The translations under genes and the position numbers were made by a program. 64,000 nt of DNA, from positions 1 through 64,000 of the forward strand of contig NZ_OBMO01000016.1 in the NCBI RefSeq assembly GCF_900217905.1, read 5' to 3'. Shown here piece by piece: positions 1 to 64,000 of this stretch. Position 1 is the first letter of the stretch; each line of letters starts with the position of its first letter. The DNA comes from Alloalcanivorax xenomutans. Lineage in GTDB: Bacteria > Pseudomonadota > Gammaproteobacteria > Pseudomonadales > Alcanivoracaceae. The notes beneath the pieces are model-generated. The model did not search any database, was not told the origin of the DNA, and worked only from the letters and a program-made list of their open reading frames with translations.

Positions 1-146
1 CCCAAAGTACGACGCCACATGACGCTGGGAGGGCTCACCCCCAACGCCTATGCGGCTACTTTACAGTCCGTGTCTACTTAAATGGGGCCAGTCCAGCTTC
101 TTCTCTTTGCGCTGTTAACTATTAACTTTTCACTGTTAGCTGCTTT
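1..146. other. Left edge, no gene seen
   Basis: I see no supported coding frame before gluQ. In many relatives dksA lies upstream of gluQ, but none of it is visible here. The last part holds a short AT-rich stretch (about 111-140) made of the words GTTAACTATTAAC and TTCACTGTTAGC, which recur in opposite orientation between grpE and hrcA. No strong Shine-Dalgarno precedes the gluQ start. Confidence 0.5.
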
Positions 147-1040
147 ATGTCCTATCGCGGTCGTTTCGCCCCCACCCCTTCCGGCCCGCTGCATTTCGGT
201 TCTCTGGTCACCGCTCTGGCCAGTTGGCTGGATGCCCGCTATCACCGGGGGGAGTGGCGGGTACGCATGGATGATCTGGACCCGCCACGGGAGCAACCGG
301 GGGCGGCGGACACCATTCTGCGGCAACTGGAAGCATTCGGACTGCATTGGGACGGGGCTCTGCTCTATCAGAGCAAGCGCGGTGATGCCTATCAGGCGGC
401 ACTCGACGCCCTGATGGAACGGGGGCAGGCCTTTTACTGCACGCTATCACGGCAACAATTGAAAGCACTGGGCAATGTGCATCCCGGGCCGTCGGTGGCG
501 CAGCCGCCCGGACCGGATCGCGCCGTGCGTCTGACCGTACCGGTGGCGGCATTGTGTTTCGATGATCGGTTACAGGGCCGGGTGTGCGCTCAGCTCGCCG
601 ACGAGGAAGGCCCTTTCGTGATCCGCCGCCGTGACGGCCTGTTCAGCTATCAACTGGCCTGCGCACTGGATGACCGTGATCAGGGCATCACCGATGTGGT
701 GCGCGGCGCCGATCTGCTGACCTCCACACTACGGCAAATCCGTGTTCTGGATTGTCTCGGCGCAACCGCGCCCCGCTATGCTCATCTGCCCGTGATCCTG
801 CAGCCGGATGGTCGTGGGAAGATTAGTAAATCCGTAGGTGGCGCCGCACTGAACCCGGACCTCAAGGGACCGCTCACGCATGCGGCACTGACCTGCCTGG
901 GGCTGTCCCCGCCGGCCGGGTTGCAACAGGCACCGGTCACCGATCTGCTGCAATGGGCTCGGGAAAACTGGACACCGGCACTACTACCGCGCGGCACCGA
1001 GTTACCCGCTCCCGCGCTTTTACAAGGCGGGCAGGTCTGA
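147..1040 (+). CDS. gluQ: Glutamyl-Q tRNA(Asp) synthetase
   Basis: This cytoplasmic enzyme is a truncated GluRS paralogue that attaches glutamate to the queuosine base in the anticodon of tRNA(Asp). The 297-aa length fits the family. The class I HIGH-type motif is at residues 7-19 (FAPTPSGPLHFGS), an acidic DDLD segment is at 42-45, and a KMSKS-type motif GKISKS lies around residue 225. There is no anticodon-binding domain, as expected. Odd point: E. coli GluQRS binds zinc through CxC plus a further Tyr and Cys, whereas here the corresponding place reads FYCTLSR with a single Cys98, so the zinc site looks lost. The start is the ATG just before the conserved SYRGRFAPTPSG; no good ribosome binding site is visible. 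The gene is followed at once by an inverted repeat. Confidence 0.93.
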   Translation: MSYRGRFAPTPSGPLHFGSLVTALASWLDARYHRGEWRVRMDDLDPPREQPGAADTILRQLEAFGLHWDGALLYQSKRGDAYQAALDALMERGQAFYCTLSRQQLKALGNVHPGPSVAQPPGPDRAVRLTVPVAALCFDDRLQGRVCAQLADEEGPFVIRRRDGLFSYQLACALDDRDQGITDVVRGADLLTSTLRQIRVLDCLGATAPRYAHLPVILQPDGRGKISKSVGGAALNPDLKGPLTHAALTCLGLSPPAGLQQAPVTDLLQWARENWTPALLPRGTELPAPALLQGGQV

Positions 1041-1042
1041 GG

Positions 1043-1113
1043 GCCCGTTTATGATCTGTACATCGCCACGCCGGCTGAGGCCTTCTCCAGTGATGTACAG
1101 ATCATAAACGGGC
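1043..1113. repeat. Palindromic element after gluQ, 22-bp perfect arms
   Basis: Positions 1043-1064 and 1092-1113 are perfect reverse complements over 22 bp with a 27-base centre. It begins two bases after the gluQ stop. There is no T-run, so it is not a typical intrinsic terminator. The arm (GCCCGTTTATGATCTGTAC and so on) resembles the outer arm of the larger element at 35647-35913 (GCCTGTTTACGATCTCTAC), suggesting one repeat family. Confidence 0.8.
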
Positions 1114-1206
1114 TCTGGTATGCTCAATCCCAGCCGTTTGCTCAATCATACTGGGCCGAACCGAGCCTGAATCGGTCGAGGCGCCCTCGCCGCCGGACTA
1201 GAGTGC

Positions 1207-1383
1207 ATGTATACCGACCGACTACTGATCATTTTCATTTTAGGCACCTATCTTCTTTCCCCCGCCATCATTGGCTGGTGGAGCGAGGGCGGGCGCGGCT
1301 GGTATCGCCCCTATCTGATCTGGCTGGCCCTGATCGCTCTCAGCTACTGGATCGCCAAGAGCCGGGACACGAATGACGTATAG
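1207..1383 (+). CDS. cbrX: Small two-helix membrane protein upstream of cbrA (CbrX-like)
   Basis: The frame encodes 58 residues, beginning MYTDRLLIIFILGTYLL and ending DTNDV. Two hydrophobic segments are visible, about residues 6-25 and 36-50, separated by a short GEGGRGWYRP-type loop, so an inner-membrane hairpin is likely. The stop codon lies 11 bases inside cbrA in another frame, which predicts translational coupling with the kinase. In Pseudomonas a small ORF called cbrX overlaps the start of cbrA in the same way; the symbol is given by position and size, from memory of that literature. Its function is unknown to me. The start is the only ATG in frame before the first hydrophobic segment. 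Confidence 0.65.
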   Translation: MYTDRLLIIFILGTYLLSPAIIGWWSEGGRGWYRPYLIWLALIALSYWIAKSRDTNDV

Positions 1384-4300
1384 TGTCAGCGAACTGATCC
1401 TGATCGCCTGTGGCTACCTGCTGTTTCTGTTCCTGGTGGCCTGGATCACCGAGCGGGGCTGGATCCCCTCACGCTGGGTGCGTCACCCGGTAGTCTATGT
1501 ACTGTCACTCGGAGTCTACGCCAGCGCCTGGGCAATCTATGGCTCGGTGGGTTACGCCTATCGTTACGGCTACAACTTTCTCGCCTATTTTCTCGGCATC
1601 TCCGGGGTGTTTCTGTTGGCGCCGATCCTGCTGGCGCCGATCCTGCGTCTGACCACGACCTATCAGCTGGGCTCCCTGGCGGATCTGTTCGCTTTCCGCT
1701 ATCGCAGCCGCCTGGCCGGGGCACTCACCACGGTGATGATGGTGATCGGCATGCTGCCGCTACTGTCACTGCAGTTGAAGGCCGTGGCGGAGTCGATCCA
1801 GATCCTGACCGGGGATCCGGATCCCGCTTGGCTGGCGTTCTGGTTCTGTCTGCTGATCACGCTGTTCGCCATTTTGTTCGGTGCCCGCCATGCCACCGCC
1901 CGGGAACGGCATGAGGGGCTGGTCGTCGCCATCGCCACCGAATCGCTGATCAAACTGGTGGCGTTCGTGGCGGTGGCCCTGCTCGGGCTGTTCGGCGTCT
2001 TTGGTGGTCTCGGCGGCCTGAATCAGTGGCTGGACACCAATCCGGAGATGCTCACCCGTCTTTACCAGCCATTGCAGGACGGCACCTGGCACAGTCTGAT
2101 CATGGCGTTTTTTGTCTCCGCCGTGGTGATGCCCCATATGTTCTACATGGCCTTCACCGAGAACCTCAATCCTCGAGCCCTGATCACCGCCAGTTGGGGA
2201 TTGCCGCTGCTGTTTTTGATCATGGCGCTGTGCGTGCCGCTGATCCTGTGGTCCGCGCTCGCCATCGACGCGCCGACCATTCCGGATTATTTCGCGCTCG
2301 GCGTCGGCCGGGAAAACGGCCACGGCGCGGTGCTCGCCTATCTGGCCGGGCTCGCCGGCGCCAGTGGCATGCTGATCGTCGCCACTCTGGCGCTTTCCGG
2401 CATGTGCCTGAATCACCTGGTTCTGCCGGCCAGCCCTCTCAGTTCCGCCCAGGATCTGTACCGCAATCTGCTGTGGACCCGGCGGGTGCTGATCGCCGCC
2501 ATTCTGGCGTTGGCCTTTTTATTCTACCGGCTCACTGGTCCCAACCATTCCCTGGTGGAGCTGGGGGTGTTGTCGTTCGTCGCGACGTTGCAGTTCGTAC
2601 CGGGTTTGATCGGAGCGCTGTTCTGGCCATCGGGCAATCGCAGCGGCCTGTTCGCCGGCATGCTGGCCGGGTTCGTGATTTGGGCGGTGGCTCTGTTATT
2701 CCCGTTGATCACGCCGCACTGGCACGCCCAGGAAGTCCTGCAATGGCTCGGCTGGCAGTATCCGGAAGGCGCCACCCAATGGCACCGGGTGGCACTGGCG
2801 TCGGTGAGTCTCAATGGCCTGATCTACGCGGTGGTGTCGATCGTCACGCCAATGTCCCGGGCGGAACGGTCCGCCGCCGAAGCCTGCGCGGTGGACAGCC
2901 TGCGGCGCCCGTATCGCTGGGAATTGAGCGCTCAGTCCGTGGACGATTTCATCGCGTCCCTGAGCGGCCCGCTGGGGCCGGTAACCGCCGCCCGTGAAGT
3001 GGAAATGGCGCTGCGGGACCTGCGCCTGAAATATACCGAGACCCGCCCCTACGCCCTGCGGCGGCTGCGCGATCAGTTGGAGACCAACCTGTCCGGCCTG
3101 CTCGGTCCCTCCGTCGCCCATCAACTGATGGATGAAAACGTGCCCTATCGGCCGCGCGAGGGTGAGGAATCCAGCGAGGATATTCGCTTTATCGAAACCC
3201 GTCTGGAAAAGTACCGGGATCGCCTTTCCGGTCTGGCGGCGGAACTGGACAGCCTGCGCCGTTTCCACCGGCAAACCCTGCTTGAATTGCCGATGGGGGT
3301 TATTTCCCTGGGCGCCGACGGCGAGATCATTGGCTGGAACCGGGCGGTGGAAACCCTGACCGGCATCGAGGCGGAAGACACCATAGGCTCGCGGCTGGAC
3401 CATCTGCCCTCCCCCTGGGGAGAGTTGCTCACCGAATTCAGCCGCGGCGAGGACGCCCACGACCCCAAACGCAGCATCGAGGTCAACGGCCAGGCTCGCT
3501 GGCTGAGTCTGCATAAATCGCTGATCCGTGGCGCCGGCCCGTCCGAGCAGGCCGGCGGTTTGGTGCTGGTGCTTGAGGACATTACCGATCTGCGTCATAT
3601 GGAAGCGCATCTGGCGCACAACGAGCGGCTGGCTTCCATCGGCCGTCTGGCCGCCGGGGTGGCTCACGAGATCGGCAATCCGGTTACCGCCATCGCCTGT
3701 CTCGCACAGAATCTGGAAGGCGACAGCATCGATGAGGAGCAGCGCCTCAGCGGACGCCAGATCATGGAGCAAACCCGCCGCATCACCCGCATCGTCGAAT
3801 CACTGGTAACGTTCAGTCATTCCGGCGGCATGCGCGACGTGATTCATGGCCCGGTGCGAGTCTTCGACACCGTCGCCGAAGCCATCGCCCTGCTGCAGTT
3901 GGACCCGGACCGCCGCCAGCAACACTTCCGCAATCTCTGCGACCCGACCCACGAAGTGATGGGTGACCCGCAACGTTTGCTGCAGGTGTTCGTCAACTTG
4001 CTCAGCAACGCCTCGGACGCCAGCGAGGACGACGCCCCGATCACGGTCCGCAGCCGCCCGGAGGGTGAGAATGTGCGTATCGAAGTCGAGGATCGCGGCC
4101 ATGGCATACCGGCTGAACTGCGCGATGCCCTGTTTGAACCCTTCGTCACCAGCAAGCCGCCGGGCCGCGGTACGGGTCTGGGACTGGCGTTGGTTTACAG
4201 TATCATCGAAGACCATCAGGGGACGGTGCGCGTGGAGAGCCCGGTGGAAGGCGACCATGGCACCCGGTTTATCATCGACCTGCCCGCTTATCAGAATTAG
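1373..4300 (+). CDS. cbrA: Sensor histidine kinase CbrA with solute-symporter-like membrane domain
   Basis: CbrA is the inner-membrane kinase of the CbrAB system, which adjusts carbon and nitrogen use. The 975 residues fall into an N-terminal sodium:solute-symporter-like region of many helices (about 1-500), a linker, a PAS domain (about 635-755; it contains VISLGADGEIIGWNRAVETLTGIEAED) and a transmitter domain. The phosphoacceptor is His765 in GVAHEIGNP, followed by an N-box (NLLSNASDASEDD, about 875) and glycine boxes (EDRGHGIP, about 906; GTGLGLALVYS, about 933). Length and layout match Pseudomonas CbrA. It overlaps the upstream small ORF by 11 bases and precedes cbrB by 12, so the three form one operon. 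The transporter-kinase fusion is normal for this family. Confidence 0.93.
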   Translation: MTYSVSELILIACGYLLFLFLVAWITERGWIPSRWVRHPVVYVLSLGVYASAWAIYGSVGYAYRYGYNFLAYFLGISGVFLLAPILLAPILRLTTTYQLGSLADLFAFRYRSRLAGALTTVMMVIGMLPLLSLQLKAVAESIQILTGDPDPAWLAFWFCLLITLFAILFGARHATARERHEGLVVAIATESLIKLVAFVAVALLGLFGVFGGLGGLNQWLDTNPEMLTRLYQPLQDGTWHSLIMAFFVSAVVMPHMFYMAFTENLNPRALITASWGLPLLFLIMALCVPLILWSALAIDAPTIPDYFALGVGRENGHGAVLAYLAGLAGASGMLIVATLALSGMCLNHLVLPASPLSSAQDLYRNLLWTRRVLIAAILALAFLFYRLTGPNHSLVELGVLSFVATLQFVPGLIGALFWPSGNRSGLFAGMLAGFVIWAVALLFPLITPHWHAQEVLQWLGWQYPEGATQWHRVALASVSLNGLIYAVVSIVTPMSRAERSAAEACAVDSLRRPYRWELSAQSVDDFIASLSGPLGPVTAAREVEMALRDLRLKYTETRPYALRRLRDQLETNLSGLLGPSVAHQLMDENVPYRPREGEESSEDIRFIETRLEKYRDRLSGLAAELDSLRRFHRQTLLELPMGVISLGADGEIIGWNRAVETLTGIEAEDTIGSRLDHLPSPWGELLTEFSRGEDAHDPKRSIEVNGQARWLSLHKSLIRGAGPSEQAGGLVLVLEDITDLRHMEAHLAHNERLASIGRLAAGVAHEIGNPVTAIACLAQNLEGDSIDEEQRLSGRQIMEQTRRITRIVESLVTFSHSGGMRDVIHGPVRVFDTVAEAIALLQLDPDRRQQHFRNLCDPTHEVMGDPQRLLQVFVNLLSNASDASEDDAPITVRSRPEGENVRIEVEDRGHGIPAELRDALFEPFVTSKPPGRGTGLGLALVYSIIEDHQGTVRVESPVEGDHGTRFIIDLPAYQN

Positions 4301-4312
4301 AAGGAAGGCAGT

Positions 4313-5647
4313 ATGAGTCACATACTGATCGTGGAAGACGAGCCCGTGATTCGCGGCGCGCTACGAAAATTGCTGGAGCGGCATGATCACTCCGTGACGG
4401 AAGCGGAATCCGTGGAGCAGGCCCAGGAGAAAAGCCTGCATCAGTACGACCTGATCATCAGCGATCTGCGATTACCGGGGGAACCGGGCACGGCTCTGAT
4501 TGAACAGGCCAACCCGACGCCGGTGCTGATCATGACCAGTTACGCCAGTCTGCGTTCGGCGGTGGACGCCATGCGCCAGGGCGCGGTGGACTACATTCCC
4601 AAACCGTTCGATCACGAGGAAATGCTGCTGGCCGTGGAACGGGTGCTGAAGGAAGGCCGGCTCAATCGCGGCAACCAGGCGCTGCGCCGTGATATGGAAC
4701 GCAGCTATCCGGTTAACGCCATGGTCGGTGAGTGCCAGGCCATGCGCGAGCTCAAACATCGCATCGCCCGAGTAGCGCCCACCGACACCCCGGTACTGAT
4801 TCTTGGGGAAGCCGGCACCGGCAAGGAACTGACCGCCCGTTCCATCCATGAACACAGTGAACGGGCGAGTGGCCCGCTGATTACGGTGCACTGCGCCTCC
4901 CTGCCGAAAACCCTGCAACTGGATGATCTGTTCGGCAACGATGAACAGCCCGGCCGCATTGAAGAGGCGGAAGGCGGCACCTTGTTTCTGGACGAAGTGG
5001 GCGAACTGTCCGGAGAAGCGCAGAGCCGGCTGCTGACGCTGCTGGAGCAGGGCGAGATTCATCGTCAGGATTCCCTGGCCACACGCCGGGTGGACGTACG
5101 CATCCTGGCCAGCAGCCAAACCGATCTGCCCACCCTGGTCACCGAAGGCGGATTCCGCCGTGACCTCTATTACCGGCTTAACGTGATGGAGCTGGAAGTG
5201 CCGCCATTGCGGGCCCGCGAGCAGGATATCGAGGATCTGGCCAGCGCGCTTCTGGCCCGTGGCAGCGAGAAACTGCGGCGGCAGAACCTGTTTTTCACTC
5301 AGGAAGCACTGGAGGCGATGCGTGGTTACAGCTGGCCGGGCAACGTGCGGGAGTTGGAAAACGTCATCGAGCGGGCCGTGATTCTCTCCGAGGAAGAAGC
5401 CATAGGTCCCGGTCAACTGGGCCTGAATCCGGACCGCGCGCCACAACGCACCACCCGTGCCAGCCGCGCCAGCCTGGATCCCTCCGAGGATCTGTCGCTG
5501 GAGGACTACTTCACCCGCTTTGTCCTGGAAAACCAGGACAGCATGACCGAGACCGAGCTGGCCAATAAGCTCGGCATCAGCCGCAAAAGCCTGTGGGAGC
5601 GCCGTCAACGCCTGGGCATTCCCCGCCGCAAGGGCGGCCGGCGCTGA
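4313..5647 (+). CDS. cbrB: NtrC-family response regulator CbrB lacking the GAFTGA loop
   Basis: CbrB is the DNA-binding partner of CbrA. The receiver domain carries phosphoacceptor Asp51 (SDLRLPG). The AAA+ domain has a Walker A motif (GEAGTGK, Lys171) and Walker B (LFLDE, about 224-228). The Fis-type helix-turn-helix is at the C-terminus (TELANKLGISRKSLWERRQRLG). Sigma54 activators carry GAFTGA between LFGHEK and the FE.A.GGTLFLDE segment. Here residues 206-222 read LFGNDEQPGRIEEAEGG, so GAFTGA and flanking residues are absent. This sequence-level loss predicts that the protein cannot remodel sigma54 polymerase in the usual way. Known NtrC-family members without GAFTGA (TyrR, Rhodobacter NtrC) work with sigma70. 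Identity as CbrB rests on the operon, the C-terminus and the neighbouring RNA. Confidence 0.88.
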   Translation: MSHILIVEDEPVIRGALRKLLERHDHSVTEAESVEQAQEKSLHQYDLIISDLRLPGEPGTALIEQANPTPVLIMTSYASLRSAVDAMRQGAVDYIPKPFDHEEMLLAVERVLKEGRLNRGNQALRRDMERSYPVNAMVGECQAMRELKHRIARVAPTDTPVLILGEAGTGKELTARSIHEHSERASGPLITVHCASLPKTLQLDDLFGNDEQPGRIEEAEGGTLFLDEVGELSGEAQSRLLTLLEQGEIHRQDSLATRRVDVRILASSQTDLPTLVTEGGFRRDLYYRLNVMELEVPPLRAREQDIEDLASALLARGSEKLRRQNLFFTQEALEAMRGYSWPGNVRELENVIERAVILSEEEAIGPGQLGLNPDRAPQRTTRASRASLDPSEDLSLEDYFTRFVLENQDSMTETELANKLGISRKSLWERRQRLGIPRRKGGRR

Positions 5648-5817
5648 ATCCGATACCGTCGGCTGGCGAATCTTTCCGCCCTGGAGCCCATTCGCCAGCA
5701 AGGCCGCCCCACGGCGACTCGCAGCCTCGTCCGTGGAAAGCAAATTCACTCGCCAATAGCGCGCCGTGTGGAAGTGATTGCCCCACCTTTGCCGGAAATG
5801 GCTTGTGGACCCCTCAT

Positions 5818-5888
5818 TGTTACTCCCTCAGTCGCACTCAACGATCAAGTGTTACCTTACTACACAAGGCGGGTAACAAGAACGTTAC
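5818..5888 (+). promoter_or_regulatory. Phased GTTAC boxes upstream of the CrcZ-like RNA
   Basis: TGTTAC occurs at 5818-5823 and 5850-5855, an inverted GTAACA at 5873-5878, and CGTTAC at 5883-5888. The direct copies are 32 and 33 bp apart, about three helical turns. From memory, GTTAC-type half sites are the elements bound by CbrB in front of Pseudomonas crcZ. I infer these are CbrB sites. Confidence 0.6.
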
Positions 5889-5904
5889 CCCACACCCCCA
5901 GCTT

Positions 5905-5948
5905 TGGAACCGCTTTTTCATGTTTTTCGTAAGCTGCTGATTTATAAG
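5905..5948 (+). promoter_or_regulatory. Candidate promoter of the CrcZ-like RNA
   Basis: Two alternatives overlap. A sigma54-like element at 5905-5920 (TGGAACCGCTTTTTCA) keeps the -24 GG but has TC in place of the -12 GC. A sigma70 -10 box TATAAG lies at 5943-5948 with only a weak -35, as expected for activator-dependent promoters. Because CbrB here lacks GAFTGA, the sigma70 reading is favoured, with a start near 5955. Confidence 0.4.
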
Positions 5949-5954
5949 GATTTA

Positions 5955-6193
5955 ACATGCTATTGCAAAGAAAAATCCATCCATGCACTATGAATCCCAC
6001 GCCAGATAAACAAAACAACCAAGGCGGCAAGGCTCAAATAAGAACAAGAAAAGAAGAACAAAAAGTGGATGAGCCGAACGAGAGAAATGCCGTAACACCA
6101 TGTGCGTACGGCGCAAGGCAGAAAACAACACAAACAATAACAACAACAGAATCAGCGCATAGGGCATCACAACCAAGGTTGTGGTGCCTTTTT
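5955..6193 (+). ncRNA. crcZ: CrcZ-like small RNA, Hfq/Crc decoy
   Basis: This stretch between cbrB and pcnB is exactly where Pseudomonas encodes crcZ, the RNA that titrates Hfq (with Crc) away from catabolic mRNAs. It is strikingly purine- and A-rich, with runs of A-R-N triplets, the motif read by the distal face of Hfq. Clusters lie at about 6008-6020, 6035-6065 (AAT AAG AAC AAG AAA AGA) and 6122-6149 (AAC AAT AAC AAC AAC AGA). A GCCGTA/TACGGC hairpin spans 6089-6112, and a strong intrinsic terminator ends it. At roughly 240 nt it is shorter than the approximately 400-nt P. aeruginosa RNA. The open frame running through it (5957-6298) crosses the terminator and has no recognisable protein features, so I treat it as chance. 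The 5' end is inferred. Confidence 0.72.
6163..6193 (+). terminator. Intrinsic terminator of the CrcZ-like RNA
   Basis: A 12-bp stem (6163-6174 with 6177-6188, one G-U type mismatch) has a two-base AA centre and is followed directly by TTTTT at 6189-6193. Confidence 0.9.
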
Positions 6194-6313
6194 ACTTTTA
6201 AACGCCCAGCTTGCCTTCGATCTCTTTCCGTTGCAAGGCGCCGATCAATAACCTGCGCCGCGAAAAAGGTGCTACCATGCCGCCTTTCATTCAGCTAGGA
6301 CGATAATCGCTCA

Positions 6314-7699
6314 ATGGCGTCAAAGCTTCTGGAGAAACTGACCCGCCTTATTCAGTTTGGTTCCCCACGCACGCCCCGCCTTCCCAAGGCCAAGGTGATT
6401 CCCCGCGACGCCCACCCTATTTCCCGTAAACAGGTGTCCCGGGCCGCACTCAATGTACTCTACGGATTGCATAAGGCCGGGTTCGAAGCCTATCTGGTCG
6501 GAGGGTGCCTGCGGGATCTGCTGTGCGGGCGGCAACCCAAGGATTTCGACGTGGTCACCGATGCCACTCCGGAGCAGGTCTACCGGCTGTTCAAGCGCAG
6601 CCGCATCATTGGCCGCCGCTTCCAGATCGTGCACGTGCGTTTCGGTGGCGAGGTCATTGAGGTCTCCACCTTCCGCGCGTTCCAACGGGATGACGATCTG
6701 GATGACGATCAGCACCGGGCCCATGAGGAAACCGGCCTGGTGCTGCGAGACAACACCTGGGGCAGCATCGAGGAAGACGCGCTGCGCCGCGACTTCACCA
6801 TCAACGCTCTCTACTACAATATCGCCGATTTCGCCCTGTACGATTTCGTCAACAGCCGACAGGACATCGAGCGCGGCATCATCCGGTTGATCGGAGATCC
6901 CCAGCAACGCTATCGCGAGGATCCGGTACGCATGCTGCGCGCCGCCCGCTTCGCCGCCAAACTGGGCTTTCAGCTGGATCGCGCCACCCGGGCGCCAATT
7001 CCTGAAATGGCGCCGCTGTTACTGCAGGTTCCGCCCGCCCGCCTGTTCGACGAGGTGCTCAAGCTGTTCCTCAGCGGCCATGCCCGGGAATCCTTTGAAC
7101 AGCTGCGGAAGCTGGGTCTGTTCGCCTTTTTGTTCCCCAACACCCATGAAGCCTTGGAAAGTGAACAGGGGGAAGTCTGGGAACGGCTGATCCTGGCCGC
7201 CATGGACAACACCGACCGGCGCCTGTCCGAGAACAAGCCGGTTACCCCGGCCTTCCTTTACGCGGTGTTCCTGTGGCCGGTGCTGGTTACTCAGTTGAAT
7301 CGCTACCGCGAGGACGGCATTCCGCCAGCGCCAGCCCTGCACAAAGCCGCCACCTGGGCGCTTAACGAGCAAAGCCACCATACTTCGGTGCCTCGCCGCT
7401 TTTCCTCGGTGATGCGCGAGATGTGGGACCTGCAACCGCGTCTGGATAAACGCAATGGCAAGCGGGCGGATACCTTGATGGAGCACCCCCGCTTCCGTGC
7501 CGCTTACGACTTTCTGCTGCTGCGCGAACAGGCCGGTGAAATCAAACCCGGCCTGGGAGAATGGTGGACCCGCTATCAAGCCGCCGACGAGTCCCAGCAA
7601 CGGGCCATGGTTCAGGATCTGGGCCAGGCCGGACGCCAGGGCGGCCGGCGGCGGCGTCGGCGCCGACGCAGCGGGGGCGGAGGCGACAGCGAAGCATGA
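6314..7699 (+). CDS. pcnB: Poly(A) polymerase I
   Basis: The enzyme adds 3' poly(A) tails to RNA, promoting decay by PNPase and the degradosome. The 461-aa length matches E. coli PcnB. The nucleotidyltransferase motif is visible around residues 62-80 (LVGGCLRDLLCG, then PKDFDVVTDA with the metal-binding aspartates). The RNA/ATP-binding head follows (DALRRDFTINALYYN; EDPVRMLRAARFAAKLGF). The C-terminus is arginine-rich (GGRRRRRRRRSGGGGDSEA), as in gammaproteobacterial PcnB, and separates it from the CCA-adding enzyme. The stop overlaps the folK start as ATGA. Its place after crcZ is the Pseudomonas order. The ribosome binding site is weak (AGGA about 14 bases upstream). Confidence 0.95.
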   Translation: MASKLLEKLTRLIQFGSPRTPRLPKAKVIPRDAHPISRKQVSRAALNVLYGLHKAGFEAYLVGGCLRDLLCGRQPKDFDVVTDATPEQVYRLFKRSRIIGRRFQIVHVRFGGEVIEVSTFRAFQRDDDLDDDQHRAHEETGLVLRDNTWGSIEEDALRRDFTINALYYNIADFALYDFVNSRQDIERGIIRLIGDPQQRYREDPVRMLRAARFAAKLGFQLDRATRAPIPEMAPLLLQVPPARLFDEVLKLFLSGHARESFEQLRKLGLFAFLFPNTHEALESEQGEVWERLILAAMDNTDRRLSENKPVTPAFLYAVFLWPVLVTQLNRYREDGIPPAPALHKAATWALNEQSHHTSVPRRFSSVMREMWDLQPRLDKRNGKRADTLMEHPRFRAAYDFLLLREQAGEIKPGLGEWWTRYQAADESQQRAMVQDLGQAGRQGGRRRRRRRRSGGGGDSEA

Positions 7700-8217
7700 T
7701 CGCCGTCGGTCTGGGCAGCAATCTGGATGGTCCCGCCGAGCGCGTCAGCCGCGCCCTGGAAGCCATCGCGGTATTGCCGATGACTCGCCTGCTGGCGCAT
7801 TCCGCTCTCTATGATACCGCGCCGGTGGGCCCGCAGGATCAGCCCGATTTCGTCAACGCCGTGGCCTTGCTGGAAACCCGCCTGCCGCCGCTGTCCCTGC
7901 TCAGCGCTTTACAGGACCTGGAAAAAGCAGCCGGACGAGTACGGCATCGGCGCTGGGGCGAACGTACCCTGGATCTGGACCTTCTGCTGTGGCGGGACCA
8001 GACCATCCGCTTGCCCCGTCTCACCGTCCCTCACCCGGAAATGCACAAACGCGCCTTTGTTCTGCGCCCCTTGTTGGACATTGCCCCGGACGCACGCTTG
8101 CCGGACGGCCGCCCGCTGTCCGACTATTGGCCTGGAGTGGCGGATCAGCCACTGCGCCGTCTGCCCGACCTGGAGGAGAACCACTTTGTTGAGCCAGCGC
8201 ATTCAACAGCGTCGTGA
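7696..8217 (+). CDS. folK: 2-amino-4-hydroxy-6-hydroxymethyldihydropteridine pyrophosphokinase
   Basis: HPPK transfers pyrophosphate from ATP to 6-hydroxymethyl-7,8-dihydropterin in folate synthesis, supplying the substrate of FolP (encoded at 31177-32028). The 173-residue protein starts MIAVGLGSNLDG, the usual N-terminus. It contains the signature RHRRWGERTLDLDLLLW (about 82-98) and VPHPEMHKRAFVLRPLLDI. The ATG lies within the ATGA overlapping the pcnB stop, which indicates translational coupling and fixes the start. The 3' end overlaps the start of the next gene by about 30 bases in another frame. Confidence 0.95.
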   Translation: MIAVGLGSNLDGPAERVSRALEAIAVLPMTRLLAHSALYDTAPVGPQDQPDFVNAVALLETRLPPLSLLSALQDLEKAAGRVRHRRWGERTLDLDLLLWRDQTIRLPRLTVPHPEMHKRAFVLRPLLDIAPDARLPDGRPLSDYWPGVADQPLRRLPDLEENHFVEPAHSTAS

Positions 8218-8869
8218 AGCCGGCAATCTGCCTCGTCTGATTGCCGTGGAAGGCCCCATCGGTGTCGGCAAGACCACCCTGACCCGGCGCCTGGCGGATA
8301 CTTTTGGTTTCGATACCCTGTTGGAACAGGCCGAAGCCAACCCCTTTCTGTCCCGCTTCTATCAGGACCCGGCCCGCTACGCCCTGCAAACCGAGCTGTT
8401 TTTCCTGTTCCAGCGGGCGGAACAGTTGCGCAACCTGCACCAGCAGGAGTTGTTCAGCGGCCCGTGGGTGGCGGATTTCCTGGTGGACAAGACCCGGCTG
8501 TTCGCCGAGGTGACGCTGAGCGACGAAGAGTTCCCGCTCTACGACAACGTCTACAAGCACATGCTGATCGACGCCCCGACACCGGATCTGGTGATCTACC
8601 TGCAGGCCCCCACCGCCACCCTGCGGCAACGGGTGCTCAAACGCGGCACTGACTTCGAACAGCGCATGGATCCCGGCTACCTGGAACGGCTCAACGACGC
8701 CTATACCCGTTTTTTCCATTTCTACGACGGCGCGCCGCTGCTGATCGTCAATACCGCCGACATCGATCTGGTGGAGGGCGACCGGGACTACCAGCAACTG
8801 GTGGCCGAGTTGCTGGACATCCGCTCGGGGCGCCACTATTTTAACCCCCGGCCGCTGGGGAACCTCTGA
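8186..8869 (+). CDS. Deoxynucleoside kinase family protein (dGK/dAK type)
   Basis: The family phosphorylates deoxyribonucleosides with ATP for salvage. The 227-aa protein has a Walker A motif VEGPIGVGKTTLTRR near residues 18-32, a hydrophobic core FFLFQRAEQL, the ERY/DR-like segment VADFLVDKTRLFAEVTL and a LID-like arginine segment (LRQRVLKRGTDFEQRMDPGYLERL). I chose TTG at 8186 because GGAGGAG lies 8-10 bases upstream and no ATG precedes the P-loop; a second TTG follows directly. It sits between folK and panB, the position it occupies in several gammaproteobacteria. Substrate preference cannot be read from the sequence. Confidence 0.85.
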   Translation: MLSQRIQQRREAGNLPRLIAVEGPIGVGKTTLTRRLADTFGFDTLLEQAEANPFLSRFYQDPARYALQTELFFLFQRAEQLRNLHQQELFSGPWVADFLVDKTRLFAEVTLSDEEFPLYDNVYKHMLIDAPTPDLVIYLQAPTATLRQRVLKRGTDFEQRMDPGYLERLNDAYTRFFHFYDGAPLLIVNTADIDLVEGDRDYQQLVAELLDIRSGRHYFNPRPLGNL

Positions 8870-8957
8870 ACCGCCTTGCCTCCGAGTCCCCAAGCCCGCC
8901 CCGGGCGCCTGCCTTTACCTTCCAGGCGCCTCCGTCTATTTGTCAGGGGAGAGCCCC

Positions 8958-9743
8958 ATGCCCGTAACCATCCGCACCCTGCAGAAGTACAAACAAGAGC
9001 ACCGCAAATTTTCAGTGCTGACCGCCTATGACGCGACCTTTTCCCGCCTGATCAGCGATGCCGGCGTGGAAGCCATGCTGATCGGAGATTCCCTTGGCAA
9101 CGTGATCCAGGGGCAGCAGAGCACCGTGCCGGTCACTCTGGAACAGATGGTATATCACACGGAATGCGTGGCCCGCGGCAATCAGAACAGCCTGATCATC
9201 GCCGACGTGCCGTTCATGGGGGCCGCCACCCTGGAACGCACCCTGGACGCCGCCGCCCAGTTGATGCGCGCCGGCGCCAATGTGATCAAACTGGAAGGCG
9301 GCGCCTGGCTTGAAGAAGCCGTCACGGTGCTCAAGCGCAACGGCATTCCAGTCTGCGTCCATATGGGGCTGACCCCGCAATCGGTGAATGCCTTCGGCGG
9401 CTACCGGGTACAGGGCAAGGATGAAGCCGGCGCCAAGGAACTGCTGGAAGCCGCCATCACCCTGGACCGGGCCGGAACCGCCCTGTTCGTGCTGGAGTGC
9501 GTGCCGCGCGGTCTCAGCGCCGAGATCACCGCCAACGTGCAGGCGCCGGTCATCGGCATCGGCGCCGCGCCGGAGTGCGACGGCCAGGTGCTGGTGCTGC
9601 ACGACATGCTCGGCCTGAACCCGCGGCCAGCGCGCTTCGTCAAGGATTTCATGGCCGACGCCGGCGACATCGCCGCCGCGATCCGCGCCTATGATCAGGC
9701 CGTCAAGGAAGGCAGCTTCCCCGCCGAGGAACACTGTTTCTAA
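8958..9743 (+). CDS. panB: 3-methyl-2-oxobutanoate hydroxymethyltransferase
   Basis: PanB transfers a hydroxymethyl group from methylene-THF to alpha-ketoisovalerate, giving ketopantoate, the first step to pantothenate. The 261-aa protein begins MPVTIRTLQKYKQEHRKFSVLTAYDATFSRLISDAGVEAMLIGDSLGNV, with the metal-binding Asp in GDS. It also has VIKLEGG, HMGLTPQSV and the catalytic-region VLECVP. I prefer ATG 8958, after GGGGAG, over an in-frame TTG at 8940. An inverted repeat (8904-8911/8923-8930) lies in the leader and a terminator-like hairpin follows the gene, so panB and panC may be partly uncoupled. Confidence 0.96.
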   Translation: MPVTIRTLQKYKQEHRKFSVLTAYDATFSRLISDAGVEAMLIGDSLGNVIQGQQSTVPVTLEQMVYHTECVARGNQNSLIIADVPFMGAATLERTLDAAAQLMRAGANVIKLEGGAWLEEAVTVLKRNGIPVCVHMGLTPQSVNAFGGYRVQGKDEAGAKELLEAAITLDRAGTALFVLECVPRGLSAEITANVQAPVIGIGAAPECDGQVLVLHDMLGLNPRPARFVKDFMADAGDIAAAIRAYDQAVKEGSFPAEEHCF

Positions 9744-9751
9744 ATGCCCCT

Positions 9752-9780
9752 CCCGGCACGAGCGTGCCGGGACGTCTTTT
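9752..9780 (+). terminator. Hairpin with T-run between panB and panC
   Basis: CCCGGCACG (9752-9760) pairs perfectly with CGTGCCGGG (9763-9771) around AG, followed after ACGTC by a T-run. It may terminate or attenuate between panB and panC. Confidence 0.65.
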
Positions 9781-9800
9781 TATCGTGGAGGCATCCCACC

Positions 9801-10655
9801 ATGCATATCGCGGAAACCGTGAGCGCCACCCGCGACGCCATCGCCGCCTGGAAACGGGCGGGCGAAACCGTGGCCCTGGTCCCCACCATGGGGAATTTGC
9901 ACAACGGTCACCTCAGTCTGGTTCGTGAGGCACGCCGGCAGGCCGACCGCGTGGCGGTTTCGGTCTTCGTCAATCCGACCCAGTTCGGCCCCGGCGAGGA
10001 CTATGACGCCTACCCGCGCACCCTGGACCAGGACAGCGCTCTGCTGCGGGAAGAAAAGGCCGATCTGCTGTTTATACCCAGCGTGGATGAGATGTACCCC
10101 TTGGGCGGCAACAAAACCTGGGTATCCGTGGACGACCTGGGGGATCACTTGTGCGGCGCCAACCGGCCGGGGCACTTTCGCGGTGTCACCACTGTTGTGA
10201 GCAAATTATTTAATATTGTGCAGCCGGATATCGCCGTATTTGGTGAAAAGGACTTCCAGCAATTGGCGGTGATCCGCCGCATGACCGCGGAATTGATGAT
10301 GCCGATCCGCATTGTCGGTGCCCCCACCGACCGCGAGGAAGATGGCCTGGCCCGCAGTTCCCGCAATGGCTTCCTGACCGCCGCGGAACGGCCCAGGGCG
10401 GCGTTGCTGCACCAGCATCTGCAGCAGGCGCGCAATGCCATCGCCTCCGGGGAAAGGGATTACCGGGCCCTGGAAGCGCGCCTGGCCCGGGCCCTCGGCG
10501 AGCAAGGCTTCCAGGTGGATTATTTCACCGTGGCCGACGCCCACACACTGGCCCCGGCGGGCCCGCAACACCAGGATCTGGTGGTCGCCGCCGCCGCCCG
10601 GCTGGGGCAACCGCGGTTGATCGACAACGTGACGATTTCGTTACTTAACACATAA
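9801..10655 (+). CDS. panC: Pantothenate synthetase
   Basis: PanC joins pantoate (from PanB product after reduction) and beta-alanine (from PanD) with ATP. The 284-residue protein shows LVPTMGNLHNGHLSLV with the nucleotide-binding HxGH at His34-His37, SVFVNPTQFGPGEDYDAYPRT for pantoate binding, FGEKDFQQL and the KMSKS-like LARSSRNGFLT. ATG 9801 follows GGAGG with normal spacing; upstream in-frame codons translate the panB-panC hairpin and are not credible. panE, needed for ketopantoate reduction, is not in this window. Confidence 0.96.
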   Translation: MHIAETVSATRDAIAAWKRAGETVALVPTMGNLHNGHLSLVREARRQADRVAVSVFVNPTQFGPGEDYDAYPRTLDQDSALLREEKADLLFIPSVDEMYPLGGNKTWVSVDDLGDHLCGANRPGHFRGVTTVVSKLFNIVQPDIAVFGEKDFQQLAVIRRMTAELMMPIRIVGAPTDREEDGLARSSRNGFLTAAERPRAALLHQHLQQARNAIASGERDYRALEARLARALGEQGFQVDYFTVADAHTLAPAGPQHQDLVVAAAARLGQPRLIDNVTISLLNT

Positions 10656-10773
10656 ATAAGCACGGATTTGGCGGTTCCGCGGCGCCTTGTATGTGACCGG
10701 TGATTCATGCATACTGCCGCCCCGCAGACAGCCTGCCCAGGCCGTCCGTGGCTTGTTCAGAGAGGTACCCGAT

Positions 10774-11154
10774 ATGCAGTGCACCATGCTGAAAGCCAAG
10801 CTGCACCAGGCCCGCATTACCCACGCGGAACTGGAGTATGAAGGCTCCTGCGCCATCGATGGCAATCTGCTGGATATGGCCGGCATTCTCGAGTATGAGC
10901 AAATCCAGATCTATAACCTGGATAACGGCGAGCGTTTTGAAACTTACGCCATTCGCGCGGAAGAAGGATCCAAGATCATCTCCGTCAATGGTGCCGCCGC
11001 CCATAAAGCCCAACCTGGCCATCGCGTGATCATTTGCGCTTACGCCAGCTACGGCAGCTCAGAGCTGATTAACTTCAAGCCACGGCTGATTTACGTCGGC
11101 GAAGGCAACGAAGTCAAAGGCTCCAGCAACGCGATCCCGGTACAAGTCGCCTGA
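10774..11154 (+). CDS. panD: Aspartate 1-decarboxylase proenzyme
   Basis: PanD makes beta-alanine from aspartate. It is translated as a proenzyme that cleaves itself between Gly24 and Ser25 to create the pyruvoyl cofactor. Here the site is EYEGSCAID with Gly24-Ser25 when translation starts at ATG 10774 ([20 protein letters not shown]), which fixes the start. The 126-aa length is normal, and the conserved [18 protein letters not shown]-equivalent segment SVNGAAAH and [10 protein letters not shown] are present. The gene closes the panB-panC-panD cluster and is followed by a strong terminator. Confidence 0.96.
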
Positions 11155-11193
11155 TATTGCGCGCCACGCTCGCGCCCGTACCCTGATTCGCCT

Positions 11194-11221
11194 ACGCCGG
11201 CCCCCGAGGCCGGCGTTTTTG
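11194..11221 (+). terminator. panD terminator
   Basis: ACGCCGGCC (11194-11202) pairs perfectly with GGCCGGCGT (11208-11216) and a T-run follows directly. Confidence 0.92.
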
Positions 11222-11452
11222 TTTGTCATGCTCACGGCCATTGTGCGGCAACCGCCCGTGCGCCGCGATTCCCTCATCGACCTACCTCCAAAGTATCCCC
11301 CACCCTTGCGCCAAAGGGAGTTAGACCATAGTTTAATTCCTGTGCGTTCCTTTGCCGCGCCATAATGCGGCCGCACTTTCACCTCACCCGACCCTTGTCA
11401 TCACCATCGCCCAAGGGCGTGTCCCGACCCGGGGCGGGTGCGGACAATGTCT

Positions 11453-11460
11453 AACAACAA
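11453..11460 (+). promoter_or_regulatory. CA motif (AANAANAA) in the acs leader
   Basis: AACAACAA lies 33 bases before the acs start codon. It matches the Hfq/Crc target motif used for catabolite repression in Pseudomonas, where acs-type genes are under CbrAB/Crc control. A single short match can arise by chance. Confidence 0.4.
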
Positions 11461-11492
11461 GCCACCGGCGAGCAGTATGGAAGGAGGCCGCA

Positions 11493-13430
11493 ATGTCCGA
11501 GCATAAAATCCACCCGGTTCCGGAGTCATTCAAGCGTCAGACCCTCATGGACCGCGACACCTATGAGCGCTGGTACGCACAATCCGTCAATGATCCGGAA
11601 ACCTTCTGGGCGGCCCGCGCCGAAGAGCTGCTGGACTGGCATACCCGCTGGGATACCGTCAGCGACTGGGATTTCAAGGAAGGTCGCGCGGCCTGGTTCG
11701 CCGGAGGCAAACTGAACGCCTGCTACAACTGCGTCGATCGTCATCTGCCGCAACGCGCCCAGCAGACCGCCATCATCTGGGAAGGCGACGAACCGGACCA
11801 GGACAAGCACATCAGCTACCAGGAACTGTTCGAGCAGGTCAGCAAACTGGCCAATGTGCTGCGCGGCCGCGGCGTCAAAAAGGGCGACCGGGTGGTGATT
11901 TACATGCCCATGATTCCGGAAGCCGCCTACGCCATGCTCGCCTGCGCCCGCATCGGCGCCATCCACTCGGTGGTTTTCGGCGGCTTCTCTCCGGAAGCCC
12001 TCAAGGACCGCATCAACGATGCTGATGCCTGTGCCGTCATCACCGCCGATGAGGGCGTACGCGGCGGCCGTACGGTACCGCTGAAACTCAACGCTGATAA
12101 AGCGATGAATGGCCAATCCAGCGTCCACAGCTGCGTGGTGGTACAACGCACCGGCGGCGACGTGGATTGGAACGACAGCCGCGACCTCTGGTACCACGAA
12201 GCCATGGCGCAGGCCGACCCGCAGTGCGAACCGGAATGGATGGACTCCGAGGATCCGTTGTTCACCCTGTACACCTCCGGTTCCACCGGCAAACCCAAAG
12301 GCGTGGTACACAGCACCGCCGGCTATTTGCTGCAAAGCGCCCTGACCCACAAATACGTATTTGACTATCACGACGGCGACATCTATTGGTGCACCGCCGA
12401 CGTGGGCTGGGTCACCGGCCACAGCTATATCGTTTATGGTCCACTGGCCAACGGCGCCACCACCCTGATGTTCGAGGGCGTGCCCACCTACCCGGACGCT
12501 TCCCGTTGCTGGCAGGTGGTGGACAAGCACAAAGTAAACATCTTCTACACCGCACCCACCGCCATTCGTGCGCTGATGGGGCTCGGCGATGAGCCCGTCA
12601 CCAAGACATCACGGCAGAGCCTGAAGCTGTTGGGAACAGTGGGCGAGCCAATCAACCCGGAAGCCTGGGAGTGGTACTACAAAGTGGTGGGCGAGGAGCG
12701 CTGCCCGATCGTGGATACCTGGTGGCAGACCGAGACCGGCGCCATCATGATCGCCCCCTTGCCCGGTGCCGTGGATCTGAAACCCGGTTCCGCCACCCTG
12801 CCCATGTTCGGTGTACAGCCGGCCCTGATGGATCCGGACGGCAAGGAGCTGGACGGCGCCACTTCCGGCAACCTGGTGATCAAAGCGAGTTGGCCGAGCC
12901 AGATCCGCACCGTTTACGGCGATCATCAACGCATGGTCGACACTTACTTCAGTGCTTATCCGGGTTACTACTTCACCGGTGACGGCGCCCGCCGCGACGA
13001 AGACGGCTATTACTGGATCACCGGCCGGGTCGACGATGTCCTGAACGTGTCAGGTCACCGCCTGGGCACCGCCGAGATCGAGTCCGCTCTGGTGCTGCAC
13101 AAGAGCATCGCCGAAGCCGCCGTGGTGGGGTATCAACACGATGTCAAAGGCCAGGGTATCTACGCCTATGTGTCCCTGATGGCCGGCGCCACGGGCAGCG
13201 AGGAATTGATCGAGGAGCTACGCAAGCTGGTCACCGAGGAAATCGGTCCGATCGCCAAACCGGACCTGATCCACTTCGCGCCAGGGCTGCCCAAGACCCG
13301 CTCCGGCAAAATCATGCGCCGTATCCTGCGCAAAATCGCCGCCGATGAGCTGGACAGCCTGGGCGACACCTCCACCCTGGCGGATCCCAGTGTGGTTGAC
13401 CAATTAATCGATACCCGCCGCAACCGCTAA
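11493..13430 (+). CDS. acs: Acetyl-CoA synthetase (AMP-forming)
   Basis: Acs activates acetate to acetyl-CoA through acetyl-AMP in the cytoplasm. The 645-aa protein has the AMP-binding P-loop [11 protein letters not shown] (about 260-270), [50 protein letters not shown], and the C-terminal [11 protein letters not shown]. Its lysine (Lys606) corresponds to the acetylation-controlled residue (Lys609 in E. coli). ATG 11493 follows AAGGAGG closely. The gene stands alone between two terminators. The CA motif in the leader suggests Hfq/Crc control by the RNA encoded at 5955-6193. Confidence 0.96.
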
Positions 13431-13459
13431 GGCGGATCGATATCACCGTTAGCCTGTCT

Positions 13460-13495
13460 CCCGGCCCCCGTATAGTAAGGGGCCGGGCTTTTTAA
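13460..13495. terminator. acs terminator
   Basis: CCCGGCCCC (13460-13468) pairs with GGGGCCGGG (13479-13487), followed by CTTTTTAA on the plus strand. It lies just beyond the stop of the convergent pilin-like gene. Confidence 0.9.
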
Positions 13496-13500
13496 TCTTG

Positions 13501-13887
13501 TCACGGATAATTCAGATACAGAATGGTCGGCGTATCCGCGGCCTGACTGACGATGGTTTCCACATCCCCCGTGATGATGCTGCCATCGAGCCGGTGCCAG
13601 CTCATGTGGGGGCTGGGGGTGTTCATCAACACCATCGGATCCGCCACTTCCTGCCTGATCCGTTCGCAGCTGGATACCGGGACCGCCCCCCCGGAGGCGG
13701 CGGGCACGCCCACCTCACACGTCGCCACCGCGATCTTGCCACGAAAACGCACCTGCCCGTCACTGGCCAGGACTTGTGACATCAGCAACGAGCAGGCGAT
13801 CCCCGCACCCCATCGCCACCATTGTCCACCAACAACACCCATACCCTTCCGAAACAGCCGCCGATTTCCTTGCTCCATCGCGTCCAT
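13501..13887 (-). CDS. Orphan type 1 pilin-like exported protein
   Basis: The 128-residue protein has a basic N-region, a hydrophobic stretch and a cleavage-like ASD (WGAGIACSLLMSQVLASDG), so it should be exported. The mature part begins DGQVRFRGKIAVATCEVG, very like the first strand and first cysteine of chaperone-usher pilins (DGTVHFTGEI..ATC). The second cysteine follows in SSCERI, and it ends in TPTILYLNYP, like a pilin C-terminal beta strand. At about 85 mature residues it is much shorter than a normal pilin, and no chaperone or usher gene is nearby. The start at 13887 follows AAGGGG. The assignment is by motif resemblance only. Confidence 0.5.
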   Translation of the reverse strand: MDAMEQGNRRLFRKGMGVVGGQWWRWGAGIACSLLMSQVLASDGQVRFRGKIAVATCEVGVPAASGGAVPVSSCERIRQEVADPMVLMNTPSPHMSWHRLDGSIITGDVETIVSQAADTPTILYLNYP

Positions 13888-14167
13888 GTCTTTCCCCTTT
13901 TCATCAGCCCTTTTCCGGTGTTTTTTTCATTTTCATTTGTTCACATTTCCGACTCTAATAGAAAATCCTTAACCAAAAAAAGTCTTTTTTTCTTATCTTT
14001 AAACCAAAACAGCATTAATAACTAATGCCGTTATACCCACGGAGAAAAAGCTAAAGTTTTGATTTGCGCAGCCGATAATCTGTTTTTGGCCGGCAAGAAA
14101 TAGCGGCTCCCCCGCCTCGTCAGCGGGCTCGGAGCAGCCACGGGAAAACATGCGGATGGAGAAACGG
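13888..14167. other. AT-rich intergenic region, no gene seen
   Basis: The part 13900-14060 is much richer in A and T than its surroundings, with poly-T and poly-A tracts. It probably holds the promoter of the pilin-like gene. No supported coding frame or clear terminator was found. Confidence 0.5.
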
Positions 14168-15652
14168 TCAGGCCGTCGAAGGGGGTTGGCGCCGTAATAA
14201 CAGCACCAGCGGAATGGCCGCCATATTAATCCACATCAGCAAGCGGAAATCGTTCATGTAGCTGATCTCCGCCGCCTGACTCAACAGAGTGTGGTACACC
14301 TGGGCCGGCACCCCGGACACCAGATCCTTCATCGGCAAGCCCTGTGCAATCCAGGCCTTCAGTTGCAGTTGCTCGCCCAGTTGTTGTTCGTTGATCCACA
14401 GGTTGCGGGTCAACATGGCGGTCATGATCGAGATACCGACGCTGGAACCGAGGTTACGGGAAAGGGAGAACAGCGATGTCCCCTCGGTCCGCAACGAAGG
14501 CGCCAGGGTGGCATAGGTCAGCGCGGAGGCCGGCACGAACACCAGGCCAAGCCCCAACCCTTGCAGGACGCCGGTCCAGATCAGGTCACTCTGAGAAACC
14601 TGCAAGGTAAAGCCCGCCATCTGGTACAACGACAAACTGGTCAGGCATAGCCCGGTGATCACCAGTGCGCGGGGATCCAGGCGGGTGCGCATCAAACGCC
14701 CCACCAGCATCATCGACACCATCGACCCGAGCCCCCTGGGGGCCAGCACGATACCGGTGGTGGCGGCGGGGTAATCCTTCCATTGCTGCAGGAAAGGCGG
14801 CAGCAATGCCATGGTGGCGAGCAGGATGATCCCCACCACGAAAATAAAGACGACACCGGTGACGAAATTGCGGTCCCTGAACAACGCCATATCGATGAAA
14901 GGGGCTTTATGGGTCAGCGAGTGCACCACGAACAGATACAGGCCGGCCACCGCCAGCACCGCCTCGAGCTGGATCTCAAGGCTGCCAAACCATTTCAGGT
15001 GTTCGCCCCGGTCCAGCATCAACTGGAAAGCACCGATGGCCAGCGCAAGCAGGGCAAAACCGGTAAGGTCAAACCGGGTTTTCCGGGTTTCCGTGTCCGG
15101 TACACTGAGCCAGATCCCCAGATAAGCCAGCAGGCCGAACGGCAGGTTGATGTAGAACACCCAGCGCCAGCTGTACCATTCGGTCAGCCAGCCTCCCAGT
15201 GTCGGACCAAGGATTGGCCCGACCATCACACCCACCCCCCAGACCGCCATGGCCTGCCCGTGTTTTTCCACTGGATAAGAATCCAGCAGCACCGCCTGGG
15301 ACAGCGGCACCAGGGCCGCACCGAAGATGCCCTGCAAGATACGGAACGCCACCATCTGTTCCAGCGAGGTGGACAGGCCGCACAAACCGGAAGCCACGGT
15401 AAATCCGGCCACCGACCATAGAAACACCTGGCGCCGGCCGATACGCGACGTCACGAACCCCACCGCCGGGGTCATAATGGCGCAAGCCACGATGTAGGAA
15501 GTCAGGACCCAGGTAATCTGGTCGGTACTGGCGGAGAGGCTGCCCTGCATATGCGGCAGGGCCACATTGGCGATGGTGGTATCGAGCACCTGCATCACCG
15601 TCGCCAGCATGATACTGGCGGTGACCAGACGCTGGTCCTCGATACGCGTCAT
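14168..15652 (-). CDS. emrB: DHA2-family multidrug efflux MFS permease (EmrB/FarB type)
   Basis: This inner-membrane, proton-driven drug exporter works with the EmrA adaptor and an outer-membrane channel. The 494 residues form about 14 helices. Family motifs include LDTTIANVALPHMQGSLSAS, the motif-A loop VTSRIGRRQVFLW and the motif-C segment GVGVMVGPILGPTLGGWL. I chose ATG 15652 (MTRIEDQRL) because it lies one base after the emrA stop (TAATATG). It is the last gene of the marR-emrA-emrB operon. No outer-membrane TolC-like gene is in the window. Confidence 0.92.
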   Translation of the reverse strand: MTRIEDQRLVTASIMLATVMQVLDTTIANVALPHMQGSLSASTDQITWVLTSYIVACAIMTPAVGFVTSRIGRRQVFLWSVAGFTVASGLCGLSTSLEQMVAFRILQGIFGAALVPLSQAVLLDSYPVEKHGQAMAVWGVGVMVGPILGPTLGGWLTEWYSWRWVFYINLPFGLLAYLGIWLSVPDTETRKTRFDLTGFALLALAIGAFQLMLDRGEHLKWFGSLEIQLEAVLAVAGLYLFVVHSLTHKAPFIDMALFRDRNFVTGVVFIFVVGIILLATMALLPPFLQQWKDYPAATTGIVLAPRGLGSMVSMMLVGRLMRTRLDPRALVITGLCLTSLSLYQMAGFTLQVSQSDLIWTGVLQGLGLGLVFVPASALTYATLAPSLRTEGTSLFSLSRNLGSSVGISIMTAMLTRNLWINEQQLGEQLQLKAWIAQGLPMKDLVSGVPAQVYHTLLSQAAEISYMNDFRLLMWINMAAIPLVLLLRRQPPSTA

Positions 15653-15653
15653 A

Positions 15654-16685
15654 TTACCGCGCCTGCGCGGTCTGTTGCGCGGGCTCGTCACCGGTGTCGA
15701 TGGTCACCTCGGCGCTCATTCCGGAGCGCAGGACCGGCTGGCCATCCTTGGGTAGCAAGCGAAGCCGCACAGGGAGCCGCTGAACCACTTTCACCCAGTT
15801 GCCGCTGGCATTCTGAGGAGGAATCAGCGCGAACTCGGAGCCGGTGGCCGGGCTCAGGCTGATGACTTCCGCTTCCCATTTCACTCCCGGGAAGGTGTCC
15901 ACTTCCACTTCCGCGGCCTGCCCCGGCACGATCCGGGTCAGCTGGGTTTCCTTGAGGTTCGCTTCCACCCACAACGTATCGGTCTTCGACAAGGAAATGA
16001 TCGGCACCGCGGCGTTCACCCGCTCCCCCACCATCGGCACTTCACCACCGACGATGCCGGAAGCCGGCGCGATAACCTGGCACTGAGACAGATCGTACTC
16101 CGCCTGCTCCAGCTTGGCGGTGGCGGCCTGGTAATCCGGATGATCCTCCACCGCCACATCAGGGCCGCCCGCCAGTTGCGCCCGCAAGCTGACCAGGCGC
16201 TGTTCCGCCACGGAGCCGTTGGCGCGAGCCTGGTCCAGCTTCTGTCGCGCGCTGTCCAGTTGTGCCTCGGATACCGAGCTGCGCCTCATTCGCTGCAGAC
16301 GTTGCAGTTCACGCCGGTAATAGGACACATCACGGTTGGCCTGGTCCCGCTCCGCCATGGCCTGGGCGTAGTCTCCCCGCAACGACAGAATGCGATTGCG
16401 CACCGCCTGCTGATCCGCTCGTGCTTCGGCAACGGCGATGCGAAACGGCCGGGGATCCACTTCCGCCAGCACCTGCCCCTTCTCCACCACCTGATTGCGT
16501 TCCACGTTCACCGCCACCAGCTGTCCACTGACGTTGGCGGCCAGGGACAACATGTCGATCTTGACGTAGGCGTTATCCGTGCTGACATAGCGCTGGCCGC
16601 CGAAAATCAGCCACAGAATCACCGCCATCGCCACCAGCAGGCCAAAGCCCATGCCCAGACGGCGGGTTCGTTGTATCGAGGTCAC
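15654..16685 (-). CDS. emrA: EmrA-family membrane fusion protein
   Basis: EmrA is the periplasmic adaptor of the tripartite efflux pump. The 343-aa protein has one N-terminal transmembrane anchor (about 10-32, GFGLLVAMAVILWLIFGG). The biotinyl-lipoyl half motif follows (STDNAYVKIDMLSLAANVSGQLVAVNVERNQVVEKGQVLAEVD), then a coiled-coil hairpin (about 75-180), the second lipoyl half and the beta-barrel domain. Start chosen: GTG 16685 (VTSIQRTRRLG), immediately after the upstream marR stop; longer frames would run into marR. It overlaps no neighbour and is coupled to emrB. Confidence 0.9.
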   Translation of the reverse strand: MTSIQRTRRLGMGFGLLVAMAVILWLIFGGQRYVSTDNAYVKIDMLSLAANVSGQLVAVNVERNQVVEKGQVLAEVDPRPFRIAVAEARADQQAVRNRILSLRGDYAQAMAERDQANRDVSYYRRELQRLQRMRRSSVSEAQLDSARQKLDQARANGSVAEQRLVSLRAQLAGGPDVAVEDHPDYQAATAKLEQAEYDLSQCQVIAPASGIVGGEVPMVGERVNAAVPIISLSKTDTLWVEANLKETQLTRIVPGQAAEVEVDTFPGVKWEAEVISLSPATGSEFALIPPQNASGNWVKVVQRLPVRLRLLPKDGQPVLRSGMSAEVTIDTGDEPAQQTAQAR

Positions 16686-16686
16686 T

Positions 16687-17136
16687 CTAGTCTCCCTGGT
16701 CCGGGCGATCACACAAGTTGGCGCGCATGGCGGCCAGAATCCGAATGAGCGTGTCGATATCCGAGGGCTCCAATCCCGCAAAAGCCCGCGCGCGGGTTTG
16801 CTCGGCCAGCCCCCTCAATCGCTCCAGCGCCGGCTGGGCCTGATCGGTCAGAAACAACAACCGGCGCCGGCGATCGGACGGATCCGGGCGCCGCTCCACC
16901 AATCCTTCCGCTTCCAGTTGGTCCAGTTGGCGGGTCAGCGAGATGGGGGCCAGATCCATCGCTTCGGCCAGGGCAGCCTGATGCACGCCCTGCCGCCGGG
17001 AAAGCTGCCAGAGCACCTGCCAGCGGGCCCGGCTCAGCCCCTGCTCCCGAGCCCGACGATCGAAATCCCGCCGCATCATGCGCGCCACATCGTTCAGGCT
17101 CATCCCAACCGTGGTGTCCGTTCCGCCCATGCTCAC
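16687..17136 (-). CDS. MarR-family transcriptional regulator
   Basis: This 149-aa winged-helix protein very likely represses its own operon with emrA and emrB, like EmrR/MprA. The HTH and wing are visible in LSRRQGVHQAALAEAMDLAPISLTRQLDQLEAEGLVERRPDPSDRRRRLLFLT, the standard MarR DNA-binding core. Drug binding to the dimer would relieve repression (family knowledge). A 20-bp perfect palindrome lies 18 bases upstream of its start codon. The start is the first ATG of the frame that gives a normal N-terminal dimerisation helix. Confidence 0.9.
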   Translation of the reverse strand: MSMGGTDTTVGMSLNDVARMMRRDFDRRAREQGLSRARWQVLWQLSRRQGVHQAALAEAMDLAPISLTRQLDQLEAEGLVERRPDPSDRRRRLLFLTDQAQPALERLRGLAEQTRARAFAGLEPSDIDTLIRILAAMRANLCDRPDQGD

Positions 17137-17154
17137 TCCTCGGATAACATCCTT

Positions 17155-17174
17155 ATTATAAGCATGCTTATAAT
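17155..17174. promoter_or_regulatory. Perfect 20-bp palindrome, likely MarR operator
   Basis: ATTATAAGCATGCTTATAAT is its own reverse complement. It lies between the divergent marR operon and the antiporter gene, in an otherwise GC-rich region. Position and symmetry fit a MarR dimer site that could control both directions. Confidence 0.75.
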
Positions 17175-17286
17175 TCTGACAATAGGGTCAAGCGATTTGC
17201 CCCATATTCACATCCCCAGCGGAGACAGCCACAACCAACCCCGGTAGACTGCGCACCTCGCGAGCACCGGCGTCGAGGACAATGCA

Positions 17287-18606
17287 ATGTTGACCAATGC
17301 GGTCGTGATATCGGTTCTGGTTCTGATGGGCCTGAGCCTGGCGCGTCTGAACGTGGTTCTGGCGCTGGTGTGCGCCGCCCTCACCGCCGGCCTGTTCAGT
17401 GGCCTGTCCCTGCATGACACCCTGACACTGTTCACCGAAGGGCTGGGCGGCGGCGCCCCGATTGCTCTCAGCTACGCTTTACTGGGCGCCTTCGCGGTGG
17501 GCATTGCCCGCTCCGGCGTCACAGAGTGGCTGGCGGCACGGCTGATCCGGCGCCTCGGCGGCACACCCGACCCCGGACAGCTGCGGCGGCTGCGCAACCT
17601 GATCATTCTGGTCCTGCTCGGTGCCGCGGTAATCAGCCAGAACCTGATTCCGGTGCACATCGCCTTCATCCCCATCCTGGTACCACCGCTGCTCGGAGTC
17701 ATGGCCCGGCTCAGGCTGGACCGGCGGCTGGCCGCCTGCGTGCTGACGTTCGGCCTGATCACCCCCTATATGGTGCTGCCCGTGGGCTTTGGCAGTCTGT
17801 TTCTCTACAAACAACTGGAACCCAGCCTGGCCCAGGCCGGCCTTGATCTGGCAAAGGAGCAGATTCCCCGGGCCATGCTGTTACCTGCCGGCGGCATGCT
17901 GACGGGCCTGTTGCTGGCACTGTGGTGGTTTCGCAAGCCCCGGAATTATCAGCCGGTGACCCTACCCGGCGAAGAGGATCAGGCACGGTTATCCCCACGG
18001 ACGCTTGTAGTAGCGGCGCTCGCCCTGGGCAGCGCGGTGAGCCTGCAACTGCTCACCGACTCCATCGTGTTGGGCGCACTGATCGGCTTTCTGCTGTTCA
18101 CCGCTGGAGGAGTGGTGCCCTGGCGGGAATCCCAGGACGCCTTTACTCAAGGCGTGAAGATGATGTCTTTGATCGGCTTCATCATGATCGCCGCCAACGG
18201 CTACGCGGCGGTGGTGAAGGGGAGCGGGCAGGTGCCGTTGCTGGTGGAAGCCGTCACCAGCCAATTGAACAGCCCGGGTGTGGCGGCGGCAGGCCTGTTG
18301 CTGCTCGGGTTATTCATCACCCTCGGCATCGGCTCCTCATTCTCCACCATCCCGATTATCGCCACCTTATATGTGCCGCTGTGTCTGGCGCTGGGCTTTT
18401 CCCCCCTGGCCACCGCGGCCCTGGTGGGCAGCGCGGCGGCACTTGGAGACGCCGGCTCACCGGCCTCGGATTCAACGCTGGGCCCCACAGCGGGGCTCAA
18501 CGCCGACGGCCAGCATGACCATATCCGGGACACCGTGATTCCAACCTTTGTGTTCTACAACCTGCCATTACTGGTGGCGGGCTGGATCGCCGCCATGGTG
18601 TCGTAA
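17287..18606 (+). CDS. Na+/H+ antiporter-family membrane protein
   Basis: The 439 residues are almost wholly hydrophobic with about 11-12 predicted helices, and resemble the YuiF/NhaC-type part of the ion transporter superfamily. Recognisable segments are LSYALLGAFAVGIARSG near helix 3, QNLIPVHIAFIPILVPPLLGVM and the C-terminal GDAGSPASDSTLGPTAGLNADGQHDHIRDTVIPTF, a typical loop of that family. It probably exchanges sodium or another solute for protons across the inner membrane; the substrate cannot be read from the sequence. It is divergent from marR-emrAB and the shared 20-bp palindrome may regulate it too. Confidence 0.75.
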   Translation: MLTNAVVISVLVLMGLSLARLNVVLALVCAALTAGLFSGLSLHDTLTLFTEGLGGGAPIALSYALLGAFAVGIARSGVTEWLAARLIRRLGGTPDPGQLRRLRNLIILVLLGAAVISQNLIPVHIAFIPILVPPLLGVMARLRLDRRLAACVLTFGLITPYMVLPVGFGSLFLYKQLEPSLAQAGLDLAKEQIPRAMLLPAGGMLTGLLLALWWFRKPRNYQPVTLPGEEDQARLSPRTLVVAALALGSAVSLQLLTDSIVLGALIGFLLFTAGGVVPWRESQDAFTQGVKMMSLIGFIMIAANGYAAVVKGSGQVPLLVEAVTSQLNSPGVAAAGLLLLGLFITLGIGSSFSTIPIIATLYVPLCLALGFSPLATAALVGSAAALGDAGSPASDSTLGPTAGLNADGQHDHIRDTVIPTFVFYNLPLLVAGWIAAMVS

Positions 18607-18639
18607 CCACCGCCAGGTCAGCCCCGCACCATTCCTGAC

Positions 18640-19140
18640 TCAGGCGGCGGGAGCCGGTTCCGTCATCTCCACATCCGGCGCGGCTTGCAGGTCTGGCACT
18701 TCAACCGGCGGCGCCTGCTCCGGCTCCGGTTCCGGTATTCCCAGAAGAGTGGCATGAACATTCTCATCCATGCGCCACATGGCCCCGGTGGCCGGATCCA
18801 GGATAAGCAAGCCGATCACGCCGCCAAACACAATGTTGCCGATATACCAGCCATCCATGCCCGATTCCACCGGGACTGAAATGCTCTCGTAGCCGGGCAT
18901 CTCGTAAGTGACTTCATAGGTCGCTTTGGAAAAGAAACCGTTACCCGCTTTCAGTCTCACCGTGTCCGGGGTTACACCGGAGGTGACTTCCTGGTTCTTT
19001 TTGGTATTGCGAACCAGATAGTGAGCCCCGGGCGGATCGGACTGAATGGCGACGTTGTATTTGGAATCGGAAACGATGGTGGCACAGCCGGACAGCAGTA
19101 CCGCGCCGGTTACCAGCGCGGTCCCCAAAGTGGTCTTCAT
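18640..19140 (-). CDS. Putative lipoprotein with PEGA-like domain
   Basis: The 166-aa protein begins MKTTLGTALVTGAVLLSGCATI, a lipoprotein signal with lipobox LLSGC and the mature N-terminus at Cys20 or so. It then has a PEGA-like beta segment (YNVAIQSDPPGAHYLVRNTKKNQEVTSGVTPDTVRLKAGNGFF..ATYEVTYEMPGYES), a glycine-rich hydrophobic stretch (IGNIVFGGVIGLLILDPATGAMWRM) and an acidic, proline-rich tail. Similar small lipoproteins are common in proteobacteria, without a known role. ATG 19140 was chosen because it gives a clean signal peptide; an upstream ATG would add a charged extension. Confidence 0.75.
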   Translation of the reverse strand: MKTTLGTALVTGAVLLSGCATIVSDSKYNVAIQSDPPGAHYLVRNTKKNQEVTSGVTPDTVRLKAGNGFFSKATYEVTYEMPGYESISVPVESGMDGWYIGNIVFGGVIGLLILDPATGAMWRMDENVHATLLGIPEPEPEQAPPVEVPDLQAAPDVEMTEPAPAA

Positions 19141-19193
19141 GTATCTTTCCCTTTTTTGATTTTTTGTCCCCAATGCCTGTCGGTCTAGGCATT

Positions 19194-19218
19194 AAAAAGG
19201 CCCGCATCCGCGGGCCTT
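19194..19218 (-). terminator. pnp terminator
   Basis: AAGGCCCGC (19197-19205) pairs with GCGGGCCTT (19210-19218); read on the minus strand it is followed by TTTTT. It lies about 40 bases after the pnp stop. Confidence 0.9.
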
Positions 19219-19260
19219 CTTATTTTGGCTGAACTCCCAAAAGGGTGCAATTACATGCAA

Positions 19261-21354
19261 TCAGCCTTCTTTCGCTTCCTTCATGGACAGCTTGATGCGG
19301 CCACGCTGATCCACATCCAGCACTTTCACCCGGATCACATCACCTTCCTTCACGTAATCGGAGACCTTCTCCACACGTTCTTCGGCGATCTGGGAAATGT
19401 GCAGAAGCCCTTCGGTACCGGGCATGATGCGCACGAAAGCACCGAAATCCACCACGCGGGTCACTTCGCCTTCGTAGATTTTGTCCACTTCGGCCTCGGC
19501 GGTGATTTCCTCGATGCGACGTTGCGCTTCCAGGGCCGCCTCGCGGGTCTCGCCGTAGATCTTGATGCTGCCGTCGTCCTCGATGTCGATGGTACAGCTG
19601 GTTTCCTCGGTCAGAGCCCGGATCACCGCGCCACCTTTACCGATCACGTCGCGGATTTTCTCCGAATTGATCTTCATGGTGAGCAGGGTCGGCGCATTGT
19701 CGGAAACCTGGTCACGGGACACGGAGATCGCCTTGGCCATTTCGCCGAGGATATGCAGGCGGCCGCGCTGAGCCTGTTCCAGCGCTTTCTCCATGATCTC
19801 TTCGGTGATGCCCTCGATCTTGATGTCCATCTGCAGCGCGGTCACGCCGCGCTCGGTGCCGGCCACTTTAAAGTCCATGTCACCCAGGTGGTCCTCGTCG
19901 CCCAGGATGTCGGACAGTACCGCGAAACGGCCGTCCTCTTCCTTCACCAGACCCATGGCGATACCGGCCACCGGAGCGCTCAACGGCACACCGGCATCCA
20001 TCAGCGCCATGGAGGTGCCACACACACTGGCCATGGAGGAGGAGCCGTTGGATTCGGTGATCTCGGAGACCACACGGATGGTATAAGGGAAATCCTTCTC
20101 GTTCGGCACCACCGCTTCCACGCCGCGGCGGGCAAGACGGCCGTGCCCGATTTCACGGCGCTTGGGAGAGCCGATCATGCCGGTTTCACCCACGCAGTAC
20201 GGGGGGAAGTTGTACTGCAGCATGAAGTGGTCCTGACGGGAGCCTTCCAGGGCATCGATGAACTGGGCATCACGCATGCCGCCAAGGGTAGCGGTTACGA
20301 TGGCCTGGGTTTCACCCCGGGTAAACAGAGCGGAACCGTGGGTTTTCTTGAGCACCCCGACTTTACAGTCAATCGCGCGAACCTGATCCAGGGCACGACC
20401 GTCGATACGTGCTTTGCCGGACAACACACCCTCACGCACCACGTTCTTCTCGATCTTGCCGAACAGGCTTTTCACTTCGCCGGCTTCCGGGCTGTTCTCG
20501 TCGTCAGTGACGAACTCGGCCACGCAAGCGTCACGCAGCTCACCCACTTTGGTGTAGCGCGCTTGCTTTTCAGTGATGGTGTAAGCCTCGGCCAGGGCGC
20601 TTTCGTACTTGGCTTTGATCGCGGCTTTCAGTTCGGCGTTCTCCGCCGGCGCCTGCCACTCCCAAGCCGGGGTGCCCACTTCCTGGGCAAATGCCTTGAT
20701 GCCCTGGATAACGGTTTGCATTTCCTGGTGGCCGTAAAGCACAGCGCCCAGCATCTGGTCCTCGCTCAGCTCCTTGGCTTCGGACTCCACCATCAGCACG
20801 GCCGGCTCGGTACCCGCCACCACCAGATTAAGCAGGGAATCCTCCAACTCGGAATAGCTGGGGTTGAGCAGATACATACCGTCCTTGAAGCCCACCCGGG
20901 CGGCGCCGATCGGGCCATTGAACGGAATACCGGAAATGGCCAGGGCGGCGGAAGTGCCGATCATGGCGGCGATGTCCGGATCCTGGTTCTTGTCAGAGGA
21001 CATCACGGTGGCAACGATTTGCACTTCGTTCATGAAACCGTTGGGAAACAGCGGCCGGATCGGGCGATCGATCAGGCGGCAGGTGAGGGTCTCCTTCTCG
21101 CTGGGACGCCCCTCACGCTTGAGGAAACCACCGGGAATGCGGCCGGTGGAATAGGTTTTTTCCTGGTAGTTCACGGTCAACGGGAAAAAGCCTTTACCGG
21201 GATCCGCTTCTTTCTTGCCCACCACGGTCACCAGGACCTGGGTGTCACCGATGGTGACCATAACGGCGGCGGTGGCCTGACGGGCAATTTGCCCGGTTTC
21301 CAGCACCACGGTATCCGCGCCGTATTGAATCTCTTTGCGCACTATATTGAACAT
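19261..21354 (-). CDS. pnp: Polyribonucleotide nucleotidyltransferase (PNPase)
   Basis: PNPase is the phosphorolytic 3'-5' exoribonuclease of the degradosome. The 697 residues show two RNase PH domains (first: [34 protein letters not shown]; second: [17 protein letters not shown], with the catalytic [19 protein letters not shown]). They are followed by a KH domain (about 550-610, [16 protein letters not shown]) and an S1 domain (about 620-690, [30 protein letters not shown]). It follows rpsO on the same strand, the classical rpsO-pnp operon, with a terminator-like hairpin between them. Together with PcnB (6314-7699) it handles polyadenylated RNA. Confidence 0.97.
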
Positions 21355-21482
21355 ATCTCTCGTCTCTTCTCTTCACTCTTCCATCAGTCTTTGCCAGGGC
21401 ATCATAACCCTGGCTCCGTGGGCGCCATAGCCTTCATTCACCATGGATCGTCCCGGCATTCGTCACTGCTTTTTCGGTACGC

Positions 21483-21516
21483 CAAAAACAACAGAAGCCC
21501 GGCATGGCCGAGCTTC
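21483..21516 (-). terminator. rpsO-pnp intercistronic terminator
   Basis: On the minus strand GAAGCTCGGC (21516-21507) pairs with GCCGGGCTTC (21503-21494, one G-U pair), followed by a T-rich run ending in TTTTT at 21487-21483. It sits just downstream of rpsO and would set the rpsO:pnp ratio, as in E. coli. Confidence 0.8.
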
Positions 21517-21542
21517 CGTCGTGAATCGAACATGACCAGGGC

Positions 21543-21812
21543 TTAGCGACGCAGCCCCAGACGCTCGATCAACTGCAGGTAGCGGCTACGATCCTTGCCA
21601 GCCAGGTAGTCCAGCAGCTTGCGGCGCTGGTTAACCATGCGGATCAGACCACGACGGCTGTGGTGGTCCTTGTTGTGGGCCTTGAAGTGACCCTGCAGCT
21701 GGTTGATGTTCTCGGTCAGCAGGGCAACCTGCACTTCCGGGGAACCGGAGTCCCCTTCCTTACGACCGAACTCCTTCAGGATTTCCGCTTTCTTTTCGAC
21801 GCTCAAAGCCAT
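21543..21812 (-). CDS. rpsO: 30S ribosomal protein S15
   Basis: S15 binds the 16S rRNA central domain early in 30S assembly. The 89-aa protein ([89 protein letters not shown]) has the standard length and termini. ATG 21812 matches the conserved MALS start; upstream codons are leader. It precedes pnp as usual. Confidence 0.97.
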
Positions 21813-21895
21813 TGTATACACTCCAATATGCAACATTAGTCACGGTCAGCCATGCATATTTATAGCTGCCGTCCCGCTTGCGCGACCCGCTCGGG

Positions 21896-22834
21896 TCACT
21901 CCGATACCAGACGACGGGGCGCTATTCGCCCATCCTCCAGTACTTCTCCGACTCCCAGGAACTGCTCCGTGGAAGCCTGATAAAGACTGACCCAGCCCTC
22001 GGCCGGGCGGTCGCTGGCCATCACCGGCTGACCCTGGCGCAGATAATACGCCGCGTTGTCACCCAGATTGACGCGCGGCCAGTCTGCCACGCTGGTGGAT
22101 AAAGGCAAGAGCAAATCATCAATTGCCTCGAAACCACCCTGCTCCTTGAGCAGTCCCAACTGCTCAAGGGTAATCATCCGCTCTTCCGGATAGGGACCAG
22201 CGGACAGGCGCCGCAACGCTATCACATGGCCACCGCAGCCGAGCACCGTACCCAGGTCTTCCACCAGGGAACGGACATAAGTGCCCTTGGAACAGGCCAC
22301 CTCGAACGTCAGGTCCTCGCCTTCCAGGCGCGCCCCGCGAATTTCGTGAATGGTCACCCGGCGTGGTTCGCGCTCCACGGTAATACCTTCCCGCGCCAAC
22401 TTATACAGCGGTGTGCCATTGTGCTTGATCGCCGAATACATACTCGGCACCTGCTCGATTTCTCCCAGGAAACGATCCAGCGCGGTCAATACCTGGGCCT
22501 CGGTGACCGAGACCGGGCGGGTTTCCACCACCTCGCCGTCGGCGTCGCCGGTTTCCGTGGTCACGCCGAGACGGGCGGTGACCCGGTAGCGCTTATCCGC
22601 GTCGAGCAAGAACTGACTGAATTTGGTCGCCTCACCGAAGCATACCGGCAACATGCCGGTGGCGAGCGGATCCAGGCTACCGGTGTGCCCGGCCTTGGCC
22701 GCGGCGAACATGCGCTTGGCCATTTGCAAAGCCCCGTTGCTGGTCACGCCATCAGCTTTGTCCAACAACAAAATGCCATTCAGAGGACGGCCTCCGCGGC
22801 GTCGTTTTCCCACCGTCTTATGCTCCGAGATCAA
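21896..22834 (-). CDS. truB: tRNA pseudouridine(55) synthase
   Basis: TruB isomerises U55 in the T loop of tRNAs. The catalytic aspartate is Asp55 in GHTGSLDPLATG. GILLLDKADGVTSN, the RYRVTARLGVTTETGDADG segment, Y-containing YKLAREGITVEREPR and CSKGTYVRSLVEDLG are also present. The 312 residues include the C-terminal PUA-like part (GQPVMASDRPAEGWVSLYQASTEQFLGVGEVLEDGRIAPRRLVS). The start overlaps the rbfA stop by four bases (ATGA), which indicates coupling within rimP-nusA-infB-rbfA-truB. Confidence 0.96.
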   Translation of the reverse strand: MISEHKTVGKRRRGGRPLNGILLLDKADGVTSNGALQMAKRMFAAAKAGHTGSLDPLATGMLPVCFGEATKFSQFLLDADKRYRVTARLGVTTETGDADGEVVETRPVSVTEAQVLTALDRFLGEIEQVPSMYSAIKHNGTPLYKLAREGITVEREPRRVTIHEIRGARLEGEDLTFEVACSKGTYVRSLVEDLGTVLGCGGHVIALRRLSAGPYPEERMITLEQLGLLKEQGGFEAIDDLLLPLSTSVADWPRVNLGDNAAYYLRQGQPVMASDRPAEGWVSLYQASTEQFLGVGEVLEDGRIAPRRLVSE

Positions 22835-23241
22835 TCGTGGTCTTGGTCTTCCTGATCCGGGCTTTGTGCCCGGTCCTCCGCCCGTGCTTCGTCAATCAGC
22901 TGTGACAGCCGCGAGGCATGTTCGGGGGTCAGGTCGTAATGGAAACGCAACCGGGGCGTGGTGCGGGTATTCAGGGTCTGGGCCAGAGCACTGCGCAGAA
23001 AGCCGGCGGCGCCACCCAATACGGCTTCGGCCTCGGTTCCCGCGTCCGCGTCCCGCCCCAGCAATGTGAAATACACATCGGCGAAAGACAGGTCGCGGGA
23101 AACCCGGACGTCCTGAATCGTCACCATGTCCACGCGCGGGTCCTTCATTTCAAAACGCAGGACCCGGGCCAGTTCGCGTTGAATCTGATCAGCGATACGG
23201 TCGGTACGCTGAAAACCTTGGGGACGGCGATGACGACTCAT
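22831..23241 (-). CDS. rbfA: 30S ribosome-binding factor A
   Basis: RbfA binds immature 30S subunits and helps finish the 16S 5' end. The 136-aa protein has RTDRIADQIQRELARVLRFEMKDPRVDMVTIQDVRVSRDLSFADVYFTLLG and RTTPRLRFHYD, the KH-like fold of the family. The C-terminal tail (EARAEDRAQSPDQEDQDHD) is acidic. It lies 13 bases after infB and overlaps truB. Confidence 0.95.
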   Translation of the reverse strand: MSRHRRPQGFQRTDRIADQIQRELARVLRFEMKDPRVDMVTIQDVRVSRDLSFADVYFTLLGRDADAGTEAEAVLGGAAGFLRSALAQTLNTRTTPRLRFHYDLTPEHASRLSQLIDEARAEDRAQSPDQEDQDHD

Positions 23242-23254
23242 AGTGCGGACGCGC

Positions 23255-25975
23255 TTACAGGAAGCGCGCCACCTCCTTCACTTCGAAGACTTCGATCTTG
23301 TCGCCTTCCTTGACGTCGTTGTAGCTCTTCACGGCGATACCACACTCCATGCCGTTACGAACTTCCTGAACGTCGTCCTTGAAGCGGCGCAGGGATTCCA
23401 GCTCGCCCTCGAAGACCACCACATCGTCACGCAGTACACGGATCGGGCGATTCCGATGGATGGTACCTTCCACCACCATACACCCGGCCACGGCACCAAA
23501 CTTGGAGGAGCGGAAGACGTCCCGCACCTGGGCCACGCCAAGGATTTCCTCACGCTTCTCCGGTGCCAGCAGACCGCTCATGGCCTGTTTCACATCGTCG
23601 ATCAGTTCATAGATCACGCTGTAATAACGCAGGTCGATGCCTTCCGCCTCGCACAGGCGTTTGGCCTTGGCATCCGCCCGTACGTTGAAGCCGAGCAGTA
23701 CCGCCTCACTGGTCATCGCCAGATTGACGTCGGACTCATTGATCGCGCCGACACCGGTGGAGACCAGCCCCACTTTCACCTCATCGGTGGACAGGTCGGT
23801 CAGCGCGCCGATCAATGCCTCCAGGGAACCGCGCACATCTGCCTTGAGCACGATATTGACGTGCTTGGTTTCCTCGGAGCCCATGTTTTGGAACAGGTTT
23901 TCCAGTTTGGAAGCCTGCTGACGCTTGAGTTTGACGTCACGGTCACGGTCTTGACGGAATTCGGCCACTTCACGGGCTTTCTTCTCATCCGGCACCACCT
24001 GGACCTGCTCACCGGCCTCCGGCGCGCCGTTCAGACCAAGCACTTCCACCGGAATGGACGGGCCCACTTTCTTCACTTGCTGGCCATTCTCATCCACCAG
24101 GGCGCGGACCCGGCCGAAACATGCGCCGGCCAGCAGCATATCGCCCACTTCCAGCTCACCGGCCTGAACCAGGATAGAAGCCACGTTACCGCGACCTTTT
24201 TCCACCCGGGATTCAATCACCACGCCACTGGCGGGGCCCACGGCGGCGGCTTTCAGTTCCAGCACCTCGGCCTGCAACAGCACCGCTTCCAGCAGGGAAT
24301 CCACACCCTCGCCGCTGTGCGCGGAGACATTGACGAACTGAATGTCGCCCCCCCACTCCTCGGGGATCACATCCTTGGCGGCCAGTTCGTTCTTGACCCG
24401 GTCAGGGTCGGCCTGCTCCTTGTCGATCTTGTTCACCGCGATGATGATCGGCACGCCGGCGGCCTTGGCGTGGTTGATCGCCTCTTCCGTCTGCGGCATC
24501 ACACCGTCATCCGCGGCAACCACGATAATCACGATATCGGTGGCCTTGGCGCCACGGGCACGCATGGCGGTGAAGGCGGCGTGGCCCGGGGTATCCAGGA
24601 AGGTGATCATGCCGTGCTCGGTGTTCACATGGTAGGCACCGATGTGCTGGGTAATCCCCCCGGCTTCACCGGCGGCCACTTTGGCGCGGCGGATATAGTC
24701 CAGCAGGGAGGTTTTGCCATGGTCGACGTGCCCCATGATGGTCACTACCGGTGCACGGGAGACTTCCTGTTCGCCGGAACGGTCCACCAGAGACGCCAGA
24801 TCGTCCTCCAGAGCCTCTTCCTCGCCTTTCACCAATTTGGGGGTGTGCCCCATTTCCTCGGTGAGAAGGACAGCGGTTTCCTGGTCGATAAACTGATTGA
24901 CGGTGGCCATCTCGCCCATTTTCATCATGGCCTTGATCAGTTCCTTGGCCTTGATATTCATGCGCTGAGCCAGTTCCGCCACGGTGATGGTTTCCGGAAT
25001 TTCTACGTCGTACACCATTTTCTCCGTGGGGCTTTTAAACCCGTGCTCCCGGTTCATGGAGCTCTTCATCTGGCCGTGGACCACGCCGCCACTCTTGGGT
25101 TTGCGACGACGCCGGCGCGATTGCCGTTCCTCGGTACGATACCCGGCTTCCACGGCATCCCGGACAATGGAGGAGGCTTTGTCGTCTTCCTCTTCCTTTT
25201 TCTCCTGGGACTGTTCACCGCCGCGCTTCTCCAGCTCCTCGGCGATACGTTGGGCTTCCTCGGCGGTACGGCGGGCAGCTTCTTCCTCCGCCTTGCGGCG
25301 GGCCTCGGCTTCCTGCTTGCGCCGTGCTTCCTCGGCCTCGCGCTGCTTACGCTCTTCCTCTTCGCGCTTGGCACGCTCTTCCGCCGTCTCCACCTTGTCG
25401 GCTTTCTTGGCGGTCTTCGGCACGGAAACGCGCTTGCTCTTGTCCTCGGCCTCTTTTTCCGCGCCACCGGAAGCCGCACTGTCGGCTTCCAGAGCTTTAC
25501 GGCGCGCTTCTTCCTCAGCGCGGCGGGCGTCCTCTTCTTCCTGCTTGCGGCGAGCTTCTTCCTCCGCCTTACGGCGCGCTTCTTCCTCGGCGCGGCGGGC
25601 CTCTTCCTCGGCCTTCAGACGGGCTGCTTCTTCCGCCTGACGCTCCGCTTCCAAACGCTCTTGCTCTTCGATGGACTCACGCTTCACGTAGGTACGCTTT
25701 TTGCGCACTTCCACGTTCACGGTTTTCGCTTTACCGGCGGCACCCGTCGTCTTGATGGTGCTGGTGGAGCGACGTTTGAGGGTGATTTTCTTGGGCTCCG
25801 CGTCTTGGGCGCCATGGGACTTACGCAGATGCGCGAGCAGCTGCTGCTTCTGTTCATCGGAGACCACATCACCTGCGTCGGTGTGAGGAAGTCCGGCGTC
25901 CTTCATCTGCGAAAGCAGCGTATCCACCGGAATCTTCACAACCTCTGCCAGACTTTTTACGGTCGTTTCTGCCAT
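23255..25975 (-). CDS. infB: Translation initiation factor IF-2
   Basis: IF-2 is the GTPase that brings fMet-tRNA to the 30S and promotes subunit joining. The 906-aa protein starts with IF2N ([31 protein letters not shown]). A long, highly charged repetitive region follows at about 110-280 (repeats of [14 protein letters not shown] type). The G domain has [28 protein letters not shown] and NKIDKEQ, and domains II-IV complete the protein. ATG 25975 is chosen because the conserved N-terminus begins MAE; an upstream in-frame start adds 15 unlike residues. The gene is between nusA and rbfA. Minor IF-2 forms from internal starts are possible but I did not identify one. Confidence 0.97.
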
Positions 25976-26028
25976 GTCAGCAACACTCTCCTGTCCGCTT
26001 ATGGTGGCGCCCTGCCCCACCGCTCTAC

Positions 26029-27534
26029 TTACTCACCGGCGTTCTCATCTTCAAACCAGGGAGCGCGGGCGGTCATGATCAACTGAGCCGCTTGCTCTTC
26101 GTTGATCCCTTCAATATCCAGCAAGTCATCCACCGCTTGTTCGGCAAGGTCTTCCATGGTGACAATGCCACGGGAGGCCAATTCCACCGCCAGATCGCGG
26201 GTCATGCCGTCCATACCCAGCAAGTCGTCGGCGGGTTCGGCCGATTCAAATTTCTCTTCGGACACCAGCGCGCGGGTCAACAAAGCGTCCTTGGCGCGCT
26301 GGCGCAACGCTTCGACGATATCTTCGTCGAAGCCTTCAATGGCGAGCATTTCCTCGGTGGGCACATAAGCCACCTCCTCCAGGGAGGTGAAGCCTTCTTC
26401 CACCAGTATCGCCGCCACATCTTCATCCACATCCAGCAGGCTCATGAAGGTTTCCATGGCCATCTGGGCTTCTTCCTGCTGTTTGTTCTGCGCATCGTCC
26501 AGCGTCATCACATTCAGCTCCCAGCCGGTCAGCTCGGAGGCAAGGCGAATGTTCTGGCCGCTGCGACCAATGGCCTGAGCCAGGGCGGATTCGTCTTCCA
26601 CGGCGATATCCATGGAATGACTTTCTTCGTCCATCACGATGGACGCCACTTCCGCCGGCTGCATCGCATTGATCACCAATTGCGCCGGATTGTCGTCCCA
26701 CAGCACGATGTCGATACGCTCTCCAGCGAGCTCGTTGGACACCGCCTGCACGCGAGCACCGCGCATACCAACGCAAGCCCCCACCGGATCGATACGCTGA
26801 TCGTTGGTCTTCACCGCGATCTTGGCGCGGGAACCCGGATCGCGGGCTGCGCCTTTGATTTCGATCAGCTCCTCGCCAATCTCCGGCACTTCAATCTTGA
26901 ACAGTTCGATCAGCATCTCCGGGCAAGCCCGGCTGGCGAACAATTGCGGACCGCGATTTTCTTCGTTCACACCCAGCAGATAAGCACGTACGCGGTCGTT
27001 CTGGCGCACGCTCTCACGCGAGATCATGTGCTCACGGGTGATCAGCGCTTCGGCATTACCACCCAGATCCAGAATGATGGCGTCACGCGTGGCTTTCTTC
27101 ACCGTGCCGCTGATCAACTCGCCGATGCGGTCGCGATATTCCTCGATCACCTGATGACGCTCGGCTTCACGCACTTTCTGGACGATCACCTGCTTGGCGG
27201 TCTGGGCACCGATACGGCCAAAGGCCTCGGATTCCACTTCTTCCTCGTAAACGTCGCCAATCTGCAGGTTCTCGTCGTGCTCGTGGGCCTCGTCGAGAGT
27301 CAGCTGTCTGCCGAACTCATAGAGGTCTTCATCGGGCACCACATGCCAGACGCGGAAGGTGCGGGAATCGCCGGTAACCCGGTCGATGTGCACGCGGATT
27401 TCCACGTCTTCTTCCTTGAAACGTTTTTTGGTTGCCGCCGCCAGGGCCAGTTCGATGGCCTCGAAAATGACGTCACGGCTGACGCCTTTCTCGTTGGAAA
27501 CGGTTTCCGCTACCAGCAGGATCTCTTTGTTCAT
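26029..27534 (-). CDS. nusA: Transcription termination/antitermination factor NusA
   Basis: NusA binds RNA polymerase and RNA to control pausing, termination and antitermination. The 501 residues include the N-terminal polymerase-binding domain ([39 protein letters not shown]), an S1 domain (about 135-200), two KH domains ([53 protein letters not shown]) and the two C-terminal acidic repeats with [20 protein letters not shown] and [12 protein letters not shown]. That is the full gammaproteobacterial form. It lies between rimP and infB. Tandem terminators upstream of rimP fit NusA-dependent control of its own operon. Confidence 0.97.
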
Positions 27535-27569
27535 GGCCAGGCCTTTACAAAGGTTTTTTCAGGTCACGC

Positions 27570-28025
27570 TCAGTCGAAGCGTGGCTCCAGACGAGCGCGG
27601 TCCACCTGACTGTAAGGAATACGCAGGGTGTCGCCATTGAGCATCACCACCAGCGTATCACCATCGACAGCCACCAGAGTCGCCATCATCTTGCGCTTGC
27701 CCGCTACCGGGGCCAACAGTTTCAGTTGCACCTGCTCGCCTAGGTAACGTTCAAACTGGGAAAGTTCGAACAGCGGCCGATCCATGCCCGGAGAGGACAC
27801 TTCAAGGTTGTACTCGCCAGGGATCGGGTCTTCCACGTCGAGCACGCCACTGACTTCATGGCTCACCGCGACGCAATCGTCCACGGTGATGCCGGCTTCA
27901 TGATCAATGTACAGACGCAATACCGCGCCACGCCCCTGCAGGTATTCGATACCCCAGAGCTCGTAGCCCATGTCGTTGACTACCGGAGCCAGCAGCTCCC
28001 TGATCTGTTCCGTGCGTTTTGACAT
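27570..28025 (-). CDS. rimP: Ribosome maturation factor RimP
   Basis: RimP assists 30S maturation. The 151-aa protein contains YELWGIEYLQGRGAVLRLYIDHEAGITVDDCVAVSHEVSGVLDVEDPIPGEYNLEVSSPGMDRPLF, the conserved N-terminal domain, and a C-terminal SH3-like domain. It is the first protein gene after tRNA(fMet), the same order as E. coli metY-rimP-nusA-infB. Two terminator hairpins separate it from the tRNA. Confidence 0.96.
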   Translation of the reverse strand: MSKRTEQIRELLAPVVNDMGYELWGIEYLQGRGAVLRLYIDHEAGITVDDCVAVSHEVSGVLDVEDPIPGEYNLEVSSPGMDRPLFELSQFERYLGEQVQLKLLAPVAGKRKMMATLVAVDGDTLVVMLNGDTLRIPYSQVDRARLEPRFD

Positions 28026-28049
28026 TGCCTTGATTCCGGCGCCAGAAAC

Positions 28050-28071
28050 AAAAAATGGGCATAACGCCCAT
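28050..28071 (-). terminator. Second terminator between tRNA(fMet) and rimP
   Basis: ATGGGC (28055-28060) pairs with GCCCAT (28066-28071). On the minus strand the stem is followed by TTTTTT. It ends about 25 bases before the rimP start codon, so it lies in the rimP leader. Confidence 0.75.
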
Positions 28072-28100
28072 TCCCACTCGCCATCCCGGCTTTGAATAAC

Positions 28101-28126
28101 AAAAAGCCCCTACGATGAGGGGCTTT
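28101..28126 (-). terminator. First terminator after tRNA(fMet)
   Basis: AAGCCCC (28104-28110) pairs with GGGGCTT (28119-28125); on the minus strand TTTTT follows. It terminates the tRNA transcript. Confidence 0.88.
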
Positions 28127-28159
28127 CTTACCACAGAACCGGGATGCGGTTCCGTTAAG

Positions 28160-28236
<77 letters not shown>

Positions 28237-28252
28237 CTAAATCGCGGCGCAC

Positions 28253-28281
28253 ATGGTATGTATTCGTGCCGCCGTTGTCAA
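28253..28281 (-). promoter_or_regulatory. Sigma70 promoter of tRNA-fMet
   Basis: On the minus strand a perfect -35 TTGACA (28281-28276) is separated by 17 bp from -10 TACCAT (28258-28253). A GC-rich discriminator follows, as in stringently controlled stable-RNA promoters. Confidence 0.85.
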
Positions 28282-28468
28282 TGCAAACTCAAAAAAAGTA
28301 TTTATTTTTCCGAGTCTTAACCGCGGCATCATCGCGGAGCCATTAATCCCGGCCAGGGAATCCGAAGCACCCTGAAAGGCACATTCGAAGTTACTACCAA
28401 CACATCCTTCCCTGAGCCGGAAAGGGTGACCAACCGTGAATGGCGGTTACCAAAAGCCCATTCCAAAT

Positions 28469-28555
28469 TGGTGCCGAAGGCCGGACTTGAACCGGCACGA
28501 GCGTAAGCCCACTACCCCCTCAAGATAGCGTGTCTACCAATTCCACCACTTCGGC
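28469..28555 (-). tRNA. tRNA-Leu (GAG)
   Basis: An 87-nt class II tRNA with long variable arm and encoded CCA. Acceptor GCCGAAG pairs with CTTCGGC, the D arm contains TTGGTAGAC, the anticodon loop is TTGAGGG (anticodon GAG) and the T loop GTTCAAGTC. It lies 13 bases after secG, the conserved gammaproteobacterial order. Confidence 0.96.
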
Positions 28556-28568
28556 AAAGAACCTGGTA

Positions 28569-29069
28569 TCACTCGGGTTGAGAACCAGCCTGACTCTCAT
28601 CCAGGGCCGGGGATTCTACATCACTCGCCGGCACATCTGAAGTGCCTTTTTCAGAACTTTCCATGGCCGGAGCATCGCCCTGACCGCTGGCAGGCACATC
28701 GGAGCCCGCGGCCGGAACATCGCCTTGACTACTGGAAGGCACATCGGAGGATTGCGGCACCGCCGGCGCATCACTTTCCGGCACATCCACTTCATCAACG
28801 GTTTCCACCATCGGCAGGATACTGGAACTCTGGGTGGCCTCGTTACGAGCCATCCAGGCCAGAGCCAGACTGGTGATGAAGAACACCGCCGCCAGCACCG
28901 CCGTGGACCGGGTCAGGAAGTTCGCGGAGCCCGCGCTGCCGAACACTGTCTGCGAACCGCCGCCGCCAAAAGAGGCGCCGGCATCGGCACCTTTGCCGTG
29001 TTGAATGAGGACCAGGCCGATCAGGCCCAGAGCCGCCAACACGTGGACCACATGAAGCACAATATCCAT
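28569..29069 (-). CDS. secG: Preprotein translocase subunit SecG with repetitive C-terminal tail
   Basis: SecG is the small inner-membrane subunit of SecYEG. Residues 1-75 are the SecG core: MDIVLHVVHVLAALGLIGLVLIQHGKGADAGASFGGGGSQTVFGSAGSANFLTRSTAVLAAVFFITSLALAW, with two helices and the conserved GKGA.GGG.. loop. The protein is 166 aa, against about 110 in E. coli. The added tail is low-complexity and acidic, built on repeats of SDVPAS/GDVPA/GDAPA type (about 95-150), and would lie in the periplasm. ATG 29069 is the conserved start; the 15-residue upstream extension is not. tpiA ends 11 bases upstream. Confidence 0.94.
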   Translation of the reverse strand: MDIVLHVVHVLAALGLIGLVLIQHGKGADAGASFGGGGSQTVFGSAGSANFLTRSTAVLAAVFFITSLALAWMARNEATQSSSILPMVETVDEVDVPESDAPAVPQSSDVPSSSQGDVPAAGSDVPASGQGDAPAMESSEKGTSDVPASDVESPALDESQAGSQPE

Positions 29070-29079
29070 AAGTAACCGT

Positions 29080-29829
29080 TTATTCCGCCGCGAGACAAAT
29101 CGCGCTGAATTCATCCGCGCTCAGTGAGGCCCCGCCGATAAGACCACCGTCAATATCCGGCTGGGCGAACAGAAGGGCGGCATTATCCGACTTTACACTG
29201 CCGCCGTAAAGCAGCCGGATGCGGGAAGCCACACTTGCGTCCTCCGCGGCCAGCGCCGAGCGTAAACGGGCGTGCACTTCCTGGGCCTGTTCGGGGGTGG
29301 CGGTTTCACCGGTGCCGATCGCCCAAACCGGCTCATAAGCCACCACCGCCTGGTCGAAAGCACCGATACCCGCCACATCCAGCACCGATGAGACCTGCCG
29401 CACGACTACTTGCTCGGTCTCGCCCGCCTCCCTTTCACGCAGCGTTTCGCCAACGCACAGGATCGGTATCAGCCCTCCCTGCTGGGCACGAAGAAACTTT
29501 TCACCCACCAGCTCATCATCTTCACCGTACAGAGCACGGCGCTCGGAATGCCCCACTATCACGTAGCGGCACCCCATATCAGCCAGCATTTCCGCGGAGA
29601 CTTCGCCAGTGAAGGCGCCATCCTCGTGGCTGCTCACGTTTTGCGCGCCAATTTGCACTCCGCTGCCGCCCAGAGCGCGGGCCAGGGCCGCCAGATAGGG
29701 AAACGGCGGACACACGGCCACTTCCGCCCGGCTGTTCCTCAATCCACCCAGGGAAGCCCCCAGAGCCTCCACCATGTCCAGCCGGCCATTCATTTTCCAG
29801 TTACCGGCTACCAGCGGCGTTCTTGTCAT
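29080..29829 (-). CDS. tpiA: Triosephosphate isomerase
   Basis: TpiA interconverts dihydroxyacetone phosphate and glyceraldehyde 3-phosphate. The 249-aa barrel has the N-terminal substrate-binding GNWKMNG, catalytic histidine in VIVGHSERR, catalytic glutamate in VVAYEPVWAIGTG, and phosphate-binding LLYGGSVKSDNAA and DGGLIGGASL. It lies between glmM and secG in the usual cluster, with short spacers on both sides. It appears complete and ordinary. Confidence 0.96.
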   Translation of the reverse strand: MTRTPLVAGNWKMNGRLDMVEALGASLGGLRNSRAEVAVCPPFPYLAALARALGGSGVQIGAQNVSSHEDGAFTGEVSAEMLADMGCRYVIVGHSERRALYGEDDELVGEKFLRAQQGGLIPILCVGETLREREAGETEQVVVRQVSSVLDVAGIGAFDQAVVAYEPVWAIGTGETATPEQAQEVHARLRSALAAEDASVASRIRLLYGGSVKSDNAALLFAQPDIDGGLIGGASLSADEFSAICLAAE

Positions 29830-29852
29830 TCACTTGTTCCCGTATTCAGCGG

Positions 29853-31187
29853 TCAGGCGATAATCGCCTGTACCTGTTCCGCCAGACGCTGGCAAAGGCG
29901 TTCCACCTGCGCGCCATCCAACCCTTCCACCATGACCCGCACCAGCGGCTCGGTACCGGAAGGACGCAACAGGACCCGGCCCTTGCCGGCCAGCTCCGCC
30001 TCCACGTCACTCACCGCCTGCCGCAGCTCGGGGCGCTCCATGAAACCGTCGCGATTATCGCCGCGCACATTGATCAAGGTCTGCGGCACCAGCGGCGCTT
30101 CCGCCACCGCATCGCGCAGCCCCCGGCCTTCCCGGCTCAGCGCCGCCAGCACCTGCAACGCCGCCACCATGCCGTCGCCGGTGGAGGTGCGATCCAGACA
30201 CACCAGATGCCCGGAAGACTCACCGCCGAGCAGCCAGCCGCGGCTGTCCAACTGCTCCATGACATAACGGTCACCGACCTTGGCCCGGGCAAACGGAATG
30301 CCTTGCTGCTCCAGCGCCAGCTCAAGGCCGTAGTTGGACATCAGGGTTCCCACCACACCACCGTGCAGGGCACCATTACGCTGGCGGTCACGAGCAATCA
30401 CATACAGCAGTTGATCGCCATCCACCACCTCACCCTGATCGTCCACCATGATCAGGCGGTCGGCATCCCCATCCAGAGCAAGACCGAGATCGGCGCCACT
30501 CTCCAGCACCTTGCGCTGCAGCGCCTCGGGACTGGTGGAACCGCACCCCCGGTTAATATTGAAGCCGTCCGGAGTGTTGGCCATCGGCAACACATTGGCG
30601 CCCAGCTCCTCCAGAACATCAGGAGCAATGTGGTAGGCGGCGCCATTGGCGGTATCGACGACGATGGTCAGCCCGGCCAGGCTCAGCCCCGGTGCCGTGC
30701 TTTTGACAAATTCGATATAGCGCCCACGAGCGTCATCGATACGGCGCACCTTGCCGATGCGATCCGAGCCGACCACCGAGATCGGCTCATCCAGCATATG
30801 CTCGATGTCCTGTTCGATCTGATCGTTCAGCTTACGGCCATCCGCGCCAAAGAACTTGATGCCGTTGTCGGTGTAGGGGTTGTGGGACGCCGAGATGACG
30901 ATCCCGGCCTGGGCATGCAGAGTGCGGGTCAGATAAGCGATGCCCGGCGTCGGTATCGGCCCCAGCAGCCGCACATCCACCCCGGCGGCGGAAATACCCG
31001 CCTCCAGCGCCGATTCGAACATATAGCCGGAAATCCGGGTGTCCTTGCCGATCAGAATCTTGCTGCCGCCACGCGCGGCCAGCACACGGCCGGCGGCCCA
31101 ACCCAGCTTGAGCACGAAATCCGGGGTAATCGGCGCTTCACCCACGGTGCCACGGATCCCGTCCGTACCGAAATATTTACGACTCAT
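29853..31187 (-). CDS. glmM: Phosphoglucosamine mutase
   Basis: GlmM converts glucosamine 6-phosphate to glucosamine 1-phosphate for peptidoglycan and LPS precursors. The 444 residues carry the phosphoserine loop [20 protein letters not shown] with Ser101, the metal-binding DGDADR ([11 protein letters not shown]), the sugar-binding GGESSGH and the phosphate-binding [12 protein letters not shown]. It overlaps the upstream folP by 11 bases, so the two are coupled; folP-glmM is the conserved order. Confidence 0.96.
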
Positions 31188-32028
31188 CCACTGTCTCCAT
31201 TACAGCGCGGGCAAAACGCACGCTGTCCACGGTCTCTTTGACATCATGGGCACGCACGATCAGCGCGCCCCGTTCAACACACATCACCGCCGCCGCCAGT
31301 GAACCGGGCAGGCGCTCCTCCACTGGCCGGTCCAGCACTTTTCCGACCATGGATTTACGCGACAACCCCACCAGTATCGGCAGTTGCAAACGCTTGAGCT
31401 GGTCCATTTCCGCCAGCAGCTTCAGATTGTGGCCCACGGTTTTGGCGAAACCAAAGCCCGGGTCCACCAACAACCTGTCACGGGCGATCCCCGCCGACAC
31501 ACACGCCGCCACCCGCTCCTCCAGGAACTGGATCACCTCGGCGGTAACATCCTGATATCGGGGATTATCCTGCATGTCCCCCGGCTCGCCGCGCATATGC
31601 ATCAGACATACGGGCAAACCGCTTTCCGCCGCCGCCTGACAGGCGGCGTCACGGCGCAATGAGCGCACATCATTGATCAGCCCCGCGCCGGCGCGGGCGG
31701 TTTCACGGATCACACTCGCGGTACTGGTATCCACCGACACCAGGGCGTCCAGTTCGCGGGTCAGGGCTTCCACCACCGGCACCACGCGATCCAGCTCTTG
31801 CTGTTCGGACACCGGATCAGCGCCGGGACGGGTGGACTCGCCACCAACATCGATGATGGCGGCGCCGTCGGCGAGCATCTGCTCCGCCCGACGCAGAGCC
31901 GAGTCCAGGGAAGTGAATTGGCCACCGTCCGAGAACGAGTCCGGGGTGACATTAAGGATACCCATAACGACGGGCGCGGACAGGTCCAGTGTCCGCGCCC
32001 CACAGGTCAGTTTAGTAATCTGGCGCAT
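31177..32028 (-). CDS. folP: Dihydropteroate synthase
   Basis: FolP condenses p-aminobenzoate with the pterin pyrophosphate made by FolK (7696-8217) in folate synthesis and is the sulfonamide target. The 283-aa TIM barrel shows [69 protein letters not shown] and the C-terminal RAHDV. Its ATG overlaps the ftsH stop by one base (TGATG) and its 3' end overlaps glmM. Confidence 0.96.
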
Positions 32029-33950
32029 CAGTGAGTATTGGCGGGTCCACCGATGGGATCGTCGCCGGGCTTGGCGTCGTCGGAGGCGTTCTCGCCGGAT
32101 GAGGAAGCACCACTTCCGGGCCCCTGGTCGCGCCAGTCCTTCGGCGGGCGGGGCTTATGTCCGGCCATGATATCGTCGATCTGCTCGGCATCGATGGTCT
32201 CGTACTGCATCAGCGCTTCGGCCATCAGATCCAGCTTATCCCGGTTATTCTCCAGAATTTCCTTGGCTCTCGCGTAGCAGCGATCAACGATGGAGCGCAC
32301 CTCCCGGTCAATTTCCTCGGTGGTCTGCTCGGACATGTGCTTGCGCTGCCCCACCTGTTTACCCAGGAACACCTCGCCCTCGTCTTCCTCATAGGCCAGC
32401 GGCCCCATCTTCTCGCTCAGGCCCCACTTGGTCACCATGGCCCGGGCCAGCTTCGTGGCCCGCTCAATGTCATTGGAGGCACCAGTGGTCACACCATCAA
32501 ACCCAAGCGTGATTTCCTCGGCGATACGGCCGCCAAACAGAGAACAAATGGACGACTCCAGCCCTCTCTTGGACTGGGAGTATTTGTCCTCTTCGGGCAG
32601 GTACATGGTCACGCCCAGGGCACGGCCACGAGGGATGATGCTCACCTTGTAGACCGGATCGTGGTCCGGCACCAGCCGGCCCACGATCGCGTGGCCGGAT
32701 TCGTGATAGGCGGTGTTCAGCTTTTCTTTCTCGCTCATCACCATGGAGCGGCGCTCGGCGCCCATCAGGATCTTGTCCTTGGCCTTCTCGAACTCCTCCA
32801 TGGTCACCACCCGCTTGTTGGCGCGGGCGGCGAACAGAGCGGCCTCATTGACCAGGTTGGCCAGATCGGCGCCGGAAAAACCCGGGGTACCACGGGCGAT
32901 CACACTGGCGTCCACATCCTCGGCCACCGGCACCGGGCGCATATGCACTTTCAAGACGTGTTCGCGGCCACGGATATCGGGCAGCGGCACGGTCACCTGA
33001 CGGTCGAACCGGCCCGGACGCAACAGCGCCGGGTCGAGCACGTCGGGACGGTTGGTGGCGGCGATGACGATGATGCCGTCATTGGCGTCAAAACCATCCA
33101 TCTCCACCAGCAACTGGTTGAGGGTCTGCTCACGCTCATCGTGACCACCGCCAAGGCCCGCGCCACGGGAACGGCCCACGGCATCAATCTCGTCGATGAA
33201 GATAATACAGGGCGCGTGCTTCTTGGCCTGATCGAACATGTCGCGCACCCGGGAGGCGCCGACACCAACGAACATTTCCACGAAATCAGAACCAGAGATG
33301 CTGAAAAACGGCACCTTGGCCTCGCCGGCGATGGCCTTGGCGAGCAGGGTCTTACCGGTACCCGGAGACCCCACCATCAACACACCACGGGGGATCTTGC
33401 CGCCAAGCCGCTGGAACTTGGCGGGATCACGCAGGAACTCCACCAGTTCCTGCACCTCTTCCTTGGCTTCCTCGACACCGGCCACATCCGCGAAGGTGGT
33501 TTTGATCTGATCTTCGCTCATCAGCCGCGCCTTCGACTTACCGAAGGTCATCGGCCCGCCGCCACCTTTGCCACCGCCCTGCATCTGCCGCATGAAGAAG
33601 ATGAAAATGGCCAGGATCAACAGGATCGGCAGCACTGACAGGAACAACTGGGTCAGGAAGCCCTGACGTTCCGGCTCCTTGCCGACCACATCCACTTTAT
33701 TCTGGATCAGGGTGGGAATCAGATTGGTGTCCAGCGCCGGCGGTTTGACCGTTTCGAACTTGCCACCATTCTTCATCTCGCCGGAAATCCGGGTATCCCC
33801 GATGGTTACCCGGGCCACCTTGCCACTCTCCACGCTCTCAATGAAGGAGGAGTAGTTCAGCATCTGCTGACTGGGCTGGGGGTTGATGCTGGAGGCCACC
33901 ACATAAAGGACCCCGGCAATCACCAGCCACAGTACGATGTTCTTGGTCAT
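32028..33950 (-). CDS. ftsH: ATP-dependent zinc metalloprotease FtsH
   Basis: FtsH is the hexameric inner-membrane AAA protease that degrades sigma32, LpxC and misassembled membrane proteins. The 640 residues have two membrane helices (about 4-22 and 98-120) around a periplasmic domain, AAA Walker [14 protein letters not shown] (Ser in place of the usual Pro), Walker [12 protein letters not shown], the arginine fingers in RPGRFDR, and the zinc site HESGH. The C-terminus is rich in G, S and D. ATG 33950 gives the conserved [13 protein letters not shown]; a longer frame adds 12 residues. It sits between rlmE and folP. Confidence 0.97.
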
Positions 33951-34014
33951 GTCGTTCAAGGGAGACCTCGATTCGTTCGGGCGCAAGTGCGCATACTGAC
34001 ATCTAAACCTTACA

Positions 34015-34632
34015 CTATTTCAGGTGCCACCCCAATTGATACACTTCATTGGAGCGTGGGCGGCTGGCCGCCGGTTTGCGGCTCACCACCCGGCGAAACC
34101 GGCTCTGAAGACTCCGCCGATACTCATCGAAGCCCTCTCCCTGAAACACCTTGACCAGGAAAACGCCGTCCGGTTCAAGGACGCTCTCCGCCATATCCAG
34201 GGCCAATTCGGCCAGATACATGGCCCGCGGCAGGTCCACGGCACGGTTACCACTCATATTGGGGGCCATATCGGACATTACAAGGTCCACTTTGTGCCCA
34301 CCCAGGCTGTCCAGGATTTGCTGGTAAACTTCCTCCTCACGGAAGTCCCCCTGGATGAAGGCGACATCCGGGATCGGGTCCATGGCCAGAATATCGCTGG
34401 CCACCACCGTTCCCCGCGAACCGACCAGCCGCCCGGCCACCTGGGCCCAGCCCCCAGGGGCGGCCCCCAGATCCAGCACACGCATACCGGGCCGGAACAA
34501 CTTGTCTTTTTCGTGGATCTCCAGCAGCTTGAAACTGGCCCGGGAGCGATAGCCCTCGGCCTGGGCACGGGCCACCCAGTGGTCGTCAAAATGTTCCCGC
34601 AACCATCGCTGGCTACTTTTTGATCTGGCCAT
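34015..34632 (-). CDS. rlmE: 23S rRNA (uridine(2552)-2'-O)-methyltransferase
   Basis: RlmE (FtsJ/RrmJ) methylates U2552 in the A loop of 23S rRNA using SAM. The 205-aa protein has [38 protein letters not shown], with the catalytic lysine and the SAM motif. The other catalytic residues lie in [16 protein letters not shown] and [12 protein letters not shown], and the C-terminus is [12 protein letters not shown]. It is upstream of ftsH, the usual rrmJ-ftsH pair, and divergent from yhbY. Confidence 0.96.
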
Positions 34633-34753
34633 AAAGGTTCATCCTGTTACCCGGTCCGGATGCCCGCCCGAAGGAATAGTGCCCGGAGCCCCGGTGATGA
34701 TTGCAGGGCAGCAGCCGCGTACCTAGAATAGCGCCCCCGATTTGGAGAACACC

Positions 34754-35065
34754 ATGCCTTTGAGCCCACAGGACAGAAAGCGCTTGCGCACCATCGGCCA
34801 CCACCTGAAAGCGGTGCTGCAGACCGGCGACAAGGGCCTGACCGAATCCTTCACCGAGGAATTGAACCGGCGCCTGGAAGATCACGAACTGGTCAAGGTG
34901 CGTGTCAACGCCCCCACCCGCGACCAGCGCACCGATCTGGTGAACGCGCTGTGCGAGGCCAGCGGAGCCGAACTGATCCAGCGTATCGGCAACATCGCCC
35001 TGCTTTACCGGGCGGCCGCCAAGCCCAACCCCAAACTGTCCAATATCCTGAGAGCCCAGGACTGA
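34754..35065 (+). CDS. yhbY: YhbY-family CRM-domain RNA-binding protein
   Basis: The 103-aa protein is one CRM domain and associates with pre-50S ribosomes in E. coli. The sequence begins MPLSPQDRKRLRTIGHHLKAVLQTGDKGLTESFTEELNRRLEDHELVKVRV, including the GxxG-like loop, and ends with RIGNIALLYRAAAKPNPKLSNI. ATG 34754 follows GGAGAA; an in-frame TTG 12 bases earlier is less likely. It is the only plus-strand gene in the long minus-strand run, divergent from rlmE and convergent with greA, as in E. coli and Pseudomonas. Confidence 0.93.
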   Translation: MPLSPQDRKRLRTIGHHLKAVLQTGDKGLTESFTEELNRRLEDHELVKVRVNAPTRDQRTDLVNALCEASGAELIQRIGNIALLYRAAAKPNPKLSNILRAQD

Positions 35066-35107
35066 AGCAGGGGCTCCCGGTCCAGCCCGAAGCCCCACGC
35101 GAGCCCC

Positions 35108-35584
35108 TTACAGGTGCTCGACTTTATCCACCTCGTACTCCCGGGTGCCTCCCGGGGTGTCGATCTGCACCACATCGCCTTCCTCCCGGCCGATCAGGCC
35201 GCGGGCGATGGGTGAATTCACACTGATCTTACCTTGCTTGATGTCGGCTTCGTCGTCACCAACGATCTGGTAGACCTTCTCTTCATCGGTATCCACATCG
35301 ATGATGGTCACGGTCGCGCCAAAAATGACCTTACCGGTGTTGTCCAGTTGGGTAATATCGATGATCTGAGCGGCGGACAGCTTGCCTTCGATCTCATTGA
35401 TGCGCCCTTCGCAGAAGCTTTGCTGCTCGCGAGCGGCGTGATATTCCGCGTTTTCCTTCAGATCACCGTGCTCACGGGCGTCGGCGATGGCCGCGCTGAT
35501 ACGGGGCCGTTCCACCTTTTTCAGATGATCCAGCTCTTTGCGCAATGCTTCGGCACCACTGACCGTCATCGGAATGCGTTGCAT
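35108..35584 (-). CDS. greA: Transcription elongation factor GreA
   Basis: GreA inserts its coiled coil into the RNA polymerase secondary channel and stimulates cleavage of backtracked RNA. The 158-aa length is exact for the family. The acidic tip is visible in [26 protein letters not shown] (catalytic D and E), followed by the C-terminal FKBP-like domain ([48 protein letters not shown]). ATG 35584 gives [18 protein letters not shown], the conserved start. The palindromic element 35647-35913 separates it from carB. Confidence 0.96.
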
Positions 35585-35646
35585 AGGTTCAACCTCAAAT
35601 AATCGTCCGTGGGTAGCGCGGGGCACCCGGCCCCGGGTACCCCAGA

Positions 35647-35913
35647 GAGCCTGTTTACGATCTCTACGCCACCGCGTTGCCGCTGGAAAAGCCGCCAGAC
35701 GGCGTCGCGGGCTGCAGGCTCTGGTGGGTCCAAAGTCAAAGGCCGGGGCGTCGTCTGGCGGCTTTTCCAGCGCAACCCAGAGGGCCGGGCCCCTTTTGCC
35801 GCCAGCCCGCGATTACGCTTGTTTATGTAGATGGACTACACCGCACAATCGGAATCACGACCTGACAACAAAATGAACTCCGGCGCGGCGGCGTAGAGAT
35901 CGCAAACAGGCTC
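35647..35913. repeat. Nested inverted-repeat element between carB and greA
   Basis: Outer arms 35647-35670 and 35890-35913 are 24 bp with one mismatch. Nested inside, about 35676-35703 and 35749-35776 form a second, nearly perfect inverted pair (core CTGGAAAAGCCGCCAGACG). The whole is about 267 bp with no coding frame I trust. It stops five bases from the carB stop codon. The outer arm is related to that of the element after gluQ. The build suggests a non-autonomous, MITE-like or REP-like repeat. Confidence 0.75.
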
Positions 35914-35918
35914 TTAGA

Positions 35919-39134
<3,216 letters not shown>

Positions 39135-39188
39135 TTTTGCTGACCGTCGGACTCTGGTTAATTCGTTACCGGGTTAATTCATTGCCGG

Positions 39189-39216
39189 GCCGGACGCCAG
39201 GGGTGAGGCGTCCGGC
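39189..39216. repeat. Hairpin in the carA-carB spacer
   Basis: GCCGGACGCC (39189-39198) pairs perfectly with GGCGTCCGGC (39207-39216). No T-run is present in the direction of transcription. It may be a processing or stabilising structure between carA and carB. Confidence 0.6.
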
Positions 39217-39221
39217 GCGTC

Positions 39222-40352
39222 TCAGGCGCGGTGCGCCTCCATCAACTCGATGAAGTGATCAAACAGGGGCGCGCAGTCGTGGGGACCAGGACTGGCCTCC
39301 GGGTGCCCCTGGAAACTGAACGCCGGCACATCGGTGCGATGCACGCCCTGCAGCGTACCGTCGAACAGTGACACATGAGTCACCTTGAGATTATCCGGCA
39401 GGGTCTCCGCGTCCACCGCGAAACCGTGGTTCTGGCTGGTGATCATCACCGTACCGTCTTCCACGTTTTTGACCGGGTGGTTGGCGCCGTGATGGCCGTT
39501 CTTCATCTTCATGGTGCGGGCGCCGCTGGCCAGGCCGAGCAACTGATGCCCCAGGCAGATACCGAACAGCGGCAGCTTGCGCTCCAGAATCTCGCGGATC
39601 GCCTGGATCGCGTAATCACAAGGTTCCGGATCACCGGGACCATTGGCCAGGAAGACGCCGTCCGGGTTCATCGCCAGCACCTCGGACGCCGGGGTCTGGG
39701 CCGGCACCACGGTCAGCTTGCAGCCGCGGTCCGCCAGCATCCGGAAGATATTGCGCTTGCAGCCAAAATCGTAGGCGACCACGTTGAACAGGGCCTCCGC
39801 CTGAGGACGATGGCCTTCGCCGCGAACCCAGGTCCCCTCGGTCCAGGTATAGGGCTCGCTGACGCTGACCTCCTTGGCCAGATCCATCCCCTTGAGACCG
39901 GGGAAGGCGCGCGCGGCGGCCAGGGCTTTTTCCTCGTCGATATCATCACCGGCGACGATGCAACCGTTCTGAGCCCCTTTTTCCCGCAGGATGCGGGTCA
40001 GGCGGCGGGTGTCGATATCGGCGATGGCCACGATGTTCCGCTGCTGCAGGTACTCCGGCAGGGACTGCTCGGCACGCCAGCTGCTTACCGTCAGGGTCAG
40101 ATCCCGGATGATCAGGCCGGCGGCCCACACCCGGGAGGACTCTTCGTCCTCCTCATTGACCCCGGTGTTGCCAATGTGCGGATACGTCAGTGTGACGATC
40201 TGCTTGGCATAGGACGGGTCCGTGAGGATTTCCTGATATCCGGTCATCGCGGTGTTGAACACCACCTCACCCACGGTCTCACCCGTGGCGCCAATGGCAA
40301 CACCCCGAAAGAGACTGCCGTCTTCTAATGCGAGTATGGCGGGTACCGTCAA
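39222..40352 (-). CDS. carA: Carbamoyl-phosphate synthase small subunit
   Basis: CarA is the glutaminase subunit that hydrolyses glutamine and passes ammonia to CarB. The 376-aa protein has the N-terminal [44 protein letters not shown] and the class I amidotransferase domain with the nucleophile Cys in [12 protein letters not shown] and His in [13 protein letters not shown]. Homologues start M-T[10 protein letters not shown]. The only codon there is TTG at 40352, preceded by GGAGG at good spacing, so a TTG start is proposed. The longer frame upstream reads through the dapB terminator. Confidence 0.94.
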
Positions 40353-40461
40353 CGCAACCTCCAAGGCTGATAGGGTTCCGGGTTGTCCGCGTGAAGCCAG
40401 GGCGGGCAACACCGTATACAGCGGACAAACCCTTGGAAGATTCGGGGCGGGGGCCGGTCGC

Positions 40462-40496
40462 AAAAAAGCGAGGTGGATTCCTCCACCTCGCTTTTT
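40462..40496. terminator. Bidirectional terminator after dapB
   Basis: GCGAGGTGGA (40468-40477) pairs perfectly with TCCACCTCGC (40482-40491), flanked by AAAAAA on the left and TTTTT on the right. It ends dapB transcription on the minus strand and separates it from carA. Confidence 0.93.
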
Positions 40497-40610
40497 CATG
40501 TTATTCAGCGATTCATGCGCCCCACGCGCCCTCAGGCTTGACCTATTCTAGTGCTTTCGGCCGCCAGTGTCACGGGCGGAAGCCCGTCAGCGGCACCGTG
40601 GCGGCCAATC

Positions 40611-41453
<843 letters not shown>

Positions 41454-41485
41454 TCAGAGGGTTGCCCTCAGAGCCCGTCCAGAGC

Positions 41486-42619
41486 TTAAAGCCCGTCAAA
41501 AAAGCGCTTCACGCCCTCGAACCAGCTGGTTCGGCGGGGATTGTGCCGATTACCACCCTTGTCCAGGGAGGACTGGAATTTGCGCAACAGATCTTTCTGC
41601 TCGCTGCTCAGCTTGACCGGGGTCTCCACCACCACCTTGCAGATCAGGTCGCCCGGCGGACCACCCCGCACCGGGGTCACCCCCTTGCCACGCAGCCGGA
41701 ACAGCTTACCGGTCTGCGTCTCCGGCGGCACCTTGAGTTTGACCTTGCCGTTCAAGGTGGGCACATCCTGTTCACCGCCCAGAGCGGCGTCCACGAAACT
41801 CACCGGCACCTCGCAGTGCAGATCGCTGCCGTCACGCTTGAAAATCTCGTGCTCACGCACCGCCACCTGGACATACAAGTCGCCAGCCGGCGCCCCGTGC
41901 ATGCCCGCCTCACCCTCACCGGCCAGACGGATACGGTCACCGGTATCCACTCCCGGCGGGATCTTAACGGACAGCGTCTTGGTATTTTGCACCCGGCCCT
42001 GGCCGCCACAGTTGCGGCACGGATTCTTGACGATCCGGCCTTCGCCGTGACAGGCCGGACAGGTCTGCTGCACGGTGAAGAAGCCCTGCTGCATGCGCAC
42101 CTGCCCCATACCGTTACAGGTGGGACAAGTCACCGGCTCCTCGCCGGCTTCAGCCCCCGTGCCATGGCACACCTCACAGCTGTCCCAGGAGGGAATCCTG
42201 ATCTTCTCCTCACAGCCGCGTACCGCCTGTTCCAGGCTGAGCTCCAGGGTATAGCGCAGATCCGCGCCACGGGCCGGGCCGCGGCCACCACGGCCGCCGC
42301 CACCGAAGATGTCGCCAAAAATATCGCCGAAGATGTCGCCGAAGCCGCCGCCACCGAAACCTCCGGCACCGGCTCCGCCGAAGCCACCCTGGCCTTCCAC
42401 TCCGGCATGGCCGAAGCGGTCGTAGGCAGCTCGTTTGTCCTCGTCGGACAGGACCTCGTAGGCCTCCTTGGCTTCCTTGAATTTGGCCACCGCCTCGGCG
42501 TCATCCGGATTACGGTCCGGATGGTATTTCATCGCCAGGCGTCGATAGGCCTTTTTCAGATCCTGCTGACTGGCGTCCTTGGACACCCCCAGCACTTCGT
42601 AATAATCGCGTTTGGACAT
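41486..42619 (-). CDS. dnaJ: Chaperone protein DnaJ
   Basis: DnaJ delivers unfolded clients to DnaK and stimulates its ATPase. The 377-aa protein has a J domain ([40 protein letters not shown], with HPD), a Gly/Phe-rich linker (about 75-110) and four CxxCxGxG zinc repeats ([32 protein letters not shown]). The C-terminal substrate domains contain [21 protein letters not shown]. It follows dnaK after a spacer with a strong hairpin and is a class A J protein of normal length. Confidence 0.97.
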
Positions 42620-42657
42620 AGTGAGCCTTTATATGGCGCCAGACGCCGAACGCCGGA

Positions 42658-42688
42658 CGCTTGGCGCTGCTCTCGGCAGCGCCAAGCG
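42658..42688. repeat. Hairpin in the dnaK-dnaJ spacer
   Basis: CGCTTGGCGCTGC (42658-42670) and GCAGCGCCAAGCG (42676-42688) form a perfect 13-bp stem around a five-base loop. Further partial pairing lies outside it. It has no T-run, so differential mRNA stability between dnaK and dnaJ is more likely than termination. Confidence 0.75.
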
Positions 42689-42717
42689 CCCGGCGTCAAC
42701 GTCCGGCGGATTTCGAC

Positions 42718-44640
<1,923 letters not shown>

Positions 44641-44716
44641 AACGTCTGTTTCTCCTTCACACGATCCGAATGCCAAAGGCCACCCGGACAGTTGAACCTC
44701 AATGAACTTGCCAGCT

Positions 44717-44744
44717 ATATGGCGGCGCCCCGAGTCTTTTCAAG
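44717..44744 (-). promoter_or_regulatory. Sigma32-type promoter of dnaK
   Basis: On the minus strand CTTGAAA (44744-44738) is followed after 13 bp by CGCCATAT (44724-44717). This matches the heat-shock consensus CTTGAAA and CCCCATNT, with one mismatch in the -10. Confidence 0.82.
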
Positions 44745-44753
44745 GGAGCCGGA

Positions 44754-45347
44754 TCAACCTTCCGCCTTGCTGACCACCACCCGCGCCGGACGGATCAAGC
44801 GGCCGTTGAGCAGGTAGCCTTTCTCCAGTACGTCAATCACGGTATTGGGCTCCGCCCCGGGGGCCGGAATCATCGTCATTGCTTCGTGACGCTCCGGATT
44901 GAAGGGCTCGCCGTGGGGATCCACCTGCTCCAGGTTGTGCCGGCCGAAGGCATCCATCAGCACCTTCAGCGTCAGCTCAAGACCCTCGCGGGCGGGCTTG
45001 AGCGCCTCATCCTCGGCATCCAGGGTGGACAGGCCACGCTCCAGACTGTCCGCCACGGACAGCAGATCACCGGCGAACTTCTCCAGGGCGAACTTATGGG
45101 CGTTCTCCACCTCGCGTTCAGCACGGCGGCGCACATTCTGGATTTCCGCCTGGGCACGCAGGTCCGCTTCGGCCAACGCTTTCTCCAGACGCTGCATCTG
45201 CTCCTGCGCCTCAGCCAGCTGCCGGGCCGCATCCGGCTCCGCGGCGGCCTCTTCGTCAGCCACCTCGGCGGCAGGTTGGGGGTTCTCCAGTTCTGAATCC
45301 TGGGTCACCGCCTCATCTTGGGGTTTCTGTTTGTCCTGATCGCTCAT
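44754..45347 (-). CDS. grpE: Nucleotide exchange factor GrpE
   Basis: GrpE releases ADP from DnaK. The 197-aa protein has an acidic disordered N-terminus ([41 protein letters not shown]), a long coiled coil (about 50-105, [61 protein letters not shown]) and the beta domain with HEAMTMIP and [24 protein letters not shown] 45347 gives the typical N-terminus. It is preceded by a sigma32-type promoter and separated from hrcA by about 230 bases containing repeats. Confidence 0.96.
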
Positions 45348-45399
45348 ATCCACTCCAAAATACCCGAATGCGGGATCCATCTCGGGAAGGCGGGCAAAG

Positions 45400-45427
45400 A
45401 TATGGGAACAGGTTGAGCGGATTCAAG
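45400..45427 (-). promoter_or_regulatory. Sigma32-type promoter of grpE
   Basis: On the minus strand CTTGAA (45427-45422) is followed after 14 bp by TCCCATAT (45407-45400), close to the CCCCATNT heat-shock -10. It lies about 50 bases before the grpE start. Confidence 0.8.
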
Positions 45428-45440
45428 GGCAAGCGAGAAA

Positions 45441-45580
45441 GCAGTTAACAGTTAATAGTGAAGAGCTAACAGCGCGCGCGAGGACACCTCCGAGCACCAA
45501 TGCCGTGCCCGCGCCCTCCCTTTTCGCGGAGCCGGGCCGCTATTCACTGCTCATTATTCACTGTTCACTGCTTTTCACAG
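45441..45580. repeat. Short AT-rich repeat words between grpE and hrcA
   Basis: 45441-45471 contains GTTAACAGTTAATAGTGAA then GCTAACAG. 45541-45580 contains the opposite-strand words TTCACTG, TTATTCACTG and TTCACTG. The same words in the reverse order occur before gluQ (111-140). They stand out against the GC-rich surroundings. Confidence 0.55.
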
Positions 45581-46618
45581 TTGATTGAGGGCGGCGGACA
45601 GGATGCGGGCGGTGATATCCACGGTGGGGATGACTTTTTCATAGTCCATGCGGGTGGGGCCGACCACGGCCAGCACGCCCACCGGGCCGTTTTCCAGCCG
45701 GTACGGCGCCGACACCAGCGAATACTCCTCGAACGGCTGGTAGCCGGACTCCCGGCCGATGAAGATCTGCACGCCATCGGCCTTCATGCTGCGCTCCAGC
45801 AAATGCAGGATATCGCGCTTGTGGTTGAAGGCGTTGAACAGGTCCCGCAGCTTGTCGATGCTGTCGGCCTGGGCGGTATCCAGCAGATTGGACTCCCCGG
45901 ACACCACGTAATCGGACTCTTCTTCCCCGGGCTGCCTCAAGGCCTGACCGGCCACGTCGAGGGTGGTCCGCATCAGCGCGTCCATCTGCGCCCGGTCCGC
46001 CGCCATGGTGCTCAACAGGCCGTCACAGATGGCGTCCAGGTCACAACCACCGTAGGTGTGATTGATGTAGTTTGCGGCCTGGCGCAATTCCGTCTCATCG
46101 TACTGGCGGGCGGTATGGATGATACGGTTTTGCACTTCGGAGCGGTTCACCACCAGAATCACCAGCACGCGCTGACCGGACAGCGGCAGGAACTCCACCT
46201 GCCTCAGCGTGCTGACCTGGCGTCTTGGCGCCGCCACCAGACCGGCCATGCGGGTCAGTTCCGCCAGAGTACGGGATGCCTGGGACACCAACTCCTGCGG
46301 CGACTGATCCGGTGCCAGCAACTGGCGCAATTCATCACGCAACTGCTGGTGATCCGGGCTGCGCATGGCGCTGGACGCCAGCAGCGTATCCACATAGAGG
46401 CGATACCCACGCTCGGTGGGCACCCGGCCCGCCGAAGTGTGGGGACTGATCAACAACCCCAGATCCTCCAGTTCCGCCATGATATTGCGGATGGTCGCCG
46501 GGCTTACCGCCAGGCCGCCCCCCTGGGCCAGGGTTTTCGAGCCCACTGGCTGGCCGTCACGGATGTGACGTTCCACCAGGGCCATGAGTAACCGTTGCTT
46601 GCGTTCGTTGAGTTCCAC
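45575..46618 (-). CDS. hrcA: Heat-inducible transcription repressor HrcA
   Basis: HrcA represses chaperone genes by binding CIRCE operators and needs GroEL for activity. The 347-aa protein has the winged helix (RKQRLLMALVERHIRDGQPVGSKTLAQGGGLAVSPATIRNIMAELEDLGLLISPHTSAGRVPTERGYRLYVDTLL) and the GAF-like effector domain with GPVGVLAVVGPTRMDYEKVIPTVD. It lies upstream of grpE on the same strand. I see no CIRCE (TTAGCACTC-N9-GAGTGCTAA) in this window, so its target is probably elsewhere, such as groESL. The grpE and dnaK genes here carry sigma32-type promoters instead. Confidence 0.95.
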   Translation of the reverse strand: MELNERKQRLLMALVERHIRDGQPVGSKTLAQGGGLAVSPATIRNIMAELEDLGLLISPHTSAGRVPTERGYRLYVDTLLASSAMRSPDHQQLRDELRQLLAPDQSPQELVSQASRTLAELTRMAGLVAAPRRQVSTLRQVEFLPLSGQRVLVILVVNRSEVQNRIIHTARQYDETELRQAANYINHTYGGCDLDAICDGLLSTMAADRAQMDALMRTTLDVAGQALRQPGEEESDYVVSGESNLLDTAQADSIDKLRDLFNAFNHKRDILHLLERSMKADGVQIFIGRESGYQPFEEYSLVSAPYRLENGPVGVLAVVGPTRMDYEKVIPTVDITARILSAALNQL

Positions 46619-46770
46619 AGCTGCCTTTCGTCACCCATTACTGCCAATCGGGATGGGCGGAGCGCCCACCCATTGCCGATTGTTGCCAGCGAAACGGTCG
46701 CCGTCCAGTGTTACTCCTCTTCACCTTGCTCTTACGCTCGCGGCCGGAATCGCCTAACATCAACGAGGCA

Positions 46771-46786
46771 CTGGTCAGAATAACAG
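46771..46786. promoter_or_regulatory. Possible LexA box of recN
   Basis: CTGG-N8-ACAG at 46771-46786 is one base from CTGT-N8-ACAG and lies about 80 bases before the recN start. recN is an SOS gene in most gammaproteobacteria. Confidence 0.45.
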
Positions 46787-46863
46787 TTGTCCGAGCCGCG
46801 CAGCGAGTACCGCCGCGCCACCCGCTACAAACGCCCAAACCAGGAAACACGGGGGTTCCGTAC

Positions 46864-48534
46864 ATGCTCACTCACTTGAGCGTTCGCCATTTCGCCACCG
46901 TCGATCAACTCGAGCTGGAACCGGAATCCGGCCTCACCGTCATCAGCGGCGAGACCGGCGCCGGCAAATCCGTACTGATCGATGCCCTTTCCCTGACCCT
47001 GGGAGAACGGGCGGATTCCGCCGTGGTTCGGCCGGGCTGCGAACGGGCGGAAGTGCTGGCCAGTTTCACCGTGGCCAACCACGCCCAGGCCAGGGCCTGG
47101 CTGGAAGAGCGGGAACTGGATAACGGCGATGACTGCCTGCTGCGCCGCACGGTCCGTGCCGACGGCCGCTCCCGGGCCTATATCAACGGCACGCCGGCCC
47201 CCCTGGCCGACGTGCGTCAGCTCGGCGAGTTGCTGATCAGCATTCACAGCCAGCATGAACACCAGGCCCTGCTGCATCGGGACACTCACCGCCAACTGCT
47301 CGACAATTTCGCCGGCGCCGGCGATCTGGCGGCTTCCGTGCGAAACGCCTGGCGCCAGTGGCAACAGGCCCGCCAGGAGCACGACCAGGCTCTCACCGGC
47401 GCCCGCGAACAGAACGAGCGCCAGGAACTGCTGCGCTTCCAACTGGACGAATTGGACGCCCTGTCTCTGGCCGAAGGCGAATTGGCGGAGCTGGATCAGG
47501 AACAACAACGCCTGGGCCACGCCGACGCCCTGATCCGCCTGTGCCAGCAATCCGTGGCGGCCCTGTACGACGGCGAGGAAGGCACCTGTAACGATCAACT
47601 GGGCCAGATCCGCCACTGGCTGGAAGAAGCCCGCGACCACGACAACGCTTTGTCGGAAGCTTTGGACACGGTGGAATCCGCCCGCCTGCAGGTGGAAGCG
47701 GCCGCCGAAGCCCTGCGTCACTATCTGGACCGCCTGGACCTGGACCCGGAGCGGCTGGCGCAAGTGGAAGAGCGCCTGGGGCAGGCCTACAGCCTGGCCC
47801 GCAAACACCGGGTGCGCCCGGAAGAACTGGTGGAGCATCACCAGCAACTGGCCCGGGAAGTGGACACCCTGGAGCACTTCGATGAGCACCTGGAGGCCCT
47901 GGCCAAAGCGGAGCAAGACGCCCAGGAACATTACATGAGCGAAGCCCGCAAGCTCAGCAAGGCCCGCAAGACCGCCGCCACCACACTCACTCGTCAGATC
48001 GCCACCCAGCTCAAGGCCCTGGGCATGAAAGCCGCCAGACTGGAAACCGTGGTGGAAGACGACAGCCCCGGCGCCGAAGGCCTGGATCTGGTGGAATTCC
48101 GTTTTTCCGCCAATCCCGGGCAGCCATTACGGCCGCTGGCCAAGGTCGCTTCCGGCGGCGAATTGTCCCGGGTCAGCCTGGCAATCCAGGTGATTTGCGC
48201 GCGCAACCTGACGGTGCCCAGCCTGGTGTTCGATGAAGTGGATGTGGGGGTCGGTGGCGGGGTGGCCGAAATCGTCGGCCGCCTGCTGCGGGAACTGGGC
48301 GAACACGCCCAGGTACTGTGCATCACCCACCAGGCGCAAGTGGCCAGCCAGGGACATCAGCACTGGCAAGTGCACAAAATTCAGGGCAAGAACACCACCC
48401 GCACCCGCATCCAGCCCCTCGCCCCGGATGCCCGGGTGGAGGAACTGGCGCGGATGCTGGGCGGCGTGGAGATCACCGACTCCACCCTGGCCCATGCCCG
48501 GGAAATGCTCGAGAAGGGCCAGGAAGTGGCCTGA
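46864..48534 (+). CDS. recN: DNA repair protein RecN
   Basis: RecN is an SMC-like ATPase for double-strand break repair. The 556 residues have Walker A GETGAGKSVLIDALSLTLG near residue 35, a long coiled-coil region (about 150-370), and then the ABC signature ASGGELSRVSLAIQ and Walker B LVFDEVDVGVGG, followed by the H-loop CITHQAQVAS. ATG 46864 gives MLTHLSVRHFATVDQLELE, the conserved start; the frame upstream is leader. A possible LexA box precedes it. It is convergent with fur. Confidence 0.96.
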   Translation: MLTHLSVRHFATVDQLELEPESGLTVISGETGAGKSVLIDALSLTLGERADSAVVRPGCERAEVLASFTVANHAQARAWLEERELDNGDDCLLRRTVRADGRSRAYINGTPAPLADVRQLGELLISIHSQHEHQALLHRDTHRQLLDNFAGAGDLAASVRNAWRQWQQARQEHDQALTGAREQNERQELLRFQLDELDALSLAEGELAELDQEQQRLGHADALIRLCQQSVAALYDGEEGTCNDQLGQIRHWLEEARDHDNALSEALDTVESARLQVEAAAEALRHYLDRLDLDPERLAQVEERLGQAYSLARKHRVRPEELVEHHQQLAREVDTLEHFDEHLEALAKAEQDAQEHYMSEARKLSKARKTAATTLTRQIATQLKALGMKAARLETVVEDDSPGAEGLDLVEFRFSANPGQPLRPLAKVASGGELSRVSLAIQVICARNLTVPSLVFDEVDVGVGGGVAEIVGRLLRELGEHAQVLCITHQAQVASQGHQHWQVHKIQGKNTTRTRIQPLAPDARVEELARMLGGVEITDSTLAHAREMLEKGQEVA

Positions 48535-48654
48535 CAAAACCCCACCGCCCGTGCCCTGAGGCACGGGGATTGGGTCGGGGAGCGGGGCTTGCGGGCGTGG
48601 CGCCGCTATGCGGCGTCGGGCTGGCTGGCGGTGAACCGGGCCTGGGCCGATCAG

Positions 48655-49059
48655 TTATTTGCGCTTCGGCTTAACGTACAACACCAGGGCGTGGTCGACG
48701 ATGTCGTAGCCGTGCTTGTCGGCGATCATCTTTTGACGCTTCTCGATTTCCTCATCGACGAACTCGATCACCTCACCGGTCTCGGTGCAGACCATATGAT
48801 CATGATGGCCCTCATCGGCCAGCTCGAATACGGCGGAGCCTCCCTCGAAATTGTGGCGCAATACGATGCCCGCCTGCTCGAATTGAGTGAGCACCCGATA
48901 GACGGTGGCCAGCCCCACATCCTCGCCGGCCTCCATCAGCGCCTTGTAGATGTCTTCCGCGCTGAGATGCCGGGAATCGGAGGATTCCAGTTGCTGAAGG
49001 ATTTTCACCCTCGGCAAGGTCACCTTGAGCCCAGCCTTTCTAAGATCCTGATTATCCAA
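48655..49059 (-). CDS. fur: Ferric uptake regulator Fur
   Basis: Fur is the Fe2+-dependent repressor of iron uptake. The 134-aa protein has the winged helix with LKVTLPRVKILQQLESSDSRHLSAEDIYKALMEAGEDVGLATVYRVLTQFEQAGIVLRHNFEGG and the metal sites HHDHMVC, followed by GEVIEFVDEEIEKRQ. The E. coli CxxC is not complete (single Cys in HMVCTETG), as in Pseudomonas-type Fur. It is divergent from bamE, the conserved fur/omlA arrangement. Confidence 0.97.
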   Translation of the reverse strand: MDNQDLRKAGLKVTLPRVKILQQLESSDSRHLSAEDIYKALMEAGEDVGLATVYRVLTQFEQAGIVLRHNFEGGSAVFELADEGHHDHMVCTETGEVIEFVDEEIEKRQKMIADKHGYDIVDHALVLYVKPKRK

Positions 49060-49150
49060 TGTACTTGCTCCGTAGCCGCCTTTTGGGGATCGCCTGACTT
49101 TCAGGGAACCTTGTTCCCCCCGTTCAAGTCTGTATTATCGCCCGAACATT

Positions 49151-49576
49151 ATGCCAAGTCGAAAACCCATGCCAAGGATCATCGCCCTTTTTGCCATATT
49201 GACCACCCTGCTGGCCGGTTGCAGCTCCCTGCGCTTCCCGGGGGTGTACCGCATCGACATTCCCCAGGGGAATGTGGTCACCGAGGATATGTTGTCCGGC
49301 CTGCGACCGGGCATGACCCCCGAGCAGGTTCGCTTCGTGCTCGGTCCGCCCACGCTGACCGACCCGTTCACCCCCAACACCTGGTATTACCTGCTGCAGT
49401 ACCAGCCGGGTAACGGGGAGATGGTGGAACAACAGATCGTGGTGCATTTCGACCAGGGACATTACAGTCATTACGACGGCCAGGTCACCAGCGATCTGCG
49501 CGAGCGCACCTCCGGCCACCAGGATCAAGAATTGCTGCGGCGCGCCGAGGACCGGCGCCAGGAAGCCGCCAACTGA
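49151..49576 (+). CDS. bamE: Outer membrane assembly lipoprotein BamE (OmlA/SmpA)
   Basis: BamE is a small lipoprotein of the BAM complex, which inserts beta-barrel proteins in the outer membrane. The 141-aa product has a signal peptide ending LLAGCSS (lipobox LAGC). The BamE core follows: FPGVYRIDIPQGNVVTEDMLSGLRPGMTPEQVRFVLGPPTLTDPFTPNTWYYLLQYQPGNG. ATG 49151 or ATG 49169 could start it; neither has a clear ribosome binding site. It is divergent from fur and convergent with rnfH. Confidence 0.94.
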   Translation: MPSRKPMPRIIALFAILTTLLAGCSSLRFPGVYRIDIPQGNVVTEDMLSGLRPGMTPEQVRFVLGPPTLTDPFTPNTWYYLLQYQPGNGEMVEQQIVVHFDQGHYSHYDGQVTSDLRERTSGHQDQELLRRAEDRRQEAAN

Positions 49577-49583
49577 TCCAATC

Positions 49584-49880
49584 TCAGCCTTGGCTGGCAC
49601 GCCGGGCCCTGGCCCGGCGTGCTGATTTCGGATCCGCTTTAAGCGGCCGGTAGATTTCCACCCGCTCCCCTTCCGCCAGCCTGCGCCCCGCCGGATTCGG
49701 CTCGACCTTGCCAAACACCCCCATGCTGACCCTCGCCGGATCCAGCCCATCGAAATGCTCGGCAATACCCGAAGCGGTCACGGCATCCAGCATGGAAGCG
49801 CCCTCCGGCACCTCCACCGCGATCAGCTTCTGCTTCTCCGGCAAGGCGTAAACCACTTCGACGCGAATAGTCCCAGCCAT
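49584..49880 (-). CDS. rnfH: RnfH-family ubiquitin-like protein
   Basis: This 98-residue protein of the UPF0125/RnfH family has a beta-grasp, ubiquitin-like fold: [81 protein letters not shown]. The C-terminus is strongly basic. The cellular role is uncertain. In E. coli and Pseudomonas it follows ratA as a ratA-rnfH pair next to smpB. Here ratA is missing and a symporter gene occupies that place, ending five bases away. Confidence 0.9.
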   Translation of the reverse strand: MAGTIRVEVVYALPEKQKLIAVEVPEGASMLDAVTASGIAEHFDGLDPARVSMGVFGKVEPNPAGRRLAEGERVEIYRPLKADPKSARRARARRASQG

Positions 49881-49884
49881 GGGC

Positions 49885-51285
49885 CTAACCTCCCAGGGCG
49901 CCGATCAGGGCATTGAGGAATACCGCCGCCACCGCCAGTGGCGCGACAATACGCACCACCGCCCGCCACACCATGTACAGCCCGAAGCTCTTCATCGCCA
50001 ACTCCTTGCGGGCCTGCGTTTCCTTCATGACCCAGCCGGCGAAAATGGCAATCGACAGCCCCCCCAGGGGCAACATCAGGCTGGAGGCGAGGAAATCGAT
50101 ATTCTGGAAGAAGGTGCCCACCAGGAAGGTCACGTCCTTCCAGTAATTGAACGACAGCACCGTGCCAACACCGATCACCCAGGCCGTCAGCCCCACGGCC
50201 AAGGCCGCCAGCGGCCGTCCCAGCCCCCGCTCCACCAGCCAGGCCACCATCGGCTCACCCAGGGAAATCGAGGAACTCAGCGCCGAGCACATCACCAGCA
50301 CGAAGAACACCGTCCCGACAATGACGCCAGCAGGCATCTGACCGAACGCCAACGGCAGGGTCACGAACAGCAACCCCGGCCCTTGAGAAGGCTCCAGGCC
50401 ATTGCTGAACACCACCGGAAAAATCACCAAACCCGCTCCCAGCGCCACCAGCGTGTCCAGTAACGCGATGATCCCCACGGTGGAGACGATCGACACCCGC
50501 CGGGTCTTGCCGGTACGGCGATCCTGGACCTCACGGGGCATATAGGCGCCGTACACCATGATCGCGCCCATCCCCAGGCTCAGGGTGAAAAACGCCTGCC
50601 CCAGAGCGGCCATTACCGCCTCGCCGGAGAGCTTGGAGAAATCGAAGTGGAACATGAAGTTCACGCCCTGGGCGAACCCCGGCGTGGTGCTGGCGTAAAC
50701 CACCAGGCCAATCAGCAGCACGAACAGCAGCGGCATCAGCACCTGCACCGCTTTTTCCAACCCCCGGCTGACGCCACGGGCCACCACCCACATGGTCAGA
50801 ACCATAAAGGCGGTGTGACAACCCAACATCAACCAGGCGTTCGCCTGCATCCCCTCGAAATGGGCCAGAGAGCCGGCGGCGGAGATGCCCTGGAAACCTC
50901 CCTGCGCCATGTCCCAGATGTAATAGAGCGTCCAGCCAGCGATCACCGAATAGAACGACAAGATCAGGAACCCGGCCAGGGCTCCCATGTAACCGATCCC
51001 GGCCCAGCGGCGGCTCACCTTGCTCTCCGCCGCCAGCTTTTTCATCGTATGCACCGGGCTCATGCCGCCTTTGCGCCCGAGCATCACCTCCGCCACCATG
51101 ATCGGCACACCGACCAGAGCGATACACAGCAGATAGACCAGCACGAAGGCGCCACCGCCATATTCCCCGGCGAAATACGGGAACTTCCAGATATTGCCGA
51201 GCCCGACGGCGGATCCGGTAGCCGCGAGAATAAACGCCCACCGGCTGGTCCACATGCCGTGGACCGGCTTGTCACCTTGCTTCAT
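49885..51285 (-). CDS. Sodium-dependent transporter of the NSS family
   Basis: The 466-aa inner-membrane protein belongs to the neurotransmitter:sodium symporter family (LeuT fold), which usually imports amino acids or related solutes with Na+. The N-terminal signature is [63 protein letters not shown], the unwound TM1 and Na+ site region. About 11-12 helices are visible. ATG 51285 ([10 protein letters not shown]) is chosen for the conserved MWTSR just after it. Substrate unknown. It lies where ratA is found in relatives. Confidence 0.88.
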
Positions 51286-51425
51286 GCAAACCTTACCCCT
51301 TGGTGAAATGCGATCATTGTGTTGATTTTGCGACAGGCGCTCAAGCCGCAAAACCGCAGGCCGTCCATGCCGGCATGCCAATGACGCTCGCTAAAGCACC
51401 GGGCTGTCTCTATAATCGCGCCCCC

Positions 51426-51902
51426 ATGGGCAAAGCGAAAAAAGCGAAAACACCATCCAGCACCGTGGCGCAGAACCGCAAGGCGCGCTTCGACTACCAC
51501 CTGGAAGAGCACTTCGAGGCCGGACTCGCGCTGGAAGGCTGGGAAGTGAAATCCCTGCGTGAAGGGAAAGCCAACCTGTCGGAGGCCTACATCCTGCTCC
51601 GCGACGGGGAGGCCTACCTGTTCGGCGCCCGCATCGAGCCGCTCCCCACCGCCAGCACTCACATCACCCCGGACCCGCTGCGCAACCGCAAGCTGCTCCT
51701 GCACCGGCGCGAACTCGCCCGCATCTTCAGCGGCGTGCAAAAGGACGGCTACACCTGCGTGCCGGTGAGCCTGTACTGGAAGCGCGGACTGGCCAAGCTG
51801 GACATCGCCCTGGCCAAAGGGAAGCAGAAGTTCGACAAGCGCGCCACCGAGCGGGAACGCGACTGGAATCGCCAGAAACAACGCCTCCTGCGCCGCAACT
51901 AG
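51426..51902 (+). CDS. smpB: SsrA-binding protein SmpB
   Basis: SmpB binds tmRNA and brings it to stalled ribosomes for trans-translation. The 158-aa protein has the OB-fold core: [60 protein letters not shown]. The basic tail helix is [31 protein letters not shown] 51426 gives the conserved MGKAKKAK start. Its partner, the tmRNA gene, is 600 bases downstream on the same strand. Confidence 0.96.
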
Positions 51903-51941
51903 CGCGACGCCGAGGCGCGTTGATCAGGCAGTGCGGGACGG

Positions 51942-52226
51942 TCAGGAGGCAGTGTGGCGATGGTTAGCCATCAGCGCCTTTACCTCGTCACGGACACACC
52001 AGTAGAACAGCAACCAGGAGCGCAACACCGCCGGCAGGAAGTACACCGCGAACAGAATCACCGGCACCCGGGCGTCTCCGGAAACCCGTTCCACCACCAG
52101 CACACCCGCGCCATAGGCACAGAGCACCAGCAGTAACTGCAAACTGCGGGCCAGCAAGGGCCGCGCGGTTATTGGAGCCAGCAAATAGGTGGCACCCTCT
52201 TTGGCTGACCGAAAGATCGTCTTCAT
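51942..52226 (-). CDS. Small membrane protein of unknown function
   Basis: The 94-residue product begins MKTIFRSAKEGATYLLAPITARPLLARS and has two hydrophobic segments (about 29-48 and 57-76: LQLLLVLCAYGAGVLVVERV; VPVILFAVYFLPAVLRSWLLFYWC), so it is probably an inner-membrane protein. I do not recognise the family. ATG 52226 follows GAGGAGAAAACG, a good ribosome binding site; the longer frame upstream has none. It lies between smpB and the tmRNA gene on the opposite strand and interrupts the usual smpB-ssrA adjacency. Confidence 0.65.
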   Translation of the reverse strand: MKTIFRSAKEGATYLLAPITARPLLARSLQLLLVLCAYGAGVLVVERVSGDARVPVILFAVYFLPAVLRSWLLFYWCVRDEVKALMANHRHTAS

Positions 52227-52528
52227 CGTTTTCTCCTCAATGAATGACGATGCCTTGATCAACGGCCACTTTCTCAGTCTGATTGGGGGCTCGCTGTAAG
52301 TCATCGTGTGGATCACATGGGTGTCCCCGCAGCCCTTCGCTTTTGGCGCCTGGCCCGTCGGCACACCCAGCCGCACCCCGTGCGACGAACCCATAATGCG
52401 CCCGTCCGACGACACAACCATGACAACATGTACGATTGTCCGACAATTTATGTAAAGCTCTGCAACACGCCCTCCCGCCACTTGTTTTCGACTTCCTTGC
52501 CCCCATCTCGTACACTACGCAACCCCCA
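52227..52528. promoter_or_regulatory. Region upstream of ssrA
   Basis: No gene is seen. A -10-like TACACT (52511-52516) lies 12 bases before the tmRNA 5' end, with no clear -35. ATTGTC-C-GACAAT at 52435-52447 is a perfect palindrome with one central base and could be an operator for either flanking gene. Confidence 0.4.
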
Positions 52529-52886
52529 GGGGCCGACAAGGTTTCGACGCCGGTATTGAACTCTGTGGTGCATGCCGAGAAGGTCACGAGTCTCGTAAAA
52601 CATTTGTGGCATCTTTAAAGTAATCGCAAACGACGATACTTACGCACTGGCGGCCTAAGGCCCGCCTACGGTCAAGCGACCCAGCCTGTGGGGAAGCGCG
52701 ACCGGCATCGCTACACAGGCTCGCAGCAAAGTCCGCCCCGGGCCGCGCTGTTAAAACTTAAAGGGGCTCGGCTCTTTCGTCCTGCCCGTCGGGCTGAAAG
52801 GGCTTAAATCAATAGACACGGCTAAGCATGTAGATCTGCAGGCGGATTGCTGACGGACGCGGGTTCGATTCCCGCCGGCTCCACCA
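52529..52886 (+). ncRNA. ssrA: Transfer-messenger RNA
   Basis: tmRNA of 358 nt rescues stalled ribosomes and tags their products for proteolysis. The 5' end GGGGCCGACAAGGTTTCGAC and the 3' end GTTCGATTCCCGCCGGCTCCACCA form the alanyl acceptor with G-U pair and T arm. The tag frame reads GCA AAC GAC GAT ACT TAC GCA CTG GCG GCC TAA, giving ANDDTYALAA. Pseudoknot regions lie between. SmpB is encoded just upstream. Confidence 0.97.
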
Positions 52887-52922
52887 ATCAACGCTTCACC
52901 GATGAAAGACCGGTGAAAGCAA

Positions 52923-52953
52923 AGGGGCGCTCCATTCGGAGCGCCCCTTTTTC
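52923..52953 (+). terminator. ssrA terminator
   Basis: AGGGGCGCTCC (52923-52933) pairs perfectly with GGAGCGCCCCT (52938-52948) and is followed by TTTTT. Confidence 0.95.
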
Positions 52954-53009
52954 GTTCCCGGCCGTTGATTTGGTGAGGACGCCCCCCCGACAGACCCAAC
53001 CACCGTAGG

Positions 53010-53034
53010 GTAGGAGCGGCCCATGGGCCGCGAT
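53010..53034. repeat. REP-like palindrome
   Basis: A GTAGGAG head is followed by the perfect inverted repeat GCGGCCC-AT-GGGCCGC (53016-53031) and GAT. This is the build of Pseudomonas REP sequences (GTAGGAGCGGGC...GCCCGCGAT). I noticed no second copy in the window. Confidence 0.55.
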
Positions 53035-53142
53035 ATTCTCTTGATCCATCAGACGCGCACGCCGGATCCGTGGCGCCCCGGTTACCGTTCTGGCCGGACC
53101 TGGCCTCCTCGGAACCCTCGGAATAGGGACAGGAATAACATC

Positions 53143-54249
53143 ATGATCAGAATCGGTTTGTTATCGATGCTGCTGGCGAGCCTGGCATTGAGCTCCGGCT
53201 GCGGCGTCTACAACGCTTATAAGTCCCACAACGCACCAGAACTACTCCCTATCCCGCCCGAGCTGGCCGGGGTCGATCCGGAAAAAGAAAAGGCGCAAAT
53301 GGACGATCTGGCGCGGCAGCTCAAGACCGCGCTTGCCGCCGGCAAGTCCGTGGTGATGTCCCCCATTTTCACCAAGGACGCCTACCACCAGGGCTTCCGT
53401 GGCGAAGACGGCCTGGATGTGCTTTGGGAGAACCCCAATCAGGCCGGCGGCAGTTACTCTCTTACCTGGCTGCGGGCCACCCAGATCCGGGTCGATGGCC
53501 GGGATTATCTGGTCTCGGTGGAAGAGCCGGGCCGCTACAGCCTCAAAGTGGTCAATTATCAGGCCAGGGACGCCAAGCTCGACGGCATGAAACGGGCCGA
53601 CAAACCGGTCGCTTCACGAGGTCTGGGAGTCACCTATCTGAGCAGCGGCTCCTACAAAGGCCATGAATGGACCCAGGAGTGGCAAGACGAGATCTCCTGG
53701 AATGACCGCCCTCGCCTCAAGACCTATTGCACCCCTACGATGGGCGGCCATTGCATCCCCCATAACGTAATGGAATCCCGCAAACGGGTGATGCGGGAAG
53801 CCGGCTATCACACCACGGTGAAGGAGGTGGCCAAGCCCGCCGTCGACGTGGCCACGGTATTGGATCGCGACTTCGCCACCTTTGACCTGAGCGCGGGCGA
53901 GATAGTGATGATCGACGGTGTCTTCGCCAAACCGCCCAACAACTGGTTCGTGGACGACGCCTGTGTCGAAAGCTCGGTCGCCGGCATACTGCAGTGCGAG
54001 CTGAGAGGCTTCACCATGCAAAGGCTCCGGCCGTCGATGGACGAATTCCGCCAGGGCCTTTCCGAACAGGCATTGAGCCCCAACCGGCGGGCACGCCAAT
54101 TGAACCTGACTTCCCGGAACTACAGCGTTCCCAGCGAGACACTGGCCAAGTTATTGTCTTCCGCCACGTATCGGCAGGTGCATTTTTCCGCTAAACCGGG
54201 CGAGGTCGATGAGGCCTGGGGACAAACCTATTATTTGAATCTGGATTAA
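53143..54249 (+). CDS. Putative lipoprotein of unknown function
   Basis: The 368-residue product begins MIRIGLLSMLLASLALSSGCGVYNAYKSHNAPELLPIPPELAG, a signal peptide with a lipoprotein-type cysteine at about residue 20, though the lipobox SSGC is not canonical. The remainder is soluble, with no domain I recognise; conspicuous segments are KSVVMSPIFTKDAYHQGFRGEDGLDVLW, RYSLKVVNYQARDAKLDG and DGVFAKPPNNWFVDDACVE. Five cysteines occur in the mature part, so disulfides are possible. ATG 53143 follows AGGA; the longer frame overlaps a REP-like repeat. It is convergent with the next gene, whose stop overlaps its own. Confidence 0.65.
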   Translation: MIRIGLLSMLLASLALSSGCGVYNAYKSHNAPELLPIPPELAGVDPEKEKAQMDDLARQLKTALAAGKSVVMSPIFTKDAYHQGFRGEDGLDVLWENPNQAGGSYSLTWLRATQIRVDGRDYLVSVEEPGRYSLKVVNYQARDAKLDGMKRADKPVASRGLGVTYLSSGSYKGHEWTQEWQDEISWNDRPRLKTYCTPTMGGHCIPHNVMESRKRVMREAGYHTTVKEVAKPAVDVATVLDRDFATFDLSAGEIVMIDGVFAKPPNNWFVDDACVESSVAGILQCELRGFTMQRLRPSMDEFRQGLSEQALSPNRRARQLNLTSRNYSVPSETLAKLLSSATYRQVHFSAKPGEVDEAWGQTYYLNLD

Positions 54250-55553
54250 CACCCACCGTCCGCCCCGGTTTCCTTTCGCTTCTGCGCCCTGCCCAGGCCG
54301 GCCCCCACACCGGCCCAGGTCAGGGCGATCCCCGCGCCAATCACCATCGGCAACGCGGGGACGGAGGCAATCAGATCCAGCCCGCTTTTCACCCAGCCGC
54401 TAAGCGCATCGCCACCCCGGTAGACCACGGTGTCGATGGCGTTCTTGGCTTTGTATTTCTGTTCGGCGGGGACCACGGTGTAGAGCATCTCGCGGCCGGG
54501 GCGGACCAGCGCGTACTCGCCGGCGCGGCGGGCGATCATGACGACAACGAAGACCGCGAACGTGGGCGCCAGAGCGAGCCAGAGAAACCCCGCGGTGATC
54601 ACCAAAGGCACCGCCGTGAGCAGAACCCCCACACCAAGGCGCTGGGCAATGCGGCCGGTCAGGAACACCTGGGTCAGAATGGCCAGCGCCTGCACCACTG
54701 TGTCGATTAATCCGAACACCTGAGTTTGCCGGGTACGGTCGGGGAACGTCTCGGCCACCAGCCTGGCCTGCTCGAAATAGAGAAAGGTGCTGACACTGGC
54801 CAGCAACAGCACGAAAACCGCGTTGGCGATCAGATAAGGAGAGCCGAACACCTCGCTGATACCGGCCAGGGGATTGCCGCCCAAAGCGCGTTCGCGGCGC
54901 CCGTCGCCGGCGCGCTCTCTATCCGGCTCCCGGTGGTGGTCCCGCCAGCGATGCAACCAGCCCGCCGCGGCCGCGCTGGCGGCAAGCAGACCGGCCGCCA
55001 GCACCAGCAACCCGGCGTGGCCAACAGGTCCCACCAGCACCGTGCCCAGCACCGGCCCGGTCAGTCCCCCCAGGCTGGCGCCACCAGCAATCAAGGCGAA
55101 CAGGCGCTTGGCTTCGGCACTGACGAACACATCCGCCAGCACACTCCAGGCAAGAGAAATAGCCAGCAGGTTGAACACCGAAAGCCAGACATAGAACACC
55201 CGCCCGGCCCAGACCTCTCCGGGCAGCCAGACCATGGCAGCGGCGAAACCAAGCAGATTGATAACGAAGAAGCCGTACACCCAGGGCAGAATATGGCGCC
55301 GGGATACCCGCGACGCGATCCAGCCGAACGCCGGCAGCGCCACCAGGGTGGCCACGAAGGTGGCGGTGAACAGCCATTGCAAATTGTCGACACCGCCGGC
55401 CACACCCATGGTTTCGCGTACCGGCCGCAGCATGAAATAGCCGGTGAACAGGCAGAAAAACATCAACAACCCCGCCACCACGGCCGGGGCCTCAATAGGG
55501 CGAACATTGAACAGCCGGACCACCAGCCGCGACACCGGGTGGGTGGGCGCCAT
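54246..55553 (-). CDS. ADP/ATP-translocase-like (Tlc family) or MFS transporter
   Basis: The 435-aa product has about 11-12 helices and begins VRPIEAPAVVAGLLMFFCLFTGYFMLRPVRETMGVAGGVDNLQWLFTATF. The Y..LRPVRE motif and following W.F..TF segment are typical of bacterial free-living relatives of the Tlc nucleotide exchangers (MFS-related). LAWSVLADVFVSAEAKRLFALIAGGASLGGLTGP also fits. In free-living bacteria the substrate of these proteins is not known. It starts two bases after the aldo-keto reductase stop, so the SDR, reductase and transporter genes form one operon. The stop overlaps the convergent lipoprotein gene. Confidence 0.72.
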   Translation of the reverse strand: MAPTHPVSRLVVRLFNVRPIEAPAVVAGLLMFFCLFTGYFMLRPVRETMGVAGGVDNLQWLFTATFVATLVALPAFGWIASRVSRRHILPWVYGFFVINLLGFAAAMVWLPGEVWAGRVFYVWLSVFNLLAISLAWSVLADVFVSAEAKRLFALIAGGASLGGLTGPVLGTVLVGPVGHAGLLVLAAGLLAASAAAAGWLHRWRDHHREPDRERAGDGRRERALGGNPLAGISEVFGSPYLIANAVFVLLLASVSTFLYFEQARLVAETFPDRTRQTQVFGLIDTVVQALAILTQVFLTGRIAQRLGVGVLLTAVPLVITAGFLWLALAPTFAVFVVVMIARRAGEYALVRPGREMLYTVVPAEQKYKAKNAIDTVVYRGGDALSGWVKSGLDLIASVPALPMVIGAGIALTWAGVGAGLGRAQKRKETGADGGC

Positions 55554-55555
55554 GG

Positions 55556-56476
55556 TCAGGAGAATAGGGCCCGCAAATCGCGGCGCTGTTGTTCGGTCAA
55601 CATCGGCCCATAGCCCGCCTGCAGATTATCGCTCTGGCGATGGGGCTTCCCGGTGGCGGGAATGACCGCGGTCACCGCCGGATGGCTGATGGAAAACTTC
55701 AGGAACGCTTGGGCCCAGGAATCGATCCCGGCTTCCGGCGCCCATTCCGGCAGCGGCCGATCCGCCACCTGGCGGAACAGGCGGCCATCGTCAAAGGCCC
55801 GATTGATCAACACCGCCACGCCCAAATCCCGGGCCAGCGGAAACAGTCGCTCTTCCGCCTTGGTGGAAATCACCGAATAGTTGATCTGCAGGAAATCCGG
55901 CTTGCTGGCTTCCACCACCTCGGCCAACTGATCCTGACCACTATCAAGCCAGTGCGTCACGCCGCTGTAACGCACCTTGCCTTCTTTCTTGAGGTCGTTG
56001 ATCAGCGCCATCTGGGTTTGCCAGTCCTGCATGTTGTGCACCTGCAGCAGTTCCACCTTGTCGGTTTTCAGGCGGCGCAGCGAGTTTTCAAACTGGGCCT
56101 TGCCGGCCTCTCTGCCAGTGCTGGAAATTTTCGTGGCCAGAAACGTTTTTTCCCGCAGTCCCAGCTCGCTCAACAGGTCACCGATCACCGTTTCCGCCGA
56201 ACCATAGCTGGGCGCGGTATCGATCAAGCGCCCGCCACCGGCGAAAAAACGCCGAAGCACTTCGCGCAGGGGATCGCGTTCCTGATCGGAGGTGCCCACC
56301 TCGAAACTGCCGGACGATCCCATGCCAATAACCGGAATCGCTTCACCACTGGAAGGAATGGTCCGCATCGCCATGGCGGCGTCCTTTTCGCTGGCTGCCC
56401 AAAGCGGCGACAGCGCCAGGCCGGCGGCGGAGGCCGCGCCGGCCTTCAACAGAGTACGTCGGGACAGCATCGGCAC
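55556..56476 (-). CDS. Aldo/keto reductase with Tat signal
   Basis: The 306-aa protein starts MPMLSRRTLLKAGAASAAGLALSPLWAAS, a twin-arginine signal (SRRTLLK), so it is predicted to be exported folded to the periplasm. The aldo/keto reductase barrel follows, with the catalytic tetrad visible: Asp and Tyr in RLIDTAPSYGSAETVIG, Lys in FLATKIS, His in LLQVHNM. Cofactor end: HPAVTAVIPATGKPHRQSDN. The substrate is unknown. It lies in an operon with an SDR upstream and a transporter downstream, divergent from a LysR gene that may control them. Confidence 0.85.
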   Translation of the reverse strand: MPMLSRRTLLKAGAASAAGLALSPLWAASEKDAAMAMRTIPSSGEAIPVIGMGSSGSFEVGTSDQERDPLREVLRRFFAGGGRLIDTAPSYGSAETVIGDLLSELGLREKTFLATKISSTGREAGKAQFENSLRRLKTDKVELLQVHNMQDWQTQMALINDLKKEGKVRYSGVTHWLDSGQDQLAEVVEASKPDFLQINYSVISTKAEERLFPLARDLGVAVLINRAFDDGRLFRQVADRPLPEWAPEAGIDSWAQAFLKFSISHPAVTAVIPATGKPHRQSDNLQAGYGPMLTEQQRRDLRALFS

Positions 56477-56519
56477 ACCTCCTTATCCTTATATCGACCG
56501 CTTCGTATCGAAGACCGGG

Positions 56520-57314
56520 TCAGCAGATGTCGTCCACCACGCCGCCATCCACGCGCAGCGCGGCACCACTGGTGGCGGAAGCCTGGGTGGAGCAGACATA
56601 GACCACCATGTTCGCCACTTCCTCGACACTGGCGGGGCGCTGGATCACCGAGCTCGGACGCTCCGCCATAACAAATTCCCGGCCCAGCGTTTCCACCGAC
56701 TTGCCGGTGCGTTCCATCTCATCCTGCATCATGGCGCGGAAGCCATCCGAAAGCGTGGGCCCGGGCAAGACCGCATTAACGGTGACGCCGCTGCCGGCCA
56801 CATGTTTGGCAAGGCCGCGCGACAAGGCCAGTTGCGCGGTTTTGGAGACGCCATAATGAATCATGTCGGCGGGAATATTGCGGGCCGACTCCGATGAAAT
56901 GAACACCACCCGGCCCCAGCTCTTCTCCACCATTCCCGGCAGATAGGCCCGGGAAAGCCGTACACCGGACATGACATTGGTTTCCCAGTAATCATCCCAG
57001 GTGTCGTCGTCAGTATCGTAAAAATCCCTTGGACCATAGATGCCGACATTGTTGACCAGAATATCCACCGCCGGAATTTCCGCCAGCAGCGCCTTGCAAC
57101 CGGAAAGATTAGCGAGATCCGCGGCCACACCGCGTGAATTCACGCCCGGCACGTCCGCGGCCAGCCTGTCCCTGGCCCGGGCCACCGACTCATCACCGCG
57201 GCCATTGAGAATCACCTCCGCTCCGGAGGCCGCCAACCCCACGGCAATGGCATAACCAATACCGCCAGTGGAAGCGGTGACCAGCGCGGTCTTACCGGAT
57301 AAATCAATATTCAT
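56520..57314 (-). CDS. SDR-family oxidoreductase
   Basis: A 264-aa classical short-chain dehydrogenase: cofactor motif TASTGGIGYAIA, NNVG (VDILVNNVGIYGP), catalytic Ser in VVFISSESARN and YxxxK in HYGVSKTAQLALS, with the C-terminal SGAALRVDGGVVDDIC. It is probably NAD(P)-dependent and cytoplasmic; the substrate is unknown. ATG 57314 gives MNIDLSGKTALVTA; a longer frame adds 14 unlikely residues. First gene of the SDR/aldo-keto reductase/transporter operon, divergent from the LysR gene. Confidence 0.9.
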   Translation of the reverse strand: MNIDLSGKTALVTASTGGIGYAIAVGLAASGAEVILNGRGDESVARARDRLAADVPGVNSRGVAADLANLSGCKALLAEIPAVDILVNNVGIYGPRDFYDTDDDTWDDYWETNVMSGVRLSRAYLPGMVEKSWGRVVFISSESARNIPADMIHYGVSKTAQLALSRGLAKHVAGSGVTVNAVLPGPTLSDGFRAMMQDEMERTGKSVETLGREFVMAERPSSVIQRPASVEEVANMVVYVCSTQASATSGAALRVDGGVVDDIC

Positions 57315-57439
57315 ACTCAGCCTTCCGATTTCGGGTTCAAACCTGCAAACCGTCATGAACAGATAATGTGCGCATTCAAAAGGCGTTGCACAATCACCGT
57401 AATCGGATAAGGATTGTTTCCAAATCGTTGAGAATAATC

Positions 57440-58348
57440 ATGCTTAAGGACATCAACGACCTGCGCATCTTCGAACGCATCGTGGCACGGGGCAGCCTCT
57501 CCGCCGCCGCACGCGAACTGGGCCTGTCCCTGGCGGTAGTAAGCAAACGTCTGGGAGAACTGGAACGGCAGCTGGATGCACGGTTGCTGCACCGGACCAC
57601 CCGCCGGCTGTCACTCACCGAGGAAGGCGACATTCTTCATCAGCATTGCCTGCGCCTGCTGTCCCAGGTGGACGAGGCGGAAGCGGCCCTGCTGCATCAC
57701 CATGACAGCGTCACCGGCACCCTGCACCTGACCGCCCCCACCGGGTTCGGGCGCCGCCACCTGGTGCCGGCACTGTCACGTTTCACCCGCGAATACCCGG
57801 AACTGCGGGTACAACTGGCCCTGACCGACACGGTGGAAGACCTGGCCAAAGGCGGGTTCGATCTGGCGATCCGCTATGGCGAGCCATTGGACTCGCGCAT
57901 GGTGGCACGCCGTCTGGCCCCCAACCGCCGGGTGCTGTGTGCCAGCCCGGATTACCTGCAACGCAAGGGCGCCCCGCGCAAACTGGCGGACCTGACCGAT
58001 CACGACTGCATCCTGATTGGACAGCAGCCGCAAGCGGACTGGTATTTCGGTCGCGGGCAACGTGAAAACGCCGTGCGCATCACCGGCGCCTTCTGCTGCA
58101 ACGACGGCGAGGCCGCCCATGCCCTGGCCCTGCAAGGCGCCGGCATCGTATTGAAGTCCATCTGGGACGTGGGCGAGGACCTGCACTGCGGCCGTCTGGT
58201 CCAGGTACTGCCCCGCCACGCTCCGGCCGCCGCCCCCTTGAATGCCCTCTATCTGCACGGCCGCCACCTGGCCCCACGGGTTACTCTGTTCCTGGACTTC
58301 CTCAAACAGTATCTGCATGCCCATCCCCAGAGCAGCCGCGCTAAATAG
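57440..58348 (+). CDS. LysR-family transcriptional regulator
   Basis: The 302-aa protein has the LysR winged helix (LKDINDLRIFERIVARGSLSAAARELGLSLAVVSKRLGELERQLDARLLHRTTRRLSLTEEG) and a substrate-binding domain (GTLHLTAPTGFGRRHLVPALSRFTREYPELRVQLALTD..). It is divergent from the SDR operon across 125 bases, so it probably controls that operon; the inducer is unknown. ATG 57440 is chosen because the conserved N-terminus begins there; upstream codons would overlap the divergent promoter. Confidence 0.9.
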   Translation: MLKDINDLRIFERIVARGSLSAAARELGLSLAVVSKRLGELERQLDARLLHRTTRRLSLTEEGDILHQHCLRLLSQVDEAEAALLHHHDSVTGTLHLTAPTGFGRRHLVPALSRFTREYPELRVQLALTDTVEDLAKGGFDLAIRYGEPLDSRMVARRLAPNRRVLCASPDYLQRKGAPRKLADLTDHDCILIGQQPQADWYFGRGQRENAVRITGAFCCNDGEAAHALALQGAGIVLKSIWDVGEDLHCGRLVQVLPRHAPAAAPLNALYLHGRHLAPRVTLFLDFLKQYLHAHPQSSRAK

Positions 58349-58469
58349 GCGCTCACCCCGCGCGAAAATCGGCATCGCCAATTGCCGGCGCAACCGTTGA
58401 CCCCACGCAAGCCGGGCCACCATGATCGAGAATCCGATTTCGGGCGAGTGGTGAATCAAGGACACAACG

Positions 58470-59432
58470 ATGGAATCCTTACCGATCATTTCCATGGCGG
58501 GGTTGTTGAGCGAACAGCCGGCGGAGCGTCAGGCCACGGCCAACGAACTGGGCCGCGCCTGCCGGGATATCGGTTTTTTCTACCTGGTGGATCATGGGAT
58601 TCCGGACTCCGTGTTCGAGGCATTGTTCGAGGACGCCTCGGCTTTCTTCTCACTGCCGTCCGACCGCAAGGAGGCACTCTCCATCAAACGCTCCCCGCAT
58701 AATCGCGGCTACGTGGCGATCCAGGACGAAAAACTCAACCCGGTTTCCGGCGCCGACAGCAAGGAAGCGTTCAACATCGGCCATGACCTGCCGGCGGACC
58801 ACCCCGACGTGCTCAATAACAAGCCCTTCCGCGGCGTGAATTACTGGCCGGATCTACCCGGCTGGCGTGAGCGGACCCTGGACTATTACCACCGCTGCCT
58901 GAACGTGGCCCGCACCCTGCATCGAGGTTTCGCCCTGGATATGGGCGCCCCTGAAGATTTCTTCGAGTCCCGCCTGATCGAGCCCATCGCCACCCTGCGC
59001 ATGCTGCGCTACCCGGCCGCCCAGGGTGACCCGCGAAGGGCGGACGGCGCCGCAGGCACTCACACCGACTACGGCAACGTCACGCTATTGAAAACCGATG
59101 GCGTCCCCGGTCTGGAGGTGCGCACCAAGGATGGCCAGTGGATTGATGCCCCCAGTTTTCCCGGCGCTTTTGTCTGCAACATCGGCGACTGCCTGATGCG
59201 CTGGAGCAACGACCTTTACCAGTCCACGCCTCATCGGGTACGCACCCCGAAAGCGGAGCGCTACTCCGTGGCGTTTTTCATGGAAGCGGATCCGGACGCC
59301 ATGGTCGATCCTCGCGATCTGTTCCCCGACCAGCAGCCACACTACCCGCCGGTCAGCTGTAGCGACTATCTGGCGCAACGACTCAACGCCACCTACGACT
59401 TCCGCGCCGAACCGCGCCAGGCCAATCGTTAA
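58470..59432 (+). CDS. 2-oxoglutarate/Fe(II) oxygenase of the isopenicillin N synthase family
   Basis: The 320-aa protein has the DIOX_N domain (PIISMAGLL..ANELGRACRDIGFFYLVDHGIPDSVFEALFEDASAFFSLPSDRKEALSIKRSPHNRGYV). The 2OG-Fe(II) core has the iron ligands His and Asp in GTHTDYGNVTLL, the distal His in YQSTPHRVRTP and the 2OG-binding R-x-S in ERYSVAFF. It is a cytoplasmic oxygenase; the substrate cannot be inferred, and neighbours do not specify it. ATG 58470 starts the conserved MESLPIISM. It begins about 120 bases after the LysR stop. Confidence 0.85.
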   Translation: MESLPIISMAGLLSEQPAERQATANELGRACRDIGFFYLVDHGIPDSVFEALFEDASAFFSLPSDRKEALSIKRSPHNRGYVAIQDEKLNPVSGADSKEAFNIGHDLPADHPDVLNNKPFRGVNYWPDLPGWRERTLDYYHRCLNVARTLHRGFALDMGAPEDFFESRLIEPIATLRMLRYPAAQGDPRRADGAAGTHTDYGNVTLLKTDGVPGLEVRTKDGQWIDAPSFPGAFVCNIGDCLMRWSNDLYQSTPHRVRTPKAERYSVAFFMEADPDAMVDPRDLFPDQQPHYPPVSCSDYLAQRLNATYDFRAEPRQANR

Positions 59433-59490
59433 CTAAGCCATAACGAATTGTTGATACACACCAAGGCAGGGAACGTACTTGAGCAACGGG

Positions 59491-59871
59491 TTATGAGTTC
59501 CCTGATGGCTCAATCTCTTCACCGAACATGATTCGATGCCCCTCGGGCGTCGCCACGCCGAACTCACGCAAACCCCAGGGCTTATCGGATATTGCCTGGA
59601 AAATTTCGGCACCACGCTGCTGGTAGTCTCGGTAAATCTCGTCTATGCCCTCACAGTTTACATAGGCGAAGTACGAGTGCTCATGCGTATCACTGGCTGG
59701 AAGCTCGTCCGGGCAGTGCCCCAACATCACGTGAAAATCACCAAGACTCAAGAACGACCAACCGTCCACACGGAACCGGGCGGAAAACCCCAGTTTGTCG
59801 AGAAAGTAGCTTTCAGTCTTCTCAAGATCCTTGACCGCCAAAACATGCTGGGTGGCTTTTACTGCAAACAC
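59491..59871 (-). CDS. VOC-family (glyoxalase/bleomycin resistance) protein
   Basis: The 126-aa protein has one vicinal-oxygen-chelate fold: VKATQHVLAVKDLEKTESYFLDKLGFSARFRVDGWSFLSLGDFHVMLGHCPDELPASDTHEHSYFAYVNCEGIDEIYRDYQQRGAEIFQAISDKPWGLREFGVATPEGHRIMFGEE. The GLREFGVATPEGHRI end is typical of small VOC enzymes or resistance-type proteins. Its ligand is unknown. It is convergent with the oxygenase gene, 58 bases away. Confidence 0.85.
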   Translation of the reverse strand: MFAVKATQHVLAVKDLEKTESYFLDKLGFSARFRVDGWSFLSLGDFHVMLGHCPDELPASDTHEHSYFAYVNCEGIDEIYRDYQQRGAEIFQAISDKPWGLREFGVATPEGHRIMFGEEIEPSGNS

Positions 59872-60077
59872 GGATGCCCCCGTTCAAAAGAGTGAATACT
59901 CAATAACCACTATTGGAATGCCGGACCGAGCATCCAATCAACTCACCGGCTTCGGAAGGCAAAACAAAACCATAAAAGTCAACAAGTTACAAACCTCGAT
60001 CTGAAATCTACCCCCGCTTCTCTTGCCACAACAAAACACATCGCAACCACCACGCCGTGCCAAACCCTGAACAGCAA

Positions 60078-60094
60078 TGCACAATATTGGTGCA
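60078..60094. promoter_or_regulatory. NtrC-like binding site
   Basis: TGCACAATATTGGTGCA matches 14 of 17 positions of the NtrC consensus TGCACCAAAATGGTGCA, including both TGCAC/GTGCA arms. No good sigma54 -24/-12 element is visible downstream. Confidence 0.45.
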
Positions 60095-60162
60095 ATAACA
60101 TGATATCGCCCCAAAATAGCCCATAAAATTCCTAAAAATACCTATAAATCAGCACTTTATTC

Positions 60163-60172
60163 TTGTATACAA
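60163..60172. promoter_or_regulatory. GntR-type palindrome TTGTATACAA
   Basis: A perfect 10-bp palindrome just after the likely promoter. TTGTATACAA-type sites are typical of GntR/FCD regulators. A related TGTATACA lies before the amidase gene. Confidence 0.5.
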
Positions 60173-60261
60173 AAATGGCATTCTGGCCAGAATTTCCTCG
60201 AAGGGAAATCAGGAGCCGCGCCCGGGAAGCAACCGGCCGGCGCAGATCAAATCGTCTGGGG

Positions 60262-61101
60262 ATGATCGTGGAGCTTTTGAGTGGTCACAGTGTCGGATGG
60301 CTGGCCGGGCTGGTGGTCGCCCTGCTAGCCACCGGCATCATCGCCGGCCTGCTGGCCGGTCTGTTGGGGGTGGGTGGCGGCATCGTGGTGGTGCCGGTGC
60401 TGTACCACCTTTTCACGCTGCTGGGCGTGGACGAGTCGGTGAAAATGCACGTGGCGGTGGGCACCTCCCTGGCCACCATTATTCCAGCCTCGATCATGTC
60501 GTCCCGGGCCCACGCCAAGAAGGGAAACCTGGACGTCTCCCTGTTACGTACCTGGGGGCCCGCCTTGTTGGTAGGCGTATTGATCGGCATCGCCATCAGC
60601 GGCTATCTGCGTGGCACCACTCTGACCGCGATCTTCGCCGTGGTCGCTCTGCTGGTGGCCGCCAACATGGCGTTCCGCAGCAAGGGTCTGGCGCTGACCG
60701 ACGCCCTGCCGCCGACCCCGTTCAAGCAGATCATCGGCACCCTGGTGGGCGGTTTCTCCACTCTCATGGGGATCGGCGGCGGCACGCTGAGCGTACCGCT
60801 GCTGACCGCCTTCGGTTATCCGATCCACCGCGCGGTGGGCACCGCCGCCGCCATCGGCATGGTGATCAGCCTGCCCGGCGCCATTGGTTTTCTGATCAAT
60901 GGTCTTGGCGTGCCCAATCGCCCGCCGCTGAGCCTCGGCTACATCAATCTGGCCGGTCTGGCGCTGATCGTGCCAATGACCATGATGATGGCGCCAATCG
61001 GCGCGCGCATTGCCCACGCGGTGAACGCCAATCGGTTACGGCAGGTTTTCGCCTTTTTCCTTTTCCTGACTTCACTACGCATGCTGTACGGTTTGCTGTA
61101 A
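60262..61101 (+). CDS. TauE/SafE-family membrane permease
   Basis: The 279-aa protein has about eight helices and the two internal repeats of the family, each with a glycine motif: AGLLAGLLGVGGGIVVVPVLYHL and VGGFSTLMGIGGGTLSVPLLTAFGYPIHRAVGTAAAIGMVISLPGA. TauE/SafE proteins are proposed exporters of sulfite or organosulfonates. The actual substrate here may differ given the gamma-glutamyltransferase-like and amidase neighbours. ATG 60262 (MIVELLSGHS) is chosen before the first helix; upstream codons lie in the regulatory region. It is 24 bases before the next gene, so one operon. Confidence 0.82.
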   Translation: MIVELLSGHSVGWLAGLVVALLATGIIAGLLAGLLGVGGGIVVVPVLYHLFTLLGVDESVKMHVAVGTSLATIIPASIMSSRAHAKKGNLDVSLLRTWGPALLVGVLIGIAISGYLRGTTLTAIFAVVALLVAANMAFRSKGLALTDALPPTPFKQIIGTLVGGFSTLMGIGGGTLSVPLLTAFGYPIHRAVGTAAAIGMVISLPGAIGFLINGLGVPNRPPLSLGYINLAGLALIVPMTMMMAPIGARIAHAVNANRLRQVFAFFLFLTSLRMLYGLL

Positions 61102-61125
61102 CCGCCACGGCCTGGAGAACACGAC

Positions 61126-62718
61126 ATGTTGACGACCAAACGCGCGCTCGGCGGTGTCATGGTGGCACCCCATCATCTGGCCGCCCAAGCCGGCCGGGAC
61201 GTGCTCCGCGAAGGCGGTAACGCCGCCGAAGCCATGGTGGCGGCGGCGGCGGCCATTGCCGTGGTGTACCCGCATATGAACGCCATCGGCGGCGACGGTT
61301 TCTGGATCCTGGGCGCTCCCGGCGAGGAACCGGTGGCGATCGAAGCCTGCGGAACCGCTGCCGCCGCCGCGGATGTCGACTACTACCGGGAACGCGGCCA
61401 CGACAGCATCCCCACCCGCGGCCCGTTGGCGGCGCTCACCGTGGCCGGCACCGTCGGCGGCTGGGGTCAGGCCATGAACGTGGCGCGCCAATGGGGGGGC
61501 AAGCTGCCACTCTCACGCTTGCTGGAAGACGGCCAACGCCATGCCCGGGACGGCGTGGCGGTGACCCGCAGTCAGGAACAACTGACCCGGCAGAAGCTGC
61601 CGGAGCTGGCCTCCGTTTCCGGCTTCGCCGACACCTTCCTGGATCAGGGTCGGGTGCCGGTGGAAGGTGCCATTCTGCGACAGCCGCGACTGGCCGCCAC
61701 CCTGGAACGCATCGGGCGGGCCGGCACCGAGGATTTTTACCGGGGCGAGCTGGCCACCGCCATGGCCGAGGATCTGGCCCGGGCCGGCAGTCCGCTCACC
61801 CGCGAGGATCTGGCCGGCTATCAGGCGCGGACGTTACCGCCGCTGTCGGTGCGCCTGCGGGGCAGCACGCTGTATAACCAGCCGCCGCCCACCCAGGGCA
61901 TGGCCTCGTTGATGATTCTCGGCCTGTTCGACCGGCTCGGGGTAACGGACGGCGAAGGTTTCGATCACCTGCACGGGCTGGTGGAGGCCACCAAACAGGC
62001 ATTCCTGGTACGCGACCAGTATTGCACCGACCCGGCCTATATGAGCGAGGATCCGGCCCGTTTCCTCAGCCAATCGGATCTGGCCGAGCGGGTGCAACGC
62101 ATCGACCGCCGGAGCGCGCTGCCCTGGCCATACCCGGCGCAACCCGGCGACACCATCTGGATGGGCTGTATCGACCGTGAAGGCCGCTGCGCCAGTTTCA
62201 TCCAGAGCATTTACTGGGAATTTGGTGCCGGCATCGTGCTGCCCGGCACCGGAGTACTGTGGCAAAACCGGGGCATCAGTTTCTCCCTGGATGAAGCCGC
62301 TCTGCATACCCTGAAGCCAGGGCGTAAACCGTTCCATACCCTGAACCCGGCCATGGCCCGCTTCGACGACGGCCGCACCATGGTGTACGGCACCATGGGG
62401 GGCGAGGGCCAACCCCAGACCCAGGCGGCGGTATTCAGCCGTTACGCCCTGTTCAATCAGCCCTTGCAACAAGCCGTGACCGCGCCACGCTGGCTGCTCG
62501 GTCGAACCTGGGGGGAACAAAGCACCAGCCTGAAACTGGAAGCGCGTTTTGACCCCGCCCTGGTGCAACAACTGCGCGACGCCGGCCATCAGGTGGAAGT
62601 GTTGGGCGAGGACTTCAGCGATACCATGGGCCACGCCGGCGCCGTGGTGCGTCATCCCAACGGCCTGCTTGAAGGCGCCGCCGACCCGCGCAGCGACGGC
62701 ATCGTCGCGACGCTCTGA
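61126..62718 (+). CDS. Gamma-glutamyltransferase family protein
   Basis: The 530-aa product is an Ntn-hydrolase of the GGT family. The proenzyme would cleave before the nucleophile Thr343 (PAQPGDTIWMGCIDREGRCASFIQSIYWEFGAGIV). N-terminal part: GGVMVAPHHLAAQAGRDVLREGGNAAEAMVAAAAAIAVVYPHMNAIGGDGFWI, with LYNQPPPTQGMASLMIL later and the C-terminal NPAMARFDDGRTMVYGTMGGEGQPQTQ. Unlike classical GGT there is no signal peptide, so a cytoplasmic enzyme acting on a gamma-glutamyl or other amide substrate is likely. It is cotranscribed with the TauE permease and lies before an amidase. Confidence 0.85.
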   Translation: MLTTKRALGGVMVAPHHLAAQAGRDVLREGGNAAEAMVAAAAAIAVVYPHMNAIGGDGFWILGAPGEEPVAIEACGTAAAAADVDYYRERGHDSIPTRGPLAALTVAGTVGGWGQAMNVARQWGGKLPLSRLLEDGQRHARDGVAVTRSQEQLTRQKLPELASVSGFADTFLDQGRVPVEGAILRQPRLAATLERIGRAGTEDFYRGELATAMAEDLARAGSPLTREDLAGYQARTLPPLSVRLRGSTLYNQPPPTQGMASLMILGLFDRLGVTDGEGFDHLHGLVEATKQAFLVRDQYCTDPAYMSEDPARFLSQSDLAERVQRIDRRSALPWPYPAQPGDTIWMGCIDREGRCASFIQSIYWEFGAGIVLPGTGVLWQNRGISFSLDEAALHTLKPGRKPFHTLNPAMARFDDGRTMVYGTMGGEGQPQTQAAVFSRYALFNQPLQQAVTAPRWLLGRTWGEQSTSLKLEARFDPALVQQLRDAGHQVEVLGEDFSDTMGHAGAVVRHPNGLLEGAADPRSDGIVATL

Positions 62719-62744
62719 ACGCCATCCCTTTTTGTAACCCTCTC

Positions 62745-62768
62745 GGGCGCCGCCAGGCGCCCTTTTTT
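62745..62768 (+). terminator. Terminator after the GGT-like gene
   Basis: GGGCGCC (62745-62751) pairs with GGCGCCC (62756-62762), followed by TTTTTT. Confidence 0.9.
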
Positions 62769-62910
62769 CATCATCACGGTTTGGGGTGCCTCCATCAGAG
62801 ACGCGGATCTGTACGGGGATGTATTCACGGCGTTCCCGCAAAAGCGTAACGCTGCTTCGCTGTCCACGATGGAAGCAAAAGGCCCACACCAGGCCCGCTT
62901 GCCCCATTTC

Positions 62911-62918
62911 TGTATACA
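62911..62918. promoter_or_regulatory. TGTATACA palindrome before the amidase gene
   Basis: It shares the TGTATACA core with the TTGTATACAA site at 60163-60172 and lies upstream of the second transcription unit of the same cluster, so both units may share one GntR-type regulator. Confidence 0.4.
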
Positions 62919-63096
62919 TCCACGCCCCTCTGCCCCTTTACGGGGCCCCACTTCTCCCCACTGCCTCGCAAATCCGCATTTTTCCAGCACCGAAGGTTGG
63001 CACGAACACTGCTCCGTCTGCTTTGGACGTCCCAAGGTTCTCAAGGAGCACACCAATGCAAAACCTTCCCAGCCGCCAACATTGGAGGGGCCGGCG

Positions 63097-64000
63097 GTGA
63101 TACTGGAAAACGGCTTTCTCGATTTCGACCCGGTGCACCTCGACGCCACCGGAGAGGGCCCGCTGCAAGGCCTGACTTTCGCCGTCAAGGACGTGTTCGA
63201 CATAGCCGGCACCGTTACCGGCATCGGCCAGCCGAGCTGGCGCGCCAGCCAGCCGCCAGCGCGACACACCTCTCCGATGATCGAAAACCTGCTGGCGGCG
63301 GGCGCGGAACTGATCGGCAAGACCCACACCGACGAGCTGACTTACAGCCTGGCGGGCCAGAACGCGCACTATGGCACGCCACCCAATCCGGCGGTGCCGG
63401 GCGCGGTGCCGGGCGGCTCCTCCAGCGGCTCCGCCTCGGTGGTGGCCGCCGCGCTGGTGGACTTCGCGCTGGGCAGCGACACCGGCGGTTCGGTGCGGGT
63501 GCCCGCCAGTTACTGCGGCATCCATGGCCTGCGTCCCACCCATGGCGTGGTGGACTACCGTCACTGCGCCCATCTGGCGGAGAGTTTCGATACCCTTGGC
63601 TGGTTCGCCCGGGACGCCCGGCTCATGGCCCGCATTGGCCGGATTCTGCTGCCCGCCGGCGACCGGCCCGCGCCGCGCCGTTTACTGCTGGTGGAGGAGG
63701 CACTGGCGCAATCCGATGCCGACGTCGTATCGCAACTGGAAGCGCGGGTCGGCAACGGCCTGCCCGGCGTGACCTTTGGCGGCAGCATCAGTGTTGGCAA
63801 CCTGGACACCTACTTCAACGCGTTCCGGCCACTGCAAGCTTACGAAGCCTGGGCCCGCTTCGGCTCCTGGATCGAAGCCGAGCAACCGGTATTCGGCCCC
63901 GGCGTGAAGGAGCGCTTCGAGGCGGCGTCCCGCATCACCACCGCCGAGGCCGAGGATGCCCGTGAACAATGCCAGGCTTTGCGGACCAGGATCCGCGCCC
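63097..64000 (+). CDS. Amidase signature family protein, cut by the window edge
   Basis: The visible 301 residues start VILENGFLDFDPVHLDATGEGPLQGLTFAVKDVFDIAGTVTGIGQPSW. The catalytic Ser-cisSer-Lys site is visible: Lys31 in AVKD, serines 108-110 in GGSSSGSAS and the nucleophile Ser132 in SDTGGSVRVPA. It hydrolyses amides; the substrate is unknown (GatA-like, or AtzF/allophanate-type). GTG 63097 is preceded by GGAGGGG six bases upstream. The gene runs beyond 64000 with no stop. It has its own leader after the GGT terminator and probably belongs functionally with the TauE and GGT-like genes. Confidence 0.9.
   Translation, partial: MILENGFLDFDPVHLDATGEGPLQGLTFAVKDVFDIAGTVTGIGQPSWRASQPPARHTSPMIENLLAAGAELIGKTHTDELTYSLAGQNAHYGTPPNPAVPGAVPGGSSSGSASVVAAALVDFALGSDTGGSVRVPASYCGIHGLRPTHGVVDYRHCAHLAESFDTLGWFARDARLMARIGRILLPAGDRPAPRRLLLVEEALAQSDADVVSQLEARVGNGLPGVTFGGSISVGNLDTYFNAFRPLQAYEAWARFGSWIEAEQPVFGPGVKERFEAASRITTAEAEDAREQCQALRTRIRA

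Follow-up and report, generated by a model that had tools for sequence, protein, structure and literature searches.

According to the available part of a 2022 review, descriptions of the gene order cbrA-cbrB-crcZ are limited to Pseudomonas and Azotobacter, and the CbrAB system is termed unique to the Pseudomonadaceae (PMC8871633). As to activators of RNA polymerase, the accessible text of PMC10274813 gives NtrC of R. capsulatus and of Caulobacter as lacking the GAFTGA motif, and NtrC of R. capsulatus is reported there to activate via sigma70. For Alcanivorax, one sentence in PMC9788540 states that a Crc homologue is lacking. Within the literature collection searched, we found no account linking crcZ with Alcanivorax and, by title and abstract, nothing relevant on CbrB in Alcanivorax or on the loss of GAFTGA in CbrB.

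Here, we analysed a window of 64,000 nucleotides from Alloalcanivorax xenomutans, this term denoting the whole stretch of DNA. An earlier note, made from its sequence alone, described a CrcZ-like Hfq-decoy RNA between cbrB and pcnB. Our analysis partly confirms its observation, which is real with an extent that needs correction, and partly supports its interpretation. We consider it probable, though far from certain, that the locus encodes a decoy RNA resembling CrcZ and about 197 nt long, which would be activated by CbrB from a sigma70-type promoter without sigma54 and would titrate Hfq without Crc.

Genetic organization of the cbrB-pcnB locus

The sensor kinase gene located at 1373..4300 (+ strand) shows PAS, HisKA and HATPase_c matches and was named cbrA by its position before cbrB; the SLC5 domain is not among the Pfam matches of this kinase. 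The next gene, cbrB (4313..5647, + strand), encodes a response regulator of the enhancer-binding type with Response_reg and Sigma54_activat matches and without the GAFTGA motif, and its orthologues adjoin pcnB in relatives. The CbrB of the window shares 99% identity with its counterparts in Alloalcanivorax balearicus MACL04 and Alcanivorax sp. 24. The pcnB gene (6314..7699, + strand), which encodes a poly(A) polymerase, was recognized by TIGR01942 above its cut-off, and the gap between cbrB and pcnB has 666 bp in the window.

Open reading frames, Pfam and NCBIfam matches, motif counts and hairpin analysis show that this gap contains the A-rich, ARN-rich stretch followed by a terminator hairpin that the earlier note had pointed out. 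The note placed the start of the RNA at 5955 and gave it a length of about 240 nt, with a transcript of 220-270 nt. Because conserved promoter-like boxes occupy positions 5963-5991, the start is predicted near 5999 instead, and the predicted CrcZ-like RNA spans 5999..6195 (+ strand), about 197 nt, with its 5' end inferred from the -10 box and its 3' end from the terminator. The Rfam matches of the whole 64-kb window are an S15 leader (21756-21873, - strand), two tRNAs (28163-28236 and 28472-28555, both - strand) and a tmRNA (52529-52886, + strand), with no others; all of them are ordinary.

To place the locus among its relatives, we searched 57 genomes for CbrB and examined the gap at 55 loci, 35 from the family of the window (f1) and 20 from order-mates; a further order-mate genome, G053, lacks a CbrB orthologue. 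Among named genomes, the scan covered the best 80 of 97 relatives: 21 loci that group with Alcanivorax and Alloalcanivorax, including one labelled Alcanivoracaceae bacterium and one labelled Pseudomonadales bacterium, and 59 others. The family is thus represented by 56 rows (35 plus 21 named, the latter from the best 80 of 97 relatives); 14 of the 21 repeat genomes of the first set, so that about 42 genomes are covered.

The stretch also lies within an open reading frame of 113 codons (5957-6298), with an ATG at 5957 and AAGGA upstream, and could be part of a small protein gene. This reading is disfavoured and very improbable: the frame has no Pfam or NCBIfam match, the ATG is found only in the four closest of 15 family loci checked, with the frame stopping early in most of the others, and its start precedes the predicted transcript.

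Hfq-type motifs in the predicted RNA

The motif AANAANAA starts nine times on the + strand in 5999-6195, versus 21 times on the + strand of the 64-kb window; on the - strand it is absent from 5999-6195 and occurs 10 times in the window. Outside the locus, the maximum in any 200-nt stretch of the window is three. The whole gap has 11 copies; 300 single-base shuffles give an expectation of 0.5, and 11 was reached in none of them. All 35 family loci show 7-14 sense and 0-2 antisense copies in the gap, and all 21 named family loci (among the best 80 of 97 relatives) show 8-13 sense copies; the claim that Hfq-type ARN motifs are kept at the same locus in close relatives is therefore borne out. Among order-mates, 15 of the 20 gaps contain at least six copies, and L042, L045, L048, L050 and L052 hold zero to four. 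Several A-rich stretches with ARN or AANAANAA motifs are a trait of CrcZ found at the window locus, as is the position between cbrB and pcnB. Locus, ARN motifs and conservation are supported, as is the analogy to CrcZ that the earlier note had drawn.

Structure, terminator and 3' signature of the RNA

The predicted RNA starts with hairpin 1 (5999..6026, ACGCC/GGCG), which has an A-rich loop, and hairpin 2 (6031..6075, GGCTC/GAGCC), whose loop carries seven ARN triplets from 6037. They are followed by a third A-rich stretch (6122..6159), which ends in the family signature AACAGAATCAGCGCA (6145-6159), and by an intrinsic terminator (6161..6193), all on the + strand. The alignment contained 39 of the 41 distinct family RNAs, since L008/L077 and L091 are cut and were left out. 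Hairpin 1 was paired in 85.5% of cells with almost no covariation, hairpin 2 in 95.4% and the terminator in 99.3%. The terminator scan alone was at chance level (one found versus 1.7 expected); across the 39 relatives, six of the 11 terminator pairs have changed on both sides and still pair.

The structure made of hairpins 1 and 2 and the terminator was formed in 95.1% of cells; shuffles gave 89.6%, and sliding the structure gave no more than 48.7%. For the 39 family RNAs, seven pairs changed on both sides versus 3.9 in shuffles, and the covariation score was 0.251 versus 0.140 in shuffles; further pair types were not above shuffles, 102 of 500 being as high. The structural support comes mainly from the terminator; hairpins 1 and 2 scarcely vary. 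The outermost base pair of hairpin 1 is present in 20 of 37. RNAalifold recovers hairpin 2 together with the terminator and misses hairpin 1. The window RNA has a fold z of -3.8 versus shuffles, and its best fold shows hairpin 2 and the terminator without hairpin 1. In this fold the conserved ATCAGCGCA pairs with the 5' end; this pairing was rejected, given that its 5' partner GAU is lost in many relatives by eye.

The 3' signature AACAGAATCAGCGCA is nearly invariant across the 39 aligned RNAs. Its pattern was matched in 34 of 36 family genomes, the misses being G009, where the contig ends, and G026, which is 64% complete; it was also matched in three of 21 order-mate genomes, on contigs other than the one carrying crcZ.

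A partial copy of the 3' half of the RNA (AAGGCAGAAAA ... AATCAGCGCAT) was observed at L172 (G000:C28, about 13107-13180), with a local score of 54 versus a shuffled maximum of 25. By eye, this copy adjoins the apparent 3' end of rpoH. Its 16-mer AACAAAATCAGCGCAT is also found once in each of G006, G007 and G008.

A base-pairing sRNA, with the signature as its business end and the A-rich stretches as Hfq-loading sites, would account for the near invariance of the signature in the 39 RNAs, for its presence in 34 of 36 family genomes and for the partial copy beside rpoH. We regard it as improbable, since what order-mates share at the locus is the sense-strand AANAANAA motifs and not the signature.

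Relation to CrcZ and distribution of the module

The earlier note proposed a search with the Rfam model RF01675, and the window RNA reached 8.7 bits (E 7.8) against a gathering cut-off of 95, which does not place it in that family. Among 17 other loci, the cut-off was reached by all four from Pseudomonas or Halopseudomonas and by none of the 13 others, two of Alcanivorax included. Because the RNA does not pass the Rfam model and neither a sigma54 promoter nor a Crc partner was found, we do not class it as CrcZ. Judging from its sequence, the most likely role of this RNA is that of an Hfq decoy of the CrcZ type.

The note had regarded the locus as a case outside the usual Pseudomonas setting; far from being isolated, such RNAs are found at the same locus in many other families of the order. 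Among the 59 other named loci (within the best 80 of 97 relatives), 44 have the RNA, with 8-30 motifs, and 15 do not, with 0-1 motifs. Carriers include Halopseudomonas, Marinobacter, Marinobacterium, Oleispira, Thalassolituus, Saccharospirillum, Oceanospirillum, Hahella and Marinimicrobium. The cbrB-RNA-pcnB module is widespread in the order, and the CbrAB-CrcZ module thus extends far beyond the Pseudomonadaceae, contrary to the available part of the 2022 review (PMC8871633). RNAs of the window type may be among the 549 sRNA candidates, mostly unnamed, that the accessible text of PMC9788540 reports.

As a separate observation, seven loci (L049, L100, L102, L114, L115, L129 and L136) show two sigma54-type sites about 390-680 bp apart in the cbrB-pcnB gap, as if they had tandem CrcZ-like genes.

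Promoter and upstream sites

A sigma70-like promoter, TTGCAA-N17-CACTAT, is predicted at 5963..5991 (+ strand). The pattern TTGCA[AT]-N17-CANNAT is found in 34 of the 35 family loci, L028 having TTGCCA with one mismatch, and in all 21 named family loci; it is found in none of the 20 order-mates and none of the 59 other named loci (named loci from the best 80 of 97 relatives). Across 35 rows less than 90% alike, the hexamers are invariant at eight of their 12 positions, while 15 of the 17 spacer positions show less than 0.9 bits. The conserved boxes lie below the threshold of a generic sigma70 scan, which found no site in 5700-6500 (0.8 expected). The sigma factor is unsure because the -10 box CANNAT fits only three of the six positions of what we take to be the consensus.

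With the sigma54 patterns used, no site was found in the 35 family loci or the 21 named family loci (best 80 of 97 relatives). A sigma54 site is present in 15 of the 20 order-mates, the others being L042 (contig end), L046 (a near match by eye), L048, L050 and L052, and in all 44 other named loci with the RNA (among the best 80 of 97 relatives). Two candidates for a sigma54 site in the family were rejected: the weak TTGGAACCGCTTTTTCA (5904-5920), found at that place only in the window and L005 among family loci, is not conserved, and TTGCA as a -12 box has no -24 GG 10 bp upstream.

An IHF-like site, TAAGCTGCTGAT, is putatively located at 5930..5941 (+ strand), read against what we presume to be the IHF consensus. 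Of the 56 family rows, 49 match the pattern of this site, always with its start 33 bp ahead of the -35 box; the other seven do not match. The corresponding sigma54-type spacing was measured in 34 chosen loci: the promoter pattern was matched by 33, of which 25 also showed the IHF pattern, starting 32 bp before TGG in 21, 33 bp in one (L147) and 42 bp in three of f28. Because this spacing is 33 bp in the family versus mostly 32 bp in sigma54 loci, the -35 box of the family occupies the place of the old -24 box to within about 1 bp, and the change of TGGCAC to TTGCAA would represent two substitutions.

Further upstream, at 5850..5878 (+ strand), we found predicted CbrB half-sites, TGTTAC-N17-GTAACA, which are absent from the earlier note: the forward one at 5850-5855 and the reverse one at 5873-5878, with a further TGTTAC at 5818-5823. 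The half-site sequences are those given in the available parts of PMC6296734 and PMC8871633. All 56 family rows (21 of them from the best 80 of 97 relatives) have the forward half-site, located 112-114 bp upstream of the -35 box in 51 and 101-102 bp upstream in five. These two distances differ by about one helical turn, an offset that would be expected for looping. The reverse half-site follows 15-17 bp on in 30 of the 35 family loci.

In P. putida, read-through from the cbrB promoter contributes to CrcZ according to the available part of PMC8871633, and the family RNA might likewise come mainly from cbrB read-through and processing, without a promoter of its own. Two hexamers with invariant spacing directly before the RNA argue against this origin, which we hold to be improbable.

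Loss of the GAFTGA loop in CbrB

None of the 56 family CbrBs shows a GAFTGA-type loop, versus all 63 other CbrBs counted (named ones from the best 80 of 97 relatives); all 20 order-mate CbrBs have it. Sixteen loci were left out of the 63: L055, with an incomplete CbrB in which GAFTGA is present, and the 15 named loci without the RNA, of which 13 have a GAFTGA-type loop and two (L122 and L150) do not. In the window, the codons of LFGNDEQPG (4928..4954, + strand) stand at the place of the GAFTGA loop of order-mates, nine residues shorter. The remnants of the loop vary within the family (the nine-residue deletion, DALPGA, GAFEGA, GAFAAA, GAFAGA and others). That they differ while the family promoter is uniform suggests that the CbrB loop decayed once the promoter had already changed. 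Outside the loop, Walker A is kept in 55 of the 56 family CbrBs, the DE of Walker B in 49 (altered in seven), and the receiver DLRL in all 56.

Sigma54 itself is retained by the family. The rpoN gene was found in 34 of 36 family genomes, the misses being G018 and G023, each 86% complete. Among the seven strongest sigma54-activator matches of the window genome, five have a GAFTGA-like loop; CbrB and L065 have none.

A CbrB without GAFTGA should not drive sigma54 (PMC10274813, available part), and the reverse half-site is absent in five of 35 loci. Both points would fit an Hfq decoy RNA whose promoter is now constitutive or under another regulator, with a CbrB that no longer controls this promoter, works at other sites or acts as a repressor. 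We consider this unlikely: both the forward half-site and the IHF-like site have been retained at their spacing from the promoter, and the poor -10 box suggests that an activator is needed.

Crc and Hfq in the family and in other lineages

The partnership of Hfq with Crc assumed in the earlier note is not supported. Using the P. aeruginosa Crc as query, no match above 100 bits was found in 36 family genomes, nor in the 46 of a fuller family set, versus 19 of 21 order-mate genomes (misses in G037, 75% complete, and in G053). At E 1e-20, 242 of the 293 genomes sampled from the order gave a Crc match; 14 of the misses belong to the family and 37 to others. By eye, none of the four EEP-fold proteins of the window genome is Crc-like. 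Hfq is present in 45 of 46 family genomes, the miss being G026 (64% complete). The Hfq of the window genome (L001) has F at position 25, in the distal face that binds ARN repeats, where we take Y25 to be usual in E. coli. In P. aeruginosa Hfq, Y25 is usual and Y25D abolishes CrcZ binding, according to the available part of PMC4063720.

CbrB matches at E 1e-90 were found in 22 of the 37 Crc-less genomes outside the family. All eight f28 loci with the RNA (L205-L212) keep GAFTGA and the sigma54 site, show 13-28 motifs and belong to Crc-less genomes; Crc is present in another f28 genome, G062. The Crc-less L213 (f33) also keeps GAFTGA and the sigma54 site. Crc loss alone therefore does not bring the switch, and as its cause it is disfavoured. 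Of the other Crc-less control loci, L215 is cut, and no RNA was seen at L203 and L204 within the sequence examined. L214 (f18) is without GAFTGA and L218, L220 and L224 (f24) keep it; no RNA was seen in these four.

The six CbrB orthologues of f41 (L216, L217, L219, L221, L222 and L223) all lack the loop together with part of the AAA+ core; their receiver and DNA-binding ends are conserved, and five of the six adjoin pcnB. L216 and L217 show a short A-rich stretch behind TTGTAG-N16-TAGAAT and TTGAAC-N16-TACAAT, respectively, and the other four are without the RNA. The L217 site was called by the sigma70 scan (one found, 0.6 expected), with no terminator called, and is weak.

In a 64-row CbrB tree obtained by a quick search, the long-branched L047 joins f41 and splits the family, while a 43-row tree without L047 shows the family as one clade (99) and f41 as another (100). 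The loop was likely lost twice, in the family and in f41, long-branch effects being possible; f41 seems to have taken the same road independently and later mostly lost the RNA. As the family is one clade, its losses count as one event. In the trees without L047, the nearest rows of the family are L034 (f3) and f28, with support of at most 85, which gives a weak hint that Crc was lost before the promoter and loop switch.

Proposed mechanism and comparison with known systems

The conserved RNA with its motifs and terminator, the boxes and their spacing, the loss of GAFTGA, the absence of Crc and the presence of Hfq and rpoN are read from sequence. From them we infer transcription, the sigma factor used, CbrB activation, IHF binding, Hfq binding and the effect on catabolic genes. 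On a poor carbon source, CbrB would bind 5850-5878, IHF would bend the DNA at about 5930, and CbrB would contact RNA polymerase with a sigma70-family factor at 5963-5991, raising transcription without sigma54. The ARN repeats that the RNA would present, in two hairpin loops and in an open stretch, would occupy the distal face of Hfq, so that catabolic mRNAs would be freed from Hfq repression without Crc as co-repressor. With slightly more confidence than doubt, we propose that the family has rebuilt its carbon-control relay: a sigma70 promoter would have replaced the sigma54 site with the activator and IHF spacing kept, CbrB would have dropped its loop, and the decoy would serve Hfq alone because Crc is gone.

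The spread of the module in the order and the rewiring of the family (promoter, CbrB loop and Crc) go beyond the earlier note. If true, the family would provide a natural example in which a regulator and the promoter it targets have switched sigma factor together, the older state still being seen in relatives, and also a natural Hfq decoy system without Crc, which bears on what Crc adds to Hfq. It would also give a handle on how marine alkane degraders rank carbon sources.

CrcZ of Pseudomonas (RF01675, with CrcY and CrcX) has the same place between cbrB and pcnB, CbrB half-sites, an IHF-like site, ARN-rich stretches and a terminator. It has 407 nt according to the available part of PMC4063720, against about 197 nt predicted here, and the gap between half-sites is 12-14 in the Pseudomonas consensus (PMC8871633, available part) against 15-17 in the family. 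Furthermore, the locus described here differs in that the Rfam model fails, the promoter is sigma70-like instead of sigma54, CbrB is without GAFTGA and the genome is without Crc. A sigma70 promoter is also predicted for crcZ of Azotobacter vinelandii in the accessible text of PMC6292655; in that species the promoter overlaps an intact sigma54 site, and either would fit the mapped start, whereas here the sigma54 site was not found. NtrC of R. capsulatus and Caulobacter resembles the family CbrB in being a response regulator with an AAA+ core, a deleted GAFTGA loop and a kept Walker A, and it has a sigma70-type target promoter (PMC10274813, available part), to which the conserved boxes of the family, uncalled by the generic scan, may correspond. 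Activation of the sigma70 polymerase is shown for NtrC of R. capsulatus in that text and is proposed here for the family CbrB. The present case differs from both NtrC proteins in concerning another orthologue and pathway, in having an RNA gene as target, and in that the sigma54 ancestor state is visible in relatives.
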